Of a stretch of 55,179 nucleotides of DNA, positions 1 to 55,179 are shown piece by piece (within the stretch, counting starts at the first letter, position 1; each line of letters begins with the position of its first letter). The DNA comes from Chloroflexota bacterium. Its GTDB lineage: Bacteria > Chloroflexota > Dehalococcoidia > UBA2247 > RBG-13-53-26. A program made the translations under genes and the position numbers. The DNA is taken from the NCBI GenBank assembly GCA_016875915.1, contig VGOM01000012.1:1-55179 (forward strand), in the 5' to 3' direction. The notes below the pieces were generated by a model. The model ran no database searches. It saw only the letters and a list, made by a program, of their open reading frames with translations, and was not told where the DNA came from.

Positions 1-1340
1 AGATGGCCATGGTCTTCGGCGATGGCAGCTCCCTCCTGCTGACCAAGATGATCGAGGACACCGTGGACTCCATCCACAAGTACTCCCACAAGGATGCGGT
101 GGCCTTCGGCAAACACATGCGCGTCTGGCAGCGGATGATGGACGAGATCGTGGGCCCGGCCACCTATCTGCCGCCGATGCCCTCCCTGGACCTCATCGTG
201 GGCATGCAGCGGACGGAGATCGGGCGGGAGCTACTGGAGCTCAATGAGAAGAGCCCGATGCAGATCATGAAGGATTCCTTTGAGAACGACAAGGTCAGGG
301 CACTGATGCTCTACGCCACCTGCATGTGGGGGCTGGACCCCAACGAGACCGGCGTGGGGCTCTTCGTGCCTCTGTTGCTCACCCGGGCCATGGACAAGGC
401 CTACCTGCTGGGCGGCTCACACAAGCTGGCTGGGGCCTTCTCCCGAGAGATCCATGCCAACGGGGGGATCATCGTTGATGCCGCGGAAGTGACCAAGATC
501 AAGACGCAGAACGGGCGGGTGACCGGCGTGGAACTGGCCGAAGGGCGCAGTCTTAATGCCAAAGTGGTCGTCTCCAGCCTTGACCCGAAGACGACCTTCC
601 TGGATCTGGTGGGTGGGGACAAACTGCCCGCAATGCTCAAGGAGAGCACTGAGAGCTGGAAGTACGACAAGTGGAGCTACTACACGCTCCATGTTGCCTC
701 CAAGGAGATGCCGCAGTACAAGTGCGACGACCCCTGGGCTAACGAGAGCTTCATGACCGTGGTCGGTTTCGACAGCGCCGAGCAGATCGTGGCCCACTGG
801 AACAACGTCATGAAGGGCAAGCTGGACAAGCATTTCGGCGGCCACATCACCTGTGAGAGCTTCTGGGATCCCCATCTGGCCCGTGGTCCTGAGGGGGCGT
901 ACGTTTCCTTCTTCCAGATACATGCTCCATATGACATTGAGGGCGGCTGGGAGAAGAAGAGCAAGGAGCTTGAGGCGGCCGCGTTGGAGAAATGGCACCG
1001 GGCCGCTCCCAACATGAAGAAGGACAACATCCTCATGGCGGTGGGCGAGACCCCGGTGGACATTGAGATACGGCTGCCCAACATGCGCCGTGGCGGCATC
1101 AAGCACGGCGATTACACCCCGATGCAGATCGGCTTCAACCGGCCCAACATCGAGTGCTCCACGTCGAAGACACCGGTAGAGGGATTGTACCTCTGCGGGG
1201 CGTCAACGTATCCGGGCGGCATGGTGACCGGAGGCCCGGGGTATGTGGCGGCCAACAGGGTGGCCGAGGACATGGGCCTGAAGAAGTGGTGGAAGCCGAC
1301 CAGGCTGATGGAGAAGTATATCCAGACCTATCTGCAGTGA
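1..1340 (+). CDS. Phytoene-desaturase-type NAD(P)/FAD oxidoreductase (5' partial)
   Basis: This is the C-terminal 445 residues of an FAD-dependent oxidoreductase of the phytoene dehydrogenase family. The first visible residues align with about residue 95 of the complete paralogue at 4512 (shared stretches IVGP, LMLYA, GGSH, GVEL, PGGMV/PGGCV), so the N-terminal dinucleotide-binding GxGxxG segment lies upstream of the window; the in-frame ATG at 3 is not the real start. The C-terminal FAD-contacting segment is visible around residues 385-425 (TPVEGLYLCG, then GYVAANRVAED). The substrate is unknown; despite the family name, no carotenoid gene is nearby. It is the first visible member of a plus-strand run of similar flavoenzymes with an alcohol dehydrogenase, which suggests a shared oxidative pathway. 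Confidence 0.9.
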   Translation, partial: MAMVFGDGSSLLLTKMIEDTVDSIHKYSHKDAVAFGKHMRVWQRMMDEIVGPATYLPPMPSLDLIVGMQRTEIGRELLELNEKSPMQIMKDSFENDKVRALMLYATCMWGLDPNETGVGLFVPLLLTRAMDKAYLLGGSHKLAGAFSREIHANGGIIVDAAEVTKIKTQNGRVTGVELAEGRSLNAKVVVSSLDPKTTFLDLVGGDKLPAMLKESTESWKYDKWSYYTLHVASKEMPQYKCDDPWANESFMTVVGFDSAEQIVAHWNNVMKGKLDKHFGGHITCESFWDPHLARGPEGAYVSFFQIHAPYDIEGGWEKKSKELEAAALEKWHRAAPNMKKDNILMAVGETPVDIEIRLPNMRRGGIKHGDYTPMQIGFNRPNIECSTSKTPVEGLYLCGASTYPGGMVTGGPGYVAANRVAEDMGLKKWWKPTRLMEKYIQTYLQ

Positions 1341-1511
1341 AGCGGGACGCCAGCCTGTGAAGGCGCGGGACGACCTGAATGGCATGATGCTGGTGGTGCA
1401 GACCTCCCTCACTCAGTCCCTGTGGTGAGGGAAGTCTTTGCGTTTGGCGCCGGGGCGACAGCGGAACGCCCCGGGTGCGGTGCCGGCTGAAATAGAGAGG
1501 AGGAAAGAGTC

Positions 1512-2612
1512 ATGAAGATGAAAGCCGCCGTACTGTATGAGATCGGCAAGCCGGTCAAGGTGGAGGAGGTCACACTGGATGAACCCCAGGCGAATGAAGT
1601 GCTGGTGAAGGTGGCGGCCACCGGCGTCTGCCACACCGATCTGCACTTCATCAAAGGGGATATGCCTCAACCTCTGCCCGTGGTACTGGGCCATGAGGGG
1701 GCAGGGGTGGTGGAGAAGGTGGGGCCCGGGGTAGCCACCCTCAAGCCGGGCGATCATGTGATCATGATGGTGGCCTACTCCTGCGGCAAGTGTCGTTACT
1801 GCGTCAGCGGCAAGCCGGCCATGTGCGCGGAGTGGCTGGGGTATCACATGATGGGCACGCTTCCATCCATGACCAAGAGGTTGAAGAGGGGCGATCAGGA
1901 GTTGAATCACTTCTTCAGCCAGTCATCATTTGCCCAGTATGCCGTGGTCCATGAACGAACCGCCATCAAGATCAGAGAGGACGCGCCTCTGGATGTGGTC
2001 TGCCTGCTGGGTTGTGGTACCAGCACCGGTGTTGGAGCCGTCCTGAATACGGCGGGTTTGAGGGCCGGCGAGAGCATCGCCATCTTTGGCTGTGGCGGTG
2101 TCGGCTTGAGCGCGGTCATGGCCGCCAAGCTGGCCGGGGCGGGCAAGCTGATTGCGGTGGACACGGTGGATTTGAAGCTGCAGAAAGCCAAGGAACTTGG
2201 TGCGGACTACGTCATCAACGCTGCCCAGGAGAACCCGCAGCAGCGGATCATGGAGATAACTGGCGGCGGGGCCGACTACTCAGTCGAATGCATCGGCAAT
2301 GTGAATGTCATGGCTCAGGCCTTCAGTTCAATTCAGAACGCCGGCAAGTGCGTGGTGGCCGGCATGGCTCCGCTGGGTGCCATGCTGACTATCGCTCCCT
2401 ACGAGTTGCTGCTGGGCAAGACGATCCTCGGATGTGTCCAGGGCGATATCAGGGCTTCGATTGATATACCGAAGTACGTTGATCTGTTCATGGCAGGGAA
2501 ACTGCCCATCGACAAGTTGGTCACCAAGAGGATCAAGGGATTGGAGCACATCAACGAGGCGCTGGACGACTTGGAGCACGGCAAGGTAGCCCGCGCTGTC
2601 ATCCAGTTGTGA
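1512..2612 (+). CDS. Zinc-dependent alcohol dehydrogenase (MDR family)
   Basis: A 366-residue medium-chain dehydrogenase/reductase that should oxidise an alcohol, or reduce an aldehyde, with NAD(P). Catalytic zinc ligands are Cys40 (GVCHTD), His61 with Glu62 (GHEGAG) and Cys168 (LLGCGTSTG). The structural zinc site is Cys91, Cys94, Cys97 and Cys105. The Rossmann motif GCGGVG lies at 193-198, followed by Asp at the end of the second strand, which fits NAD preference. An AGGAGG ribosome site lies just ahead of the ATG at 1512. Layout resembles the class III/NDMA-dependent branch. It sits between two FAD oxidoreductase genes in the same direction, so it probably acts on the same substrate chain. 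The specific substrate cannot be read from the sequence. Confidence 0.93.
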   Translation: MKMKAAVLYEIGKPVKVEEVTLDEPQANEVLVKVAATGVCHTDLHFIKGDMPQPLPVVLGHEGAGVVEKVGPGVATLKPGDHVIMMVAYSCGKCRYCVSGKPAMCAEWLGYHMMGTLPSMTKRLKRGDQELNHFFSQSSFAQYAVVHERTAIKIREDAPLDVVCLLGCGTSTGVGAVLNTAGLRAGESIAIFGCGGVGLSAVMAAKLAGAGKLIAVDTVDLKLQKAKELGADYVINAAQENPQQRIMEITGGGADYSVECIGNVNVMAQAFSSIQNAGKCVVAGMAPLGAMLTIAPYELLLGKTILGCVQGDIRASIDIPKYVDLFMAGKLPIDKLVTKRIKGLEHINEALDDLEHGKVARAVIQL

Positions 2613-2666
2613 CCCGGACCGCAAGGGACTGACGACAACGGAGACCATTCCAGTGAAGGAGGCTAG

Positions 2667-4394
2667 ATGGCTGACCTGACCTTTGATGCCGTGGTATGTG
2701 GCGGGGGCAACAAGGCGCTGATGCTGGCGATGTACTTGGCGAAGTACGGCGGCATGAGTGTGGGCATATTCGAGAGAAGACATGAGATCGGCGGTGGCCT
2801 GGCCACCGAGGAGACCTCGGCCCCCGGCTTCCGGGGAAACACCCATGCCAACATCATGCTTCCCTGGTACTACTCGCCGCTCTACCGCGACTTCCCCGAG
2901 TTCTGGGAGTTCGGGGGCCAGATCGACCAGTACCCGGTGAGCGATGGTGCGGTGTTCCTGAACAACAAGACCTGTCTGACCATCTACAGCGAGAAGGAGG
3001 ATCCCACTCAGGAGAGGACGGCCAGGGAGATGGCTAGGTTCTCCAAGAAGGATGCCGAGACCTGGCTGAAGTTCTGGAAGCTGTGGCAGGAAGACGATTT
3101 CCAGCGGGTGACCTTGGACCCGCTGCTCAACCCCCCCGATTGGCAGATCCAGCCGGAGTTCTTCAACAGGCAGCTCGCCGTGTATCCCAAGCTGCTGGAG
3201 GCGGGCATCAACCCGGACTCCCTGGTGCTGTCGGCCAGTCCGAAGAGGATCGTCAAGGAGTACTTCGAGAGTCCCGAGGTTCAGTACTGCTTCCTGAGGT
3301 TCGTGGTCTCGGCCTGCACCAACGTGAATGACGTCCAGTTGGGAACCACCGCCATCGGCATGGCCATGACCACGCCGACGATCGGCTATGCCAGGGGTGG
3401 CACCCATCAGATCGCACATGCCTGTCACCAGATCCTGGTGCAGAACGGGGTGAAGTTCTACACCCACGCCGAAGTGGTCAAGGCCATCATCGAGAACGGC
3501 GTCTGCACCGGGGTGCAGCTTCTGGATGGCAGCCAGATCAGGGCCCGGAAGATCGTGGTCAGCGCCGGGCTGAGCGCCTGGCAGCTGGTCGAGCTGATGG
3601 GCAGGGACGCGATCGGGGAGCAGTTGGCCCGGAGGATTGACAACCTGTCCACGAGCAACATCGGCAATCTGATGTGGTACAGCTTCGCCCTGCATGAGGC
3701 GCCGAGGTATGATGCAGCGGCGTTCAATCCAGACATCAACAAGTGCGAGTGGCTGGGACTGGCCTATGATGCCAATCCGGACCATGTGGCCACCGAGTGC
3801 TACTACGCCAACATGGGCAAGATGCCGCCGCTCGAGCACTACAACCCGGTGGTCTGGTGTCACAGCCTGGCTGATCCGGCCTATGCGCCCCCGGGGAAGC
3901 ACGTAGCGCAGTGCGAAATGCAGGGGCCGCGGGCCAGCGACCTGAGCGAGAAGGAGTGGCTGAAGCTGAAGACTCAGTTCGCCGAGGACCTGATCGGCAT
4001 CTGGGGCAAGCACGCCAAGAACATGACCTGGGAGAACGTCATCGGCGTCGACACCAACAGTCCTTATGACAACCTGCGCCTGAAGAACCTGGCGCCCCAC
4101 GGCAACTTCGCCGGCATCGACCGGACCCTGTGGCAGTCCATGGGCAATAGGCCAACGCCAGAGCTGTCTAGTCACCGGACTCCGGTGAAGAACCTGTACT
4201 GCACCGGCGGCTTCTGGCCAATAGGCGGCAACGCCAGCACCGAGGCGGCCTACAACTGCTACAAGAGCATCGCCAAGGACATGGACCTGGGCAAGCCCTG
4301 GGAGGAGAAGGGGAAGGAGGAGCCCGACTCGCTGGTGCACTACACCCGCTGGGCCATCAAGAAGATGAGGGAGTCCTTCAAGCCTCCGGCGTGA
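2667..4394 (+). CDS. Phytoene-desaturase-type NAD(P)/FAD oxidoreductase
   Basis: A complete 575-residue flavoprotein. The N-terminal FAD-binding motif reads CGGGNKALMLA (about residues 10-20), with the second-strand acidic residue in FERRHEIGG. The C-terminal FAD segment is around NLYCTGGFWPIGG. The start is supported by GAAGGAGG eight bases ahead of ATG 2667. It is closely related over its whole length to the minus-strand gene at 10790-12538 (identical blocks such as EETSAPGFRGNTHAN), so the two are paralogues. It differs from the second pair (window start and 4512), which is shorter. GGGNK replaces the usual GxGxxG. The reaction is probably an FAD-linked dehydrogenation or isomerisation of a hydrophobic substrate; substrate unknown. 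Confidence 0.9.
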   Translation: MADLTFDAVVCGGGNKALMLAMYLAKYGGMSVGIFERRHEIGGGLATEETSAPGFRGNTHANIMLPWYYSPLYRDFPEFWEFGGQIDQYPVSDGAVFLNNKTCLTIYSEKEDPTQERTAREMARFSKKDAETWLKFWKLWQEDDFQRVTLDPLLNPPDWQIQPEFFNRQLAVYPKLLEAGINPDSLVLSASPKRIVKEYFESPEVQYCFLRFVVSACTNVNDVQLGTTAIGMAMTTPTIGYARGGTHQIAHACHQILVQNGVKFYTHAEVVKAIIENGVCTGVQLLDGSQIRARKIVVSAGLSAWQLVELMGRDAIGEQLARRIDNLSTSNIGNLMWYSFALHEAPRYDAAAFNPDINKCEWLGLAYDANPDHVATECYYANMGKMPPLEHYNPVVWCHSLADPAYAPPGKHVAQCEMQGPRASDLSEKEWLKLKTQFAEDLIGIWGKHAKNMTWENVIGVDTNSPYDNLRLKNLAPHGNFAGIDRTLWQSMGNRPTPELSSHRTPVKNLYCTGGFWPIGGNASTEAAYNCYKSIAKDMDLGKPWEEKGKEEPDSLVHYTRWAIKKMRESFKPPA

Positions 4395-4427
4395 GCGGGT
4401 TGGCGTAGGAGACGGCGGGGGGCGGAT

Positions 4428-4457
4428 TTGGCAAGGCCGCCGGCGGGTAAGTATAAT
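4428..4457 (+). promoter_or_regulatory. Sigma-70-type promoter for the gene at 4512
   Basis: TTGGCA at 4428-4433, an 18-base spacer, and a perfect TATAAT at 4452-4457, about 55 bases ahead of the GTG start. It lies in the 117-base gap after the preceding flavoprotein gene and suggests that the third flavoprotein can be transcribed independently. Confidence 0.6.
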
Positions 4458-4511
4458 ATGGCGAGCAGAATCCTCGCCCGAGACCGTACGAGAACGTAGC
4501 AAGGAGGGAAC

Positions 4512-6146
4512 GTGGCACAGAAGTTCGATATGATCATCATCGGTGGTGGTCCCAACGGGCTGGAGTGCGGGGCCTATCTGGCCAAGGCGGGGCAGAAGTG
4601 CCTGCTGCTGGAGAAGAGATTCGAGGTCGGCGGTGGTCTGGCGACGGAGCAGGTGACCCTGCCGGACTTCTTCCACAACACCCATGCCATCTACCACATG
4701 ATGGTGGACTACGCGCCGGTGTACCAGGACCTCAACTTCGACGAGTACCTGGTGAAGCACATCAAGCCGGAGCTGCAGTGGGCCATGCCCCTGAAGGATG
4801 GCAAATGCCTGTGTATCTACACCGATGTTGAGAAGACCTGTGCCTCGATAGCCAAGTTCTCCAAGAAGGATGCGGACGCCTACCGCAGCATGTACAAGCT
4901 GTTCGACGAGATGATGAAGAACATCGTCGGCCCCCAGACCTTCGTCCCCATGGGGCCGGCTCCGCTGATGGCGGCCCATGCCGAGGCGACGGATCTGGGC
5001 AGGCAGATGACTGCTATGGCGGAAAAGACGCCTGAAGAGATAGTCTGCGACCTCTATGAGAATGACACCGTCAGGACCCTGATGCTCTATGCCTGCTGCC
5101 ACTGGGGCTTGGACTACAGCCAGTCGGGACTGAGCTACCTGATACCCCTCTACTTGAACAGAATGGTGAACTATCACCTGGTGGCTGGCGGGTCTCACCG
5201 CATATCCAATGCCCTGCTCAAGAGGTACTTCGAGAACAAGGGACAGGTACGCACCAGCGCCCAGATCAAGCGTTTCATCGTAGAGAACGGCACGGTCAAG
5301 GGCGTGGAACTGGAGGACGGCACTCAGTACCTGGCGGACAAGGCGGTGATCAGCACCATCGACCCGCACCAGACCTTCCTCAAGTATGTGGGTGAGAAGA
5401 ACATGGACTCGGAACTGACGGAGATGATCAAGGCCTGGCAGTGGGAGAAGTGGAGCCTCTTTGATGTCCACCTGGCCCTGTCCGAGCCTCCGCAGTTCAA
5501 GGCAGCCGCGTCGGATCCCCAGATAGACAAGGCATTCATCTATCTGCTGGGCTATGAGAACCTGGCCAGCCTGAAGCGTCACTGGGACGAGATGACCAAG
5601 GGTGTCATGGCGGAGGATGCCGGATTCAACGCCAGCTTCCCCAGCGTACATGATCCCTACCAGGCCCCTCCGGGCAAGTGCGCCGGGTTGATCTCCCAGA
5701 TGGCGGTCTACGAACTCAAGGACGGCGGGCATGACAAGTGGCTGAAGATGAAGTTCAGGGAAGAGTACATGTGGAAGCAGATCGCCAAGCTCCAGCAGTA
5801 TGCCCCCAACCTGACCAAGGACAAGGTCCTGGAGACTTACATCACCGCTCCGGCGGACATCCAGAACAAGTTCGCCAACATGGTTAAGGGCGGCTACAAG
5901 CAGGGGGCCTATCACCCGCTGCAGATGGGGTATCTCAGGCCCAACCAGGAGTGCTCGCAGTACCGGACGCCGGTGAAGAACCTCTATGTGGGAGGATCAA
6001 GCGTGGCCCCAGGCGGCTGCGTCATCTGGGGTTCGGGATACAACTGCGCCAATGCGGTGGCCGAGGACTACGCCATCAAGAAGTGGTGGTCGGAGCCCAA
6101 GATGGTCACCGATGCCATCAAGAACAACTACATCATGAAGCCATGA
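4512..6146 (+). CDS. Phytoene-desaturase-type NAD(P)/FAD oxidoreductase
   Basis: A complete 544-residue flavoprotein and full-length paralogue of the partial gene at the window start. FAD-binding motif GGGPNGLECG lies at about residues 11-20, followed by LEKRFEVGGG. The C-terminal FAD segment is near NLYVGGSSVAPGG. The start codon is GTG at 4512, chosen because AAGGAGGG lies four bases upstream and the glycine-rich motif begins ten residues in. It carries its own consensus promoter and is followed after 27 bases by a small gene with its own ribosome site, so the two probably form a transcription unit. The substrate is unknown; the family includes phytoene desaturases and isomerases as well as many uncharacterised bacterial enzymes. 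Confidence 0.92.
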   Translation: MAQKFDMIIIGGGPNGLECGAYLAKAGQKCLLLEKRFEVGGGLATEQVTLPDFFHNTHAIYHMMVDYAPVYQDLNFDEYLVKHIKPELQWAMPLKDGKCLCIYTDVEKTCASIAKFSKKDADAYRSMYKLFDEMMKNIVGPQTFVPMGPAPLMAAHAEATDLGRQMTAMAEKTPEEIVCDLYENDTVRTLMLYACCHWGLDYSQSGLSYLIPLYLNRMVNYHLVAGGSHRISNALLKRYFENKGQVRTSAQIKRFIVENGTVKGVELEDGTQYLADKAVISTIDPHQTFLKYVGEKNMDSELTEMIKAWQWEKWSLFDVHLALSEPPQFKAAASDPQIDKAFIYLLGYENLASLKRHWDEMTKGVMAEDAGFNASFPSVHDPYQAPPGKCAGLISQMAVYELKDGGHDKWLKMKFREEYMWKQIAKLQQYAPNLTKDKVLETYITAPADIQNKFANMVKGGYKQGAYHPLQMGYLRPNQECSQYRTPVKNLYVGGSSVAPGGCVIWGSGYNCANAVAEDYAIKKWWSEPKMVTDAIKNNYIMKP

Positions 6147-6173
6147 GGCGGCTCACAGAAGGAGTGGACTAAG

Positions 6174-6419
6174 ATGCTGTTCAGATCAACGGGCCTTGGC
6201 AAGACCGAGCTGAAGGCGAAGGTCACCGGTGTGGTCCGCCAGGGCGACTACCTCATCCTGCAGGTGGATACTCTGGAGCCGGTACGGTGGAAGATCCGGG
6301 CGGGGATCAGCCTGCCTGACATGTGGGTGGTCATCAGATCCATGATGAAGCCGGCGAACCTGAAGATCATGTTCTCCCGGCGCTGGACGAAGGAGCCGGA
6401 GCACCCCGGCGAGTTCTAG
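6174..6419 (+). CDS. Small hypothetical protein of the flavoenzyme cluster
   Basis: An 81-residue basic protein with no recognised domain and no signal peptide. The sequence alternates beta-prone stretches (KAKVTGVVRQGDYLILQVDTL, then VRWKIRAGI) followed by an amphipathic helix-like segment (MWVVIRSMM). An AAGGAG ribosome site lies ten bases ahead of ATG 6174. It follows the FAD oxidoreductase by 27 bases and is followed directly by a strong terminator, so it is the last gene of that unit. A role as accessory or partner of the flavoprotein is inferred only from position. Confidence 0.7.
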   Translation: MLFRSTGLGKTELKAKVTGVVRQGDYLILQVDTLEPVRWKIRAGISLPDMWVVIRSMMKPANLKIMFSRRWTKEPEHPGEF

Positions 6420-6443
6420 TTGAAGCTGGGCAGTTGACTTCAC

Positions 6444-6475
6444 AGGGAGGCCTGGAAAGGGCCTCCCTATCTTTT
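6444..6475 (+). terminator. Rho-independent terminator
   Basis: A nine-base-pair stem (AGGGAGGCC with GGCCTCCCT) and seven-base loop are followed by ATCTTTT. It closes the plus-strand flavoenzyme unit, 25 bases after the stop at 6419, and separates it from the convergent radical SAM gene. Confidence 0.85.
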
Positions 6476-6560
6476 GGGCACCTGTCGCTGCAGTTCCAGT
6501 CCCTTGACGCCGGATGCCCCGTGATCGAAGCCGCGCAGTGAGCCTGTTGCCGCGGATTGA

Positions 6561-8057
6561 TCAGACGCCGGCGGTGACCTCGGTCTTCTTCCCGGACTTG
6601 GTCTTGACGGAGAACTGCTCTTCCACCGACCGGCGGTGGAGGTTGTTCATGGCGCAGAAGGGTATCAGCCTGGCCTTGGACTCCCTGTCGGGCACGCCGT
6701 AGTGCAGGCAGCAGCCCTTCGCTCTGTCCGCGTCGAAGTTGTAGGGGTCCATGAACTGCATGATGCCGATGGTGATCCACTTCTCCCGCATCCAGTCGTC
6801 CACCAGATGACGGCCCGACTTGTAGCTCTTGGTGAGCAGGAGAGGCAGCAGCCTGACCCAGAAGGCGGGACGGACGTACATCAGGAAGCCGGTGATCAGG
6901 TTCCACATGACCACCGGGCGGGACCTCTTCTGGTCGAAGACCCGGCGCATCCTGAAGTACAGCTTCTCGTTGTCGATGAACCGCGAGACGGAGAGGAACC
7001 TGTTCTTCTCGTAGGATACCAGTGCGATCATGCCGCAGTGGGGGTGAACACCAAACTCCCTGTGTCGGCCGCCTTTGGTGACCATCTTGGCCAGGGTCTG
7101 GTTCATGGGCAACGAGAAGAAATCGCTCTTCTTGATCTGGCCGCCGGTCTGCTCCTCGCAGAGTCGCATGACATCGGGGGTGGTTATCCGCATCTCCTTC
7201 AGCTTGGCGCGGTCGATCCTGCCCGAGAAGCTCACCGGCTGGAAGACGACGTGTCTGATGACGTCGGAGTTGTCGGCCAGGTAGCGCATGATATCGCCGA
7301 TCTGGTGGTCGTTGACGCCCTTGGCGATGGTAGGAACCAGGGCGATGCCCTTGTACCCGATCTTCCGGGCGTTCTCGACGACCTTCTGCTTGACCGGCCA
7401 GAGGTCGCGGGCCCGGGTCTTGATGTAGGGCCCCGACGTGACGCCGTCGAACTGGAGATAGAGATAGACGTTCTCCAGGTCGCGCACCTTCTTGAAGTAG
7501 TCAATGTCCTCAGCCAGCCTGATGCCGTTGGTGGCCAGGAGGATGTAGTCGATGCCCATCTCCTTCTCCAGCCGGAGTATCTCGAGGAGGTCGTCCCTGA
7601 CCGTGGGCTCACCGCCGCTGTTCTGGATCCCCTGCACAATGTTGGGCCGGTTGACCTCCTGGGCATACTCGATGATTGACTTGATCTGCTCCATGGTGGG
7701 CTCGTAGACGTAGTCCACGGCGTGGGCGGCAGCGAAGCAGATGGGACAGCGCAGATTGCACCTGTTGGTCAGATCCAGGATGAGGAGGGTGGTTCGCGTC
7801 CGGTGGCTCTGGCAGAGGCCGCAGTCCATGGGACAGCCCAGTCGCGATGGATGGGGTGCAGCGAGGCCCTTGCCATCATCCCTGAACTGCTCGGCCCTGA
7901 CGTACTCCTGGTAGTCGCTCCAGTAGATGTCCTCGTACTGGCCGTGGTCGGGACAGGTCTTCCTCATCAGCACCTGGCCGTCGACCTCCCAGAGTTCGGC
8001 CTCCAGGAGCCTGAGGTCTTCGGGGCAGATGGACTGGGTCTTCTTGAGCAGTTGCAC
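6561..8057 (-). CDS. Radical SAM protein resembling tetraether lipid synthase (Tes, MJ0619-like)
   Basis: A 498-residue radical SAM enzyme. The core cluster motif is Cys100-x3-Cys104-x2-Cys107 (CNLRCPIC), with GGEP at 148-151. The N-terminus has Cys11 and Cys35 (CPDHG), a rubredoxin-like arrangement, then Cys75, Cys79 and Cys82 (CPMDCGLC), and the C-terminal half adds Cys341, Cys449, Cys450 and Cys468 in the context FMDPYNFD and IPFCAMN. This layout and the length near 500 match the tetraether lipid synthase family, which joins lipid tails by C-C bond formation and carries three 4Fe-4S clusters plus a rubredoxin-like iron. Start is GTG at 8057 with GAGGAGG just upstream. The family also contains uncharacterised bacterial members, so the product could be another membrane-spanning lipid or something else. 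No lipid genes are adjacent; an MscS-like channel lies upstream in the same direction. Confidence 0.8.
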   Translation of the reverse strand: MQLLKKTQSICPEDLRLLEAELWEVDGQVLMRKTCPDHGQYEDIYWSDYQEYVRAEQFRDDGKGLAAPHPSRLGCPMDCGLCQSHRTRTTLLILDLTNRCNLRCPICFAAAHAVDYVYEPTMEQIKSIIEYAQEVNRPNIVQGIQNSGGEPTVRDDLLEILRLEKEMGIDYILLATNGIRLAEDIDYFKKVRDLENVYLYLQFDGVTSGPYIKTRARDLWPVKQKVVENARKIGYKGIALVPTIAKGVNDHQIGDIMRYLADNSDVIRHVVFQPVSFSGRIDRAKLKEMRITTPDVMRLCEEQTGGQIKKSDFFSLPMNQTLAKMVTKGGRHREFGVHPHCGMIALVSYEKNRFLSVSRFIDNEKLYFRMRRVFDQKRSRPVVMWNLITGFLMYVRPAFWVRLLPLLLTKSYKSGRHLVDDWMREKWITIGIMQFMDPYNFDADRAKGCCLHYGVPDRESKARLIPFCAMNNLHRRSVEEQFSVKTKSGKKTEVTAGV

Positions 8058-8131
8058 AACGCCTCCTCAAGCGGTTCGTTTGGTGAGGGGACACCCTTCG
8101 CCCGTCGGTATCTGCGCGGGTTCCGGGCGCC

Positions 8132-9478
8132 CTACGTCGCCTCCTTCGCCGGGGCCGGCACGGGGGTATTGCCGAAGTAGACCTTGGTATGCGGCCAGGG
8201 GATCTCTATCCGTTCCTCATCGAAGGTCTTCTTCAATCTCAGCCTCAGTTCGCCGGTGATGGGCCACTGTCGGGTCGGTCTGGTGTCTGCGGTGACCTTG
8301 ATGTCGATGCCGGAGTCGCCCAGGTTGTCCACGCGGAGCACCTGGGGTGGCGTCAGGAGATCGGGCGCCCAAGCGGGATCCTGAGCCAGTTCCCGGCCCA
8401 CCCGGTTGATCACCTCTATGGCACGACTGAGGTCGGTGTCGTAGGCCACGCTGATATTGAGATTCACCCTGGAGAATCCCTTAGTGAGGTTGCTGGCCAC
8501 GCGGATCTCACCATTGGGCACGGAGTGCACCACGCCGTCCAGGTCTCGGAGGAGTGTCCGGCGCAGGTTGATGTCCTCGACCAGTCCTGATGTGTCGGCG
8601 ATCTTGACCACGTCGCCCTTGCGGTACTGGTTCTCCATGACAACGAACAGCCCGGCCAGTATGTCCTTGACCAGGCTCTGAGCGCCGAAGCCGATGGCGA
8701 TGCCCACCACTCCCACCCCGGCCAGGATGGGTGAGATGTTGAGGCCGATCTCGCTGAGCATCATGAAGCTGATGACGGCGATGACGATGCCCTGAATGGC
8801 GGCTACCAGCACGCCGGAGAGCGTGTCCACCCTCTTGTTGACCTCTTCCTCGGTCTGCCCTTCCGCCGACCGCAGGGTGGACCTGCGGATGACCTTGGGC
8901 AGCAGGGCGGTGGCCGCCAGAACCAGCACAAGGCAAAGGATGGAGAGCAAAGCCAGTTCTGGTCCGTGCAGCCTGAACCATGACCAGACGGTCGGGATCT
9001 CGACGCCGGCCATGTCCAAGATGAGGAAGGTTCCCAGAATCAGGGCGACAACCGGGATCAAGCGCTTCAGGGCGCTCATGATCATGTCGTCCAATGGACT
9101 GGCCGTCTTCTGGGCGATCTCGACGTCGTACCATTCGATGAACACCCTGGCGATAATCACACCGGTGTAGATGCCCATGGCGGCGAAGAGGATGGGAACA
9201 ACGCTGTTGATGGGCCCTTCCCAGTCAGCGGGCACTGCGGCGATCTCGACGCCGGCGTAGACGCCAAGGAAGAAGCACCACAGCAGTGAAGCGAAGCGGG
9301 TGGAGCGAAGCAGGATGTCGTCCCACGTCGTGTCTGTCTTGGCCGACCACCTGTGGAGCCTCCAGTAGATGAAGTTCCTCAGGAGTATGGCCACAATGGT
9401 GATGACGACGCCGATGCCGATGGGTACCAGCCAGCGGAGGACTGCGTTCTCGCTGAGTTCTTCGATGAAACCCATCAT
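8132..9478 (-). CDS. MscS-family mechanosensitive ion channel
   Basis: A 448-residue small-conductance mechanosensitive channel homologue. About six transmembrane segments precede the pore helix and MscS beta domain (ILAGVGVVGIAIGFGAQSLVKDILAG, about residues 250-275, then GDVVKI and LRDLDGVVHSVPNGEI). It is longer than the 286-residue E. coli MscS and belongs to the extended group. The start is supported by AGGAG eight bases ahead of ATG 9478. It would release solutes from the cytoplasm on membrane tension. It lies 74 bases ahead of the Tes-like radical SAM gene in the same direction, so co-transcription is possible; both would act at the membrane. Confidence 0.93.
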   Translation of the reverse strand: MMGFIEELSENAVLRWLVPIGIGVVITIVAILLRNFIYWRLHRWSAKTDTTWDDILLRSTRFASLLWCFFLGVYAGVEIAAVPADWEGPINSVVPILFAAMGIYTGVIIARVFIEWYDVEIAQKTASPLDDMIMSALKRLIPVVALILGTFLILDMAGVEIPTVWSWFRLHGPELALLSILCLVLVLAATALLPKVIRRSTLRSAEGQTEEEVNKRVDTLSGVLVAAIQGIVIAVISFMMLSEIGLNISPILAGVGVVGIAIGFGAQSLVKDILAGLFVVMENQYRKGDVVKIADTSGLVEDINLRRTLLRDLDGVVHSVPNGEIRVASNLTKGFSRVNLNISVAYDTDLSRAIEVINRVGRELAQDPAWAPDLLTPPQVLRVDNLGDSGIDIKVTADTRPTRQWPITGELRLRLKKTFDEERIEIPWPHTKVYFGNTPVPAPAKEAT

Positions 9479-9830
9479 CGGCAGGCTCCTATCTGGTGTG
9501 GAATGGGCGTGAGATCCCTCGTGGGGGGCATGGACACCGGCTCAAACATCGCTTCGCATGCTTGGCACTGCCGGCGCAGCGCAGAGTCGGATGGTCTGTG
9601 ACATTGAGTTGAATGGTAGCGCATGGGCTCGCGGGAAGTCAACCAAGGCAAGAGTGGAGTCCGAGCAGCCAAGCCCGAAGCGGAGCAGGGGCTTGGCTGA
9701 TTTGAGCAACCGGTTCATGCCTGCTATAATCCGCGTGATCAAACGACGGCCTGCGCCGGGGTGGCGGGTGGTGGAGGGGCGCTGAGTGGGATGAGGGAGT
9801 GCAAGGTGCAGGCCCGTGGAGGTTCGAGAA
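9479..9830. other. Divergent intergenic region
   Basis: A 352-base gap between the divergent channel and HEAT-repeat genes. It contains the promoter at 9702-9730. I see no further gene, repeat or RNA in it. Confidence 0.6.
9702..9730 (+). promoter_or_regulatory. Sigma-70-type promoter for the HEAT-repeat gene
   Basis: TTGAGC at 9702-9707, a 17-base spacer and TATAAT at 9725-9730, about 100 bases ahead of the GTG start at 9831. Confidence 0.7.
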
Positions 9831-10694
9831 GTGGGATTGTTCGGGGCCATATTCAAGACCAACGTGGAGGAGATGAAGGCCAAGAGGGATGTCGAGGGGT
9901 TGATGCAGGCTATGAAGAGGCGGGAGACCTGGCTCCGCAGGGAAGCTGCACTGGCCCTGGGCGAGATTGGCGATCCACGGTCGGCAGAAGTGCTCGCGGA
10001 GGCGCTCAGAGACCGCAATGGAGTGGTCCGGAACGCCGCGGCGGAGGCTCTGGGGAAGATGGGCGGCCACCCGAAGGCGGTGGAATCCCTCCTCGGCTCA
10101 CTGAAGGACGGCAGTTCGGCGGTTCGAGAGGAGGCGGCTTCGGCCCTGGGCAAGATTGGCCATGAGAGTGCTGTTGACCCCCTCATAGCAGCCCTGAAGG
10201 ATGAGTCGTTCTTTGTCCGGCAGAGCGCGGCAGCCTCGCTGGGCAGGATCAGGGAGGCGAGAGCCGTTGGCCCGCTGACAGAGGCCCTGAAAGACGAGGA
10301 CAAGGACGTCCGTCAGGCCGTGGTGGCGGCTCTGGGTGCGATCGGCGATGGACGGTCACTGGAACCGCTGATTGAGGCGCTGAAGGACGAGAGCGCCCGG
10401 GTGCGGTATGCGGTGATAGAGGCCCTGGAGGGGATCGGGAATATCAGGGCGGTGGATCCACTGATTGAGGCACTGAAGGACAAGGGATGGCTGGAGCTTG
10501 CCTCGGGCGATGGGAAGGCCAAGGCATCGACCAGGGTATGGGTCAGGCAGAGGGCGGCGCAGGCCCTGGCTAGGCTGGGCGATGCCAGGGCGGCGGACCC
10601 AATAGCGGAGATGCTGAGCGACAAGCACGAGGGCATCCGGCGGACTGCTCAGGAAGCCCTGGAGAAGCTGAGGCCGAAGGCTTCCTCAGCGTAG
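9831..10694 (+). CDS. HEAT-repeat (PBS lyase-type) protein
   Basis: A soluble, all-helical repeat protein of about 287 residues. Repeats of roughly 31 residues with the pattern (V)R..AA.ALG.IGD.RAV.PLI.ALKD recur about seven to eight times from residue 30 to the end, the classic PBS-lyase HEAT-like repeat. The start was placed at GTG 9831 because GGAGG lies eight bases upstream and the N-terminus then reads GLFGAIFK; a GTG at 9816 is also possible. Such proteins are scaffolds for protein-protein contact; no catalytic domain is present. It stands alone between divergent and convergent neighbours, so its partner cannot be inferred. Confidence 0.9.
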   Translation: MGLFGAIFKTNVEEMKAKRDVEGLMQAMKRRETWLRREAALALGEIGDPRSAEVLAEALRDRNGVVRNAAAEALGKMGGHPKAVESLLGSLKDGSSAVREEAASALGKIGHESAVDPLIAALKDESFFVRQSAAASLGRIREARAVGPLTEALKDEDKDVRQAVVAALGAIGDGRSLEPLIEALKDESARVRYAVIEALEGIGNIRAVDPLIEALKDKGWLELASGDGKAKASTRVWVRQRAAQALARLGDARAADPIAEMLSDKHEGIRRTAQEALEKLRPKASSA

Positions 10695-10789
10695 GTCGGA
10701 TTGCCCGAAGCCATAGCCAACGCTGCTTGCCCGGAGCCGAAACCCGGGCGATCCCAGCCGGTGACAGTGCGGCCCCCGGGCAGGAACCG

Positions 10790-12538
10790 CTATCGCTTGT
10801 AGCTCTTGGGCTTGGCGGAGTCCCGGACCCTCTTCTTCACCTTGATGACTTCCTCCACCAGGGAGTCTGGTTCCAGCTTGTCGGACTCCTCCCAGGGCTT
10901 GGCGAGGTTCAGGTCTTTGGCGATTATCTTGTAGCAGTTGTAGGACTCACTGGAGCCGGCATTGGAGCCGAGGTGCCAGCAGCCACCGGTGGCGTAGAGG
11001 TTCTTGATCGGCGTCCGGTGGTTGGCCAACTCCGGCGTGGGCCGGTTCCCCTCAAGCTGCCAGGGGTTGCGGTCGATGCCGGCCATCGTGCCGTTGGGCG
11101 CCAGGTTCTTCATACGCAGGTTGTCGTAGGGGCTGTTGGTGTCCACGCCGATGACGTTGTCCCAGGTCATGTTGGGTGCATACTGCTTCCAGATCTGTAT
11201 CAGCTCATCGGCGTAGCGCTTCTTGATCTCCAGCCACTCCTTCTCAGTGTGCTTGGCAGCGGGCGGTGCCAACTGCTCGTTCTGGAGCACGTGCTTCCCC
11301 GGCGGAGCGTAGGCCGGATCGGCCAGGCTGTGGCATCCCACCGTCGGCGCGTAGTCTTCAAAGGGTGGCCACACCCCGAGCTTCATGTACTGGCACTCGC
11401 GGGCAATGTGATCCGGGTCGGAGTCTGGCTGCATCCCCAGCCACTCGCACTCATGGATGTCGGGCATGAACTCCTCGGCATCGTATCTGGGGGCCTCATG
11501 GACGGCGAAGGTGTACCACATCAGGCAGCCGAAGGTGTTCTCTATCATCTCGATGCGGTGAGCTAGCATAGGGTCGATTGCCTCGCGCCCGATCAGGTCG
11601 AAACACAGCTGAGCCGGGCTCATGCCGGCGCTGACCACAATCTTGTTGGCCTTGACCTGGCTGCCATTCATCAGTTTGATTCCGGTGGCGGCTCCGTTCT
11701 CGATGATGACCTTGTCCACCTCGGCGTGGGTGAAGAACTTGCAGCCGAGCTGTGTCAGTATCTGGTGGGCGGCGTGGGCGATCTGGTGCGTTCCGCCCGG
11801 GCAGAAGCCGATGAGCGGCAAGTATGAGCCGAACCCCATGGCGGTGGGCCCGTAGAGAGCATCGTTGACGTCGTTTACAGAAGAGACCGCGAATCTGAGA
11901 ATGCAGGACTGCATTTCCGGGCTCGCCCACCATTCCTTGACCACCCGGAAGGTGCTGGCAGTGAGGATCACCCCGTCGGGCATGTAGCCGGCCTCTACCA
12001 TCTTGGGGAAGAAATCTAGCTGCCTCATGCCGATGCCTGGGGCGATGTTGGGGTCGATCTTGTATTCAGCGGGCTGGAATATCAAGTCCGCCTGGGCTCT
12101 CCAGTACTCCCTACTCTGCTCCATCGCCGCTGTCTTTATCCACTTGTCGGCATCCTTCTTGGAGAAGCGGGCGATCACCTCGGCCGACTTGTGCTGCTCC
12201 GGATCGTACTTGGTACTGTAGATGCCGATAGCCTTCTTGTTGTTCCGGAAGACAAAACCATCGCTGCATAGATGCTGATCCCATCGGCCCCCGTATTCCC
12301 AGAACTCCGGGAAGTCGCGCCAGACGGGCAGATAGTACATGGGGAGGATGATATTGGCATGGGTGTTTCCCCGGAAGCCGGGGGCGGAGGTCTCCTCGGT
12401 GGCCAGACAGCCGCCGATCTCGTGCCTCCTTTCGAATATGCCAACGCTCATGCCACCGTACTTCATGAGGTACATTGCCAGCAATAGTCCCTTGTTTCCA
12501 CCACCGACTATCACGGCATCGAATGTAGCGTCAGCCAT
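10790..12538 (-). CDS. Phytoene-desaturase-type NAD(P)/FAD oxidoreductase
   Basis: A complete 582-residue FAD oxidoreductase. FAD-binding motif GGGNKGLLLA lies at about residues 12-21, then FERRHEIGG. The C-terminal FAD segment is NLYATGGCWHLGS. AAGGAGGGCAG directly precedes ATG 12538. It is a close full-length paralogue of the gene at 2667-4394, separated from the main cluster by three unrelated genes and lying on the opposite strand, which suggests duplication followed by relocation. It appears to be transcribed alone. Substrate unknown. Confidence 0.92.
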   Translation of the reverse strand: MADATFDAVIVGGGNKGLLLAMYLMKYGGMSVGIFERRHEIGGCLATEETSAPGFRGNTHANIILPMYYLPVWRDFPEFWEYGGRWDQHLCSDGFVFRNNKKAIGIYSTKYDPEQHKSAEVIARFSKKDADKWIKTAAMEQSREYWRAQADLIFQPAEYKIDPNIAPGIGMRQLDFFPKMVEAGYMPDGVILTASTFRVVKEWWASPEMQSCILRFAVSSVNDVNDALYGPTAMGFGSYLPLIGFCPGGTHQIAHAAHQILTQLGCKFFTHAEVDKVIIENGAATGIKLMNGSQVKANKIVVSAGMSPAQLCFDLIGREAIDPMLAHRIEMIENTFGCLMWYTFAVHEAPRYDAEEFMPDIHECEWLGMQPDSDPDHIARECQYMKLGVWPPFEDYAPTVGCHSLADPAYAPPGKHVLQNEQLAPPAAKHTEKEWLEIKKRYADELIQIWKQYAPNMTWDNVIGVDTNSPYDNLRMKNLAPNGTMAGIDRNPWQLEGNRPTPELANHRTPIKNLYATGGCWHLGSNAGSSESYNCYKIIAKDLNLAKPWEESDKLEPDSLVEEVIKVKKRVRDSAKPKSYKR

Positions 12539-12786
12539 CTGCCCTCCTTCTTGCTGATGGAATGATCATGCTGAACGCGCCAAGTGGTTTCAGCAAATCT
12601 TACATCGCATGGGCAGCGCATGGCAAATCGGCCGTCGGCTCATGGATGGGCGGGGACGCCGTTGGCCAACTCAGGGGGCTGGAAGAACAGCGACTGGTGC
12701 CGCTGCAGGCGTCCGGCAGGGTGGGTGGACTCGGCGAGCTGTGGGGATGCCGTCGAGCTCTGCGAGGACCGAGAGAGCGCGAGGAC

Positions 12787-13068
12787 TCAGTTGTTTCCTG
12801 GGGATGCAGCCGGCGACTGCCTCAGCCAGACGCTCCGCAGCATCTCGAATTCCCGGATGAGCGCTGCCATCTCCGTCGGGCTGAGGTCGGCGCGGGCGAT
12901 CTTGCACTGGTTGTCCCACCACTCACGGCATTCGGTGCGCACCGCGCAACAGCCGCCGTAGCTGCTGTTTGCCAGACAGCACGCGTCCAGATGGGTACCC
13001 AGTCTCTTGAAAGTGGCCCCAATCATGGATTCGTAGTGGAAGTTCCTTCGTAGGTATACCCTTTTCAT
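12787..13068 (-). CDS. Small Cys-rich hypothetical protein behind riboswitch A
   Basis: A 93-residue protein with six cysteines (residues 30, 31, 40, 41, 47 and 55) arranged as CC-x8-CC-x5-C-x7-C in the first half, and a helical C-terminal part. No signal peptide or membrane segment is visible. ATG 13068 was chosen because GGAG lies about six bases upstream and the longer reading frame would run back through the riboswitch terminator. I do not recognise the family; the paired cysteines suggest metal or Fe-S binding or disulfides. The gene lies 53 bases after a c-di-GMP-II-type aptamer and terminator, so its expression is probably set by c-di-GMP. Confidence 0.65.
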   Translation of the reverse strand: MKRVYLRRNFHYESMIGATFKRLGTHLDACCLANSSYGGCCAVRTECREWWDNQCKIARADLSPTEMAALIREFEMLRSVWLRQSPAASPGNN

Positions 13069-13120
13069 GTTGCTCTCCATCGCGGGTGATGGGTTCTTCT
13101 GAGAAAGCCGACGCGGCATC

Positions 13121-13155
13121 GGAAAAAGAAGAACCGGCCTATGGCGGGCCGGTTT
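13121..13155 (-). terminator. Terminator of riboswitch A
   Basis: On the minus strand AACCGGCC pairs with GGCCGGTT across a seven-base loop and is followed by CTTCTTTTTCC. The 5' arm contains the AACC that forms the last part of the aptamer pseudoknot, so aptamer and terminator are mutually exclusive. Confidence 0.8.
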
Positions 13156-13212
13156 CACTGCTAGCTCCTCACTGCCCAAGTGACCACATACGGGCAGTGC
13201 CTCATTGCTGCC
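13146..13212 (-). promoter_or_regulatory. Cyclic di-GMP-II (GEMM-II) type riboswitch A
   Basis: Minus-strand leader of the Cys-rich gene. In order it has TGAG, a stem (GCACTGCCC with GGGCAGTG) whose loop ends in TGGTCACTT, then GGAGCTAGCAGTGAAACC. The order and spacing match the c-di-GMP-II aptamer, whose Clostridium form has GGGCACUU in the loop and GAGUUAGUAGUGCAACC after the stem. Loop GGUCACU pairs with AGUG-A-(AA)-CC as a pseudoknot that keeps the two bulged adenines known to contact the ligand in that class. The G-C pair of the Clostridium form is replaced by U-A. The terminator arm overlaps the pseudoknot strand, so ligand binding should switch transcription on. Confidence 0.75.
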
Positions 13213-13367
13213 GCACTAAGGCTTGACTGCTGATGATGATCTTGTTCTGTACACCCCCGCATCTTCTTAGTCGCACCAGACGACATCCGTCCCTCAGCCC
13301 GGGATTCCGGTACCACCGGTCGGGCTATGGCCATGGCTGTGGGACACACAGCGGCCAGGCGGGAAAG

Positions 13368-13395
13368 TTGCAGGAATGGGGGCGTGTGCTATAAT
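13368..13395 (+). promoter_or_regulatory. Sigma-70-type promoter for the gene at 13423
   Basis: TTGCAG at 13368-13373, a 16-base spacer and TATAAT at 13390-13395, 28 bases ahead of the chosen start codon. It also shows that an upstream in-frame ATG at 13327 is not the start. Confidence 0.65.
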
Positions 13396-13422
13396 GCGAC
13401 GTGGCTCTCCCGGAGCCGACGG

Positions 13423-14001
13423 ATGGGGATGGAGATGGTCACCAAGGAATGCAGCAAGTGCTCCCCACCCGAGTGGGGGCTGGTATTGTCCAGGCTCCTC
13501 GGTCAAGAGATCACCGGCTTCCTGTCAGACGCCAGCGCCAAGGCGTTAAGCAGGGATGAGGCGGTGGCCATGCTGTATCGGGAGATGAGACCTCTGGTGA
13601 TGCTGAAGACCGAGATAGAATCCCTTCGCCCTGACAGCGAAGCCCTCGCGGTGGCGAACCATGCTCTGGTCCATTTCGCCAAGAGGCTGTTCCTGGCGGC
13701 ACACCAGGCCCTATTGAACAGCATCGAAGCGGACAATGACAGGGAACGCCGCCAGAACGATCTGTCGGCGGAAGTCAGGGACAGCAAGAGTTTCCTCATC
13801 GAGTGGCAACTGGTGCGGCTGAGGGCAGCCAGAGAGAGGCTGATGATCAGGCTCCTTGAGATGTCCGAAACAGATCCACAGCTCTACAGGCAGTTGAGCC
13901 TGCCGGCAACAGTCCGAGGGCAGGTGGAGTTGGCCCGGCTGGAAAGGAGTTCCACTCCGGTGCTGCAGGCAGGATACGATCTGAATCAGGGCTGGCAGTA
14001 G
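13423..14001 (+). CDS. Hypothetical helical protein
   Basis: A soluble, mostly helical protein of 192 residues with no recognised domain. A short N-terminal CSKC (residues 10-13) could bind metal but has no partner pair. The rest is rich in Arg, Leu and Glu with long amphipathic stretches. ATG 13423 is preferred (GGAG six bases upstream, just after the promoter); ATGs at 13429 and 13435 are in frame. It stands alone, convergent with the GNAT gene. Function unknown. Confidence 0.75.
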   Translation: MGMEMVTKECSKCSPPEWGLVLSRLLGQEITGFLSDASAKALSRDEAVAMLYREMRPLVMLKTEIESLRPDSEALAVANHALVHFAKRLFLAAHQALLNSIEADNDRERRQNDLSAEVRDSKSFLIEWQLVRLRAARERLMIRLLEMSETDPQLYRQLSLPATVRGQVELARLERSSTPVLQAGYDLNQGWQ

Positions 14002-14091
14002 CAGCCGCAGCGAGGCCGAACGAACACCGGTCGTGTGGGCGAGGAAGCCAGAACGCCCTGGGATTCCGGCGTTGCCAGACCAGGTGTCACC

Positions 14092-15177
14092 TCAGGTCTC
14101 ATCGGAGTCGCCAATCTGGAGGAACCAGTTCCTGGCGTTCTGCAGTTTGCCGGCGATGTTCGGTGAGACAGAACGGCCGGTGACCCGGATCGGCTTGAGG
14201 AAGGGCGCGGGCAGGAAGCCACTCCGCCGGAAGGCCGCAGCCAGCGGCGTGCCCGCCATGCGGGCGCCATAGAGCAGATCAAGTCCCTCTAGCCTGGACC
14301 TCGTCACTGCATCAGCTATGAGACATCGCGCCACGTGTTGCGATTCGGCGAAGATGTCCATAATGACCCCGATCATGGCCCGGCGCAACTGCTTGCGGCT
14401 GATGACCATGTAGCCGGTGACCAACTCGTCCTGCTCAGCGACGCAGATCAGGTAGTCGACGTCCGGGATGGAAGCATACCTCCAGTTCAGGTAGTCCCGC
14501 CTTCTTACCACCAGGACTTGATATTGGGATGAGGCCCTGGCCCAGAGATCGTCGACCCGCTGATCGAAAGCGGACACCGGAGCGACCCTCAGACCCCTCA
14601 GAGTAGGGGCCTTCGCCGGCCTGAAGAAGGTTGCATCCAGAAGGGCGCTGGCCACAGGGCTGACGGCTGCCAGGAGCCTGTTGCCCGTCTGAGCCCGCAC
14701 CGCATTGCGCCAGTTCAGTGGCCTGATCACCTTCTGCATGGCGGCGATGTCGAAGGCACCCAGATCCCTTGTCTGTCCGGGGTATGATAGCTCGTTGGGG
14801 AAGGCGTAGGTGGCCTGAATGCCGCACGACTCGCCCAGGGCGCGCCTCGTCTTCACAATGGCGAGGTACATGCCCTGGCGGCGGTACTCAGGATGGGTCA
14901 TGGCGTCTATCCCCAGGCCTGCCAGGATGGTCTCTCCGCTGACCTTCATGGCCAGGGGGATCTCCCCGGCGTGGCCCACAATCCTGCCATCGTGCTCGGC
15001 GACGCAGATCACACCCATACCCGCCGGATTGCCTCGATATAGCCAGTGCCACCACCTCAGCCACTGCTGTCGATCACGGGCCTTGTCTGGGTACACTGCG
15101 TTCCAGAGATCGAAGATCCCTTCCTCGTCTCCCTGGCGGTAGGCTCTGGTGAGCCACTTCGGCGCTGCCACGTTCAT
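14092..15177 (-). CDS. GNAT-type N-acyltransferase
   Basis: A 361-residue protein with an N-terminal GNAT acetyltransferase fold. The region CVAEHDGRIVGHAGEIPLAMKV followed by DAMTHPEYRRQGMYLAIV (about residues 55-110) carries the R-R-Q-G-M acyl-CoA pyrophosphate loop. A second, more diverged acyltransferase-like half follows (LICVAEQDELVTGYMVI around 240-260). The start was set at ATG 15177, which overlaps the stop of the deacetylase gene by ATGA, with GAGGGG just ahead. It is the last gene of the flippase-deacetylase-GNAT unit. By context it probably acylates a sugar or peptide group of a surface glycan. Confidence 0.82.
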   Translation of the reverse strand: MNVAAPKWLTRAYRQGDEEGIFDLWNAVYPDKARDRQQWLRWWHWLYRGNPAGMGVICVAEHDGRIVGHAGEIPLAMKVSGETILAGLGIDAMTHPEYRRQGMYLAIVKTRRALGESCGIQATYAFPNELSYPGQTRDLGAFDIAAMQKVIRPLNWRNAVRAQTGNRLLAAVSPVASALLDATFFRPAKAPTLRGLRVAPVSAFDQRVDDLWARASSQYQVLVVRRRDYLNWRYASIPDVDYLICVAEQDELVTGYMVISRKQLRRAMIGVIMDIFAESQHVARCLIADAVTRSRLEGLDLLYGARMAGTPLAAAFRRSGFLPAPFLKPIRVTGRSVSPNIAGKLQNARNWFLQIGDSDET

Positions 15178-16271
15178 CTTCCCCTCATCCGGCCCCTGAG
15201 GGTCATCAAGTCCGGGTACAATCCGCAGACGGTCAAGTGGAAGGTGTTGAAGTTCCACCTGGGCGAGAGCCTGCCCATTTCGTAGGGGTCTGTTCCGGGG
15301 CGGACCAAGGCATCAGGATTGCCGTATACCGCGCAGACGAAGCCCAGTTCCCTAAGGATTGCCTTGATGCCGGCGGTGATGTTTGCCCGGCGGCCATCGG
15401 GATAGGCGAAGGTATCGACGGGACGACCGACAACCTCGGCAATGCGCCTCTGCGAACGGGCGATCTCGCTGTGAGCCTGCCCCAGGGGCATCCCGATCAG
15501 CGTGGGATGGTTCACGGTGTGAGCGCCGAAGTCGATGCCGTTGTGAGACATCTCCCGGACCTCGTCCCAAGATAGGAACAGATCCCTGGCCAGTGGGCCA
15601 GGCATATCCGCGCCCAGATGGCCGACCAGTTCTTCGATAGCGGAGTTCTTCTCGCTGTCCAGCACGTCCTTGAGCCGACTGCGGATGGTCCGTGCCGCCA
15701 GCCACCGCTCAGTCACTGTCTGGAAACGGTATTCCCCCAATCGTCCGAGATCAAGCTGCTCCCGGGAGGTGTGGCTCACAGCATAGCTGACCCTGTCCCA
15801 CCAGAAGGGGGTCCCGGCGTCGATGTGCCCTGTGGCCAGGAAGATGGTGGCCGGCGCACCGTATCTCTTGAGGATGGGATATGCCAGCAGGTAGTTGTCG
15901 CGGTAGCCATCATCGAAGGTAATCACGGCAGCCTTCTCCGGCAGACTCCTGCCTGCGCCGAGGGTACGGCCCAGATCGCTGAGGGATATCACCCTGTACT
16001 TCCGGGTGAGATGGGCGATCTGCCTCTCGAAGTCCTGTGCCGCCGTGAGCGGTACGTCCGAAGGAAACTCGTAGGTGTTGCCCACGCGGTGGTAGGCCAC
16101 GACGCGTGCCGCCGGCGGGGCCAGATGCCGCCTCATGATCCCATAGGCGTCCAGTATCCCCAGCCTGCTGAAGGCCCCGATGACAGGGCGGCTCAGCCTC
16201 TGGCCCAACGTCAGTGGTGCAGCGGAGAATGGTTGGCGGTGATATGCAGGGGTTGGACCGGGCACGAGCAT
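15174..16271 (-). CDS. Polysaccharide deacetylase (NodB/CE4 family)
   Basis: A protein of about 365 residues with a NodB homology domain. Motif 1 is TFDDGY (catalytic Asp and metal Asp), motif 2 is GAHTVNHP (metal histidines), and the later motif is FAYPDGR. It would remove N- or O-acetyl groups from a glycan. The N-terminal region (about 80 residues) has no clear signal peptide. ATG 16271 is preferred because GAAGG lies five bases upstream; GTG 16283 is in frame. The stop overlaps the start of the GNAT gene by ATGA, so translation is coupled. With the flippase upstream it forms a small glycan modification and export unit. Confidence 0.9.
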   Translation of the reverse strand: MLVPGPTPAYHRQPFSAAPLTLGQRLSRPVIGAFSRLGILDAYGIMRRHLAPPAARVVAYHRVGNTYEFPSDVPLTAAQDFERQIAHLTRKYRVISLSDLGRTLGAGRSLPEKAAVITFDDGYRDNYLLAYPILKRYGAPATIFLATGHIDAGTPFWWDRVSYAVSHTSREQLDLGRLGEYRFQTVTERWLAARTIRSRLKDVLDSEKNSAIEELVGHLGADMPGPLARDLFLSWDEVREMSHNGIDFGAHTVNHPTLIGMPLGQAHSEIARSQRRIAEVVGRPVDTFAYPDGRRANITAGIKAILRELGFVCAVYGNPDALVRPGTDPYEMGRLSPRWNFNTFHLTVCGLYPDLMTLRGRMRGR

Positions 16272-16356
16272 AGATACCTTCACCTAGATGATAGGGGCTG
16301 GCAATCGTCGCTGCAACACTTGCGGGAATACCGAGGGGCCACCGCCGGAGCGGCCA

Positions 16357-17997
16357 TCAGCGGCGAAGCGACATCCACGGAGCCTTCCTCAAGGAGAGGA
16401 GGCCCTTGATCACCTCCTTGTCCTCAGCGCTGACGAAGTACCGGGCGATGATGAGTACCAGGGCAGCTACCCCGACTACCAGGCAGAGGTATTGGTTGAC
16501 CACCACGCTCAGGCCCAGACTTGCAGCGAAGACCAGGGCGCAGACCAAGGCAAACCTGGCGAACCACCGCCAGTCAATGGAGACCTTGATGAAGCGCTGG
16601 ACGAAGTAGGCATTGATCAGAGTGCCAAACGCCGCCGCTATCATGGTTGCTGTGGCGGCCCCGCTCATCTCGTACCGGGGAATGAGGACCATGCACAGAG
16701 CCACGTTCATCACCACCTGCACCGAGCCGATGATGAAGCCCATGTGCACCCAGCGGGTCATGGAAAGGGCGGTGCCCACCGATGTGAAGGTGCCCCCGAA
16801 GATGAAGCCGGCCAGGAGAATCTGGAGAGTGAGAGTGCCGGATGCGTGCTCTTCCCCGAAGATGATGGTGATCAGATCCCGGCTCAGGAATATCGCCGAC
16901 AGCGAGATAGGCACGATGAGCATGGCGCTGTATTTCATAGTCCTGTTGATCAGGGTCTGGATGTTTCCCATCTCCCCGCGTCCCCAGTAGTTGGCAATGG
17001 TAGGACCGGTGACCAGTTGAATGGCTGAGGGAATGAGCGGTACCAGGCTGGCCAGGGTGCTGGCGACACCGTATGTGCCCACCATGGCCTTGGCTACATC
17101 TGGGTCAGTGATGAGGCGGCCCAGGAGTATCCTGTCGATATTGTAGAACAGCATGTACATGCTGTTTCCCATTACCACAAAGACGCCGAATGTGAGAAGG
17201 ATCCTGAAGATGCGGGCAGACTGACCCCGCAGCGGCCGGCTCACATAGGCCCTCAGGGCGAATAGAGAATACAGGCTGAAGAGGACTATGGGTGCCACCA
17301 TGGCTAGCACAGCGCCTTCAAGGCCGTAGCCGCAGACAGCCAGCACCACCGTCAGAACCAGGGTGAGGACGTTCTGGGACACGCTTATGAAGGCATAGAG
17401 GCCCATGCGCCTCATGCCATTCAGGAAGCCAAGGGTTGCTTTCTGCAGGGCCACGAAGGGAAACGAGAAGGCCACTATCTGGAGGAGAGTGCTCAGTTCC
17501 GGCATCCTGAAGAAGCGGTCGGCTACCCATGGAGAGGAGAAGTGCAGGGCCAGCCACATGACACAGCCGATGGCCACGGACGACACGATGGCCACCAGCA
17601 GCAACCGTCCCTTGCGCATGGTGGGCAGTGCCAGGCCGTCATCCTTGTTTTCGGCCACATACTTGGACAGGCCACCCCCGATGCCGAAGGCGGAGAGGAG
17701 CACGCCGAAGGAGAAGAAGGTGAACGCCAGGGTGTATACCCCGAGTTCCTCCTTGTCGAAATACCTGGCGAGGAAGATGCGGAGGATGAAGTGGACCAGC
17801 TGGGAGGCGGCCAGACTGACCATGGAAAGGGCTACATCCTGGATGAAGCGTCGTTCACTACTAGCCATCAGCGCGTTGTCCGGCCAAGCCCCTTCAAGAA
17901 CACTGGTGATTCGATTGAATGGTATTGTACTGACCAGTGGTATCTTGCGCAATGAGTCCAGTGTGCGAATGACCCTGCGGTCATCACAACTCCGCAT
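16357..17997 (-). CDS. Flippase (MOP/polysaccharide transporter, Wzx-like)
   Basis: A polytopic membrane protein of about 500-546 residues with twelve to fourteen predicted transmembrane segments beginning near residue 50 (VALSMVSLAASQLVHFILRIFLARYF), the hallmark opening of the polysaccharide biosynthesis protein family. It would flip lipid-linked oligosaccharide across the membrane. The annotated start at 17997 has only a weak AGGA site; a start at 17868 (MASSERRF) would remove a hydrophilic 43-residue leader unusual in the family. It heads the minus-strand unit flippase-deacetylase-GNAT and faces a divergent membrane protein gene. Confidence 0.9.
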   Translation of the reverse strand: MRSCDDRRVIRTLDSLRKIPLVSTIPFNRITSVLEGAWPDNALMASSERRFIQDVALSMVSLAASQLVHFILRIFLARYFDKEELGVYTLAFTFFSFGVLLSAFGIGGGLSKYVAENKDDGLALPTMRKGRLLLVAIVSSVAIGCVMWLALHFSSPWVADRFFRMPELSTLLQIVAFSFPFVALQKATLGFLNGMRRMGLYAFISVSQNVLTLVLTVVLAVCGYGLEGAVLAMVAPIVLFSLYSLFALRAYVSRPLRGQSARIFRILLTFGVFVVMGNSMYMLFYNIDRILLGRLITDPDVAKAMVGTYGVASTLASLVPLIPSAIQLVTGPTIANYWGRGEMGNIQTLINRTMKYSAMLIVPISLSAIFLSRDLITIIFGEEHASGTLTLQILLAGFIFGGTFTSVGTALSMTRWVHMGFIIGSVQVVMNVALCMVLIPRYEMSGAATATMIAAAFGTLINAYFVQRFIKVSIDWRWFARFALVCALVFAASLGLSVVVNQYLCLVVGVAALVLIIARYFVSAEDKEVIKGLLSLRKAPWMSLRR

Positions 17998-18064
17998 GGC
18001 AGGGATCCTATGCAGGTTGCGGGGCCATTCATGGTCCGATATGATCGAGGGGAGGACAACTCAG

Positions 18065-18718
18065 GTGTTTGTGTTTGGCCACATGGGGTTGGCCCTGGCC
18101 GGTGCCCTGGCCCTGGACGCAGTCTTCCCCAGGGCGCACTGCGCTGCGTCCCCGAAGGCGATGCTGCCAGCGTCCCCACCGCGGGCCGCAGGCTTCCCCC
18201 GGGATCTGGCAGTGGCCGCCTCAGCACGACTGACGTCGCTGGCTGAGCGGGTGGACTTGAGGCTGCTGTTCCTCGGTTCGATGATCTCGGACGTGATAGA
18301 CAAACCCATAGGGCGGGCGATTCTCAGCGAGACGTATGACAATGGCCGGATATATGCCCACACACTGCTCTTCCTCGTGTTGGCGACTGCCGTGGGGCTG
18401 TACATCTACAAGAGGAAGAGGAGTTCGGCCGGCTTGGTGTTCTCGCTAGGCGTATTGGCCCACCTCTTCCTGGACGCCATGTGGTTCAGACCCCGGACCT
18501 TCCTCTGGCCGCTGCTGGGGCTCTCATTCGGGGAGTATCCCACCGATCTCTATTCCTGGTCAGGGATACAGGCGATGATGGACAAGGTCCTGGCCAATCC
18601 CGCGATGGCCCTCATGGCATTGCCCGAGGTGATCGGGGGGCTGGTTGTGGCATGGTTCGCGTGGCAACTGGTGAGAACCGGACACGTGCGCCGCTTCCTG
18701 AGACAGGGACAGGTCTGA
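18065..18718 (+). CDS. Membrane-bound metal-dependent hydrolase-like protein (YdjM-like)
   Basis: A 217-residue membrane protein with about four transmembrane segments. Histidines placed as in the YdjM-type family are visible: FGHMGLALA at the N-terminus, AHTLLF near 95, and GVLAHLFLDAMWFRP near 130. GTG 18065 was chosen as start since GAGGGGAGG lies nine bases upstream and the family normally begins with this FGH segment; the reading frame stays open far upstream only because it is antisense to the flippase. Catalytic activity of the family is not established. Its position next to glycan genes may be incidental. Confidence 0.82.
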   Translation: MFVFGHMGLALAGALALDAVFPRAHCAASPKAMLPASPPRAAGFPRDLAVAASARLTSLAERVDLRLLFLGSMISDVIDKPIGRAILSETYDNGRIYAHTLLFLVLATAVGLYIYKRKRSSAGLVFSLGVLAHLFLDAMWFRPRTFLWPLLGLSFGEYPTDLYSWSGIQAMMDKVLANPAMALMALPEVIGGLVVAWFAWQLVRTGHVRRFLRQGQV

Positions 18719-18749
18719 TCACTGTCGCACACGCCATCGACTTCGCGGC

Positions 18750-18779
18750 TTGACAAAACGGCCGCCGGCCGCCTATGCT
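18750..18779 (+). promoter_or_regulatory. Strong sigma-70-type promoter
   Basis: TTGACA at 18750-18755, an 18-base GC-rich spacer and TATGCT at 18774-18779. The next supported start codon downstream is at 19397, more than 600 bases away, so the transcript has either a very long leader or a separate RNA product. Confidence 0.55.
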
Positions 18780-19276
18780 GTGCCAGGGTTTGCGCGTTCT
18801 CCGGGTGTGGAGGAAATATCGCCAAGGGTGACTAGGAACTGCTAGCCACAAGTTGCGGGAAGACACTATGCGCTGAAGCCACGGGGCTCTCGGGCTCGGC
18901 TGTGGGCCAGAGATCCCTGCTGTATCTTCAGCCCTATGCAGCGGCGAGCGCGCTGCTGGCGTCACTATCCCAAACCGACCTCATTCTGCTCCTCATCCTT
19001 CTGGCATACTGCTTCTATCCCAGCGCGTGCCACAGCGCTGTCGAAACCTTTGCGGAGAAGCTGATTGCGCCCTTCTGGCACAGAGTCCGCAGGCGCCGCC
19101 CGGCGCTGGCGGCGGTCTCGTATGATGGAGAGCTGAGCCTTGGCCAGTGGTTGTGTGCCACTGCTCAGAACCAGAGGTGCCGTCGTCCCTGCCGCAGCAT
19201 TCAGGTTTCGCAGAACCGCGCTCCACCACAAGTGCCGCCACTTTCCATCTAGGGCCGATTGAGACGGCTGGCCCGG

Positions 19277-19360
19277 ACCACTCGAATCCAAAGCTAGTAC
19301 CAGCAGGGTCAGCCGATGACTAGGGACAGTCGGCAAGACCCGTAGTACCAATCCCGAGTG
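19277..19360 (+). promoter_or_regulatory. Structured 5' leader of the beta-helix gene
   Basis: Nested pairing is visible: CCACTCG pairs with CGAGTGG as an outer stem, and inside it GGGTC with GACCC and GCCGA with TCGGC form a second arm. TAGTACC occurs twice in matching positions on either side of that arm. The segment ends about 35 bases ahead of the start codon. It does not match c-di-GMP-I, c-di-GMP-II, SAM or cobalamin consensus features that I know. Confidence 0.4.
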
Positions 19361-19396
19361 GAATCAAGGAAAGCGTGATGGAGGCACAGGACTGCT

Positions 19397-21388
19397 ATGA
19401 CTGTAGTAAGAGAATGCATATCCAAGCTTGGTTTTGCCTTGCTCGTCCTGCTCCTGGCACTGGTGGCCCTCCCCTTTGTCCAGGCTTCGCCCGGCGTGTC
19501 GGCTGAGACGGGCATTGCTGAGTATGGCGCTGGTGCCAACGACACCGGCAACCCCATTGGGGGAGGGGCCGGATACACCAGGATCGCCGATCCGGATTCG
19601 GCCAGCTTCTATGTCAGCACCAGAAGCGAGCTGCTCAGTGCGTTCACCAAGGCTGTCTCAGGGCAGACGATCTACATCGCCGACAGCGCCCAGATAGACC
19701 TGACGGGCTACAAGAACATCTCGGTTCCGGCAGGGGTCACCCTGGCCAGTGGACGGGGCAGAGACGGGTCGCTGGGCGGCCTGATCTACACCAATGAGCG
19801 GAAGAGCGGCTACGGCTACAACAAGTTCTTTAAGACGGGGGCCAACGTTCGTATCACAGGCATCCGACTGCGCGGCCCCGACTCTGAGATCGGGAGCAGC
19901 ACTTATACCTACCAGGTCTACAGCGGGATTGTCTCAAGCTCGTCCGGGAAGATAGAGGTTGACAACTGCGAGATCTACAACTGGTCCGAAGCCGGGGTCA
20001 TGGTCGCTCTGACCCGCGAGGGCTACGTTCACCACAACAGCATCCACCACTGCCGCAGAACCGGACTGGGCTACGGCGTTGCCGTCGCGGGAGGGACCGC
20101 CCGGGTGGAAGCCAACCTGTTTGACTACAACCGTCATTCGATCATGGGCACCAGGGACTACCCCGTGAGCAGCTATGACGCCTACTACAACATCATCGGC
20201 CCCAATGCGTCCAACACCATGTTGGACATGCATGGCGGTAACGACAGCCCGTCATGGGGTTTCGCTGATGGTCCGGATGCCAGTGTCCCCGCCGGGGGAA
20301 CCATCCTGATTCACCACAACACCTTCAGGACGTCCACTCAGACCAACGTGGCGATCAGGGGTATACCGGCAACTACCTGCAGGGTGTACAACAACTGGAC
20401 GTACTGGCCGTCCACGAAGTCCTCCGTGGCTTTCGTCCAACGATTGGAAAACCTGGGACTCAAGCCCTACGTGAAGATGTCTGTTTATGACAACTGGTAC
20501 GGGACGACCGCGCCACCGACATCAGGTTCGGGCACCCCGGATCCGACCCCTCCGCCGCCGGATCCCACGCCCGCACCGCCTCCCACAGGCACGACGAACC
20601 GGGCGCCACTGGCGCCACCCGCCGCTTCGGGAACGGTGAAGGGATGGGCCGGTACCCCTTACACCTATTCGACGCTGACCACCGATCCTGATGGGGACAC
20701 GCTGCGGTATACCTTCTATTGGGGTGACGGGAGCAGCACGACAACCGGAGTGCTGAATTCCGGGGCTACGGCCTCTGCCAGCCACACCTGGGCAAAACCC
20801 GGAACGTACTGGATCTACGTGAAAGCCACCGACTCCAGGGGGGCGTCATCCAGCCTGTCACGATCCCTGGTGGTAGGGATCTCGAGCAGCGGTACGGCAC
20901 AGGTGGCGCCGTCGCAGTCGCCGGGCGATATGCCGGCAGCACCTGGCTCGTCCGATCCTGCTGCCGAGGTGCCGGATGCGGGCAGTGAGCCATTTGCCGA
21001 ACCATCCGAACCGGCTGCTCCGGCAAACGCTGCTGAACCATCGAACGACGATGCGGGTCAGCCTGCGGCAGCGCCGGCAGCCCCCGTTACCCAAGCCGTA
21101 TCGAACGATCCCGATGCCGATGCGCTGGACTTCAATCTGGACTACGGACATGGCAGAAGCACCAGAAGCCTTCTCCAGGCTCTCGGCATTGCCCAGTCAG
21201 TGGTCGTGTCTGGGGGAGGTACGGATGGATCGGACCCGGAGGCAACCCCGAGCGAAGACACCCTGCCCCCGGATGAGCATTCCGGAGGGATCCCGATCTG
21301 GGCCTTGGCGATCGTCGCCTTGGCGGGACTCCTAGCGGTAGGGCGATTGAGATCGCTGGTTGCGGGGAGCCCGATTCGAGGGGACTGA
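19397..21388 (+). CDS. Secreted parallel beta-helix (pectate-lyase-like) protein with PKD domain and C-terminal anchor
   Basis: A 663-residue surface protein. Residues 1-36 are a signal peptide (hydrophobic core ALLVLLLALVALPFV). Residues about 40-375 form a right-handed parallel beta-helix of the pectate lyase superfamily, with GVTLASGRGRDG and HHNSIHHCRRTGLGYG typical of the fold. A Pro/Thr linker (376-405) leads to a PKD domain (about 410-490, DPDGDTLRYTFYWGDGS and PGTYWIYVKATDS). A Pro/Ala/Glu-rich stalk follows, then a transmembrane anchor (IPIWALAIVALAGLLAV) and a short tail. No LPXTG motif is present. It is paralogous to the dockerin-bearing protein at 22481. Probably a polysaccharide lyase or glycan-binding protein. 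A terminator follows directly. Confidence 0.9.
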   Translation: MTVVRECISKLGFALLVLLLALVALPFVQASPGVSAETGIAEYGAGANDTGNPIGGGAGYTRIADPDSASFYVSTRSELLSAFTKAVSGQTIYIADSAQIDLTGYKNISVPAGVTLASGRGRDGSLGGLIYTNERKSGYGYNKFFKTGANVRITGIRLRGPDSEIGSSTYTYQVYSGIVSSSSGKIEVDNCEIYNWSEAGVMVALTREGYVHHNSIHHCRRTGLGYGVAVAGGTARVEANLFDYNRHSIMGTRDYPVSSYDAYYNIIGPNASNTMLDMHGGNDSPSWGFADGPDASVPAGGTILIHHNTFRTSTQTNVAIRGIPATTCRVYNNWTYWPSTKSSVAFVQRLENLGLKPYVKMSVYDNWYGTTAPPTSGSGTPDPTPPPPDPTPAPPPTGTTNRAPLAPPAASGTVKGWAGTPYTYSTLTTDPDGDTLRYTFYWGDGSSTTTGVLNSGATASASHTWAKPGTYWIYVKATDSRGASSSLSRSLVVGISSSGTAQVAPSQSPGDMPAAPGSSDPAAEVPDAGSEPFAEPSEPAAPANAAEPSNDDAGQPAAAPAAPVTQAVSNDPDADALDFNLDYGHGRSTRSLLQALGIAQSVVVSGGGTDGSDPEATPSEDTLPPDEHSGGIPIWALAIVALAGLLAVGRLRSLVAGSPIRGD

Positions 21389-21410
21389 GGCAGCAGCAGT
21401 CGAGTAGTTT

Positions 21411-21436
21411 AAGAGGGCGACCTAGGTCGCCCTCTT
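21411..21436. terminator. Bidirectional terminator hairpin
   Basis: A perfect 26-base palindrome (AAGAGGGCGACC-TA-GGTCGCCCTCTT) lies between the convergent beta-helix gene and the small membrane protein gene. The plus side is followed by GCTGTTG and the minus side by AAACTACTC, so T-tracts are weak, but the stem is strong and serves both directions. Confidence 0.75.
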
Positions 21437-21465
21437 GCTGTTGACGACAGTCGGAGCGTCCGGGT

Positions 21466-21756
21466 TCAGTCGCCGGTGCCAGTTCCGGCTCTGCGATCCG
21501 GCCGGTCATAATCGCCGGTGCGTTTCTCCATCAGCCGGCGCAGTTGCACCACGAAGACGATGGCCGCGAATATGGCCACCAGAACGACGGCGGCGATCTC
21601 CCCGTACAGGATGGCGGCGTGGGGTTCACCGAAGCAGACCTGGCCGTGGATGGCGATGGCCACCAGTTGCACGCACCAGGCTATGGCCATGGCCAGGAGC
21701 AGCACCTGCGCTGCCAGTATCGCCAGGGTGAATCTGAGCCGTCTTCCGAAGAACAC
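21466..21756 (-). CDS. Small two-pass membrane protein
   Basis: A 96-residue protein with two transmembrane helices (LAILAAQVLLLAMAIAWCV and IAAVVLVAIFAAIVFVV) and a charged C-terminal tail. The start is GTG 21756 with GGGGAG eight bases upstream. It lies 26 bases after the cohesin gene in the same direction and is probably the third gene of that operon. No family recognised; a role in anchoring or secreting the cohesin or dockerin proteins is possible only by position. Confidence 0.72.
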   Translation of the reverse strand: MFFGRRLRFTLAILAAQVLLLAMAIAWCVQLVAIAIHGQVCFGEPHAAILYGEIAAVVLVAIFAAIVFVVQLRRLMEKRTGDYDRPDRRAGTGTGD

Positions 21757-21782
21757 TCAACTGCTCCCCATGGATGAGCCTG

Positions 21783-22469
21783 CTAGGCCCTCCGGCCCCG
21801 GCTATTCCCTTCCAGGGCCCTGGACAACAGGTAGCGCCTCCGTAGCAGGATGCCGGCCACGGTGGCTCCAATGAGCAGGAGAGCCAGGCCCAGTATGACG
21901 CTCAGTGCCCACCAGTTGAACACCTGTCCCCTGCCCGGAGCCACGGTAACCCCTGCTTCCTCCACCGAGACAGGGATGGAGTTGCCGGCGATATCGCCGA
22001 CGATGACATTGGAGAGGCCGAGGGGGCAGGCGCCGCCCTGGGCCTTTGCGGTGAAGGTGATGACGGCCAGGGTACCCTGAGTAGATATGGTCTGGCCGGG
22101 GCTGGTGATGACTCCGAAGGCTCCGGTGAGGGTACCTGCCTGATTGTCTATCTGTCCTGGGTTGAAGTAGGTAGTAGCGCCATTCTGTGCCAGGAGATTG
22201 CCTTCCTGGACGCTGTTGATGTTGACGAAGGCGGGGTCGTAGTGGAGGTTGAACTGGAGGCCGCACAGATCGGTATTGGGGACCACGACGATACTTATGG
22301 TGAATTGCTGTCCGGAGGCAACGGGCTGACTAGGGGCGGAGACGCTGACGGCGGTAGTCCCGGCGTCGGCTGATAGTGGTGCATAGGGGAGGCAGAGCCC
22401 CAGTGCCAGGGCGACGAAGAAGGCCACCCATCTTGAATGCGAATATGCCAGCAGGCTCCTAGCCTTCAT
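21783..22469 (-). CDS. Membrane-anchored cohesin-domain protein
   Basis: A 228-residue surface protein. Residues 1-36 are a signal peptide. Residues about 38-178 form a cohesin domain: VSVSAPSQPVASGQQFTISI, GLQFNLHYDP, an internal ITSPGQTIST, and LAVITFTAKAQG are the family landmarks. Residues about 188-210 are a transmembrane helix, followed by a basic cytoplasmic tail, so the cohesin faces outward. Cohesins bind dockerin modules through a calcium-dependent interface. The gene directly upstream (11-base gap, AGGAG eight bases ahead of the ATG) encodes a dockerin, so the two products are probably a cognate pair. Only one cohesin is present, unlike the multi-cohesin scaffoldins of clostridial cellulosomes. 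Confidence 0.9.
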   Translation of the reverse strand: MKARSLLAYSHSRWVAFFVALALGLCLPYAPLSADAGTTAVSVSAPSQPVASGQQFTISIVVVPNTDLCGLQFNLHYDPAFVNINSVQEGNLLAQNGATTYFNPGQIDNQAGTLTGAFGVITSPGQTISTQGTLAVITFTAKAQGGACPLGLSNVIVGDIAGNSIPVSVEEAGVTVAPGRGQVFNWWALSVILGLALLLIGATVAGILLRRRYLLSRALEGNSRGRRA

Positions 22470-22480
22470 TTCTCAATCTC

Positions 22481-24091
22481 CTACCCTGTCCAGTGCTGGC
22501 CGATGAGGGTGGCATCGAGGACATTGACCGTACCGTCCTGATTGACATCCTCTCCTATCCAGCCGTTTGCGCCGGCCTCGTTCCAATGCTGTCCGATTCT
22601 GATCATGTCGAGGACATTGACGTTACTGTCACCGTTGATATCCGGCTGCACTGAACTGCTGGTCACGGTTATGGACATGGTCTGGGAGTCAGTCAGTGAG
22701 CCATCGCTGACCTGGAAGCGGATATCCGGGTACAGACCTACCTGATCAACCGTTGGTGTCCAGGAGAATGTTCTGGTGGTGGGGTTGAAGGTAGCGCCCT
22801 GAGGCAGGTTGGCGGCGGAGTAGGTCAAGGCATCTCCGTCGGGATCAGTGGCCGATACGGTGAAGGTCAGAGTCTGCCCCGTCCTGACCGTCTTGGGGCC
22901 GATGACATCCAGAGTGGGCTGGTGACCGGTTGTGGTCGGCGGCACCGCCTCGAACCAGTTGTCGTAGACCTGCATTCTGACATAGGGAATGAGCCCCAGG
23001 TTCTCCAGACGTTGCTTGAAGGTGGCGGAGGACTCCGAAGCTGGCCAGTAGGTCCAGTTGTTGTACACCCGGCAGACATCGGCGGGGACTCCCCGTATGC
23101 CGACGGCGATCTGCGAGCCGGACTTGAAGGTGTTGTGATGGATCAGTATGGTTCCCCCGGCAGGCACGCTGGCATCTGGCCCGTCATCGAATCCCCACGA
23201 AGGGGTGTCATTGCCCCCGTGCATGTCGAACATGGAGTTGGTGATATTGGGCTCAACGATGTTGAAGCGGGCTTCGTAGTTGGCCGTCGGATAGCCCCTC
23301 TCCCCGGCGATGGCGTGGCGGCAGTAGTCGAAGATGTTGGCCTCAATCAGGGCGGAAGAAGCGCCTATCTGGACGCCGTATCCCAGCCCTGCCCTGCGGC
23401 AGTGGTGGATGTAGTTGTGGTGGATATGGGCCCTGGAGGGGCTGTCAAGGCCGGACAGCCCGTCGGAGTAGTAGGCGATCCCGGCATACGGCCAGTCGTA
23501 GATCTCGCAGTTCTCCACCACCAGTCCGGTGCTGCCGTAGCAGAGGATGCCATCGATGAGCGGATCGTTGCCGAGAGAGCGGATCTCGCCGTCCGGTCCC
23601 TGCAGCCTGATCCCATTGAAGGTGACGTTGTTGCCGGCCACGAGGAAGTGTTTGTAGTGGGGGAGCACCGCAGGCATCGACCAGTAGATGCGTCCACCGG
23701 GAGAGCCGTTCCAGCCTCTATTGGAGGCGATGGTGACGCCACTGGGCACCGCCAGGCTGAGGGTGCCATAGGTGCCGCCCCCCATGTCGATGTTGGCGGT
23801 GGGTTCAACGTAGATGACCTGCCCAGGCGTAGCGGTACTCAGAGCTGAGAGGAGTTCGGCCTTTGAGTCCACCTGATAGTTGCCTGAGGTGATGATGTTG
23901 GAGTAGCCAAGTCCTCCCCCGATGGGATTGCCGGTGGGATTCACCTCCGCCCCGTATCCCGGTGTGGTGGCGCCGGCCTCCGCCGGAGTGTGCTGGACGA
24001 CCACGGCCGCAGAGACGATGGCAAGGAGCATGACCACCGCAACGCTGGAAAGCATGGCCCTCTTCATCATCGTGTGCGGGGGTGATTTCAT
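22481..24091 (-). CDS. Secreted parallel beta-helix protein with Ig/cadherin-like domain and dockerin
   Basis: A 536-residue secreted protein. A signal peptide (about 1-38, hydrophobic AVVMLLAIVSAAVVV) is followed by a parallel beta-helix domain (about 45-390) closely related to that of the gene at 19397. Next is an Ig/cadherin-like domain (about 398-478, ATDPDGDALTYSA and LYPDIRFQVSDGSLTDS). Residues 484-536 are a dockerin with two calcium loops, DINGDSNVNVLD and DVNQDGTVNVLD, each followed by an IGQHW helix. There is no membrane anchor of its own, so attachment should come from the cohesin protein encoded next. No clear ribosome site is visible at 24091; MMKRAML at 24070 is an alternative start. 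Likely a polysaccharide lyase or binding protein. Confidence 0.9.
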   Translation of the reverse strand: MKSPPHTMMKRAMLSSVAVVMLLAIVSAAVVVQHTPAEAGATTPGYGAEVNPTGNPIGGGLGYSNIITSGNYQVDSKAELLSALSTATPGQVIYVEPTANIDMGGGTYGTLSLAVPSGVTIASNRGWNGSPGGRIYWSMPAVLPHYKHFLVAGNNVTFNGIRLQGPDGEIRSLGNDPLIDGILCYGSTGLVVENCEIYDWPYAGIAYYSDGLSGLDSPSRAHIHHNYIHHCRRAGLGYGVQIGASSALIEANIFDYCRHAIAGERGYPTANYEARFNIVEPNITNSMFDMHGGNDTPSWGFDDGPDASVPAGGTILIHHNTFKSGSQIAVGIRGVPADVCRVYNNWTYWPASESSATFKQRLENLGLIPYVRMQVYDNWFEAVPPTTTGHQPTLDVIGPKTVRTGQTLTFTVSATDPDGDALTYSAANLPQGATFNPTTRTFSWTPTVDQVGLYPDIRFQVSDGSLTDSQTMSITVTSSSVQPDINGDSNVNVLDMIRIGQHWNEAGANGWIGEDVNQDGTVNVLDATLIGQHWTG

Positions 24092-24506
24092 CTTCGGAAG
24101 CGCCTGAATGCCGTTCAGTGGCCCGGCCTTGGACTTGACTGAAGAGGAGTGTACGTGACCCGGCTCACATCCGTGTCTCAGCGGGGCGTCCAGAAGTTGC
24201 AGTGAGCCCCTGCGTCGTTGGCAAGGTGTCTCAGTACGCTCTACTGATCATGCTTGGTCTGCCCATCTCTCAATTGTCTCTCCGCAGAGTCCCCCGAGGT
24301 CACAGGGTGCCATCCGCTGGCTCGGACGGTTGCGTTGGCAGTCGTGCGAGACGGAGAGGGTCCCCGCCGTTCGCCACGTATGGCCTTCCCATAGTTGCCA
24401 TGCTAGAATATGGAACGCTGATGAGCAGATTCTGGGAAGCGACTGGGGATCTATGAGAGTAGAAGATGTGGCGCAAGCGGGGCTTCCCGGAAGTGATTCA
24501 TAGGAG
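24092..24506. other. Divergent intergenic region
   Basis: A 415-base gap between the dockerin gene (minus) and the DUF1616 gene (plus). Reading frames inside it have no recognisable features. A TAGAAT at 24404-24409 may be a -10 element but its -35 is poor. A possible pseudoknot (GCTCAC with GTGAGC around a GGGGC/GCCCC stem) lies on the minus strand near 24155-24210. Confidence 0.4.
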
Positions 24507-25853
24507 GTGGTCGGGACGGACAGAAGGGTAAGGATCAGGATCGGGAACGATCTCCTCATTGTGAACCTGTGTTCCGTCATCCTGGTCGTGGCCATCTCTC
24601 TGGTCGATGTTGAGGCTCTGCGCATCGCCTTCGGGCTGCCTTTCCTCTTGTTCTTCCCGGGATACACCTTGGTCGCAGCCCTATTCCCGGACAGGAGTGC
24701 CCTTGGCACAATCGAACGGTTGGGGCTGTCTATCGGCTTCTCAATCGTGGTCGCGCCTGTTGTAGGGCTCATACTGAACATGGTGTGGGCCATTCGCCTC
24801 TACCCTATCCTCGTTTCTCTGGCCGTCTTTGTGGCGGCCATGTCGGCAGCGGCCTGGTATCGCAGACACCAGGTGGCAGAGGATGACAGACCCGATCTGG
24901 TGGTGGATCTGCCCGTCGGCAGAGGCCGCTCCGGCCTGCTGGATGCGGGGGTATCCATCGTTCTCGTTCTGGCCCTGCTGGGAGCCGTCGCTGCCATGGT
25001 TCACTTCGCGGTGAATCCGAAGACCGGGGAGAGATTCACGGAGTTCTACATGGCCGGAGCAGAGAGTTGGCCCGAGGAGATGGCCGTTGGACAAGAGGCG
25101 GCCGTGGTTCTGGGCGTCACCAATCGGGAAGGTGAGACCATGGCCTATGAAGTGGAGGTGCTCGTGGGGGGTTCTCGGCTGACTGTCCTTGGCCCGACTG
25201 AGCTGGGTCATGGCAAGACTTGGGAGGACCGATTCGGGTTCGTCCCTGACAAGGCCTACGCCCGCACTACACTGGCCAGGGACGTGAATACGGTCTATGG
25301 CCCGATCCTGGCTCGCGCGAAGAGCGTGCAGGTGGTCTCCACTGCAGGTCTGGGGCCCGGGGACCACATTCGGATCGGACAGGAGGCTGCTGCGATCGAG
25401 GAGACCCAGGGGACCAGCATCATACTGAAGCAGGTTCTCCATGAATACCACCCGGCAGGCGCAGAAGTTGTCGAGGTGCAGAAGGTGGAGTTCCGGCTGC
25501 GCAAGATTTGGAGGCTGGGGGTGCCGGCGGAGACACAGCTGTCCTTGTGGCTGGGGAAACAGGATCTGGAGGCCAGCGTGGCCAATCAAGGCCGCAGCGA
25601 TGCCCAGTACAGGATAGAGACTAGGATAGAAGGAGGGCCGGACGAAGAGCCCAGAGTTGAATCCGCCGGTCCGGCGCAGGTGGCTGTGGGAGATGTGTGG
25701 ACAAGCAGGATCACGTATCCGTTCTCGGAGCTACACCAAGTGGAATTCTCGCTGTACAACCGCGAGGGACTCATCTTCCGAAGGTGGGAATCGGAAGGCT
25801 ACCACAGTCTCTATCTGTGGGCCCACGTGTCAGAAGGCAGCGCCGGGAATTGA
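24507..25853 (+). CDS. DUF1616 membrane protein
   Basis: A 448-residue membrane protein. Four hydrophobic segments occupy about residues 15-115, with the family signature LRIAFGLPFLLFFPGYTLVAALFP typical of DUF1616, and a fifth lies near 148-170. The remaining 270 residues form a beta-rich soluble part, probably outside the cell, with NREGETMAYEVEV-type segments. The GTG at 24507 overlaps an AGGAGG, so the true start may differ by a few codons. Function of the family is unknown; it often sits near glycan and surface protein genes, as here. Confidence 0.85.
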   Translation: MVGTDRRVRIRIGNDLLIVNLCSVILVVAISLVDVEALRIAFGLPFLLFFPGYTLVAALFPDRSALGTIERLGLSIGFSIVVAPVVGLILNMVWAIRLYPILVSLAVFVAAMSAAAWYRRHQVAEDDRPDLVVDLPVGRGRSGLLDAGVSIVLVLALLGAVAAMVHFAVNPKTGERFTEFYMAGAESWPEEMAVGQEAAVVLGVTNREGETMAYEVEVLVGGSRLTVLGPTELGHGKTWEDRFGFVPDKAYARTTLARDVNTVYGPILARAKSVQVVSTAGLGPGDHIRIGQEAAAIEETQGTSIILKQVLHEYHPAGAEVVEVQKVEFRLRKIWRLGVPAETQLSLWLGKQDLEASVANQGRSDAQYRIETRIEGGPDEEPRVESAGPAQVAVGDVWTSRITYPFSELHQVEFSLYNREGLIFRRWESEGYHSLYLWAHVSEGSAGN

Positions 25854-25932
25854 CCGGATCTTGCACCAGGTGTGGGTGGGCATCAACCCTAGCAGGCAGC
25901 TTGCTCAGCAGCATTCGGCAGCCTGGGGTTTC

Positions 25933-27918
25933 CTACCGTAGGTAGAGGCAATCCATCCCGCCGTTGGAGTAGATCCGCGATGTGGAGGGATCATCCTCCA
26001 GCCTCTGGAAATCAGTGTCATTGAATCTGCCCACACTCCGCCAGACGGTCTGGTAGACCACCCTGTCGTATTCGTGGATGGTGGCATACATGCCGCCGGG
26101 GATCTCCTCACCCACTGTGCTGTACCGCTGGTAGCCGAAGTGGTCAGGGAATTGGGTGTCATAGGTGACGTCCGTCCTGAAGTGCGTTGCCGTCGCACCG
26201 ATGGTGGCCTCTGCGAACCTCTTGGGGGTACTGGCAATGTAGACTGTCTCAATGGCGGGGACCTTCTCGTCGAGAAACCAGGCCATCCCGGTCATGCTCG
26301 TCTCTGTCGTCTGATCGTTGGGACGCATGATCCAGGGCGACTGATAGTGTCCCAGGAAGGTCAGGGTGAGCACCAGAAGCATGAGGCCAAGTACGGCCGC
26401 CCCGGAGAGGGTCTTGAAGTTCATGCGCAAAGACTCCCCGCCTCCGCTATCGTCCAATCGAGGACTGCCGCTGTGGGTGGCATATGGAGTGGAGCAAGCC
26501 GGGCACACCTGCATCACTCCAGGCCCTATCTGCTGACTGATGATGTCGGTCATCGGGTACTGACACTCGGGGCAACTGTTGACTGCGGCTGAAGACCTCC
26601 TGCGACTGACCACGAAGCTCAGCCCCGCCCCCATGCCGCATCCCAGCGCGAAAGCCGCAGCGGGAAGAGCGGCCATTTCGGTGTACATCAGTATCCTGTC
26701 GCCCCCGACGGCCTCCAGCCCCGGGATTCCCAGGAGGAAAGCAGCGTAACCAATGCAGCCGACCAGAAACAGGCCGCCGATGGCAAGCAGTTGGTACCTG
26801 CCATCATCTCCTTCGCCGGACCGGAGTTGTCTGACCAGCACCAGAATGCCGATGACGGCAAGGGCCCCGAAGATGAGCAGCTCGCCGTACATCTTGGCCA
26901 TCAGGATGATCAGATCGAGCCCATGAACATCCACCTTGGACAGCGCCCCCCCGATCCTTGAGATCTCCCCGGCGCCGTACCCGCCGGTCAGCTGGTCCCA
27001 TAGCTGCAGCCTATTGGTGCTAAATGCCTCGCGGGTAAACACCCAGGGGAGGAATACAGCGATCTCCAGGGCCAGCGGCCAAAGGACCGGCCTTGAGGCG
27101 ATCCAGTCGGGGACCGGCATCCCCAACCGCTGGAGGAGGAACCGGTAGAGGGGTTTGGGCAACTCAATTGCTGCCAGGGTGCCAATGATCATCAGCGATG
27201 ACAGAGGATGGAGGAGGGGGTACACTGCGAGAAGCATCATCAGAAGCAGCTTGAAGGGGAGCAGACCCTTCCTGAAATAGCAGTAGAGAAGCAGTGGCAG
27301 AAGCAGCAACGACCAGGTGTTTGGTACCAGGTAGTAGCGGCTGATGCCCGTCATCGCCCCGGCGGCGATGACAGCCGCAAGCAGCTGCTGCCTCCTGGTG
27401 GGCAGTATCACGGAGGCCAGAAGATACATGACTAGCACGAATACCGGGAAGATCAGCACGGTGTTGAGGTTGACCACCGTCACGGATGATATTCCAGTGA
27501 TGGAGGCGATCTGGTAGAAGAGGACATGCACAATGGGATATGGATTGTAGGAACCTACATGGCCGGTGAGGGAGATGTCCTGCACGAAGCCCAGGTGCCC
27601 CATCTGGTCGGCCCTCCAGGTGGCGTAGCCTCTGATGAAGGGCACGCTGAGGAAGGCGGTGGCGGAGAGGAGAACCACGGCAAAGCCGATGAGATAGGTA
27701 CGACTCTCCTGGTACCTCCCGGTGGCCAGTTCGTGGACCACAATGCCGATGCCTCCGGCCAGTCCGGCGAACAGCAGCAGCCAGACCGACACCGGCGTGC
27801 TGCTGTAGAGAGAGAGCTCGTAGCCAGTGCTCGGCGACTGACGAGCGGTGAGCATGGCAAATGCCACCGCAGCGATGCAGAGCAGCGCCGCCAGCTTCAG
27901 TCCGGTGTCTCTGGTCAT
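25933..27918 (-). CDS. Large polytopic membrane protein with embedded zinc ribbon
   Basis: A protein of about 661 residues with about twelve transmembrane segments in its first 440 residues, resembling membrane glycosyltransferase-type proteins by layout. After the eleventh segment a soluble insert carries CPEC and CPAC pairs (NSCPECQYPMTD and VCPACSTPYATH), a probable zinc ribbon. One more transmembrane helix (VLGLMLLVLTLTFLG) and a C-terminal extracytoplasmic domain of about 130 residues follow. The start is ATG 27918, overlapping the stop of the upstream glycosyltransferase as ATGA. It is the last gene of the 40382-to-25933 operon. Possible roles are lipid-linked sugar transfer, polymerisation or export; none can be assigned. 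Confidence 0.8.
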   Translation of the reverse strand: MTRDTGLKLAALLCIAAVAFAMLTARQSPSTGYELSLYSSTPVSVWLLLFAGLAGGIGIVVHELATGRYQESRTYLIGFAVVLLSATAFLSVPFIRGYATWRADQMGHLGFVQDISLTGHVGSYNPYPIVHVLFYQIASITGISSVTVVNLNTVLIFPVFVLVMYLLASVILPTRRQQLLAAVIAAGAMTGISRYYLVPNTWSLLLLPLLLYCYFRKGLLPFKLLLMMLLAVYPLLHPLSSLMIIGTLAAIELPKPLYRFLLQRLGMPVPDWIASRPVLWPLALEIAVFLPWVFTREAFSTNRLQLWDQLTGGYGAGEISRIGGALSKVDVHGLDLIILMAKMYGELLIFGALAVIGILVLVRQLRSGEGDDGRYQLLAIGGLFLVGCIGYAAFLLGIPGLEAVGGDRILMYTEMAALPAAAFALGCGMGAGLSFVVSRRRSSAAVNSCPECQYPMTDIISQQIGPGVMQVCPACSTPYATHSGSPRLDDSGGGESLRMNFKTLSGAAVLGLMLLVLTLTFLGHYQSPWIMRPNDQTTETSMTGMAWFLDEKVPAIETVYIASTPKRFAEATIGATATHFRTDVTYDTQFPDHFGYQRYSTVGEEIPGGMYATIHEYDRVVYQTVWRSVGRFNDTDFQRLEDDPSTSRIYSNGGMDCLYLR

Positions 27919-29039
27919 GCCCGTGCGGTTCCCCTTCCCCTGCCTCCAGCATGAAGCAGGTTCTCCGGCCTTCCGTCCGTCGTCGCACCGGAGACCAGTT
28001 GCTCCACGAAGCCCAGGATCTCCCCTCCGGTCCTGCTCCAAGAATAGGGCTCGACCATGGCTCTGGTCCCGGGACTGGCGTTCCGAAAGGCCTGCTCCGC
28101 GTATGAGACCTTTGCCGGCATCTGCGATGCATTGTCGACGTAGAGGAGCCCCCCACGTTCCTCCGGGAAGAGGTCGGGCAGCCCTCCGAACCTGGTGGTG
28201 ACGACGGGCAGATTGCAGGCCATGGCCTCCAGCACCGAGAGGGGCTGACTGATGCAGGCCCTCTGGGACAAGACCGGGAAGAGATAGCAGTCGGCCAGTT
28301 GGTACAACTCCTCGATATGATCGGAGTACTGCGTGGCGAATCTGACACCACGAGCCTCGAGGTCGCCAGCCAACGATCTGTCATGAGCGAAGAACGTGCT
28401 GACAGCTATCAGAACCTGGTGCCCGCCGTCCTGGACCTGTCTCAGCGCCCTGATGTTCCTCCCTTTGCTCAGGTGGCCGACATGCAGCGCCACGAACTGC
28501 TCCCGGCCAATGCCATATTTTGCCCTAAGTTCGGTCTTCCTGCTAGGGGTGGCCGGGACGAACTTCTCAAGGTCCACACCCAGGGGGATGAACTGCGTCG
28601 TGCAGCCCATGCCGGCAAGTTCCTGCTGATCCCGCTTTGAAGCGGTGAGAATCAGATCGGGTCTGACCAGAGGCAGGGCCTTCCTGGCCAGCGGAGCGAA
28701 CTCCTGCGGCTGTGTTGTCAGGACGGTCACCGGCACTCCGTTGCCATACCGGGCCAGAAGCCTGGCGATCCAGAGACTGTGGAAGGAAGCCCCGGAGCGA
28801 GGGATGTACAGGATGGCATCGGGGCCAAAGGACCTCACACTGGCCTTCAGCCGCGAACTCAAACAGACGGAATTGGCGGGGATTCTGTTCAGGCCGTCTG
28901 CCTCGGGCAGATCGCCGTGGGAGAAGAGCGCCAGGACCTCGTGACGGCGAGCGGCTGCATGGATGACCTCATGGGCAACTCTGAGGAATCCCTCGTCGAT
29001 TCGCTTTGTCAGCGTCTTGGTGTAGATGCAGATTCTCAT
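27915..29039 (-). CDS. Glycosyltransferase family 4 protein
   Basis: A 374-residue GT-B glycosyltransferase. The C-terminal nucleotide-sugar domain contains VALHVGHLSKGRNI (about residue 190) and the E-x7-E type segment PLSVLEAMACNLPVVTTRFGGLPDLF (about 285-310). The start was placed at ATG 29039, where it overlaps the stop of the upstream fusion gene as ATGA and gives the normal RICIYTKTL opening strand; upstream in-frame residues are antisense coding noise. It should transfer a sugar from a nucleotide donor to a lipid-linked glycan; donor and acceptor unknown. Confidence 0.92.
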   Translation of the reverse strand: MRICIYTKTLTKRIDEGFLRVAHEVIHAAARRHEVLALFSHGDLPEADGLNRIPANSVCLSSRLKASVRSFGPDAILYIPRSGASFHSLWIARLLARYGNGVPVTVLTTQPQEFAPLARKALPLVRPDLILTASKRDQQELAGMGCTTQFIPLGVDLEKFVPATPSRKTELRAKYGIGREQFVALHVGHLSKGRNIRALRQVQDGGHQVLIAVSTFFAHDRSLAGDLEARGVRFATQYSDHIEELYQLADCYLFPVLSQRACISQPLSVLEAMACNLPVVTTRFGGLPDLFPEERGGLLYVDNASQMPAKVSYAEQAFRNASPGTRAMVEPYSWSRTGGEILGFVEQLVSGATTDGRPENLLHAGGRGRGTARA

Positions 29040-30826
29040 TTGTCCTGATCCCAGCCGAACCACACGCACTTCCTGCGGTAGTACTGGCCGACGGCGCGGC
29101 CGACCACGTCGTCGCACACCTCCCCGAACTCTCGATGACCGCTGTCGACGATGGCCAGATCCAGCACTTCTGCTGCCTGGTCATAGAGTCGAGCCTGTAT
29201 GCTGAGGGACTCCATGCACGGTGGCTCCGAATCGCTGGATCGGTTCAAGGCCAGGTCAACAGCCGCAGTGAGCAGGATGTTGATGGCCGGCCTGGGCAGA
29301 CAGCAGCGAAGGAGCTTGAGCCAGACATCTCCGGGAGGGCTCCGGTCGTAGACATGGAGATCCACGAATATGTCAGGAACATACCGGTCGCAGACCACGA
29401 CCTGCCTCCTCAGGAGTCTCAGTCTGAGTGCCAAGTTGTAGAAGAGGCAGAGGTCAACCAGGTTGACGGCCTTCCAGGCCCGGGATCGCCATCCGTGGCT
29501 CAGGATGGCCCTTGTCTTCAGGAAGCGATCGGCAGTCGGTTGAGACTCAGCTGTACGGTCGGACTTGATGGCCTTCCTGGTCCAGCGTTTGGCCAGGGTC
29601 TGGAACCCCGTCTGGGAGCCGACCCTGGTCCAGACGTAGCCGGCCTTCAGTCCGCAGTTGCCCAGTGCCTCGAGCAGAGCCCGGGCGTAGGAGGTCTTGC
29701 CGCTGCCATCGATGCCGCTGAGGGCGATCAACATCCCCCTCTGGGGATTGACTCTCAGGATGTGGATGATCACGATCTCAGTCAGAAGCTTGACCAGATG
29801 GGCTGTGCGGTGGCATATCCCCCCGAACTCGCGGGACTGGATCACCTTCTTGAAGCCGAGCAGCTTTGAGGTCACCAGGGGGAGGTAGAGTGGCAGGGTC
29901 ACCTTGGCCTCTTCCAGGCCCCGCCCCGCCCCGCGGAGCAGGATACGCCGCCCGATGAACTGCCTGGCATCCTGCAGCACTTCCTGTGGGAAGAGGGATC
30001 CGCCGAAGATCTCCTGGTGCAGGCGCTGATAGGCCAGCACCGACAGATGGAGGCCTTCTTCCCATCTGGCGGCTCTGGCAGTGCTCTGGAGATATGACCA
30101 CTCCACCTTCCTGCCGTCGACCAGGTGTTTCACGATGCACAGATCCAGCAGCCGTATGGCGGAGTTCTCGTAGAACGAGTGGGCGAAGGTGGTCAGCAGG
30201 CAGTCCTCCGGGCTCAGAGGAACGACCACATCGTCGAAGGGCTTCAGCCGGTTGCCTCTGGACCAGGGTGTGTCCGGGTCAACGAACGTAGCCCCCCAGA
30301 AGATCCTGCTGTGGAGATGGATGGCGATGACCTCTTTCCCGCAGTGAAGTCGCTTGTAGAGGTACTTGTGCGGCTCCCTGATGTTCTTCAACTCGACGAA
30401 ACCAGCCCGCTCCAGCAGCTGGCCGGCCCGGGCGAAGTCCCGCTCTCTGACCATGACATCCAGGTTGCCGCTGGTGTAGGGGAAAAGGGAGGGGCTCTTG
30501 ATGAAGACGTATTCCACCCTGTCTGACAGGAAGAGATCCCTGACTGCGGTGAAGGCCTCCTTCCACTGGCTGTACTTGTGGCGGTGTCCCAGGAGCGCTC
30601 GGCTGAACTCCGCCGACTCGAAGAGCGGCGCCAGGCTGGAGTCGGTCCTCCCGTGCAGGTAGGCCAGCGGCACGGAGTTCAGGCTCAGTATCTCTGTGAT
30701 GGCTGCCGCGTTGCCCTGCATCTGCGTCCTGGGGAGGTTCTGGCGATCCGAGAAGGCCAGCATGGCCGCCGTGCCTGCGATCACCAGTTCATCCGGTGAT
30801 TGGTCCAGCTTCCTACGTCTGAGCAC
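29036..30826 (-). CDS. Nucleotidyltransferase-like and thymidylate-kinase-like fusion protein
   Basis: A 596-residue two-domain protein. The N-terminal half (about 90-300) matches the NTP_transf_5-type nucleotidyltransferase group found in glycan loci (YVFIKSPSLFPYTSGNLDVMV, with an N-L-D in place of the usual catalytic D-x-D). The C-terminal part (about 365-580) is a P-loop kinase like thymidylate kinase: Walker A GIDGSGKTS, a DRY segment in VVCDRYVPDIFVDLH, and a lid region. GTG 30826 has GGGGAGG seven bases upstream. Such kinase-like proteins in glycan clusters may phosphorylate a sugar or nucleotide; whether each half is active is unclear. Confidence 0.8.
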   Translation of the reverse strand: MLRRRKLDQSPDELVIAGTAAMLAFSDRQNLPRTQMQGNAAAITEILSLNSVPLAYLHGRTDSSLAPLFESAEFSRALLGHRHKYSQWKEAFTAVRDLFLSDRVEYVFIKSPSLFPYTSGNLDVMVRERDFARAGQLLERAGFVELKNIREPHKYLYKRLHCGKEVIAIHLHSRIFWGATFVDPDTPWSRGNRLKPFDDVVVPLSPEDCLLTTFAHSFYENSAIRLLDLCIVKHLVDGRKVEWSYLQSTARAARWEEGLHLSVLAYQRLHQEIFGGSLFPQEVLQDARQFIGRRILLRGAGRGLEEAKVTLPLYLPLVTSKLLGFKKVIQSREFGGICHRTAHLVKLLTEIVIIHILRVNPQRGMLIALSGIDGSGKTSYARALLEALGNCGLKAGYVWTRVGSQTGFQTLAKRWTRKAIKSDRTAESQPTADRFLKTRAILSHGWRSRAWKAVNLVDLCLFYNLALRLRLLRRQVVVCDRYVPDIFVDLHVYDRSPPGDVWLKLLRCCLPRPAINILLTAAVDLALNRSSDSEPPCMESLSIQARLYDQAAEVLDLAIVDSGHREFGEVCDDVVGRAVGQYYRRKCVWFGWDQDK

Positions 30827-30858
30827 GCCCCGTCCTCCCCGGACCGAACGGTATCCCG

Positions 30859-32004
30859 CTAGACATCGTGGGCCAGCACTTCCCGGTAGAGATCCACAGT
30901 GCGCTCCCCGATCCGGTCAAAGCCAAATGAGGCGGCTTCCCGGGCGCAGTTGCCCCGCAGGTTGACCGTATCCTCTCTATGCAGCATTTCCATGATTGCC
31001 CGGGCGAACTGCCCGGCATCCTTGGGCACGATTTGACCGTTTGTGCCATCCCGGACGATCTGGGCAACGTCACCGACAGGGGCGGTGACCACCGGTACTC
31101 CGCAGGCGAGGGCCTCTTTGACGGTTGTCGGGCTGCCCTCGAAGAGCGAGCACAGGGCCAGGACATCGGCGCAATTCAAGAGACCGGGTATGCGGTCCGG
31201 CCTCTGTGCCCCCAGGAAGAGCACCTTCTCCGGGCCCATATCTCCGGCCAGGTCTTCAAGGCGTCCCCGGTCCCGGCCGTCACCGACGAGAACCAACCGT
31301 GCTTCCGGGATATGCGCAGTCACCGTCCGCTGGACTTCAATCAGGAAGCCGAGGTCCTTCTCGATCTCCAGACGGCCGACGTACATGACGATCCTCTCGC
31401 TGTCCCTGAATCCCCATTCGGCGCGGGCCCGGGCTCTGTCCAGCGGCCGGAACCGGCCCAGGTCTATCCCCACCGGTATCACCCGGATCCTCTGCTCCAG
31501 CCAGGGGTATATCTGACAGTAGTAGTCCTTCGTGCCTTCATCCACGGCGATCACAGCGGCGCTGTGCCTGAGGCAGAAGGATTCCACCATTCCATAGAGC
31601 CGTGCTACCAGGGGGCGCTGTTTCAGCTGCACTGCGTGGAGGATTCTCCCGTGCAGGGTGACCACCTTGGGGTTGCTGCGGCAGAAGAGCACGAAGGGGA
31701 GGGCGTACTCCGGACGCTGGACATGGACGATGGCGCCAGGCGGGACTGAGGCGAACGATCGGCTCAGTGCCAGCCTCAGGACATAGCCCATATTGCCCAG
31801 GGATGGATCCCGACTGGCGGCAACGAAGGCATATGGCCTCGGGCCCGATGGGCTCTCCGGGGATGAAGCCCCGATGAAAGTGGTGGGGATTCCAGAATTC
31901 AGCAGGTGCTGGAGGAGGTTGACCGAGTATACCTCGCCCCCGCCGATTTCCGGCAGAGCGGGGTCCATGGCTTCCACGATGGCAACTTCCATTCTGGTAT
32001 GCAT
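30859..32004 (-). CDS. Glycosyltransferase family 4 protein
   Basis: A 381-residue retaining GT-B glycosyltransferase. The glycine-rich loop GGGEVYSVNLLQHLL near residue 22 is the typical N-terminal acceptor region. The donor site is seen in MYVGRLEIEKDLGFLIEV (about 210-227) and SPTTVKEALACGVPVVTAPVGDVAQIV (about 295-320). The ribosome site is weak; ATG 32004 and ATG 31992 are both possible. It follows the DUF354 gene by seven bases. Confidence 0.93.
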   Translation of the reverse strand: MHTRMEVAIVEAMDPALPEIGGGEVYSVNLLQHLLNSGIPTTFIGASSPESPSGPRPYAFVAASRDPSLGNMGYVLRLALSRSFASVPPGAIVHVQRPEYALPFVLFCRSNPKVVTLHGRILHAVQLKQRPLVARLYGMVESFCLRHSAAVIAVDEGTKDYYCQIYPWLEQRIRVIPVGIDLGRFRPLDRARARAEWGFRDSERIVMYVGRLEIEKDLGFLIEVQRTVTAHIPEARLVLVGDGRDRGRLEDLAGDMGPEKVLFLGAQRPDRIPGLLNCADVLALCSLFEGSPTTVKEALACGVPVVTAPVGDVAQIVRDGTNGQIVPKDAGQFARAIMEMLHREDTVNLRGNCAREAASFGFDRIGERTVDLYREVLAHDV

Positions 32005-32011
32005 GAATTCA

Positions 32012-33064
32012 TCAGTGGACTGCCGCTGGCCGGTCTCCGGGCATGTAGTCCAGGATGTTCCTGACGATCACTTCCGTGGTGTCGTCCCACTCCTGCTGCA
32101 GAGCCTGTCGCACCACTTCCCTGGTCTTCTCCTTAATGCTCTGCCCGATGAGCCTGTCGACCAGGTTCATCACTGAGTTGTCCCCATCCGGCTGGAAGAA
32201 TATGCCCTTGCCTATCAGATCGGCATTCACAGACATGTACCTGCCACCGGTGTAGATCACCGGCGTCCCGGCCAGGCAGGATTCGCGGGCCATGGTATCG
32301 CCGGAGGAGATGGTGAACAGGGCGAAGTGCATCAGGGAGTAGATGTCCCTCACGGGCTCCTGGAGGATGATGCAGTGGGGGGCGAAGCGATCGGTGAGGG
32401 ACTTGTCCTCCAGCGAGAGGACGACGACCAGCCCCAAGCCCTTCAGCCGGCGGCAGTCTTCAGCCAACTGACCGGTCTCCAGGTGGGCGTAGTTCATGCT
32501 GATCTTGCTGACTTCCCTGATGAAGACATACCCTCCCGGTTTCAGCCCGTACTCACCCAGCGCCCCCTCGTCAGGCTGGAAGTACCTGGGATGGAGATAC
32601 GCCAGTTCCTTGAACCCCCTGTAGTTGGCGATGTTCCTGCCCTGAAGCGGGATCTGAGCTGGCAGCAGGATACGGGTGGCGAAGGGCTTGTAAGGATAGA
32701 ACCCCAGCTTGTACTCGATGTCGTCATCGAAGATGACCGAAGGCTTCCTGAGCAGAAACGTGGCGTGGCTGACTCCGATTCCACCGAAAGAGGCGACAAC
32801 ATCGAAATCATTCCGGCGGATGTAGGTCAGCAGGCGCAGGCAGCGATAGCCTGCACCGCATATCTTGCCCGGCAGGGATTTCCGGAATCTGCCGATGGAG
32901 GTGAAGGGGAAGCCGGGCAATTCCTGCTGAAGGATGGATACCAGCTTGCCTCTGGGCTGGAGGGTTATGTCGATCTGGCAGCCGTGTTCCTTCGCCAGTC
33001 GCCTGATGGCATTCTTGAAGAAGTTCACGTCCACGGGGTGGTTCAGGTCCACCAGTAGCTTCAT
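32012..33064 (-). CDS. DUF354 protein (GT-B/epimerase-like fold)
   Basis: A 350-residue protein of the DUF354 family, recognised by the opening MKLLVDLNHPVDVNFFK, the segment DVVASFGGIGVSHATFLLRKPSVIFDD and the late ISSGDTMARESCLAGTPVIYTGG. The fold resembles UDP-GlcNAc 2-epimerases and GT-B transferases. In this locus, which supplies UDP-2,3-diacetamido sugar enzymes, it could be a WbpI-like 2-epimerase or a glycosyltransferase; the sequence does not decide. ATG 33064 is preferred over the GTG three bases earlier. Confidence 0.85.
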   Translation of the reverse strand: MKLLVDLNHPVDVNFFKNAIRRLAKEHGCQIDITLQPRGKLVSILQQELPGFPFTSIGRFRKSLPGKICGAGYRCLRLLTYIRRNDFDVVASFGGIGVSHATFLLRKPSVIFDDDIEYKLGFYPYKPFATRILLPAQIPLQGRNIANYRGFKELAYLHPRYFQPDEGALGEYGLKPGGYVFIREVSKISMNYAHLETGQLAEDCRRLKGLGLVVVLSLEDKSLTDRFAPHCIILQEPVRDIYSLMHFALFTISSGDTMARESCLAGTPVIYTGGRYMSVNADLIGKGIFFQPDGDNSVMNLVDRLIGQSIKEKTREVVRQALQQEWDDTTEVIVRNILDYMPGDRPAAVH

Positions 33065-33099
33065 CACTGCTTCCAGTCTCAGGCCCTTGCTGTCCGCCT

Positions 33100-34137
33100 T
33101 CAGTCCAGCTGCCGAAAGACCGCGGGGCTCAGCAGCCCAGCCAGGGACAGTGGCAGTCTGCGCCAGACCCCGGTGAAGACACGATACTTCATTCCGCTCC
33201 TATTGGAGGATACCAGGACGGGTGCCTTTGGATAGTAGTGGAAGTACAACTTCTCTGGCTTGGCCCCCCATTTCTCCTTGAAATGACTCAGTCCGACGTT
33301 CTCTGAGTCGGTCTTGCCGAAGTCGAAGGTGTGGAACCCTTGTTTGCTGCCGTCTTCGATGGCCTGCCAGGTAAGGAGATCGTTGGGAAACTGCTTGAGA
33401 TACTGGTCGTGTGAGGCGGCGTAGGCATAGCCGGCCACACCGTTGAAATTGACCATCAGCGCACCGGCAATGAACTCATTGTGGTACTCCGCAAGATAGA
33501 GGCGGCAGTAGCCCTTCATGTGCTTGTGTATGGCCAGGAAGAACTCCCTTGGGTGGCCGGGAACCCCGAGCCTCTTCTTGCCCCGCAGGTTTAGCGAGTG
33601 GAAAGCCTGGCAGGCTTCCACGGAGTCATAGGTCTTGATCGCCACGTCTTCCTTCCTGGCCCGGCCGACCGCCCACCGGGCAACCCTGGCCAGCGTCTTT
33701 TGCCACATCTCCTTCGGTTCGGACAGCTTCATAAGGTGAACCAGGAAGTGGTCGTTCACCTCCAGACCGAGGGACACCGGGCGAATAGTCCTGATCTCCA
33801 TGTAGGAGCATGACAGTTCGTCGCAAAGGCGCTTGGCCCGATCGACCAGGGCCATGGTCGCTTCTTCTGAATCGGCTATGGGCCCGCAGGTGTGCGAGAA
33901 TGGCAGGGAGACCAACCGGTTGCTGGTCAGCATGCTTCGGATCTGGAACAGGGGCAGAATCCCGCAGAGCTTCCCCTCCCCGTCCCTGGCGAAGAGGTAG
34001 AAGGGCTTGTGGCGCAGGCTCTCCTCGATGACAGCCTTCCATTGGGGGAGGTGATAGTAGGTAGCTTCGGAGTGGCTGTGGACGTAGGCCTGCCATTCCT
34101 CGACGGATACTGGTGGATTGACTTCAACAGTGGTCAT
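33100..34137 (-). CDS. FemAB-like GNAT peptidyl/acyltransferase
   Basis: A 345-residue protein of the FemAB family. Landmarks are the N-terminal WQAYVHSHSEATYYHLPQW, the central LYLAEYHNEFIAGALMV and GYAYAASHDQYLKQFPNDLLTWQAIED, and the late FDFGKTDSENVGLSHFKEKWGA, the pattern found in polysaccharide and exosortase-associated FemAB proteins. It would add an aminoacyl or acyl group to a glycan or lipid. Its ATG overlaps the stop of the deacetylase gene upstream as ATGA. This deacetylase-FemAB pairing is common in exosortase loci, but no exosortase or PEP-CTERM gene is seen here. Confidence 0.88.
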   Translation of the reverse strand: MTTVEVNPPVSVEEWQAYVHSHSEATYYHLPQWKAVIEESLRHKPFYLFARDGEGKLCGILPLFQIRSMLTSNRLVSLPFSHTCGPIADSEEATMALVDRAKRLCDELSCSYMEIRTIRPVSLGLEVNDHFLVHLMKLSEPKEMWQKTLARVARWAVGRARKEDVAIKTYDSVEACQAFHSLNLRGKKRLGVPGHPREFFLAIHKHMKGYCRLYLAEYHNEFIAGALMVNFNGVAGYAYAASHDQYLKQFPNDLLTWQAIEDGSKQGFHTFDFGKTDSENVGLSHFKEKWGAKPEKLYFHYYPKAPVLVSSNRSGMKYRVFTGVWRRLPLSLAGLLSPAVFRQLD

Positions 34138-34958
34138 TGTCGGACTGCCTCAACTCTCCGGGCTCTCTCCTTCTTCAGGGATGGCCAAAGGATCAGCATT
34201 CGCTTGACGACGTTCACCGCCGTGTCGTTCATGAGGGAGAAAGCCCAGCCCAGCGGGCTGTCCGCCCATCTGCCCGCATGAGTGTTGAGGCAAAGGGCGG
34301 GGTGTTGCCCTGTCCTGACCAGGCCAATGAGCTCGGCGGTCGTCCGCAGCTGGGGAGTGGCTCTGGGCTGCCCCTGGCCGTCTCCCTTGGTGGGGACCCA
34401 GTCCTTCATCTTATACTCGCCCCCCCAGGTCCTGCCGGTGTCAGAGAGATAGAGCACCTCGCCCAGGGACATGTAGGCTTCACCCAGGACCCCCAGGGCC
34501 TTGAAATCGTGTTTCTGCCACAGGTGAACGTTGTCCCAGCGAGTCAGGGGGTTGCCGTGCTTGCTGATGGTCTTCACCTGAACCGATTCCCTGAACGCGC
34601 TGAGTTCACGTTCAAAGATCTTCATGGCCTTCTCGTAGTCTCCCCTGGCCTTGTCCAGCGTCTCATAGTGATAGCCAACCTCGTGGCCCAGAGAGGAGAT
34701 TTCCTTCATGATCTTGGGCTTGAAGGTTCGCCGCTTGAAGCGGAAATAGTAGGTGGCCTTGACCCCCAGTCGGCTTTCTACCCGGGCCATCTTCAGCGCG
34801 GTATCAGCCGTCTGGTCAACGTCGTGTCTCATGATGACCAGTTTGGCGGGCAACTTGCCCGCCTCTACATAGTCGGCGATGGTCATCGGCACGTATCCAG
34901 ACTGGAGCAGTGCCTGGCACAATTCTTCGTACCTCGTCAGGGTGAAGTCAAGGCTCAT
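34134..34958 (-). CDS. Polysaccharide deacetylase-like protein
   Basis: A 274-residue protein of the NodB superfamily. Motif 1 is IMRHDVDQT (catalytic and metal aspartates), motif 2 is EVGYHYETLD, with one histidine less than classical enzymes. A basic C-terminus follows. It probably removes acetyl groups from amino sugars of the glycan made by this operon. A GGGG-rich site lies just ahead of ATG 34958. It is the first gene after a 312-base gap in an otherwise tight operon. Confidence 0.85.
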   Translation of the reverse strand: MSLDFTLTRYEELCQALLQSGYVPMTIADYVEAGKLPAKLVIMRHDVDQTADTALKMARVESRLGVKATYYFRFKRRTFKPKIMKEISSLGHEVGYHYETLDKARGDYEKAMKIFERELSAFRESVQVKTISKHGNPLTRWDNVHLWQKHDFKALGVLGEAYMSLGEVLYLSDTGRTWGGEYKMKDWVPTKGDGQGQPRATPQLRTTAELIGLVRTGQHPALCLNTHAGRWADSPLGWAFSLMNDTAVNVVKRMLILWPSLKKERARRVEAVRQ

Positions 34959-35270
34959 TGATTCCCCGCCTGCTGTCTGTCTCGCCGCGGCCGGCCCCGC
35001 TCAACCCCCGGCCTTCCCCGGGGGACGGACTCGGGGTGGAGGGACTGAAGACGATCTGATGCACGGTCCGTGGGTGGGAGACGTTCTTGGTGAAGAAGAG
35101 GGGCAGGCTGCCTACGGTGTCTGTCCCGTTGTGAGCCAGGATGCGGTGGGCCCTGCGGATGGATGCCTCAGCGGCTGTGCTCCTCCGGTCCGTCCGGCGG
35201 TGCAGGATACAGGAAGTCCTCCTGGCGAAGTCGTCCCAACTCTTGCTGCTGCTTTCAGTTTGAGGGACTC
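34959..35270. other. Gap within the glycan operon
   Basis: A 312-base stretch between the GT2 gene and the deacetylase gene, unusual for an operon whose other joints are under 50 bases. I see no credible gene, promoter or repeat in it. It may hold a decayed small gene. Confidence 0.4.
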
Positions 35271-36116
35271 CTACTTCCAGCGTCCCCGTCTGTTTCCTCC
35301 GTCAGGTCCACCCGGATTCCAGGGGTTCCAGCTGAAACCTGCTCCGATGGCGGCCGCTAGTAGGTCCTTCTTCTCAGTGCGGCCGAAGACGACCCACTTG
35401 GTGTACATCCTCCAGGCGTAGTTCCTCAGAAGAAGCCAGGACACCTTGACGATGTACCTGCTGTACTTGATCTTGGACTTCTCTCCCTGGTATCGTGCCG
35501 GCATAGGCACTTCAACCACCCGGACTCCGGCGACGGCGAACTTGACCAGCAGATCGTTGCAGTAGCCGTAGTAGGTGTAGACGCTGTCCAGGTCGATCTT
35601 TCGCAGTGCCTCTGTGGTCACCGCGGTGTAGCCGTTCTGGGGATCCATGATGGCGTAGTTCCCTGATGAGACTCTGCTCAGCCACCGGAGCAGCCAGTTT
35701 CCCAGCCGCCGCCAGGCCGACATGCCCTTCAAGTGATCGATCGATGACATACGGTTGCCCTTGGTGTAGCCGGCCTCCCCTCTGACGATCGGGGTCAGCA
35801 GACTGGGGACCTGGGCCGGGTCCATCTGGTTGTCCCCGCCCATGACCATGGCGATATCCATGCCCTCATCAAGGCATCTCCTGTAGCCGGTGATGATGGC
35901 CGCCCCCACACCGCCGTTGGTGGTGTGGTCAATGGGCACCACCCTGTCATTGCCTGCGCTGAGCCGGGCTATGACGTCGTGTGTATGATCCGTGCTGCCG
36001 TCATTAATGGCATAGATCCTGTCGACGTACGAGGGCACATTCTCTATTGTCGGTACAATGAGCTGCTCCTCGTTGTAGGCCGGGACTATCACCCCCACCT
36101 TTCTACCCTGAAACAT
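35271..36116 (-). CDS. Glycosyltransferase family 2 (DPM1-like)
   Basis: A 281-residue GT-A glycosyltransferase. VGVIVPAYNEEQLI opens the nucleotide-binding fold. INDGSTD and GGDNQMDP provide the donor and metal-binding aspartates, followed by the NGYTAVTTEAL segment of polyprenyl-phosphate sugar transferases. Basic C-terminal residues may associate with the membrane, but no clear transmembrane helix is present. GGAGG lies six bases ahead of ATG 36116. It probably transfers a sugar to polyprenyl phosphate. Confidence 0.93.
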   Translation of the reverse strand: MFQGRKVGVIVPAYNEEQLIVPTIENVPSYVDRIYAINDGSTDHTHDVIARLSAGNDRVVPIDHTTNGGVGAAIITGYRRCLDEGMDIAMVMGGDNQMDPAQVPSLLTPIVRGEAGYTKGNRMSSIDHLKGMSAWRRLGNWLLRWLSRVSSGNYAIMDPQNGYTAVTTEALRKIDLDSVYTYYGYCNDLLVKFAVAGVRVVEVPMPARYQGEKSKIKYSRYIVKVSWLLLRNYAWRMYTKWVVFGRTEKKDLLAAAIGAGFSWNPWNPGGPDGGNRRGRWK

Positions 36117-36149
36117 CGGTTTCCTCCATATCAGTCATCATATAGCATA

Positions 36150-37094
36150 TCACATAGTCAGTTGGGCCATAAGAGGCCTCTTGAATGTGCCATTCTGGCT
36201 CTTCGACGCTGCCAGGCACAACTCCAGCACCTGGACCCCCTCTCGACCGTCAACCAAGGGATGTTCGCTGCCCTCGGCACACCTCAGGAAATGCTCCAGC
36301 TCCAGCTTCAGCGGCTCGGTCTTGGGTATCACCGCCTGCCATTCGTTTGCCCCGTTGTGGAGCACCAGCGTCTGGTGAATGTAGTCCAGATAGGCGATAC
36401 CCTTGCTCCCGGTGACCACCAGGGTCCTGACCTTGTGAGGCGTGAACCAGTTTACTTCGATGGCGGCGGTGGCACGCCCGAAGTCCAGCATGATCACCGC
36501 ATGATCTTCCTGTGTGGGGTGGATCAGGCGTCCGGACCGGGCAACTACGCCTATGGGATCGCGCCCCACGAGATAGCGGGCGATGTCGATGTCATGTGAG
36601 GCCGAGTCCAGCACAATGCCCACATCTCTGATCCGGCTGGCGAATGGCCCAACCCTCCTGGTGGAGATGATCATGATCTCGCCCAGAACTCCCTGGTCGA
36701 TGACGGCCTTGAGTCCGGCCACCACAGGATTGAACCGTTCGACGTGACCGATGGCCAGCTTGGCGTGCATGTTCCGGGCCACCCTGAGCATCTCCTCGCC
36801 GTCCTTCAGGGTGGAGGCGATCGGCTTCTCCACTATGCAGTGAATACCCCTGTCCAGGAAGTCCAGGGCCACTTCACAGTGGAGACTGGTAGGCACCACT
36901 ATGCTTACCGCGTCGGTCTGCGGAATCAGGTCCCGGTAGTCGCTGTAGTAGGGGATGCCGTACTGCCGACCCACTTCCCGGGCCTTGTCCGTGTCCACGT
37001 CGGCCACTCCCACCAACTCGCATGGCAACTGTGAATAGACCCTGGTATGGTGCTGCCCCATGGCGCCCAGGCCGACAACTCCAACTCTGATCAT
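36150..37094 (-). CDS. Gfo/Idh/MocA oxidoreductase, WbpB-like
   Basis: A 314-residue NAD-dependent oxidoreductase. The Rossmann motif is VGLGAMGQHH at the N-terminus, and the catalytic EKP (CIVEKPIAS, about residues 88-96) is present. In the UDP-2,3-diacetamido-glucuronate pathway WbpB oxidises carbon 3 of UDP-GlcNAcA. Here it follows a WbpA-like dehydrogenase and a WbpE/WbpD-like fusion, so that role is likely by context. ATG 37094 (GAGG seven bases upstream) was preferred to the longer frame. Confidence 0.88.
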   Translation of the reverse strand: MIRVGVVGLGAMGQHHTRVYSQLPCELVGVADVDTDKAREVGRQYGIPYYSDYRDLIPQTDAVSIVVPTSLHCEVALDFLDRGIHCIVEKPIASTLKDGEEMLRVARNMHAKLAIGHVERFNPVVAGLKAVIDQGVLGEIMIISTRRVGPFASRIRDVGIVLDSASHDIDIARYLVGRDPIGVVARSGRLIHPTQEDHAVIMLDFGRATAAIEVNWFTPHKVRTLVVTGSKGIAYLDYIHQTLVLHNGANEWQAVIPKTEPLKLELEHFLRCAEGSEHPLVDGREGVQVLELCLAASKSQNGTFKRPLMAQLTM

Positions 37095-37125
37095 CTCAAA
37101 CCTCTTGAACTGCACATGTTCCCGT

Positions 37126-38556
37126 TCAACGGCGGCCGCCGGACCGGGACGAAATCGCTTCTCTGGGGCGCTGTCTCATCCTGTTGAGATTGCCCTTGCC
37201 GACCCCCCTGAATACGAAGCCATGATCGACGAATGCCCTGGCGTCGAACATATTCCTCCCGTCAACCACCACCCTGGAGTTCAGCAGCCCTGACAGCCTC
37301 TCCGGCGTAATGGACCGGTACTGCTCGTGCTTGGTCATCAGGACCACGGCATCGCACTGCCTCAGGGCCCGGTCGAGATCACCTTCGATGGCATACCCCT
37401 CTCCATCCATGATGTGGGGGTCGTGAATGACGTATGTCGCTCCGCGGCGGGCCAACTCCTCCACCATCGGCACCGTCGGTGTGTTTCTGGCGTCGTCGGA
37501 GTTCTCCAGGAAGGCGTATCCCAGCACTGCGATGCGCGATCCCCGGATGCCCCTCCCGGCTTCCTTGAGTCCGTCCTCCAGAAGGTCGACCATATGAACG
37601 GGCATCCAGTCGTTCAGATGCCGGGCCCCGGCAAGTACCGATGGCGGGTACTGCTGCTTGGATCTGCCATATCTGTCGTACCCATGCATCAGGAGCCAGG
37701 TGTCCTTGGGCAGGCAATGTCCGCCTACTCCGGCTCCCGGGAGATGCATGTTGCGAACCGGGTTGGCGTGGGGCGCTGATGCGTCGTTGGGAAGCCCGTT
37801 GACCAGTTCCCTCACCTCGTGGACATCCGTGCCCATGGACTCGCAGAGCAGGGCCACCTCGTTGGCAAACGCGATCTGCACATCCCTGTAGGCGTTCTCC
37901 ACGGTCTTGGCCACCTCGGCCGTGAGGATGTCGGTCCCGCAGACCGGCGCTCTCACAATGGAGCGGTAGAGCTCCACGGCCATGTGCCGGCTGGCCTCAT
38001 CCATGGCGCCGACGATCTTGGGGTACTCCCTGACATTGTGAATCAGCCTGCCGACCATCACCCTCTCGTAGGAGAAGCACAGACCGAATCCCTGCGGCAG
38101 GCCGGCTGGCAGACCGGACACCTCCTCCAGGATCGGCTTGACCACATGCTCTGTGGTGCCCGGAGCCACGGTCGATTCAACTATGATGAGCATGCCGGCT
38201 CTCAGGTGTTTGCCTACCTGTCGGGAGGCTTCCTCTAGGGATTGGTACATCGGGGTGTGGCTCTCATCGGTGGGTGTCTGAACATCGATGAGAACGACAT
38301 CCACGTCTCCTAGGACGGAGTAGTCGTCGGTTGCTCTGAACTTGCCCGCGCGGACCACCCGCTGCAATATCTCCGGGAGCTCAGGTTCATTGCCGCCTAT
38401 GGGGCATCTCCCCTGATTCAGCCAGTCGATCTTCCATCCTGATCTGGTCGAGCGGCGCTGTATGCCGACCACGTCGTGTCCGGCGTCCGCCAGAAGAGCT
38501 GCGGCGGGAATGCCCACATAGCCCATGCCGATGACGGCGACTCTTCTCTTGTTCAT
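37126..38556 (-). CDS. Nucleotide-sugar 6-dehydrogenase (WbpA/WecC-like)
   Basis: A 476-residue UDP-sugar dehydrogenase. The N-terminal NAD motif is [12 protein letters not shown], the catalytic cysteine lies in [14 protein letters not shown] (about residue 280), and the C-terminal UDP-binding domain contains [17 protein letters not shown]. It oxidises a UDP-hexosamine at C6 to the uronate with two NAD. Together with neighbours it fits UDP-GlcNAc 6-dehydrogenase WbpA. The ATG overlaps the stop of the fusion gene as ATGA. It is longer than usual by a basic C-terminal tail of about 25 residues. Confidence 0.92.
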
Positions 38557-40382
38557 GATCCCGACCTCGCCGGCTTCTCGCTGCCCTGTCTGACTGATTC
38601 CCGGGCTGACCTAGGGGCAGCCTTGCCCCGGATTCTCTGGGCGGGGTTCCCCACTACGACTGCCCCGGTGGGGACGTCTTTGGTCACCACCGCGCCGGAG
38701 CCGACGATGGCCTTCTCCCCGATGGTGATGCCGGGAAGTATGGTGGAGTTGGCCCCGATCCGGGCTCCTCTCTTGATGGTGGCTCCCGCGAGCTTGGCCC
38801 CGTATTCCATGTACTTGTCATTGGTGGTTACCGAGCAGGGGCCGAGGAACACCCCGTCCTCGACCACCGTGTAGGCCGTGAGATAGACATTGGTCTGCAT
38901 GGCCACTTGATTCCCCACCCGGCAGTGCCCATCGACGACGGTGTTGGTGCCCACCAGGACATCGTCACCCATCTCGGTGCCCTCACGGATGAGGACGTTG
39001 TGACCCGTCTTGAACCCCTTGCCGATCGACACGTCGGAGTAGATGACGGTCCCGGACCTGATGCGGGAGTTGGGTCCAATGGACAGCACCCCATCGTCGC
39101 GATGGCCCAGGACCACGTTCTCCTCGACCACCGTTCCTTCGCCGACATGCACTCGTCCCCGCACCAGTGTGCTCTGGGGTAGCCGGGCGACCACTGTCCC
39201 TGAGTGGTGATCGCCGGCACAGGCGGCCTCTGAGGACTGCGGTGGATGCGCGGTCTCTGCTGCGCAGGCACATGACTGGTGGCAGTGGCGGCCATTGCGA
39301 GCCTCCCTGATACTGTTGACGATGTAGTTGAGATCCTGATCACTCAGTCCGGGATGCACCGGCAGGGAGAGGGTCTCTCTGGCCACCTGCTCTGAAACGG
39401 GGAATGAGCCGTCGTAGCCCAGCCTCTGGTACAGGGGCTGCTTGTGAATGGGTATGGGATAGTGCACCCCGGTCATGATCCCTCGCTCCTTGAGAGCGGC
39501 GGCCAGTTCATCCCGGGACATGCCGAAGCGGCCGGTCACCCGGACGGTAAACTGGTGGAAGACGTGCTTGCGGTCCGGGCCGACGATAGGAATAGCCAGG
39601 CCTTCGATTCCGGCCAGCTGGCCAGCGAGGAAGGCGGCGTTCCTTGTGCGCCTGTCATTGAACTCATCCAGCTTCCGCATCTGACAGATGCCGCATGCCG
39701 CAGCGATGTCCGTCATCCTGTAGTTGAACCCCAGGATCTGATGTAGGTACTTCTCGCTCTGTCCATGACTCCGCAGTAGCCTGCCCTGCTGGGCGATATC
39801 GGCGTTGTCGGTGGTGATCATTCCTCCCTCGCCGGTGGTGATGTTCTTGGTGGCGTAGAAGGAGAAGCAGCCGATGCCGAATGATCCCACCTTCCGGCCC
39901 CGGTACTCAGCCCCGTGGGCCTGGCAGGCGTCTTCGACCAGGGTCAGATTGTGCTCCCCGCAAATGCGGGTGATCTGGTCCATATCACACGGCTGACCGT
40001 AGAGGTGAACGATGATCACGGCTTTGGTGCGCGGGTTCACCGCCTGCCTGAGAAGGCGGGGACTGATGTTGAAGGTCTCCTTGTCGATGTCGACGAACAC
40101 CGGCCGGGCATTGCAGAAGAGGATGGCGTTGGCGGTAGAGACAAAGGAAAAGGGGGTAGTGACTACCTCGTCGCCCTCGCCCACCCCCGCTGCCAGCAGG
40201 GCCAGGTGGAGGGCTGCTGTTCCGGTGTTCAGGGCCACGGCGTGCCTGATGCCGACGTAGTCGGCGAAGAGCTGTTCGAACCGGGCAACCTCCGAACCCT
40301 GGACCAGCATGCCCGACTTGAGGACATCGGTCACGGCCTGAATCTCGTCACTGCCCAGTGACGGTTCAGAGATCGTCAGCAT
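38553..40382 (-). CDS. Fused DegT/DnrJ aminotransferase and hexapeptide N-acetyltransferase (WbpE-WbpD-like)
   Basis: A 609-residue bifunctional protein. Residues about 1-365 are a PLP sugar aminotransferase of the DegT/DnrJ/EryC1 family, with [13 protein letters not shown] and the PLP lysine at about 179 ([13 protein letters not shown]). Residues about 400-590 form a left-handed beta-helix of hexapeptide repeats ([42 protein letters not shown]), ending [11 protein letters not shown], as in WbpD acetyltransferases. The linker contains an unusual cluster of Cys and His (HCHQSCAC, then several more). WbpE installs the 3-amino group and WbpD acetylates it, so fusion would channel the intermediate. 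ATG 40382 has a G-run eight bases upstream and heads the whole minus-strand operon. Confidence 0.9.
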
Positions 40383-40759
40383 GTCATGAACCCCCCCGGT
40401 TCCCATCTACTGCTTGGACCACCTATCCATCATCTTCGTTATTGTCAAGTTCCACTCGCTTTCTGGTTAGGTACGTAAACGACCATGCTAGCACGCCCGA
40501 ATGGGTATGTCAACAACATTCCAGATCATTGCTGACAGGATCATAGCGCATATGCCAAGAGGCATCAATGGCAGAGGATCTTCCACAGCTGCGCTGTGTT
40601 GACGCGGAATGCCGGGCATCGGCATGCCAGGACTCTGGCGATCGAACCCGTTCGAAGCTGATGTTATCTCCCGGCGTCTGTAGGTCATCTGTCGTTCCTC
40701 AAGTAGTTCGCTTCGCGGAAGGGTGGACATCTTGCCCGCCCTTCCGGCCAGCCCATCTC
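40383..40759. other. Intergenic region upstream of the glycan operon
   Basis: A 377-base gap. It contains the minus-strand promoter at 40485-40513 and, nearer 40720-40740, a weak hairpin (GGAAGGG with CCCTTCC on the minus strand) that may end the large secreted-protein gene. I see no gene in the rest. Confidence 0.5.
40485..40513 (-). promoter_or_regulatory. Promoter of the glycan operon
   Basis: On the minus strand TTGACA (40513-40508), a 17-base spacer and TAGCAT (40490-40485) lie about 100 bases ahead of ATG 40382. A second TTGACA at 40448-40443 lacks a good -10. Confidence 0.65.
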
Positions 40760-43300
40760 CTATTGCTGCGGCTGCTTGGGCATTCCCTTGATCAACCAGA
40801 AGCCTATGCCCCCGATGGCCGCCGCGGCTCCCAGTCCAATGACTATCCAGACCCAGGTGGGCATGCCGCCGTCTTCCGACGGCTCGACAGGGGTCTCCTC
40901 CTCAGCGACGAGGATGCCGTTGCTGCTGCCCACGGCGCTCCACAGCCCCTCACCATTCTTGGCCTTGACCGAGAAGTAGTAGGTGCTGCCCACGCTGAGG
41001 TTGAGGCCGGTCCTGGTCAGGCTGGTCCCGGTGCCTGCCGATGTCCAGTTCACCAGATCGGTGTCCCCGGCTGAGGTGCCTATGGCGTACTGGTACTCGG
41101 CAACACCCGACTCAGCATCGGACGAAGTCCAGGTGGCATGAAGCTGGGTCAGGTTGGTGGTGGACTCCCCGCCGTCGCTGACCACCGGCGTGGTCGGTGG
41201 AGTGGTGTCGGGCACGGGAGCCGCTACAGTGGCGAAGGTGAGGTCTGCTGAGACGGCCTCGTTGTTGGAGGCATCCTTCGACTTCACCCTGTAGTGGTAG
41301 GTGGTGCCGGCCGTCAACCCGGTCAGGCTGACGCTGTGGCTAGTAGCCAGGGTGGCATCCAGGGTGGTGGCCGAGCCGTATTGGCTGGTCAGGCCATACT
41401 CCACCTGACTGGTGGCCGCCTCGTTGGTGGTCCAGGTGATGGTGGCCCCGGTCTGGGTCATCCCGCTCGCGGTTACAGCGGAGATGGCCGGCGGGGTGAC
41501 GTCCAGGGTGGTGAAAGTGTACACGTTTGACAGGGTCCACAAACCAGAGCCCTGGGTATCCCTTGATTTCACCATGTAGTGGTAGGTGGTGCCGGAGGCA
41601 AGCCCGGTCAGAACCATCGTGTGGCTGGTCACCAGGGTGGCATCCTCATCTGTGGTTGTCCCCAGGCTTGCGGTCAGTCCATACTCCATCTGGCTGGTGG
41701 CCAGTTCGTCGGTGGTCCAGGTGATGTTGGCGCCTGTAGCGGTGATGTCGGTAGCTGCCACGTCGGAGATCACTGGCTTGGTGGTATGTGGCGTGGTGAA
41801 GTTGAAGTCGGCCGAGTGGGACTCGCGCCCCAGACCGTCCTTGGATTTCACCCTGTAGTGGTAGGTGGTCGCCCGTGTGAGCCCGGTGAGATTCACGGTG
41901 TGGCTAGTCACCAAGTCTGTGTCCAGTGTGGTGGACGAGCCGTACTGAACCGTGATCCCATACTCCACCTGGCTGGTTCCGGGTTGATCGGTGGTCCAGG
42001 TGATGGTGGCGGTGTTCTCGCCTATGTCGCTAGCGTTCACAAAGGAGAATACCAGCGTCTGCGCACTCAGGGTGAAGTTCTTGCCGGTGATCTCGTCGGG
42101 TCCTGCTACGAGCACCGGTTGAGCCAGAGCAATGTCGGTGACATTATCGTAGTACTTGCTGAAGTAGCCGTCGGCCTCTGCCTGGAGGATATAGCTGCCC
42201 AAGTCGATGTTGTTACCCAGCACGTAGCTGCCATCCGCACGAGACCAGGCCTCATCCATCAGCTCAGAGGTGACGTTGTCAAAGGCCATGATCCGGGCGC
42301 CATAGATGGGGGCGGTTCCACCCTCCTCCAAGACGGAGCCCTTTATGGAAGCACCGGCCGCAAGGACGAAGTCGATGCCCGTGATCTTACTGGTGCCTGT
42401 GATCGTGACCGGGTCGGCGGAATCGGAGAAGAACCCGTCCGCGTCGACGCTGACCTTGTAGCCGCCGGGTAGGATGTTGTTGCCCACGGTGTAGCTGCCG
42501 TTGTCGCTGGTCCAGGCATCGTCCACCATCTGATCTGCGCTGTCGTAGGCCATGACATGCGCGCCGTAGATCGGGGTCCCATTGTCCGTATGGACCGTGC
42601 CCGATATGGAGCCGCCCTCGGCCAGGGTGAAGTTGACGCCCGGGGTATCGGTGGATAGAGTCACCGTGACCGGGGTGGCCGAGGTGGAGTCTGTAGCGTT
42701 GTCGTAGTACTCGCTCAAGTACCCATCGGCTTCGGCCTTCACCTTGTAGCTTCCGGGATCCATATTGTTGCCCACAGTGTAGGTGCCGTTCTCACTGGTC
42801 CAGGCATCATCCACCATCTGATCCGCGCTGTCATAGGCGATGACGCGGGCACCAATAATGGGCGTTGTCCCATCTGCCTGGTGGACGGAGCCTGACAGCG
42901 AGCCGCCCTCCCCAAGAGCGAAGTCAATGCCGCTGGTAGTATTGGGGTCGTCGACAGAAACCTCTTGAGCTGAGCCAGGGGTGGTGTCACCGTTGTAGTA
43001 CTGGCTGAAGTATCTGTCAGCCTCTGCCTTCAGCCGGTAGGTGCCGTCGGCTAGTCCCGATATGGTGTAGCTGCCGTTCTCGTCGGTGAAGCCGGTGCCG
43101 GCGGGGATCACCTGCCCCAGTCCGAGATCGGCGTCCCAGTCGTAGGCGTAGACCGTGGTACTCGGAATGGGCGTGGTCGTGCCTTCCACGTACACATGCC
43201 CCGTGATCTTGCCGTCGGCCGCCATGGCCACGCCCGCCATGCTCAAGACAGAACCCAGCGCAAGGACAACCACAACGACGATACTCACGATCCTACGCAC
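40760..43300 (-). CDS. Large secreted repeat protein with regulatory-like and fibronectin type III domains and C-terminal anchor
   Basis: An 846-residue surface protein. Residues 1-28 are a signal peptide (IVVVVVLALGSVLSM). Four carboxypeptidase-regulatory-like (CarboxypepD_reg) repeats occupy about 30-430, each with SG.V...GT.PI.GA.V.AYD and G.YTVGN.(M/I).PG.Y.V.A.ADGY. Four fibronectin type III-like modules follow (about 435-790) with ITWTT(D/N)..ATSQVEYG and TYHY.VKSKD. The C-terminus has a transmembrane helix (MPTWVWIVIGLGAAAAIGGIGFWLI) and a short tail. No enzymatic domain is visible; adhesion or matrix function is likely. The start is GTG 43300 with GAAGGAGGAG six bases upstream. The leader carries a c-di-GMP-II-type riboswitch and terminator. 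Confidence 0.92.
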   Translation of the reverse strand: MRRIVSIVVVVVLALGSVLSMAGVAMAADGKITGHVYVEGTTTPIPSTTVYAYDWDADLGLGQVIPAGTGFTDENGSYTISGLADGTYRLKAEADRYFSQYYNGDTTPGSAQEVSVDDPNTTSGIDFALGEGGSLSGSVHQADGTTPIIGARVIAYDSADQMVDDAWTSENGTYTVGNNMDPGSYKVKAEADGYLSEYYDNATDSTSATPVTVTLSTDTPGVNFTLAEGGSISGTVHTDNGTPIYGAHVMAYDSADQMVDDAWTSDNGSYTVGNNILPGGYKVSVDADGFFSDSADPVTITGTSKITGIDFVLAAGASIKGSVLEEGGTAPIYGARIMAFDNVTSELMDEAWSRADGSYVLGNNIDLGSYILQAEADGYFSKYYDNVTDIALAQPVLVAGPDEITGKNFTLSAQTLVFSFVNASDIGENTATITWTTDQPGTSQVEYGITVQYGSSTTLDTDLVTSHTVNLTGLTRATTYHYRVKSKDGLGRESHSADFNFTTPHTTKPVISDVAATDITATGANITWTTDELATSQMEYGLTASLGTTTDEDATLVTSHTMVLTGLASGTTYHYMVKSRDTQGSGLWTLSNVYTFTTLDVTPPAISAVTASGMTQTGATITWTTNEAATSQVEYGLTSQYGSATTLDATLATSHSVSLTGLTAGTTYHYRVKSKDASNNEAVSADLTFATVAAPVPDTTPPTTPVVSDGGESTTNLTQLHATWTSSDAESGVAEYQYAIGTSAGDTDLVNWTSAGTGTSLTRTGLNLSVGSTYYFSVKAKNGEGLWSAVGSSNGILVAEEETPVEPSEDGGMPTWVWIVIGLGAAAAIGGIGFWLIKGMPKQPQQ

Positions 43301-43416
43301 GCTTCTCCTCCTTCATATGCACCCATCCGGATGGAATGGCCGCGACCCTGGCTGAAGACACCCTGAGGGAAACGTTGGGAAGCCGGGCTGCGTTTCGTCT
43401 GATCAACATACCTCTG

Positions 43417-43448
43417 AAAAAAGAGAGACCGACCCCTTCGGATCGGTT
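43417..43448 (-). terminator. Terminator of riboswitch B
   Basis: On the minus strand ACCGATCC pairs with GGGTCGGT around GAAG and is followed by CTCTCTTTTTT. Its 5' arm includes the ACC of the aptamer pseudoknot, the same arrangement as in riboswitch A. Confidence 0.85.
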
Positions 43449-43512
43449 TCACTATTGGCTCCCCGCCGTCAAAGTGACCAAATCGAGACGGCGGCTCAAC
43501 GCCCTCCTCGGG
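43443..43512 (-). promoter_or_regulatory. Cyclic di-GMP-II (GEMM-II) type riboswitch B
   Basis: Minus-strand leader of the secreted repeat protein. TTGAG is followed by a stem (GCCGCCGTC with GACGGCGG) whose loop ends ATTTGGTCACTT, then GGAGCCAATAGTGAAACC. This matches the c-di-GMP-II aptamer core in order, spacing and conserved bases, including the two adenines of the pseudoknot bulge. It shares GGTCACTT, GGAGC and AGTGAAACC exactly with riboswitch A, although the stems differ completely in sequence but not in pairing. Overlap of the terminator arm with the pseudoknot strand predicts that ligand binding turns transcription on. The gene begins about 115 bases after the terminator. Confidence 0.8.
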
Positions 43513-43660
43513 ACTACGATGCTGTCGGGCAGATCTGAGAAAGCTACCGGTCCATCATCTCCTTCAAAACGTTTAGTCGCCAGCGTTGAGCGGAATCCCT
43601 CACTCTGTCGGGCCAAAAGACCACAGACCTGGCACTCCGCCTCCGCTGCGCAGAGCCGGT

Positions 43661-43719
43661 ACCATTATGGAGTGCCCCGCCCGTATTTGGAAGTAATCCA
43701 GTTCTAGAAGATATTTCTA
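43661..43719 (-). promoter_or_regulatory. Promoter with 19-base upstream box (copy 1)
   Basis: On the minus strand the 19-base TAGAAATATCTTCTAGAAC is followed by exactly 30 bases and CCATAATGGT. CATAAT would be the -10; 17 bases upstream TTCCAA would be a poor -35, so the box, centred near -53, looks like an activator site. It contains the palindrome TTCTAGAA. It drives the riboswitch B transcript. A second copy with identical box and spacing is at 51931. Confidence 0.65.
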
Positions 43720-43760
43720 CTGCAGGGCGCAGATGGGCCATGCTTCCCTCGAGGCAGGCA

Positions 43761-43789
43761 TGTTGGCGGATCACGTTTCTTGATATAAT
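43761..43789 (+). promoter_or_regulatory. Promoter of the electron-transfer operon
   Basis: TATAAT at 43784-43789 with TGTTGG at 43761-43766 (17-base spacer), about 120 bases ahead of the first gene at 43910. The -35 is weak. Confidence 0.5.
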
Positions 43790-43909
43790 GCCCAATCATA
43801 CCGCTCCCGATGCCAGAATCCCCTTGATGCACCGAGAAGCATGCCGAGGACACTGAGCTCTTCGGCTCTGAGCAGTGACTGAATCCATCACTGCGGGTGG
43901 AGGAAGACA

Positions 43910-45406
43910 ATGACCAATCCCTCTGGAACCAGTGTTGAACCGGACATCGAGATCAAGGGTGCGCTTGAGGGCATTGTCGGGCATCAGAACGTGGTCGATG
44001 CCCCGGACATCCTCAAAGCCCATGGTGGTGACTGCAGCTTCGCCGCTGGGTGTCCGCCTCTCTTCCTGGTGAAGCCCCAGCAGGCGGAGCAGGTTCATCA
44101 ACTGGTCAGATGGGCCAACCGAACCCTGATGCCCCTGATTCCCGTGAGCTCAGGCCCTCCTCATTTCAAAGGCGACACTGTCCCCACGCTGGGCGGAGTG
44201 GTGGTGGACCTGTCGGGGATGAACAAGATGCTCCGCATTGACCGGAGGAACCGCGTGGCGATGATCGAGCCGGGGACGACGTTCTCGGCTCTGAAGTCCG
44301 AGGTGGAGAAGCAGAACATGCGTTTGATGCTCCCGCTGGCGCCGAGGCGCACCAAGTCGGTACTGGGGAGCTACATGGAGCGCGACCCGATACTGGTGCC
44401 GAAATACCACTGGGATATGTCGGATCCCCTCTGCTGCACGGAAGTGGTCTTTGGGACGGGTGAGGTGTTCAGGACGGGTGCCGCGTCGGGACCGGGCACA
44501 CTCGACGAACAGCGGGAGTCGGGTCAAGCACAGAAGAACCCCCTGGGCCCCGGGCCCAGCGATCTGTTCAGAGTGGTGCAGGGGGCTCAGGGTACGCTGG
44601 GGATAGTCACCTGGGCCACGGTCCGACTGGAGCTTCTGCCATCCGTCAGGAAGCTGTTCATGGTGGGCTGCACCGCAGTCGAGGAGGTCATCGACTTCAT
44701 CTACCGGCTGCAGCGCCTGAAACTGGGAGACGAATGCCTCGTCCTCGATCGGCTGAATCTGGCCTCACTGCTTGAACATGACTCTCGATGCATCGAGGAG
44801 TGCCGCTCTGCGCTCCCGGCGTACATCCTGGTCTTCGTCATCGCGGGCTACGAGAGGTTTCCGGAGGAACGGGTGGACTACCAGACCAAGGACATGCTGG
44901 AGATCGCCCAGCGCTGCGGCGTACGTCCGGTGGCAACGCTCCCCGGGGTGGATTCCGGGAGGCTTCTCCAGGTACTGAGCGAGCCGAGTGCCGAGCCATA
45001 CTGGAAGCTACGCTATCGGGGCAGCAACGCCGAGATATTCTTCCTGACCACCCTGGATCGATCAGCGCAGTTCATCGAAACCATGCGCGGGGTTGCCCGG
45101 GAAGCAGGCTTCCCCACGGCCAGCATGGGCACGTACATCCAGCCCATACAGCAGGGGCGCTCCTGCCATGTGGAGTTTGACTTGGCATTCGATGCGAACG
45201 AGGAGACGGAGGTGGCTCTGGCGAAGAGGACCCTCGAACTGGCAGGCAAGGCCTTGATGCAGAAGGGGGCCTTCTTATCCAGGCCCTACGGGGGATGGGT
45301 GGACATGATAGGCAGTGACTGCGCCGAGAACGTCATAGCCCTGAGAAAGGTGAAGAGGATCTTCGATCCCAACAACATAATGAACCCCGGCAAGCTCTGT
45401 TTCTAG
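43910..45406 (+). CDS. FAD-binding oxidoreductase (VAO/GlcD-type)
   Basis: A 498-residue flavoprotein of the vanillyl-alcohol oxidase superfamily. The FAD_binding_4 domain spans about residues 45-220 (PVSSGPPHFKGDTVPTLGGVVVDLSGMNKML, then AMIEPG, and GAQGTLGIVTWATVRL). The C-terminus ends FDPNNIMNPGKLCF, typical of GlcD/lactate dehydrogenase relatives. It probably oxidises a hydroxy acid or phenolic substrate and hands electrons to a carrier. GTGGAGG lies just upstream of ATG 43910. It is the first gene of a six-gene operon with EtfB 13 bases downstream, so an ETF-like carrier may accept its electrons. Confidence 0.92.
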   Translation: MTNPSGTSVEPDIEIKGALEGIVGHQNVVDAPDILKAHGGDCSFAAGCPPLFLVKPQQAEQVHQLVRWANRTLMPLIPVSSGPPHFKGDTVPTLGGVVVDLSGMNKMLRIDRRNRVAMIEPGTTFSALKSEVEKQNMRLMLPLAPRRTKSVLGSYMERDPILVPKYHWDMSDPLCCTEVVFGTGEVFRTGAASGPGTLDEQRESGQAQKNPLGPGPSDLFRVVQGAQGTLGIVTWATVRLELLPSVRKLFMVGCTAVEEVIDFIYRLQRLKLGDECLVLDRLNLASLLEHDSRCIEECRSALPAYILVFVIAGYERFPEERVDYQTKDMLEIAQRCGVRPVATLPGVDSGRLLQVLSEPSAEPYWKLRYRGSNAEIFFLTTLDRSAQFIETMRGVAREAGFPTASMGTYIQPIQQGRSCHVEFDLAFDANEETEVALAKRTLELAGKALMQKGAFLSRPYGGWVDMIGSDCAENVIALRKVKRIFDPNNIMNPGKLCF

Positions 45407-45419
45407 CCGGCTCGGAAAG

Positions 45420-46208
45420 ATGCAGATCGTTGTCTGTGTCAAGCAAGTGGTCGACCCGGAGATGCCCCATTCTGCCTTCAGGGTTGACCCGGAGCAAAAA
45501 CGGGTGGTGCCGCCACCGGGCACTCCGCCGGTGCTGTCTCCCTTTGACCAGAATGCCCTTGAGGCGGCACTGCAGATCAGGGATCGGCTCGGCGCGAAGG
45601 TCATTGCCGTGAGCATGGGGAGCAGCCTGGCCCGTCCTGTGCTGAGCAGGACGCTGGCGGCCGGAGCAGACGAACTCATTCTTCTGGAAGACCCGTCGTT
45701 CCGGGACTTGGACAGCTTCGCCGCCGCCGGCGTTCTGGCCGCAGCCGTGAGGAAGATCGGGGAAGTCGACATGGTCTTCACCGGCCGCCAGTCGTCGGAC
45801 TGGGACTCAGGGATTACCGGCTGCGTCCTGGCGGAGGAGTTGGGTTTCCCCTGCATCACCGTGGCCAGCAAGGTGGAGATCGCTGACGGGCAGGTGAGGG
45901 TTGAGCGGGTCATCGCGGATGGCTTTGAGGTTGTTGAAGCGCCCCTTCCATGCGTCGTCACCATCGATAGCGCGCTGGGGGAACTGCGTCAGGTCACACT
46001 GCAGGCCCTGTCGGCTGCGCGAAAGAAGCCACTGCGTCTGTGGAAGGCGGCGGACCTGGATCTACCCCCGCTGCCACCGCCTCGCTGTGAACTGCTTGAC
46101 TTGTTCGTGCCGAAGCGGGAAACGAACTGCGAGTTCATGGACGGAGACACTCCCGGAGCCGCGGCAGCCAGGCTGGCCGAGAGACTGCGAGAGGAGGGCC
46201 TCCTGTGA
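45420..46208 (+). CDS. etfB: Electron transfer flavoprotein beta subunit
   Basis: A 262-residue EtfB/FixA protein. MQIVVCVKQVVDPEMP opens the fold, with NALEAALQIRD, VIAVSMGS, GADELILLED, and the signature ADGFEVVEAPLPCVVTIDSALGELR near 155-180. ETF is normally an alpha-beta dimer holding FAD in the alpha subunit, but no EtfA is present in this operon or window. The gene is packed tightly between the first VAO flavoprotein and a CCG-domain Fe-S protein. EtfA may be encoded elsewhere, or this beta subunit may pair with another flavoprotein of the operon. Confidence 0.93.
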   Translation: MQIVVCVKQVVDPEMPHSAFRVDPEQKRVVPPPGTPPVLSPFDQNALEAALQIRDRLGAKVIAVSMGSSLARPVLSRTLAAGADELILLEDPSFRDLDSFAAAGVLAAAVRKIGEVDMVFTGRQSSDWDSGITGCVLAEELGFPCITVASKVEIADGQVRVERVIADGFEVVEAPLPCVVTIDSALGELRQVTLQALSAARKKPLRLWKAADLDLPPLPPPRCELLDLFVPKRETNCEFMDGDTPGAAAARLAERLREEGLL

Positions 46209-46227
46209 CCGAGGGGAGGGAGAGAGA

Positions 46228-47514
46228 ATGATACTTGAACTCAAGGACTACCTGGATGACATGAAGAGGTGTGCCAGGTGTTCGCTGTGCAAGTGGCCGC
46301 CCCTGGCGCAGATGAAGAGCTGGAGGTTCTCCAACAACTGCCCCAGCATCGCCAGATACAACTTCCACACGTATTCCGGCGGCGGAAGGATGGCCCTGGG
46401 GCTGGCCCTGGCCGAAGGACGGCTCGACACCATAACTGATGAGCTGCTGAACATCGTCTACCGGTGCACAGCCTGTGGTGCCTGCGATTCATCCTGCAAG
46501 TACAACGCCGAACTTGAGGTACTGTGGCCCATCTACTCCACCCGTGCGCATCTTGCCGGCATGGGCTACTTCCTCCCCGAACACTCCATGATCATTGACA
46601 GCCTGAGGAAGGAAGACAACACCCTGATGAAGCCCAAGGCTGACCGCGGCAAGTGGGCCGAGGGTCTTGGTGTCAAGGATCTCTCCAAGGGTGAGAAGGC
46701 AGAGGTTGTCTACCATGCTGGGTGTCTCTACTGCTACGACCCTGAGCTGTCGGCCATAGCCAGAGACACGGTCCTGCTCCTGAAGCAGGCAGGCGTTGAT
46801 GTGGGCATCAGGGGCAGCCAGGAGACATGCTGTGGCAGCACCGCCTTCCAGTTGGGCTTCCAGGGCGAGTTCATCAAGTTCGCCGAGAGCAACATTGACG
46901 ACTGGAATGCCGCCGGCGTGGCCAGGGTTGTCACCTCATGCGCCTGCGGATTCGGCATCATGAAGTCGGTCTATCCCCTCCTGGGCAGGCAAATGAAGTT
47001 CGAGGTGCTTCATATCACCCAGTATCTCGATGAGCTGCTCAAACAGGGCAAGTTGAGGTTCTCCCGGAGCTTCCCCGCGCGGGTGACCTACCATGATCCC
47101 TGCAACCTGGGTCGGAAATCGGAGACATACGTCCCCTGGAAGGGCACGGAGAAGAAGGTCCTCGGCCAGTTCATCCTGAGGGAACCCGAGAAGGCCGTGA
47201 GCCGCGGCTGGAACGGCGTCTATGAACCTCCCCGCGACATCATCAGGAGCGTGCCCGGCATCCAGTTCGTGGAGATGGAGAGGATCATGGAGTACTCCTG
47301 GTGCTGTGGGGCCGGCTCAGGAGTCAAGCAGACCATGAACGATCTGGCCCTTTGGACGGCGTCCGAACGCATAGCGGAGGCGAAATCCGTGGGTGGCGAA
47401 GCCATTGTCACTGCCTGTGCGTGGTGTGAGCAGAACCTGAAGGAGGCCGTTAGGCAGACCGGAGGCAATCTCATGGTCTATGACATCGTAGAGCTGGTCA
47501 GGCAAGCGCTATGA
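46228..47514 (+). CDS. CCG-domain Fe-S oxidoreductase (GlcF/GlpC/HdrD-like)
   Basis: A 428-residue electron-transfer protein. Two N-terminal 4Fe-4S motifs are visible: CARCSLCKW with NNCPS (about residues 14-36) and RCTACGACDSSCK (about 77-90). Two CCG domains follow: HAGCLYC and ETCCGSTA (about 160-205), then HDPCNLGR and SWCCGAGSG with CAWCEQN (about 285-410). These bind a special cluster or relay electrons between flavins and membrane or thiol acceptors. The start was set at ATG 46228, preceded by GAGGGGAGGG; the frame is open upstream only as an overlap with etfB. It sits between EtfB and the second VAO flavoprotein. Confidence 0.92.
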   Translation: MILELKDYLDDMKRCARCSLCKWPPLAQMKSWRFSNNCPSIARYNFHTYSGGGRMALGLALAEGRLDTITDELLNIVYRCTACGACDSSCKYNAELEVLWPIYSTRAHLAGMGYFLPEHSMIIDSLRKEDNTLMKPKADRGKWAEGLGVKDLSKGEKAEVVYHAGCLYCYDPELSAIARDTVLLLKQAGVDVGIRGSQETCCGSTAFQLGFQGEFIKFAESNIDDWNAAGVARVVTSCACGFGIMKSVYPLLGRQMKFEVLHITQYLDELLKQGKLRFSRSFPARVTYHDPCNLGRKSETYVPWKGTEKKVLGQFILREPEKAVSRGWNGVYEPPRDIIRSVPGIQFVEMERIMEYSWCCGAGSGVKQTMNDLALWTASERIAEAKSVGGEAIVTACAWCEQNLKEAVRQTGGNLMVYDIVELVRQAL

Positions 47515-47541
47515 GCACGGTTTGGAGTGAAGGAGGCAACC

Positions 47542-49107
47542 ATGGCCCTTCGCAGAGATACCTACAGATTGTTTGAGAACGTCGTCGGTCCGGAGAACAT
47601 ATCGGATGAGCCGGCGGTCCTCCGGTCCTACATGTACCAGCCCTTTGGCTCGAAGGAAGGAGTGTGGGCTGAGATCTCGCCCGAGGCCGTTATTCTGCCG
47701 GCGACCACTGAAGAGGTCGTGGCCATAGCCAAGATATGTAACAGGTACGGCATTGTGTTCAAGCCCATGAGCACCGGCTGGGGGCTTCACAATCTGCCGG
47801 GGGTGGAAGGGGCAGTGTCCCTTGACCTGCGCCGCATGAACCGCATCCTGGAGATCGATGAGAAGAACATGTACGCGGTAGTCGAGCCGCACGTGATCTG
47901 CATGCAGCTCCAGGTAGAGGCGATGAAGAGGGGACTCAACTGCCACATCATCGGTGCAGGCTCCAACACCTCGGTCCTGGCCAGTGCGACCTCAGTAGTC
48001 GGCTACGGGCCGGATGGACTCAGTATGGGCTTCAGCGGGCGCAATCTTCTGGGGGTGGAGTGGGTACTCCCCACCGGCGATGTTCTGAAGCTGGGATCTC
48101 CGGGAGCGGGGTCCGGCTGGTTCTGTGGCGACGGTCCAGGGCCCAGCCTGCGGGGCATCATAAGGGGATGGGAAGGGGCCTGGGGCGGTCTGGGAGTGTT
48201 CACCAAGTGCGCTGTCAAGCTGTTCCACTGGAACGGGCCGCCCGAGTTGGAGATGAAGCGGACGCCGCCGAACTACGTGCTCAAGGAGCCGATCAAGAAC
48301 ATGAAGGTAGCTCTGTTCAGTTTCCCAACCATTGAGAAGCTGGCGGAAGCCGCTTTGCAGTTGGGTGAGGCGGAGATCGGATGGTTCGTTTCGCGGCTGA
48401 GCCCATCCTTCGTTGGCCTGCAGATGGCATCGGGGGCCAACTACGTGGCCACCTGGCAGACGGGGATGCTTCAGGAAATGCTCAAGTACAGCTTCCTCTT
48501 TGTCATCTTCGCCAACTCCGAAGGGGAGTTTGACTACCAGCAGAAGGTGCTCGCCCAAGTCCTGGGAGACACCGGCGGGCAGATCTCACCGGTGTCGGAG
48601 TCCAGGGAAATGCAGGAACTGACGGCGACGGCCGTGATCAAAGTGGACGAGGTCACCCGATCGTGCTTCCGCACCACAGGGGGATTCAACACGTCCTTCG
48701 GAGCCATGGATACAGTGGACCTGGCCATGAGCCAGATCAAGGCTGGAAGGGTGCTCAAGGACAAGTACATCCGAAGGGGCGTGATCATGGACGATGGCGG
48801 AGACAATTCCGCAACACTGGTGTTCGACCAGGGACACATGGCCTACACCGAGATGCTGCTGATGTACGATCACCACGACCATGATTCCGCAGAAGGTGCC
48901 TATCAGTATCTGACTGAGTCCAATCAGGCGATGCTGGATCAGAAGCTTGGCACACCGATATTCCAGGTTTCTCAGGTGGGCCAGGGAAAGCATGGGATGT
49001 TCGGGTCGGCATGTTACAACTATGACAAGTGGCTGCGCAGAATCAAGAGGCAGTTTGACCCCAACAACGCCTGTGATCCCACCGCCTATTCATCACCGGA
49101 GGAATGA
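47542..49107 (+). CDS. FAD-binding oxidoreductase (4-cresol dehydrogenase/VAO-like)
   Basis: A 521-residue flavoprotein of the VAO superfamily, closer in layout to 4-cresol dehydrogenase and vanillyl-alcohol oxidase than the first one of the operon. The FAD domain spans about residues 40-230 (PATTEEVVAIAKICNRYG, PMSTGWGLHNLPG, GAGSNTSVLASATSVVGYG, and GGLGVFTKCAVKLF). The C-terminus ends RQFDPNNACDPTAYSS. AAGGAGG lies five bases ahead of ATG 47542. It probably oxidises a benzylic, phenolic or hydroxy substrate, with electrons passing to the Fe-S protein or EtfB. Confidence 0.92.
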   Translation: MALRRDTYRLFENVVGPENISDEPAVLRSYMYQPFGSKEGVWAEISPEAVILPATTEEVVAIAKICNRYGIVFKPMSTGWGLHNLPGVEGAVSLDLRRMNRILEIDEKNMYAVVEPHVICMQLQVEAMKRGLNCHIIGAGSNTSVLASATSVVGYGPDGLSMGFSGRNLLGVEWVLPTGDVLKLGSPGAGSGWFCGDGPGPSLRGIIRGWEGAWGGLGVFTKCAVKLFHWNGPPELEMKRTPPNYVLKEPIKNMKVALFSFPTIEKLAEAALQLGEAEIGWFVSRLSPSFVGLQMASGANYVATWQTGMLQEMLKYSFLFVIFANSEGEFDYQQKVLAQVLGDTGGQISPVSESREMQELTATAVIKVDEVTRSCFRTTGGFNTSFGAMDTVDLAMSQIKAGRVLKDKYIRRGVIMDDGGDNSATLVFDQGHMAYTEMLLMYDHHDHDSAEGAYQYLTESNQAMLDQKLGTPIFQVSQVGQGKHGMFGSACYNYDKWLRRIKRQFDPNNACDPTAYSSPEE

Positions 49108-49168
49108 CATCGACTGCACTGTTGGGCTCGATCGAAGTCCAGAAACAGGGTCATGAGGAGGTGCCTGG

Positions 49169-50560
49169 ATGAGCAGCTATGATCTGATTGTGGTGGGGGG
49201 TGGCCCGGGGGGGAGCGCGGCAGCCAAGGAGGCCGCTGACGCCGGCCTCAAGACGATCGTCTTTGAGAGGGGACGATTCTGTGGCGAGAAGAACTCATCG
49301 GGCTTTGGATTATCACCCAAGGCGGCCCGGGATTTTGAGTACATCAAGGAACTCGATCTGCCCTCGCTGTGGCCGACCAAGTTCGGCGTGATGCACATTG
49401 TGCAGCCTCAGCCTTCGAACGCGGACCGGATGACCTGGGGGCTGACACCGCCGCGGCGCAACAGCTACCCGCAAGCCAGCGAGTACATGGTGCAGATGAT
49501 GTACCGGCCCGAGTTCGACCAGTGGATGATGGAGAAGGCTACTTCGGCAGGGGCGGAGCTGAAGCTGACCGCTCTCATCAACAACGTCATCCGGGAGGGC
49601 GAACAGGTGGTGGGTGTCGTAGACCACGAAGGCCACCAGTACCGGGCACCAGTGGTGATTGCCGCAGACGGTGCTCGTTCCCTAGTGGCTCAGAAGGCCG
49701 GGTTGAGAAAGAAATGGGACAAGGATCAGGTGACAGTGCTGGCCACCCTTGATTTCGAGGCCGATCCGGAGCGCATTGCCGAGTACTGCGGCGACACGAA
49801 CGTCCACATCTTCATGGGGCCGGACCGGGGAGGCTACGTCACCATTACGCGAACCGGATTCCACATAGGTTCACGCCCGGCGAAGACACTGCTCGATGAA
49901 GTGGACGCGGGCCGCAACTTGTCCAGCACCTCTGTCATGGACAATGCGCGCCTGGACTTCGTCCAGCGCCTCATCAAGGCGACTAGGGCCAAGCCGAGGG
50001 AATTCCAGCTCACCCACCTGCCCTGGTTGAAGAAGTTCAACGAGAGGATCTATACCGGGGGCCTCATGCTCACCGGCGACGCTGCAGGGGTCCCTGAACC
50101 GTTCATGGCGGAAGGGGTCTGGCAGGCGATGTATTCGTCAAGGCTTGCGGCTCAGACTGCTGTGCGGGCGCACAAGGACAAGGACTTCTCCAAAGCATAC
50201 TTCAAGCAGTACATGGAAGAGCTCAAGGCATCGCCCGTAGGGGTTGACTTCACGGCGGGCACGGTCCTCAGAGACTTCTTCTCGGAATGGACCTCCCAGA
50301 CGTTCTACGATCTGTTTGACAACGTGGCGGATGCCATGTTCTACGGAATGCTCACCATGGCTGAACCCCATGCTCAAGGAATGATGCGTGTACCCGGAAT
50401 AGTGGTGGATATGATCCCCCAACTGCTCTTCCTGGCCCGCTACTACTTCCCGATAACGGAGGAAGCCTCAAGGGAAAAGACAGCCAACTTCATGGCTGGG
50501 ATGAGGGCGATGGTCCCTCTGATCAAGAGCATGATGCCGCCGGCAGCAGGAGGGAAGTGA
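49169..50560 (+). CDS. fixC: FixC-like flavoprotein dehydrogenase
   Basis: A 463-residue FAD protein of the FixC/ETF-quinone oxidoreductase family. The FAD motif is VVGGGPGGSAAAKEA (about residues 8-22), then FERGRFCGEK; the second FAD segment is GLMLTGDAAGVPEPFMAEGVWQAMYS (about 295-320). The family takes electrons from ETF and passes them to quinone or, with FixABX, to ferredoxin by bifurcation. GAGGAGG lies upstream of ATG 49169. Its stop overlaps the fixX start region. Linked fixA-type (etfB) is present, fixB-type (etfA) is not. Confidence 0.92.
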   Translation: MSSYDLIVVGGGPGGSAAAKEAADAGLKTIVFERGRFCGEKNSSGFGLSPKAARDFEYIKELDLPSLWPTKFGVMHIVQPQPSNADRMTWGLTPPRRNSYPQASEYMVQMMYRPEFDQWMMEKATSAGAELKLTALINNVIREGEQVVGVVDHEGHQYRAPVVIAADGARSLVAQKAGLRKKWDKDQVTVLATLDFEADPERIAEYCGDTNVHIFMGPDRGGYVTITRTGFHIGSRPAKTLLDEVDAGRNLSSTSVMDNARLDFVQRLIKATRAKPREFQLTHLPWLKKFNERIYTGGLMLTGDAAGVPEPFMAEGVWQAMYSSRLAAQTAVRAHKDKDFSKAYFKQYMEELKASPVGVDFTAGTVLRDFFSEWTSQTFYDLFDNVADAMFYGMLTMAEPHAQGMMRVPGIVVDMIPQLLFLARYYFPITEEASREKTANFMAGMRAMVPLIKSMMPPAAGGK

Positions 50561-50562
50561 TC

Positions 50563-50841
50563 ATGGAGAAGCATCCTATACAGAAGAGACAACTCGTCAA
50601 AGTGATCGAATCACCCGTCGACTTCATCAAGGTAGACCAACAGAAATGCGTCGGCTGCCGGAACTGCGTCATAATCTGCGGCATGAACCTGTGGAAAGTG
50701 AGTGACGGCAAGGCCGCTCTGGCCGCCGACTACCGGAGGTTCTGCACGGAGTGCGCATCGTGCTTCACCGTTTGCGACTATGATGCCATCGAGTTCACCT
50801 TCCCACCGCCCGGGTACGGCGTGGTGTACGAGAAAGGCTGA
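50563..50841 (+). CDS. fixX: FixX-like ferredoxin
   Basis: A 92-residue ferredoxin-like protein. Two C-x2-C-x2-C-x3-C motifs are visible, CVGCRNCVIIC (about residues 27-37) and CTECASCFTVC (about 60-70), for two 4Fe-4S clusters. The segment DYDAIEFTFPPPGYGV matches the FixX C-terminus. ATG 50563 is preferred because AGGAGGG lies nine bases upstream; GTG 50557 overlaps the fixC stop. It pairs with FixC as in ETF-quinone oxidoreductases, where the Fe-S domain is fused. Confidence 0.93.
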   Translation: MEKHPIQKRQLVKVIESPVDFIKVDQQKCVGCRNCVIICGMNLWKVSDGKAALAADYRRFCTECASCFTVCDYDAIEFTFPPPGYGVVYEKG

Positions 50842-50904
50842 TCCTCGGGATTCCGAAGCAATACCCGTGCGGAGGGCGGCCTCAAGACACGAAGGTCTTT
50901 GCGG

Positions 50905-50980
50905 TGGTGAGGCGCAGAGGACTCGAACCTCTAACCGGCTGATTAAGAGTCAGCTGCTCTACCTGTTGAGCTAGCGCCCC
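50905..50980 (-). tRNA. tRNA-Lys (CTT)
   Basis: A complete 76-base tRNA with encoded CCA. Acceptor GGGGCGC pairs with GCGCCTC, the anticodon arm is GCTGA-CTCTTAA-TCAGC with anticodon CTT, and the T arm is AGAGG-TTCGAGT-CCTCT. It is transcribed opposite to its protein-coding neighbours. Confidence 0.97.
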
Positions 50981-50996
50981 CCGTTGAAGCCTACCT

Positions 50997-51026
50997 ATTC
51001 TATCGCAAACCGGAAGCGGAAGACAA
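50997..51026 (-). promoter_or_regulatory. Promoter of tRNA-Lys
   Basis: On the minus strand TTGTCT (51026-51021), an 18-base spacer and TAGAAT (51002-50997) end 16 bases before the tRNA 5' end at 50980. Confidence 0.65.
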
Positions 51027-51099
51027 GGCGATTCCGTTCGGCGTCGGCCATCTTGCCCTATGGAGCGGCGGATAGGATGAAGCCGCGCTGGATCAGCTA

Positions 51100-51129
51100 T
51101 TGACGGATTCGGATGCAACTGTCTAGAAT
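51100..51129 (+). promoter_or_regulatory. Promoter for the membrane protein at 51201
   Basis: TTGACG at 51100-51105, an 18-base spacer and TAGAAT at 51124-51129, about 70 bases ahead of the start codon. Confidence 0.65.
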
Positions 51130-51200
51130 GATTGCGGCCTGCAGAGATCATATCTCAGATGGCAGATAGGCAGAACGCATAGGCTCAGGAGGTGTGGATC

Positions 51201-51740
51201 ATGGAGTTTGTCAGCATGTTGGTCATCCTCCCTTCCGTCCTGACTGTTGTGGCTCTGATCTACCTGGTGACCAGGGGCCTGCCGCAACGAGGGGATGATT
51301 TCAGTGCACAGCGGGCCCTCATAGCCTACAGCTACACCTTGATCGCTCTGAGCGTGGTGGCCGGGGCAGTGGGATTGTTCTACTTCGTCAGAATCGGCAT
51401 GATGGAGGCCTACCGTCTGGAGTGGCCCTTCAAGGATGTGGTCCTTGCCTCTGTTCTGACCGGCACTGGTATTGTGCTGTCACTCCTCCATCTGTTGACC
51501 CGGAACAGGGTGAGGGCCGGGGCGGAGCCGGCAGCGGGTCTGGCGAAGCGGCAGTACCTCTCCTGGATGGTCTTCGCCTTCGGGATAGCAGCGCTGGTGA
51601 CGCTTCCTCTGGCACTGTACCAGGCCATTCAGTACTACCGTGACGAGGTCTATGCTGCCCCCGCCACCGAGATATCAGTAGCGGTGGTGGTCGTGGTTGT
51701 CTGGGCCTACTATCTTTTCAGAACCCTTCGAGAAGTCTAA
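51201..51740 (+). CDS. Four-pass membrane protein (hypothetical)
   Basis: A 179-residue membrane protein with four or five hydrophobic segments (about residues 5-23, 42-65, 80-100, 120-145 and 155-172). A charged loop with RNRVRAG lies between the third and fourth. The arrangement resembles the DUF5671 type of small membrane proteins, but I do not recognise it firmly. AGGAGG lies eight bases ahead of ATG 51201. It has its own promoter and no operon partner. Confidence 0.8.
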   Translation: MEFVSMLVILPSVLTVVALIYLVTRGLPQRGDDFSAQRALIAYSYTLIALSVVAGAVGLFYFVRIGMMEAYRLEWPFKDVVLASVLTGTGIVLSLLHLLTRNRVRAGAEPAAGLAKRQYLSWMVFAFGIAALVTLPLALYQAIQYYRDEVYAAPATEISVAVVVVVVWAYYLFRTLREV

Positions 51741-51930
51741 CTGCTCGCTGCGCACGGTTGGCGCGGGGCGGGAAGCCTGCAAAGGGACTGACGTCGGTCT
51801 CTTTGGCCTTCCAAACTGCGGCTGCAGTCCTCGGGGCAACCGGCGGCGGGATTTCGAGACGGCGCTTCCCGCCGAACCACCGGCTTCTCCCCGCCCCGCG
51901 TTCCGCCCGGAACGGTCTTGTCTGGCCGGA

Positions 51931-51989
51931 TAGAAATATCTTCTAGAACAGAGTCACTTCCCAAGCGGTGCATGGCGGACCATAATGGT
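51931..51989 (+). promoter_or_regulatory. Promoter with 19-base upstream box (copy 2)
   Basis: TAGAAATATCTTCTAGAAC at 51931-51949, then exactly 30 bases, then CCATAATGGT at 51980-51989, the same module as on the minus strand at 43719-43661. CATAAT would be the -10 and TTCCCA, 17 bases upstream, a weak -35. It lies about 30 bases ahead of the small zinc-finger gene at 52020. Confidence 0.65.
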
Positions 51990-52019
51990 GTCCGATCCGT
52001 GGAGGGGAGGTGATAGGCA

Positions 52020-52214
52020 ATGGTCTTCCTGACCTGCCCCACCTGCGGGGGTGGAGGGTACGTGCAGAGTCAGCTTTGTGCCAGGTGCCGCGGTTTCGGC
52101 GAGGTCATGGGACCGCGCAGATCGGCCCTGGTGAAGGCGACCCAGCGGAGGCAGATGCCGATGCCTGCACGTCGAAGTGGTTCCCTCCCGCGATGGCATA
52201 TCGGCCTAATCTAG
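52020..52214 (+). CDS. Small DnaJ-type zinc-finger protein
   Basis: A 64-residue basic protein. Two CxxCxGxG-like motifs, CPTCGGGGYV and CARCRGFGEV (residues 6-31), match one half of the DnaJ cysteine-rich zinc domain. A disordered Arg-rich tail follows. No J domain is present. The ribosome site GGGAGGTGAT lies five bases ahead of ATG 52020. It probably binds zinc and perhaps nucleic acid or protein. Its promoter shares an upstream box with the riboswitch B gene, which suggests common control. Confidence 0.72.
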   Translation: MVFLTCPTCGGGGYVQSQLCARCRGFGEVMGPRRSALVKATQRRQMPMPARRSGSLPRWHIGLI

Positions 52215-52343
52215 CGCAGATCGGCGCAACGGGATCACCGGGTCACCCGACCCGAGATCACCTCTCGCTGGGCTGGGGTTTCCCCTCTTCGTCAACCCCG
52301 GCCCAGTCCCCCTTTCTTCGTGGCAGAGAACGGAGCTGGGGCA

Positions 52344-52688
52344 TCAGTGATGGGATGCAGGCGGGACCGCCACAACCTTGTATGTCTTGATCAGGCCCTT
52401 GGCCTCCGTGAGCAGCCCGAGACAGAGCAGCACCGTCTTGCCGACGGTGACGTCGTAGCGCATGGCGTTGCCGTTGATGGCGACGTTCGCCAGTTGAAGG
52501 CCTCCTCTCTTGAAGGTCTCGCGGAAGAACTCCTCGATGTTCTGGCGACCCTTCACGTCGATTGCCTGGAAGCCCAGGGCAGAGGGGGCATCGTCGTAGA
52601 ACCCCCCGTCTTCTGCGAAGAGGGCGGCCACCCCGCCGGCGTCTCCAGCCTTGAGGCATTGACTGTACTTCTCCAGCAGTGCTGACAA
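52344..52688 (-). CDS. SnoaL/NTF2-like protein
   Basis: A 114-residue protein of the NTF2-like superfamily: LLEKYSQCLKAGDAGGVAALFAEDGGFYDD is the standard opening helix and strand, followed by GRQNIEEFFRETF and a four-strand sheet. The start was set at TTG 52688 because GGAGG lies eight bases upstream and a TTGACC-N17-TAGTCT promoter ends about 30 bases before it, so the longer upstream frame cannot be translated. Members include isomerases and binding proteins; no specific reaction can be assigned. Confidence 0.78.
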   Translation of the reverse strand: MSALLEKYSQCLKAGDAGGVAALFAEDGGFYDDAPSALGFQAIDVKGRQNIEEFFRETFKRGGLQLANVAINGNAMRYDVTVGKTVLLCLGLLTEAKGLIKTYKVVAVPPASHH

Positions 52689-52719
52689 CTGTCTGTCCTC
52701 CTCTCTCCGGTTCTGCCTG

Positions 52720-52748
52720 AGACTATCAGAGACTGTATCGTGGGTCAA
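52720..52748 (-). promoter_or_regulatory. Promoter of the SnoaL-like gene
   Basis: On the minus strand TTGACC (52748-52743), a 17-base spacer and TAGTCT (52725-52720), 32 bases ahead of the TTG start. Confidence 0.6.
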
Positions 52749-52913
52749 TGGAGCGGTCTGTCCTGATGGGGCTCGATTGCCGGCCCAAGGTCGTCCGAGG
52801 GGGGCCAGCCGGGCGTTGGTGCACGGAAGATGAGCATGATAACATCTATGAAGGGGCGGTTCAGTCAGGCAGGCGCTGTCCGCCGTCAACTGGAGAGAGG
52901 GGGCGAAGGCAGT

Positions 52914-53756
52914 ATGGGTTTGATGATAGAGGCGATCCGTCGGCGTGTCTCGGTGAGAACATATGCGGCACGGCCCGTCGAGGAGGACAAGAAACTGGCG
53001 GTGGTCGATCTCTTCCGTGCCAACGCTGCCGGCCCTTTCGGTCAGCCGGTCAGATTCGCGCTGGTTGATTTCTCAGAAATGGAGCGGGAAGAGGTCAGGA
53101 CCCTGGGGACCTACGGGACCATCAGGGGTGCCCGGATGTACATTGTCAGTGCGGTCAGAGACGGCCGGGGGGCGATGGAGGACCTGGGGTACTGTTTCGA
53201 GAAGGTGATACTGGGAGCCACCTCCCTGGGGCTGGGAACCTGCTGGATGGGGGGCACCTTCCGCAGAGCGAGCTTCGCCCGGAGGATAGCAGCCTCGGAG
53301 GGCGAACTGGTCCCGGCGGTCAGCCCCATCGGGTACGCCGGTGACAAGAGATCCGTCATGGATCGGCTGTTCCGGCGGTTTGCCGGGTCCGACGCGCGCA
53401 AGCCTTGGGATGAGCTGTTCTTCGATAGCGGAATGACAGAGCCTCTGGCGAGAGAGGCGACGGGCGGCTATGCCACGGCGCTTGAGTGTGTCAGGCTGGG
53501 GCCCTCCGCATCAAACAAACAGCCCTGGCGAGTCGTGAGACAGGGGGATGGCCTCTTCCATTTCTACCTGAAGCGAACGCCGGGCTATGACAGGATGGTG
53601 AGATCGACGGACCTGCAGCTTGTGGACATGGGCATTGCCCTGAGTCACTTCGAGCTGGTGGCCAGGGAAGACGGGTTAGCCGGCGGGTGGGTTCAAGCTC
53701 CGCCCGATCTTGATGCGGGCAGCCTCAGGTATGTCCTGAGCTGGAGGGCAGCGTAG
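52914..53756 (+). CDS. Nitroreductase-family protein (TM1586-like)
   Basis: A 280-residue protein of the FMN nitroreductase superfamily in its two-half form. The N-terminal IRRRVSVRTYAARPVEED is the FMN phosphate-binding segment, GATSLGLGTCWMGG is the usual central motif, and LECVRLGPSASNKQPWRVV in the second half repeats the substrate and FMN contact. The last part (DLQLVDMGIALSHFELVAREDG) is family-typical. ATG 52914 is preferred over more upstream in-frame ATGs because the N-terminal FMN motif then lies at residue 8-25. The natural substrate is unknown. Confidence 0.88.
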   Translation: MGLMIEAIRRRVSVRTYAARPVEEDKKLAVVDLFRANAAGPFGQPVRFALVDFSEMEREEVRTLGTYGTIRGARMYIVSAVRDGRGAMEDLGYCFEKVILGATSLGLGTCWMGGTFRRASFARRIAASEGELVPAVSPIGYAGDKRSVMDRLFRRFAGSDARKPWDELFFDSGMTEPLAREATGGYATALECVRLGPSASNKQPWRVVRQGDGLFHFYLKRTPGYDRMVRSTDLQLVDMGIALSHFELVAREDGLAGGWVQAPPDLDAGSLRYVLSWRAA

Positions 53757-53815
53757 ATACTGCTGCCTGGAGGCTTGCGCACCGCGCGGACGAGCCCGGG
53801 AGATATGGCGGCGGC

Positions 53816-54097
53816 TCAATCGGCGTTGGCCAGCACCGACACAATTCCGAAGAACAGGCCCACGAAGCCGAGGCAGATGGTTGACAGCCGTCTCGACGTC
53901 GGGATGGCGGGATATGTGGACTGAGCCGGCTCCCGGAGAGCGCCTTCCAGAAGTCCCTCGGGGGTATCTTGGAGGGCACCCTCGCTTGTCGGCCCCTGTT
54001 CGGACTCTACCCCGATGACCGACCTCGGCCACCCCGTGAATCCGGCCACCAGGAAGACTATCCCTAGGGCGAGCAGCAACACGCCGACGAACATCAT
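53816..54097 (-). CDS. Small two-pass membrane protein
   Basis: A 93-residue protein with a hydrophobic N-terminal helix (MMFVGVLLLALGIVFLVAGF) and a C-terminal helix (LSTICLGFVGLFFGIVSVLA), separated by an acidic linker of about 45 residues. No family recognised. The ribosome site is weak. It lies 69 bases downstream of a coiled-coil gene's start region partner (54167-54430) in the same direction. Confidence 0.6.
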   Translation of the reverse strand: MMFVGVLLLALGIVFLVAGFTGWPRSVIGVESEQGPTSEGALQDTPEGLLEGALREPAQSTYPAIPTSRRLSTICLGFVGLFFGIVSVLANAD

Positions 54098-54166
54098 CCG
54101 GCGTCTGCCTTCATCCTGCCAGGCTCCTCTCCGGGCATTCCGGGTGAGGGAGAGTCCACTGCTGCG

Positions 54167-54430
54167 TCACGCGCCATCCAGCAGTCTCTTCACTTCGGCC
54201 AGGATCTCAATCTCGTGCGACGGCGGGCTGACCTGCGGTCCGCCCGGCTGAATGGTGGTATCCGGGCTGTCACTGCTGCCGTGAAGCCGGTTGTGGCTGC
54301 GGACGATCTCCACCAGCTTCTGCAGTTGCCGGTTCAGCTTCTCGGTCCTCTCCGTCAGCTCGATGCTTGCATTGACTAGCTGACTGGTGGCCTTCTCCAA
54401 TTGGTCCAATGCCTTCGTGAAGTCGTTCAT
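54167..54430 (-). CDS. Small coiled-coil protein
   Basis: An 87-residue soluble protein with a heptad-like N-terminal helix (FTKALDQLEKATSQLVNASIELTERTEKLNRQLQKLVEIV, about residues 4-43), then a short Pro/Gly/Ser linker and a second short helix. GAGGGGGG lies four bases ahead of ATG 54430; upstream in-frame codons run into non-coding sequence. Function unknown; probably oligomeric. Confidence 0.72.
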   Translation of the reverse strand: MNDFTKALDQLEKATSQLVNASIELTERTEKLNRQLQKLVEIVRSHNRLHGSSDSPDTTIQPGGPQVSPPSHEIEILAEVKRLLDGA

Positions 54431-54610
54431 GTTTCCCCCCTCACAGCCGCTCTGGCTGGCGCACGCTGCCGTCTGTGCGCCGACGGCCGCCCCGGCTGGT
54501 GACCAAGACCATATCACAGGGAGCGGGTATTGTTCAACTCGAGCTCGGCCTCGAGATCAGGCTCGCCTTGCCCGGTTGCCTCTGCCCTGCTGTGGGCGAG
54601 GATGAACGAC

Positions 54611-54649
54611 AAGAGGCTGGACTGGCCCGAGGGCCCTGTCCAGCCTCTT
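54611..54649 (-). terminator. Terminator after the rRNA-tRNA transcript
   Basis: A stem of about twelve base pairs (AAGAGGCTGGAC with GTCCAGCCTCTT) and an inner GC helix lies 10 bases beyond the tRNA 3' end on the minus strand, followed by GTCGTTC. The T-tract is modest but the position fits the end of the 23S-tRNA transcript. Confidence 0.7.
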
Positions 54650-54658
54650 CACGTTTCT

Positions 54659-54733
54659 TGGTAGCGGGGGTTGGATTTGAACCAACGACCTTCGGGTTAT
54701 GGGCCCGACGAGCTACCACTGCTCCACCCCGCG
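54659..54733 (-). tRNA. Initiator tRNA-Met (CAT)
   Basis: A 75-base tRNA with encoded CCA. The anticodon arm TCGGG-CCCATAA-CCCGA carries the three GC pairs and CAT anticodon of bacterial initiators, and C1 opposite U72 leaves the first acceptor pair unpaired, the other initiator hallmark. The acceptor continues GCGGGG with CCCCGC and the T arm is GTTGG-TTCAAAT-CCAAC. It lies 27 bases after the 23S rRNA 3' end in the same direction. Confidence 0.95.
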
Positions 54734-54760
54734 GTGTTGACGTATTGCTGCAGAGAGAGC

Positions 54761-55179
<419 letters not shown>

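Follow-up and report, generated by a model that had tools for sequence, protein, structure and literature searches.

The window, a stretch of 55,179 nucleotides from a Chloroflexota bacterium (contig VGOM01000012.1), carries on its minus strand a leader that is probably a c-di-GMP-II transcriptional ON switch placed behind a dedicated ECF-sigma promoter. The arrangement comprises the aptamer, an overlap between terminator and pseudoknot, a motif at fixed spacing that is enriched upstream of aptamers, and the linkage and co-occurrence of that motif with one ECF sigma. The coordinates are collected in Table 1.

The riboswitch class, proposed in the preliminary description together with a covariance-model search as its check, is secure: the cmscan match covers the full length of the model (RF01786), with a score above the gathering score of 53.5 bits. 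The core landmarks named there, GTTGAGCC, a loop ATTTGGTCACTTT and then GGGGAGCCAATAGTGAAACC, are all seen, and the segment given (43417–43512) spans aptamer and terminator. That reading is supported, yet incomplete, with a second aptamer in the window, ten further copies in the genome, and the upstream promoter motif common to them overlooked, and with them a proposed regulon that has a promoter class and a sigma factor to itself. In the window leader, the terminator is part of the minimum-energy fold. The folding energy of this leader is ordinary (z -0.32), so that the case rests on conservation and covariation and not on stability.

The gene behind the leader has a GTG start with GGAGGAG upstream. 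Its 846-aa product has a signal-type N-terminus, four CarboxypepD_reg and three fn3-like domains and a C-terminal hydrophobic segment, in agreement with the adhesin-like target suggested earlier and with the adhesins driven by class II riboswitches in C. difficile. The second window aptamer is laid out like the first, before a gene for a 93-aa Cys-rich protein with no Pfam or NCBIfam match and with a poor AlphaFold model (mean pLDDT 48). In relatives, orthologues of this small protein stand behind the same promoter, with the riboswitch recognisable in some and not in others. Two such loci (L114 in G170:C95 and L118 in G203:C109) have motif promoters before leaders that resemble decayed or altered c-di-GMP-II RNAs: the loop GGTCACTT is lost, and the terminator ACCGACC..GGTCGGT is retained in L118 and present in a variant form in L114.

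Table 1. Coordinates of the features of the window, and of tandem aptamers in other genomes
Feature	Coordinates	Strand	Remarks
c-di-GMP-II aptamer, full length (RF01786)	43432..43515	-	window leader; cmscan, model 1–84, 64.5 bits, E = 3.5e-12
Intrinsic terminator hairpin ACCGATCC-GAAG-GGGTCGGT	43428..43447	-	overlaps aptamer
U-rich terminator tail CTCTCTTTTTTCAG	43414..43427	-
CGACTAA, proposed -10 of ECF-sigma promoter	43573..43579	-	window leader
GAGGGATT, proposed -35	43594..43601	-	window leader; 14 nt before CGACTAA
Gene for 846-aa secreted, C-terminally anchored protein	40760..43300	-
Second c-di-GMP-II aptamer	13138..13221	-	cmscan, 58.2 bits, E = 2.2e-10
Terminator hairpin ACCGGCCCGCCATAGGCCGGT, then TCTTCTTTTT	13133..13153	-	second leader
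CGACTAA, -10 element	13267..13273	-	second leader
GAGGGACG, -35 element	13288..13295	-	second leader; 14-nt spacing
Gene for 93-aa Cys-rich protein	12787..13068	-	behind second riboswitch
Surface-glycan cluster	40406-25933	-
sigma70-type promoter TTGACA-17-TAGCAT	40513-40485		ahead of glycan cluster
23S rRNA, 3′ end	55179-54760	-	at contig edge
tRNA-Met(CAT)	54733-54659	-
tRNA-Lys(CTT)	50980-50905	-
Tandem aptamers	G015:C141:722/891; G042:C106:12354/12754; G055:C40:9908/10094
Tandem aptamers	G189:C1:780098/780355; G083:C1:1724857/1725114; G211:C1:128455/128716

The promoter motif upstream of the aptamers

The 2.16-Mb genome (93% complete) has 12 c-di-GMP-II aptamers, 11 of them above the cut-off. 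When their leaders are compared side by side, GCGACTAA is found upstream of most aptamers. The genome has 18 copies of the motif CGACTAA, ten of which precede one of the 12 aptamers by 0–57 nt, in the sense orientation, against a Poisson expectation of 0.0055 for the 12 leaders, which overstates independence because the leaders are related by descent (maybe as duplicated cassettes). The two leaders without the motif (L006 and L012) have canonical sigma70-type promoters.

Across six genomes of the family, CGACTAA is present in 43 of 56 aptamer leaders (in the five relatives, 7/8, 4/6, 7/10, 9/11, and 6/9); these are draft MAG assemblies, of which two reach 63–68% completeness. A second box, with the consensus GAGGGATT, stands 14 nt before CGACTAA, with GG at two positions in 40–41 of the 43 sites. 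This -35-like box played no part in the choice of sites; the conservation of the -10 is circular, the sites having been picked by exact match to CGACTAA. In ten of the 43 motif leaders, that of the sigma operon itself among them, the -35 at the fixed spacing is weak. The combination RGG-N17-CGACTAA occurs at nine places in the window's own genome, eight of which are riboswitch leaders. Judged by eye, five of the 13 aptamers without the exact CGACTAA have near matches (one changed base) with the same spacing, and about five of these 13 leaders have sigma70-like promoters. CGACTAA is absent from all 20 aptamer leaders taken from other families of the class, and half of those 20 have a sigma70-like promoter (TTGAC...TAnnnT).

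Four of the loci have CGACTAA immediately next to the aptamer, a position that suits a -10 box with transcription beginning at P1 and speaks against a transcribed RNA element. Elsewhere the spacer is mostly 37–50 nt, as would be predicted by cassette copying if there were no special promoter layer and GAGGG..CGACTAA were just a passenger of a duplicated leader, with no separate function; a terminator sequence common to the leaders points the same way. This is improbable, however, since the distance between motif and aptamer varies (from abutting to 55–100 nt at some loci) with that between -35 and -10 mostly fixed, since the presence of the motif is tracked by that of the sigma factor described below, and since the motif also precedes genes that have no riboswitch. 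In the relatives, 19 such motif loci are without any Rfam match (two of them look like decayed c-di-GMP-II leaders), so that the sigma regulon would be wider than the riboswitch regulon. In the window's own genome, a single exact bipartite promoter lacks a riboswitch (L054); it precedes a gene for an 842-aa signal-peptide protein.

Among the motif promoters of the relatives, those of L113, L119, and L123 precede a conserved stretch with GGTGGC[TA]ACCAGTGAGGCC at its end, which G170, G203, and G192 have in common and which would be a small RNA or a small protein. At L126 (G192:C463), divergent from a riboswitch leader, the motif promoter is followed by three consecutive signal-peptide-like Cys ORFs (54, 41, and 35 aa).

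The ECF sigma factor linked to the motif

Five sigma70-type genes are present in the window's genome (G000). The gene for the ECF sigma (G000:C18, at 24056; 199 aa) stands third in an operon behind the L011 aptamer and its motif, after genes for a PAS-PAS-HD-GYP phosphodiesterase (481 aa; HD_5 in Pfam, E 5e-38) and an OmpR-type regulator (334 aa). A reading of the first gene as a histidine kinase was rejected on its Pfam domains, PAS and HD_5, which are those of an HD-GYP-type phosphodiesterase. The sigma has regions 2 and 4 only, with Sigma70_r2 (PF04542), Sigma70_r4_2 (PF08281), and TIGR02937 above cut-off. Its orthologues, with 47–60% identity depending on the alignment, are found in exactly the five motif-bearing relatives; the four motif-less members of the family have no orthologue, only paralogues with at most about 35% identity. 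When genome contigs are scanned with the sigma alignment, only distant relatives appear (the best, at 44%, in Anaerolineae MAGs), without the bipartite motif.

All six genomes show physical linkage of the sigma gene to the motif. In G159, the same riboswitch-led operon occurs, regulator gene included. In G170, G192, and G203, a motif promoter GAGGGATAg..CGACTAA follows within tens of bases after the sigma gene, and in G181 a variant with one mismatch, GAGTGATA-N14-CGACTAT, is at the same place. The gene behind the sigma-adjacent promoter in G170, G192, and G203 encodes a likely candidate for an anti-sigma factor, which has its N-terminus in the cytoplasm, crosses the membrane once, and carries fn3/PKD domains on the outside; in G000 the candidate gene is not adjacent to the sigma gene.

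The position of the regulator gene between the phosphodiesterase and sigma genes in G000 and G159 would suit a motif that is the site of some other regulator, for example this OmpR-type response regulator. We consider that unlikely, because no relative of the regulator is found within the flanks of about 0.4–1.5 kb of the sigma gene in G170, G181, G192, and G203, which leaves the sigma as the common partner of the motif. In addition, OmpR-type sites are direct repeats, whereas the two boxes here are dissimilar and their start-to-start distance of 22 nt is that between -35 and -10 boxes. The motif is apparently recognised by the ECF sigma.

Aptamer conservation and direction of the switch

In the class to which the window belongs, 74 of 393 genomes have a match to RF01786. 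The class includes closed genomes of 1.4–2.1 Mb, each with 18–50 reductive dehalogenase matches, and, judged by this content, it is Dehalococcoidia, with Dehalococcoides/Dehalogenimonas-type members, in line with the Chloroflexota context first proposed. A search of two genomes from the window's own family found no reductive dehalogenases. In several other Dehalococcoidia families, c-di-GMP-II aptamers occur in tandem, about 170–400 nt apart (Table 1). A search of viral contigs with the aptamer DNA pattern gave no matches.

For covariation, the family supplied 32 distinct ungapped 84-nt aptamers and the other families of the class 11. In P2 and P3, pairing survives changes on both sides of the helix, with 28–31 of the 32 sequences paired per position (for example, 27–48 as GC, AT, or GT, 26–49 as TA or CG, and 24–51 as GC or AT). 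In the pseudoknot between loop GGnCAC and GUGnAACC, five of the six pairs (42–64, 41–65, 40–66, 38–70, and 37–71) are intact throughout the 32 family aptamers and the sixth in 31. P1 is down to about three pairs adjacent to the core, and the remainder of the P1 of the Rfam model overlaps the terminator.

In the structure 3Q3Z, the ligand contacts are A13, A14, U37, G39, U60, A61, and C68 to A74 (PMC7288161). With these positions mapped onto the Rfam model by a constant offset of one, U37, G39, A61, A69, A70, C71, C72, and G73 are nearly always conserved. A13 and A14 are mostly G. At the position equivalent to C68, A stands in 31 of 32 family aptamers and 11 of 11 from other families. That a strongly conserved contact residue is replaced in nearly all Dehalococcoidia copies could be taken to mean that another cyclic dinucleotide is the ligand, but this is distinctly improbable: the contacts from U37 to G73 just listed are kept in nearly all copies, and the A is usually paired with U, the pseudoknot partner having changed from G to U in most. 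The genome's GGDEF protein, moreover, has an intact GGDEF motif and, judged by the signature residue, presumably shows no sign of a hybrid cGAMP enzyme. The A at the C68 equivalent would then be a lineage variant within aptamers that bind c-di-GMP, an altered ligand being possible but unlikely. In one aptamer of the window's genome (L003, G000:C11:6787-6870:-), with GUGAACCC, the A that matches A70 is C, and the terminator arm is changed in step (CCCGACC/GGTCGGG).

The 5′ arm of the window terminator, ACCGATCC, includes the ACC of the pseudoknot and the 3′ strand of P1, and CTCTCTTTTTT comes directly after the hairpin. Terminator-like sites number two in the 1-kb region of the window leader, against 0.6 in shuffles. 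Of the 56 leaders from the six genomes, 54 have three or more of the four AACC nucleotides paired in the terminator, and 55 have six or more T in the 12 nt after the hairpin; for the best hairpin that begins at the pseudoknot AACC, the energy averages -13.8 kcal/mol over the 56 leaders. This upholds the coupling of aptamer and terminator advanced in the preliminary description. Since the terminator takes the pseudoknot strand and P1, the ligand-bound pseudoknot and the terminator are mutually exclusive, and read-through with ligand, that is, transcription ON when c-di-GMP is bound, is predicted. The same direction, also foreseen earlier, is supported by C. difficile, in which all four class II riboswitches are ON and three of them drive known or putative adhesins (PMC6200980). 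An OFF switch, with the terminator promoted by ligand binding as in the class I c-di-GMP riboswitches of C. difficile, is very improbable, because the terminator uses up the pseudoknot strand and P1 so that the two cannot form jointly, and because class II is uniformly ON in that organism.

Targets, messenger side, and the proposed two-input control

Among the targets behind riboswitch and promoter in the window's own genome are the 846-aa surface protein, a 1222-aa metallophosphoesterase with fn3/cadherin-like domains, a 1117-aa PKD/Ig protein, a DUF6166 protein, a small DnaJ-like zinc protein, the 93-aa Cys-rich protein, and the phosphodiesterase–sigma operon. In relatives, the targets include glycosyltransferases, a DegT aminotransferase related to that of the window at 38553-40406, SPase II, RCC1-repeat surface proteins, and a CarboxypepD_reg/fn3 homologue of the 846-aa protein. 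At L001 (G000:C15:25276-25359:-), motif, riboswitch, and terminator are present with no sense gene behind them, the next gene being convergent; this RNA may be stand-alone or antisense.

The window also has a surface-glycan cluster, with a DegT aminotransferase–hexapeptide acyltransferase fusion, a UDP-sugar dehydrogenase, an oxidoreductase, glycosyltransferases, and a FemAB-like protein. That the riboswitch also drives this cluster is made less likely by the good sigma70-type promoter in between.

On the messenger side, the genome has one GGDEF gene (GAF-GAF-GGDEF-HD-GYP), beside a prepilin peptidase gene. No PilZ was found in ten genomes of the family, and a control search finds PilZ in 5 of 14 control genomes; thus, with PilZ as the receptor domain searched for, the riboswitches are the main c-di-GMP effectors found.

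ECF sigma/anti-sigma systems likewise have sigmas with regions 2 and 4 only, and in G170, G192, and G203 there is a gene for a candidate membrane partner. The usual ECF -35 box contains AAC; the window's genome differs by its proposed -35 GAGGG and by a proposed regulon combined with riboswitches. The class II riboswitches of C. difficile (before CD2831, CD3246, the pilA1 operon, and cmrRST) fit the same RF01786 model with a terminator platform, and the predicted ON direction and adhesin-type targets recur in the window's genome. C. difficile 630 has four class II riboswitches and 37 DGC/PDE proteins, whereas the window's genome has 12 aptamers with one GGDEF gene in 2.16 Mb, A in place of C68, and a common ECF-type promoter upstream. 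A riboswitch-controlled sigma operon is also known at flgB of C. difficile, where a c-di-GMP riboswitch controls the operon encoding the alternative sigma SigD (PMC11477304); that one is a class I OFF switch acting via the sigma only, whereas here the putative sigma targets each have a class II riboswitch. In the attack phase of Bdellovibrio, an alternative sigma with an expanded regulon (FliA) and a c-di-GMP riboswitch RNA are likewise expressed in one organism (PMC3627812), but the FliA motif is TTAAG-N16-CCGATA and the riboswitch exists as one abundant RNA instead of heading every target. A search of the open-licence literature yielded no account of a sigma regulon in which a single riboswitch class gates each transcript, and on c-di-GMP in Dehalococcoidia almost nothing, with one passing mention.

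In the mechanism that we propose, the ECF sigma would initiate at GAGGGATT-N14-CGACTAA and RNA polymerase would make the aptamer first. Without c-di-GMP, AACCGATCC would join the terminator and transcription would stop; with c-di-GMP, the pseudoknot GGUCAC/GUG-A-AACC and P1 would retain AACCGATCC, allowing read-through into the surface-protein gene. With the same cassette of promoter and riboswitch at the head of about ten transcription units, both sigma and c-di-GMP would be required. The phosphodiesterase–regulator–sigma unit would provide positive feedback via the sigma and negative feedback via c-di-GMP hydrolysis.

Taken by itself, the riboswitch adds a further member to a known class, in a phylum that is less familiar. 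The regulon would be an AND-gate design across unrelated genes, conserved between two genera and with feedback on both inputs, and it yields a candidate promoter/sigma pair and many natural predicted ON switches with A at position 68. On balance, it seems that in this lineage of Dehalococcoidia, in which no PilZ was found, most of the response to c-di-GMP would be a two-lock regulon, in which the sigma opens the promoter and the riboswitch opens the transcript, with the sigma gene itself inside the regulon together with a phosphodiesterase. From this follows a testable model for c-di-GMP signalling among the Dehalococcoidia, an environmentally important group.
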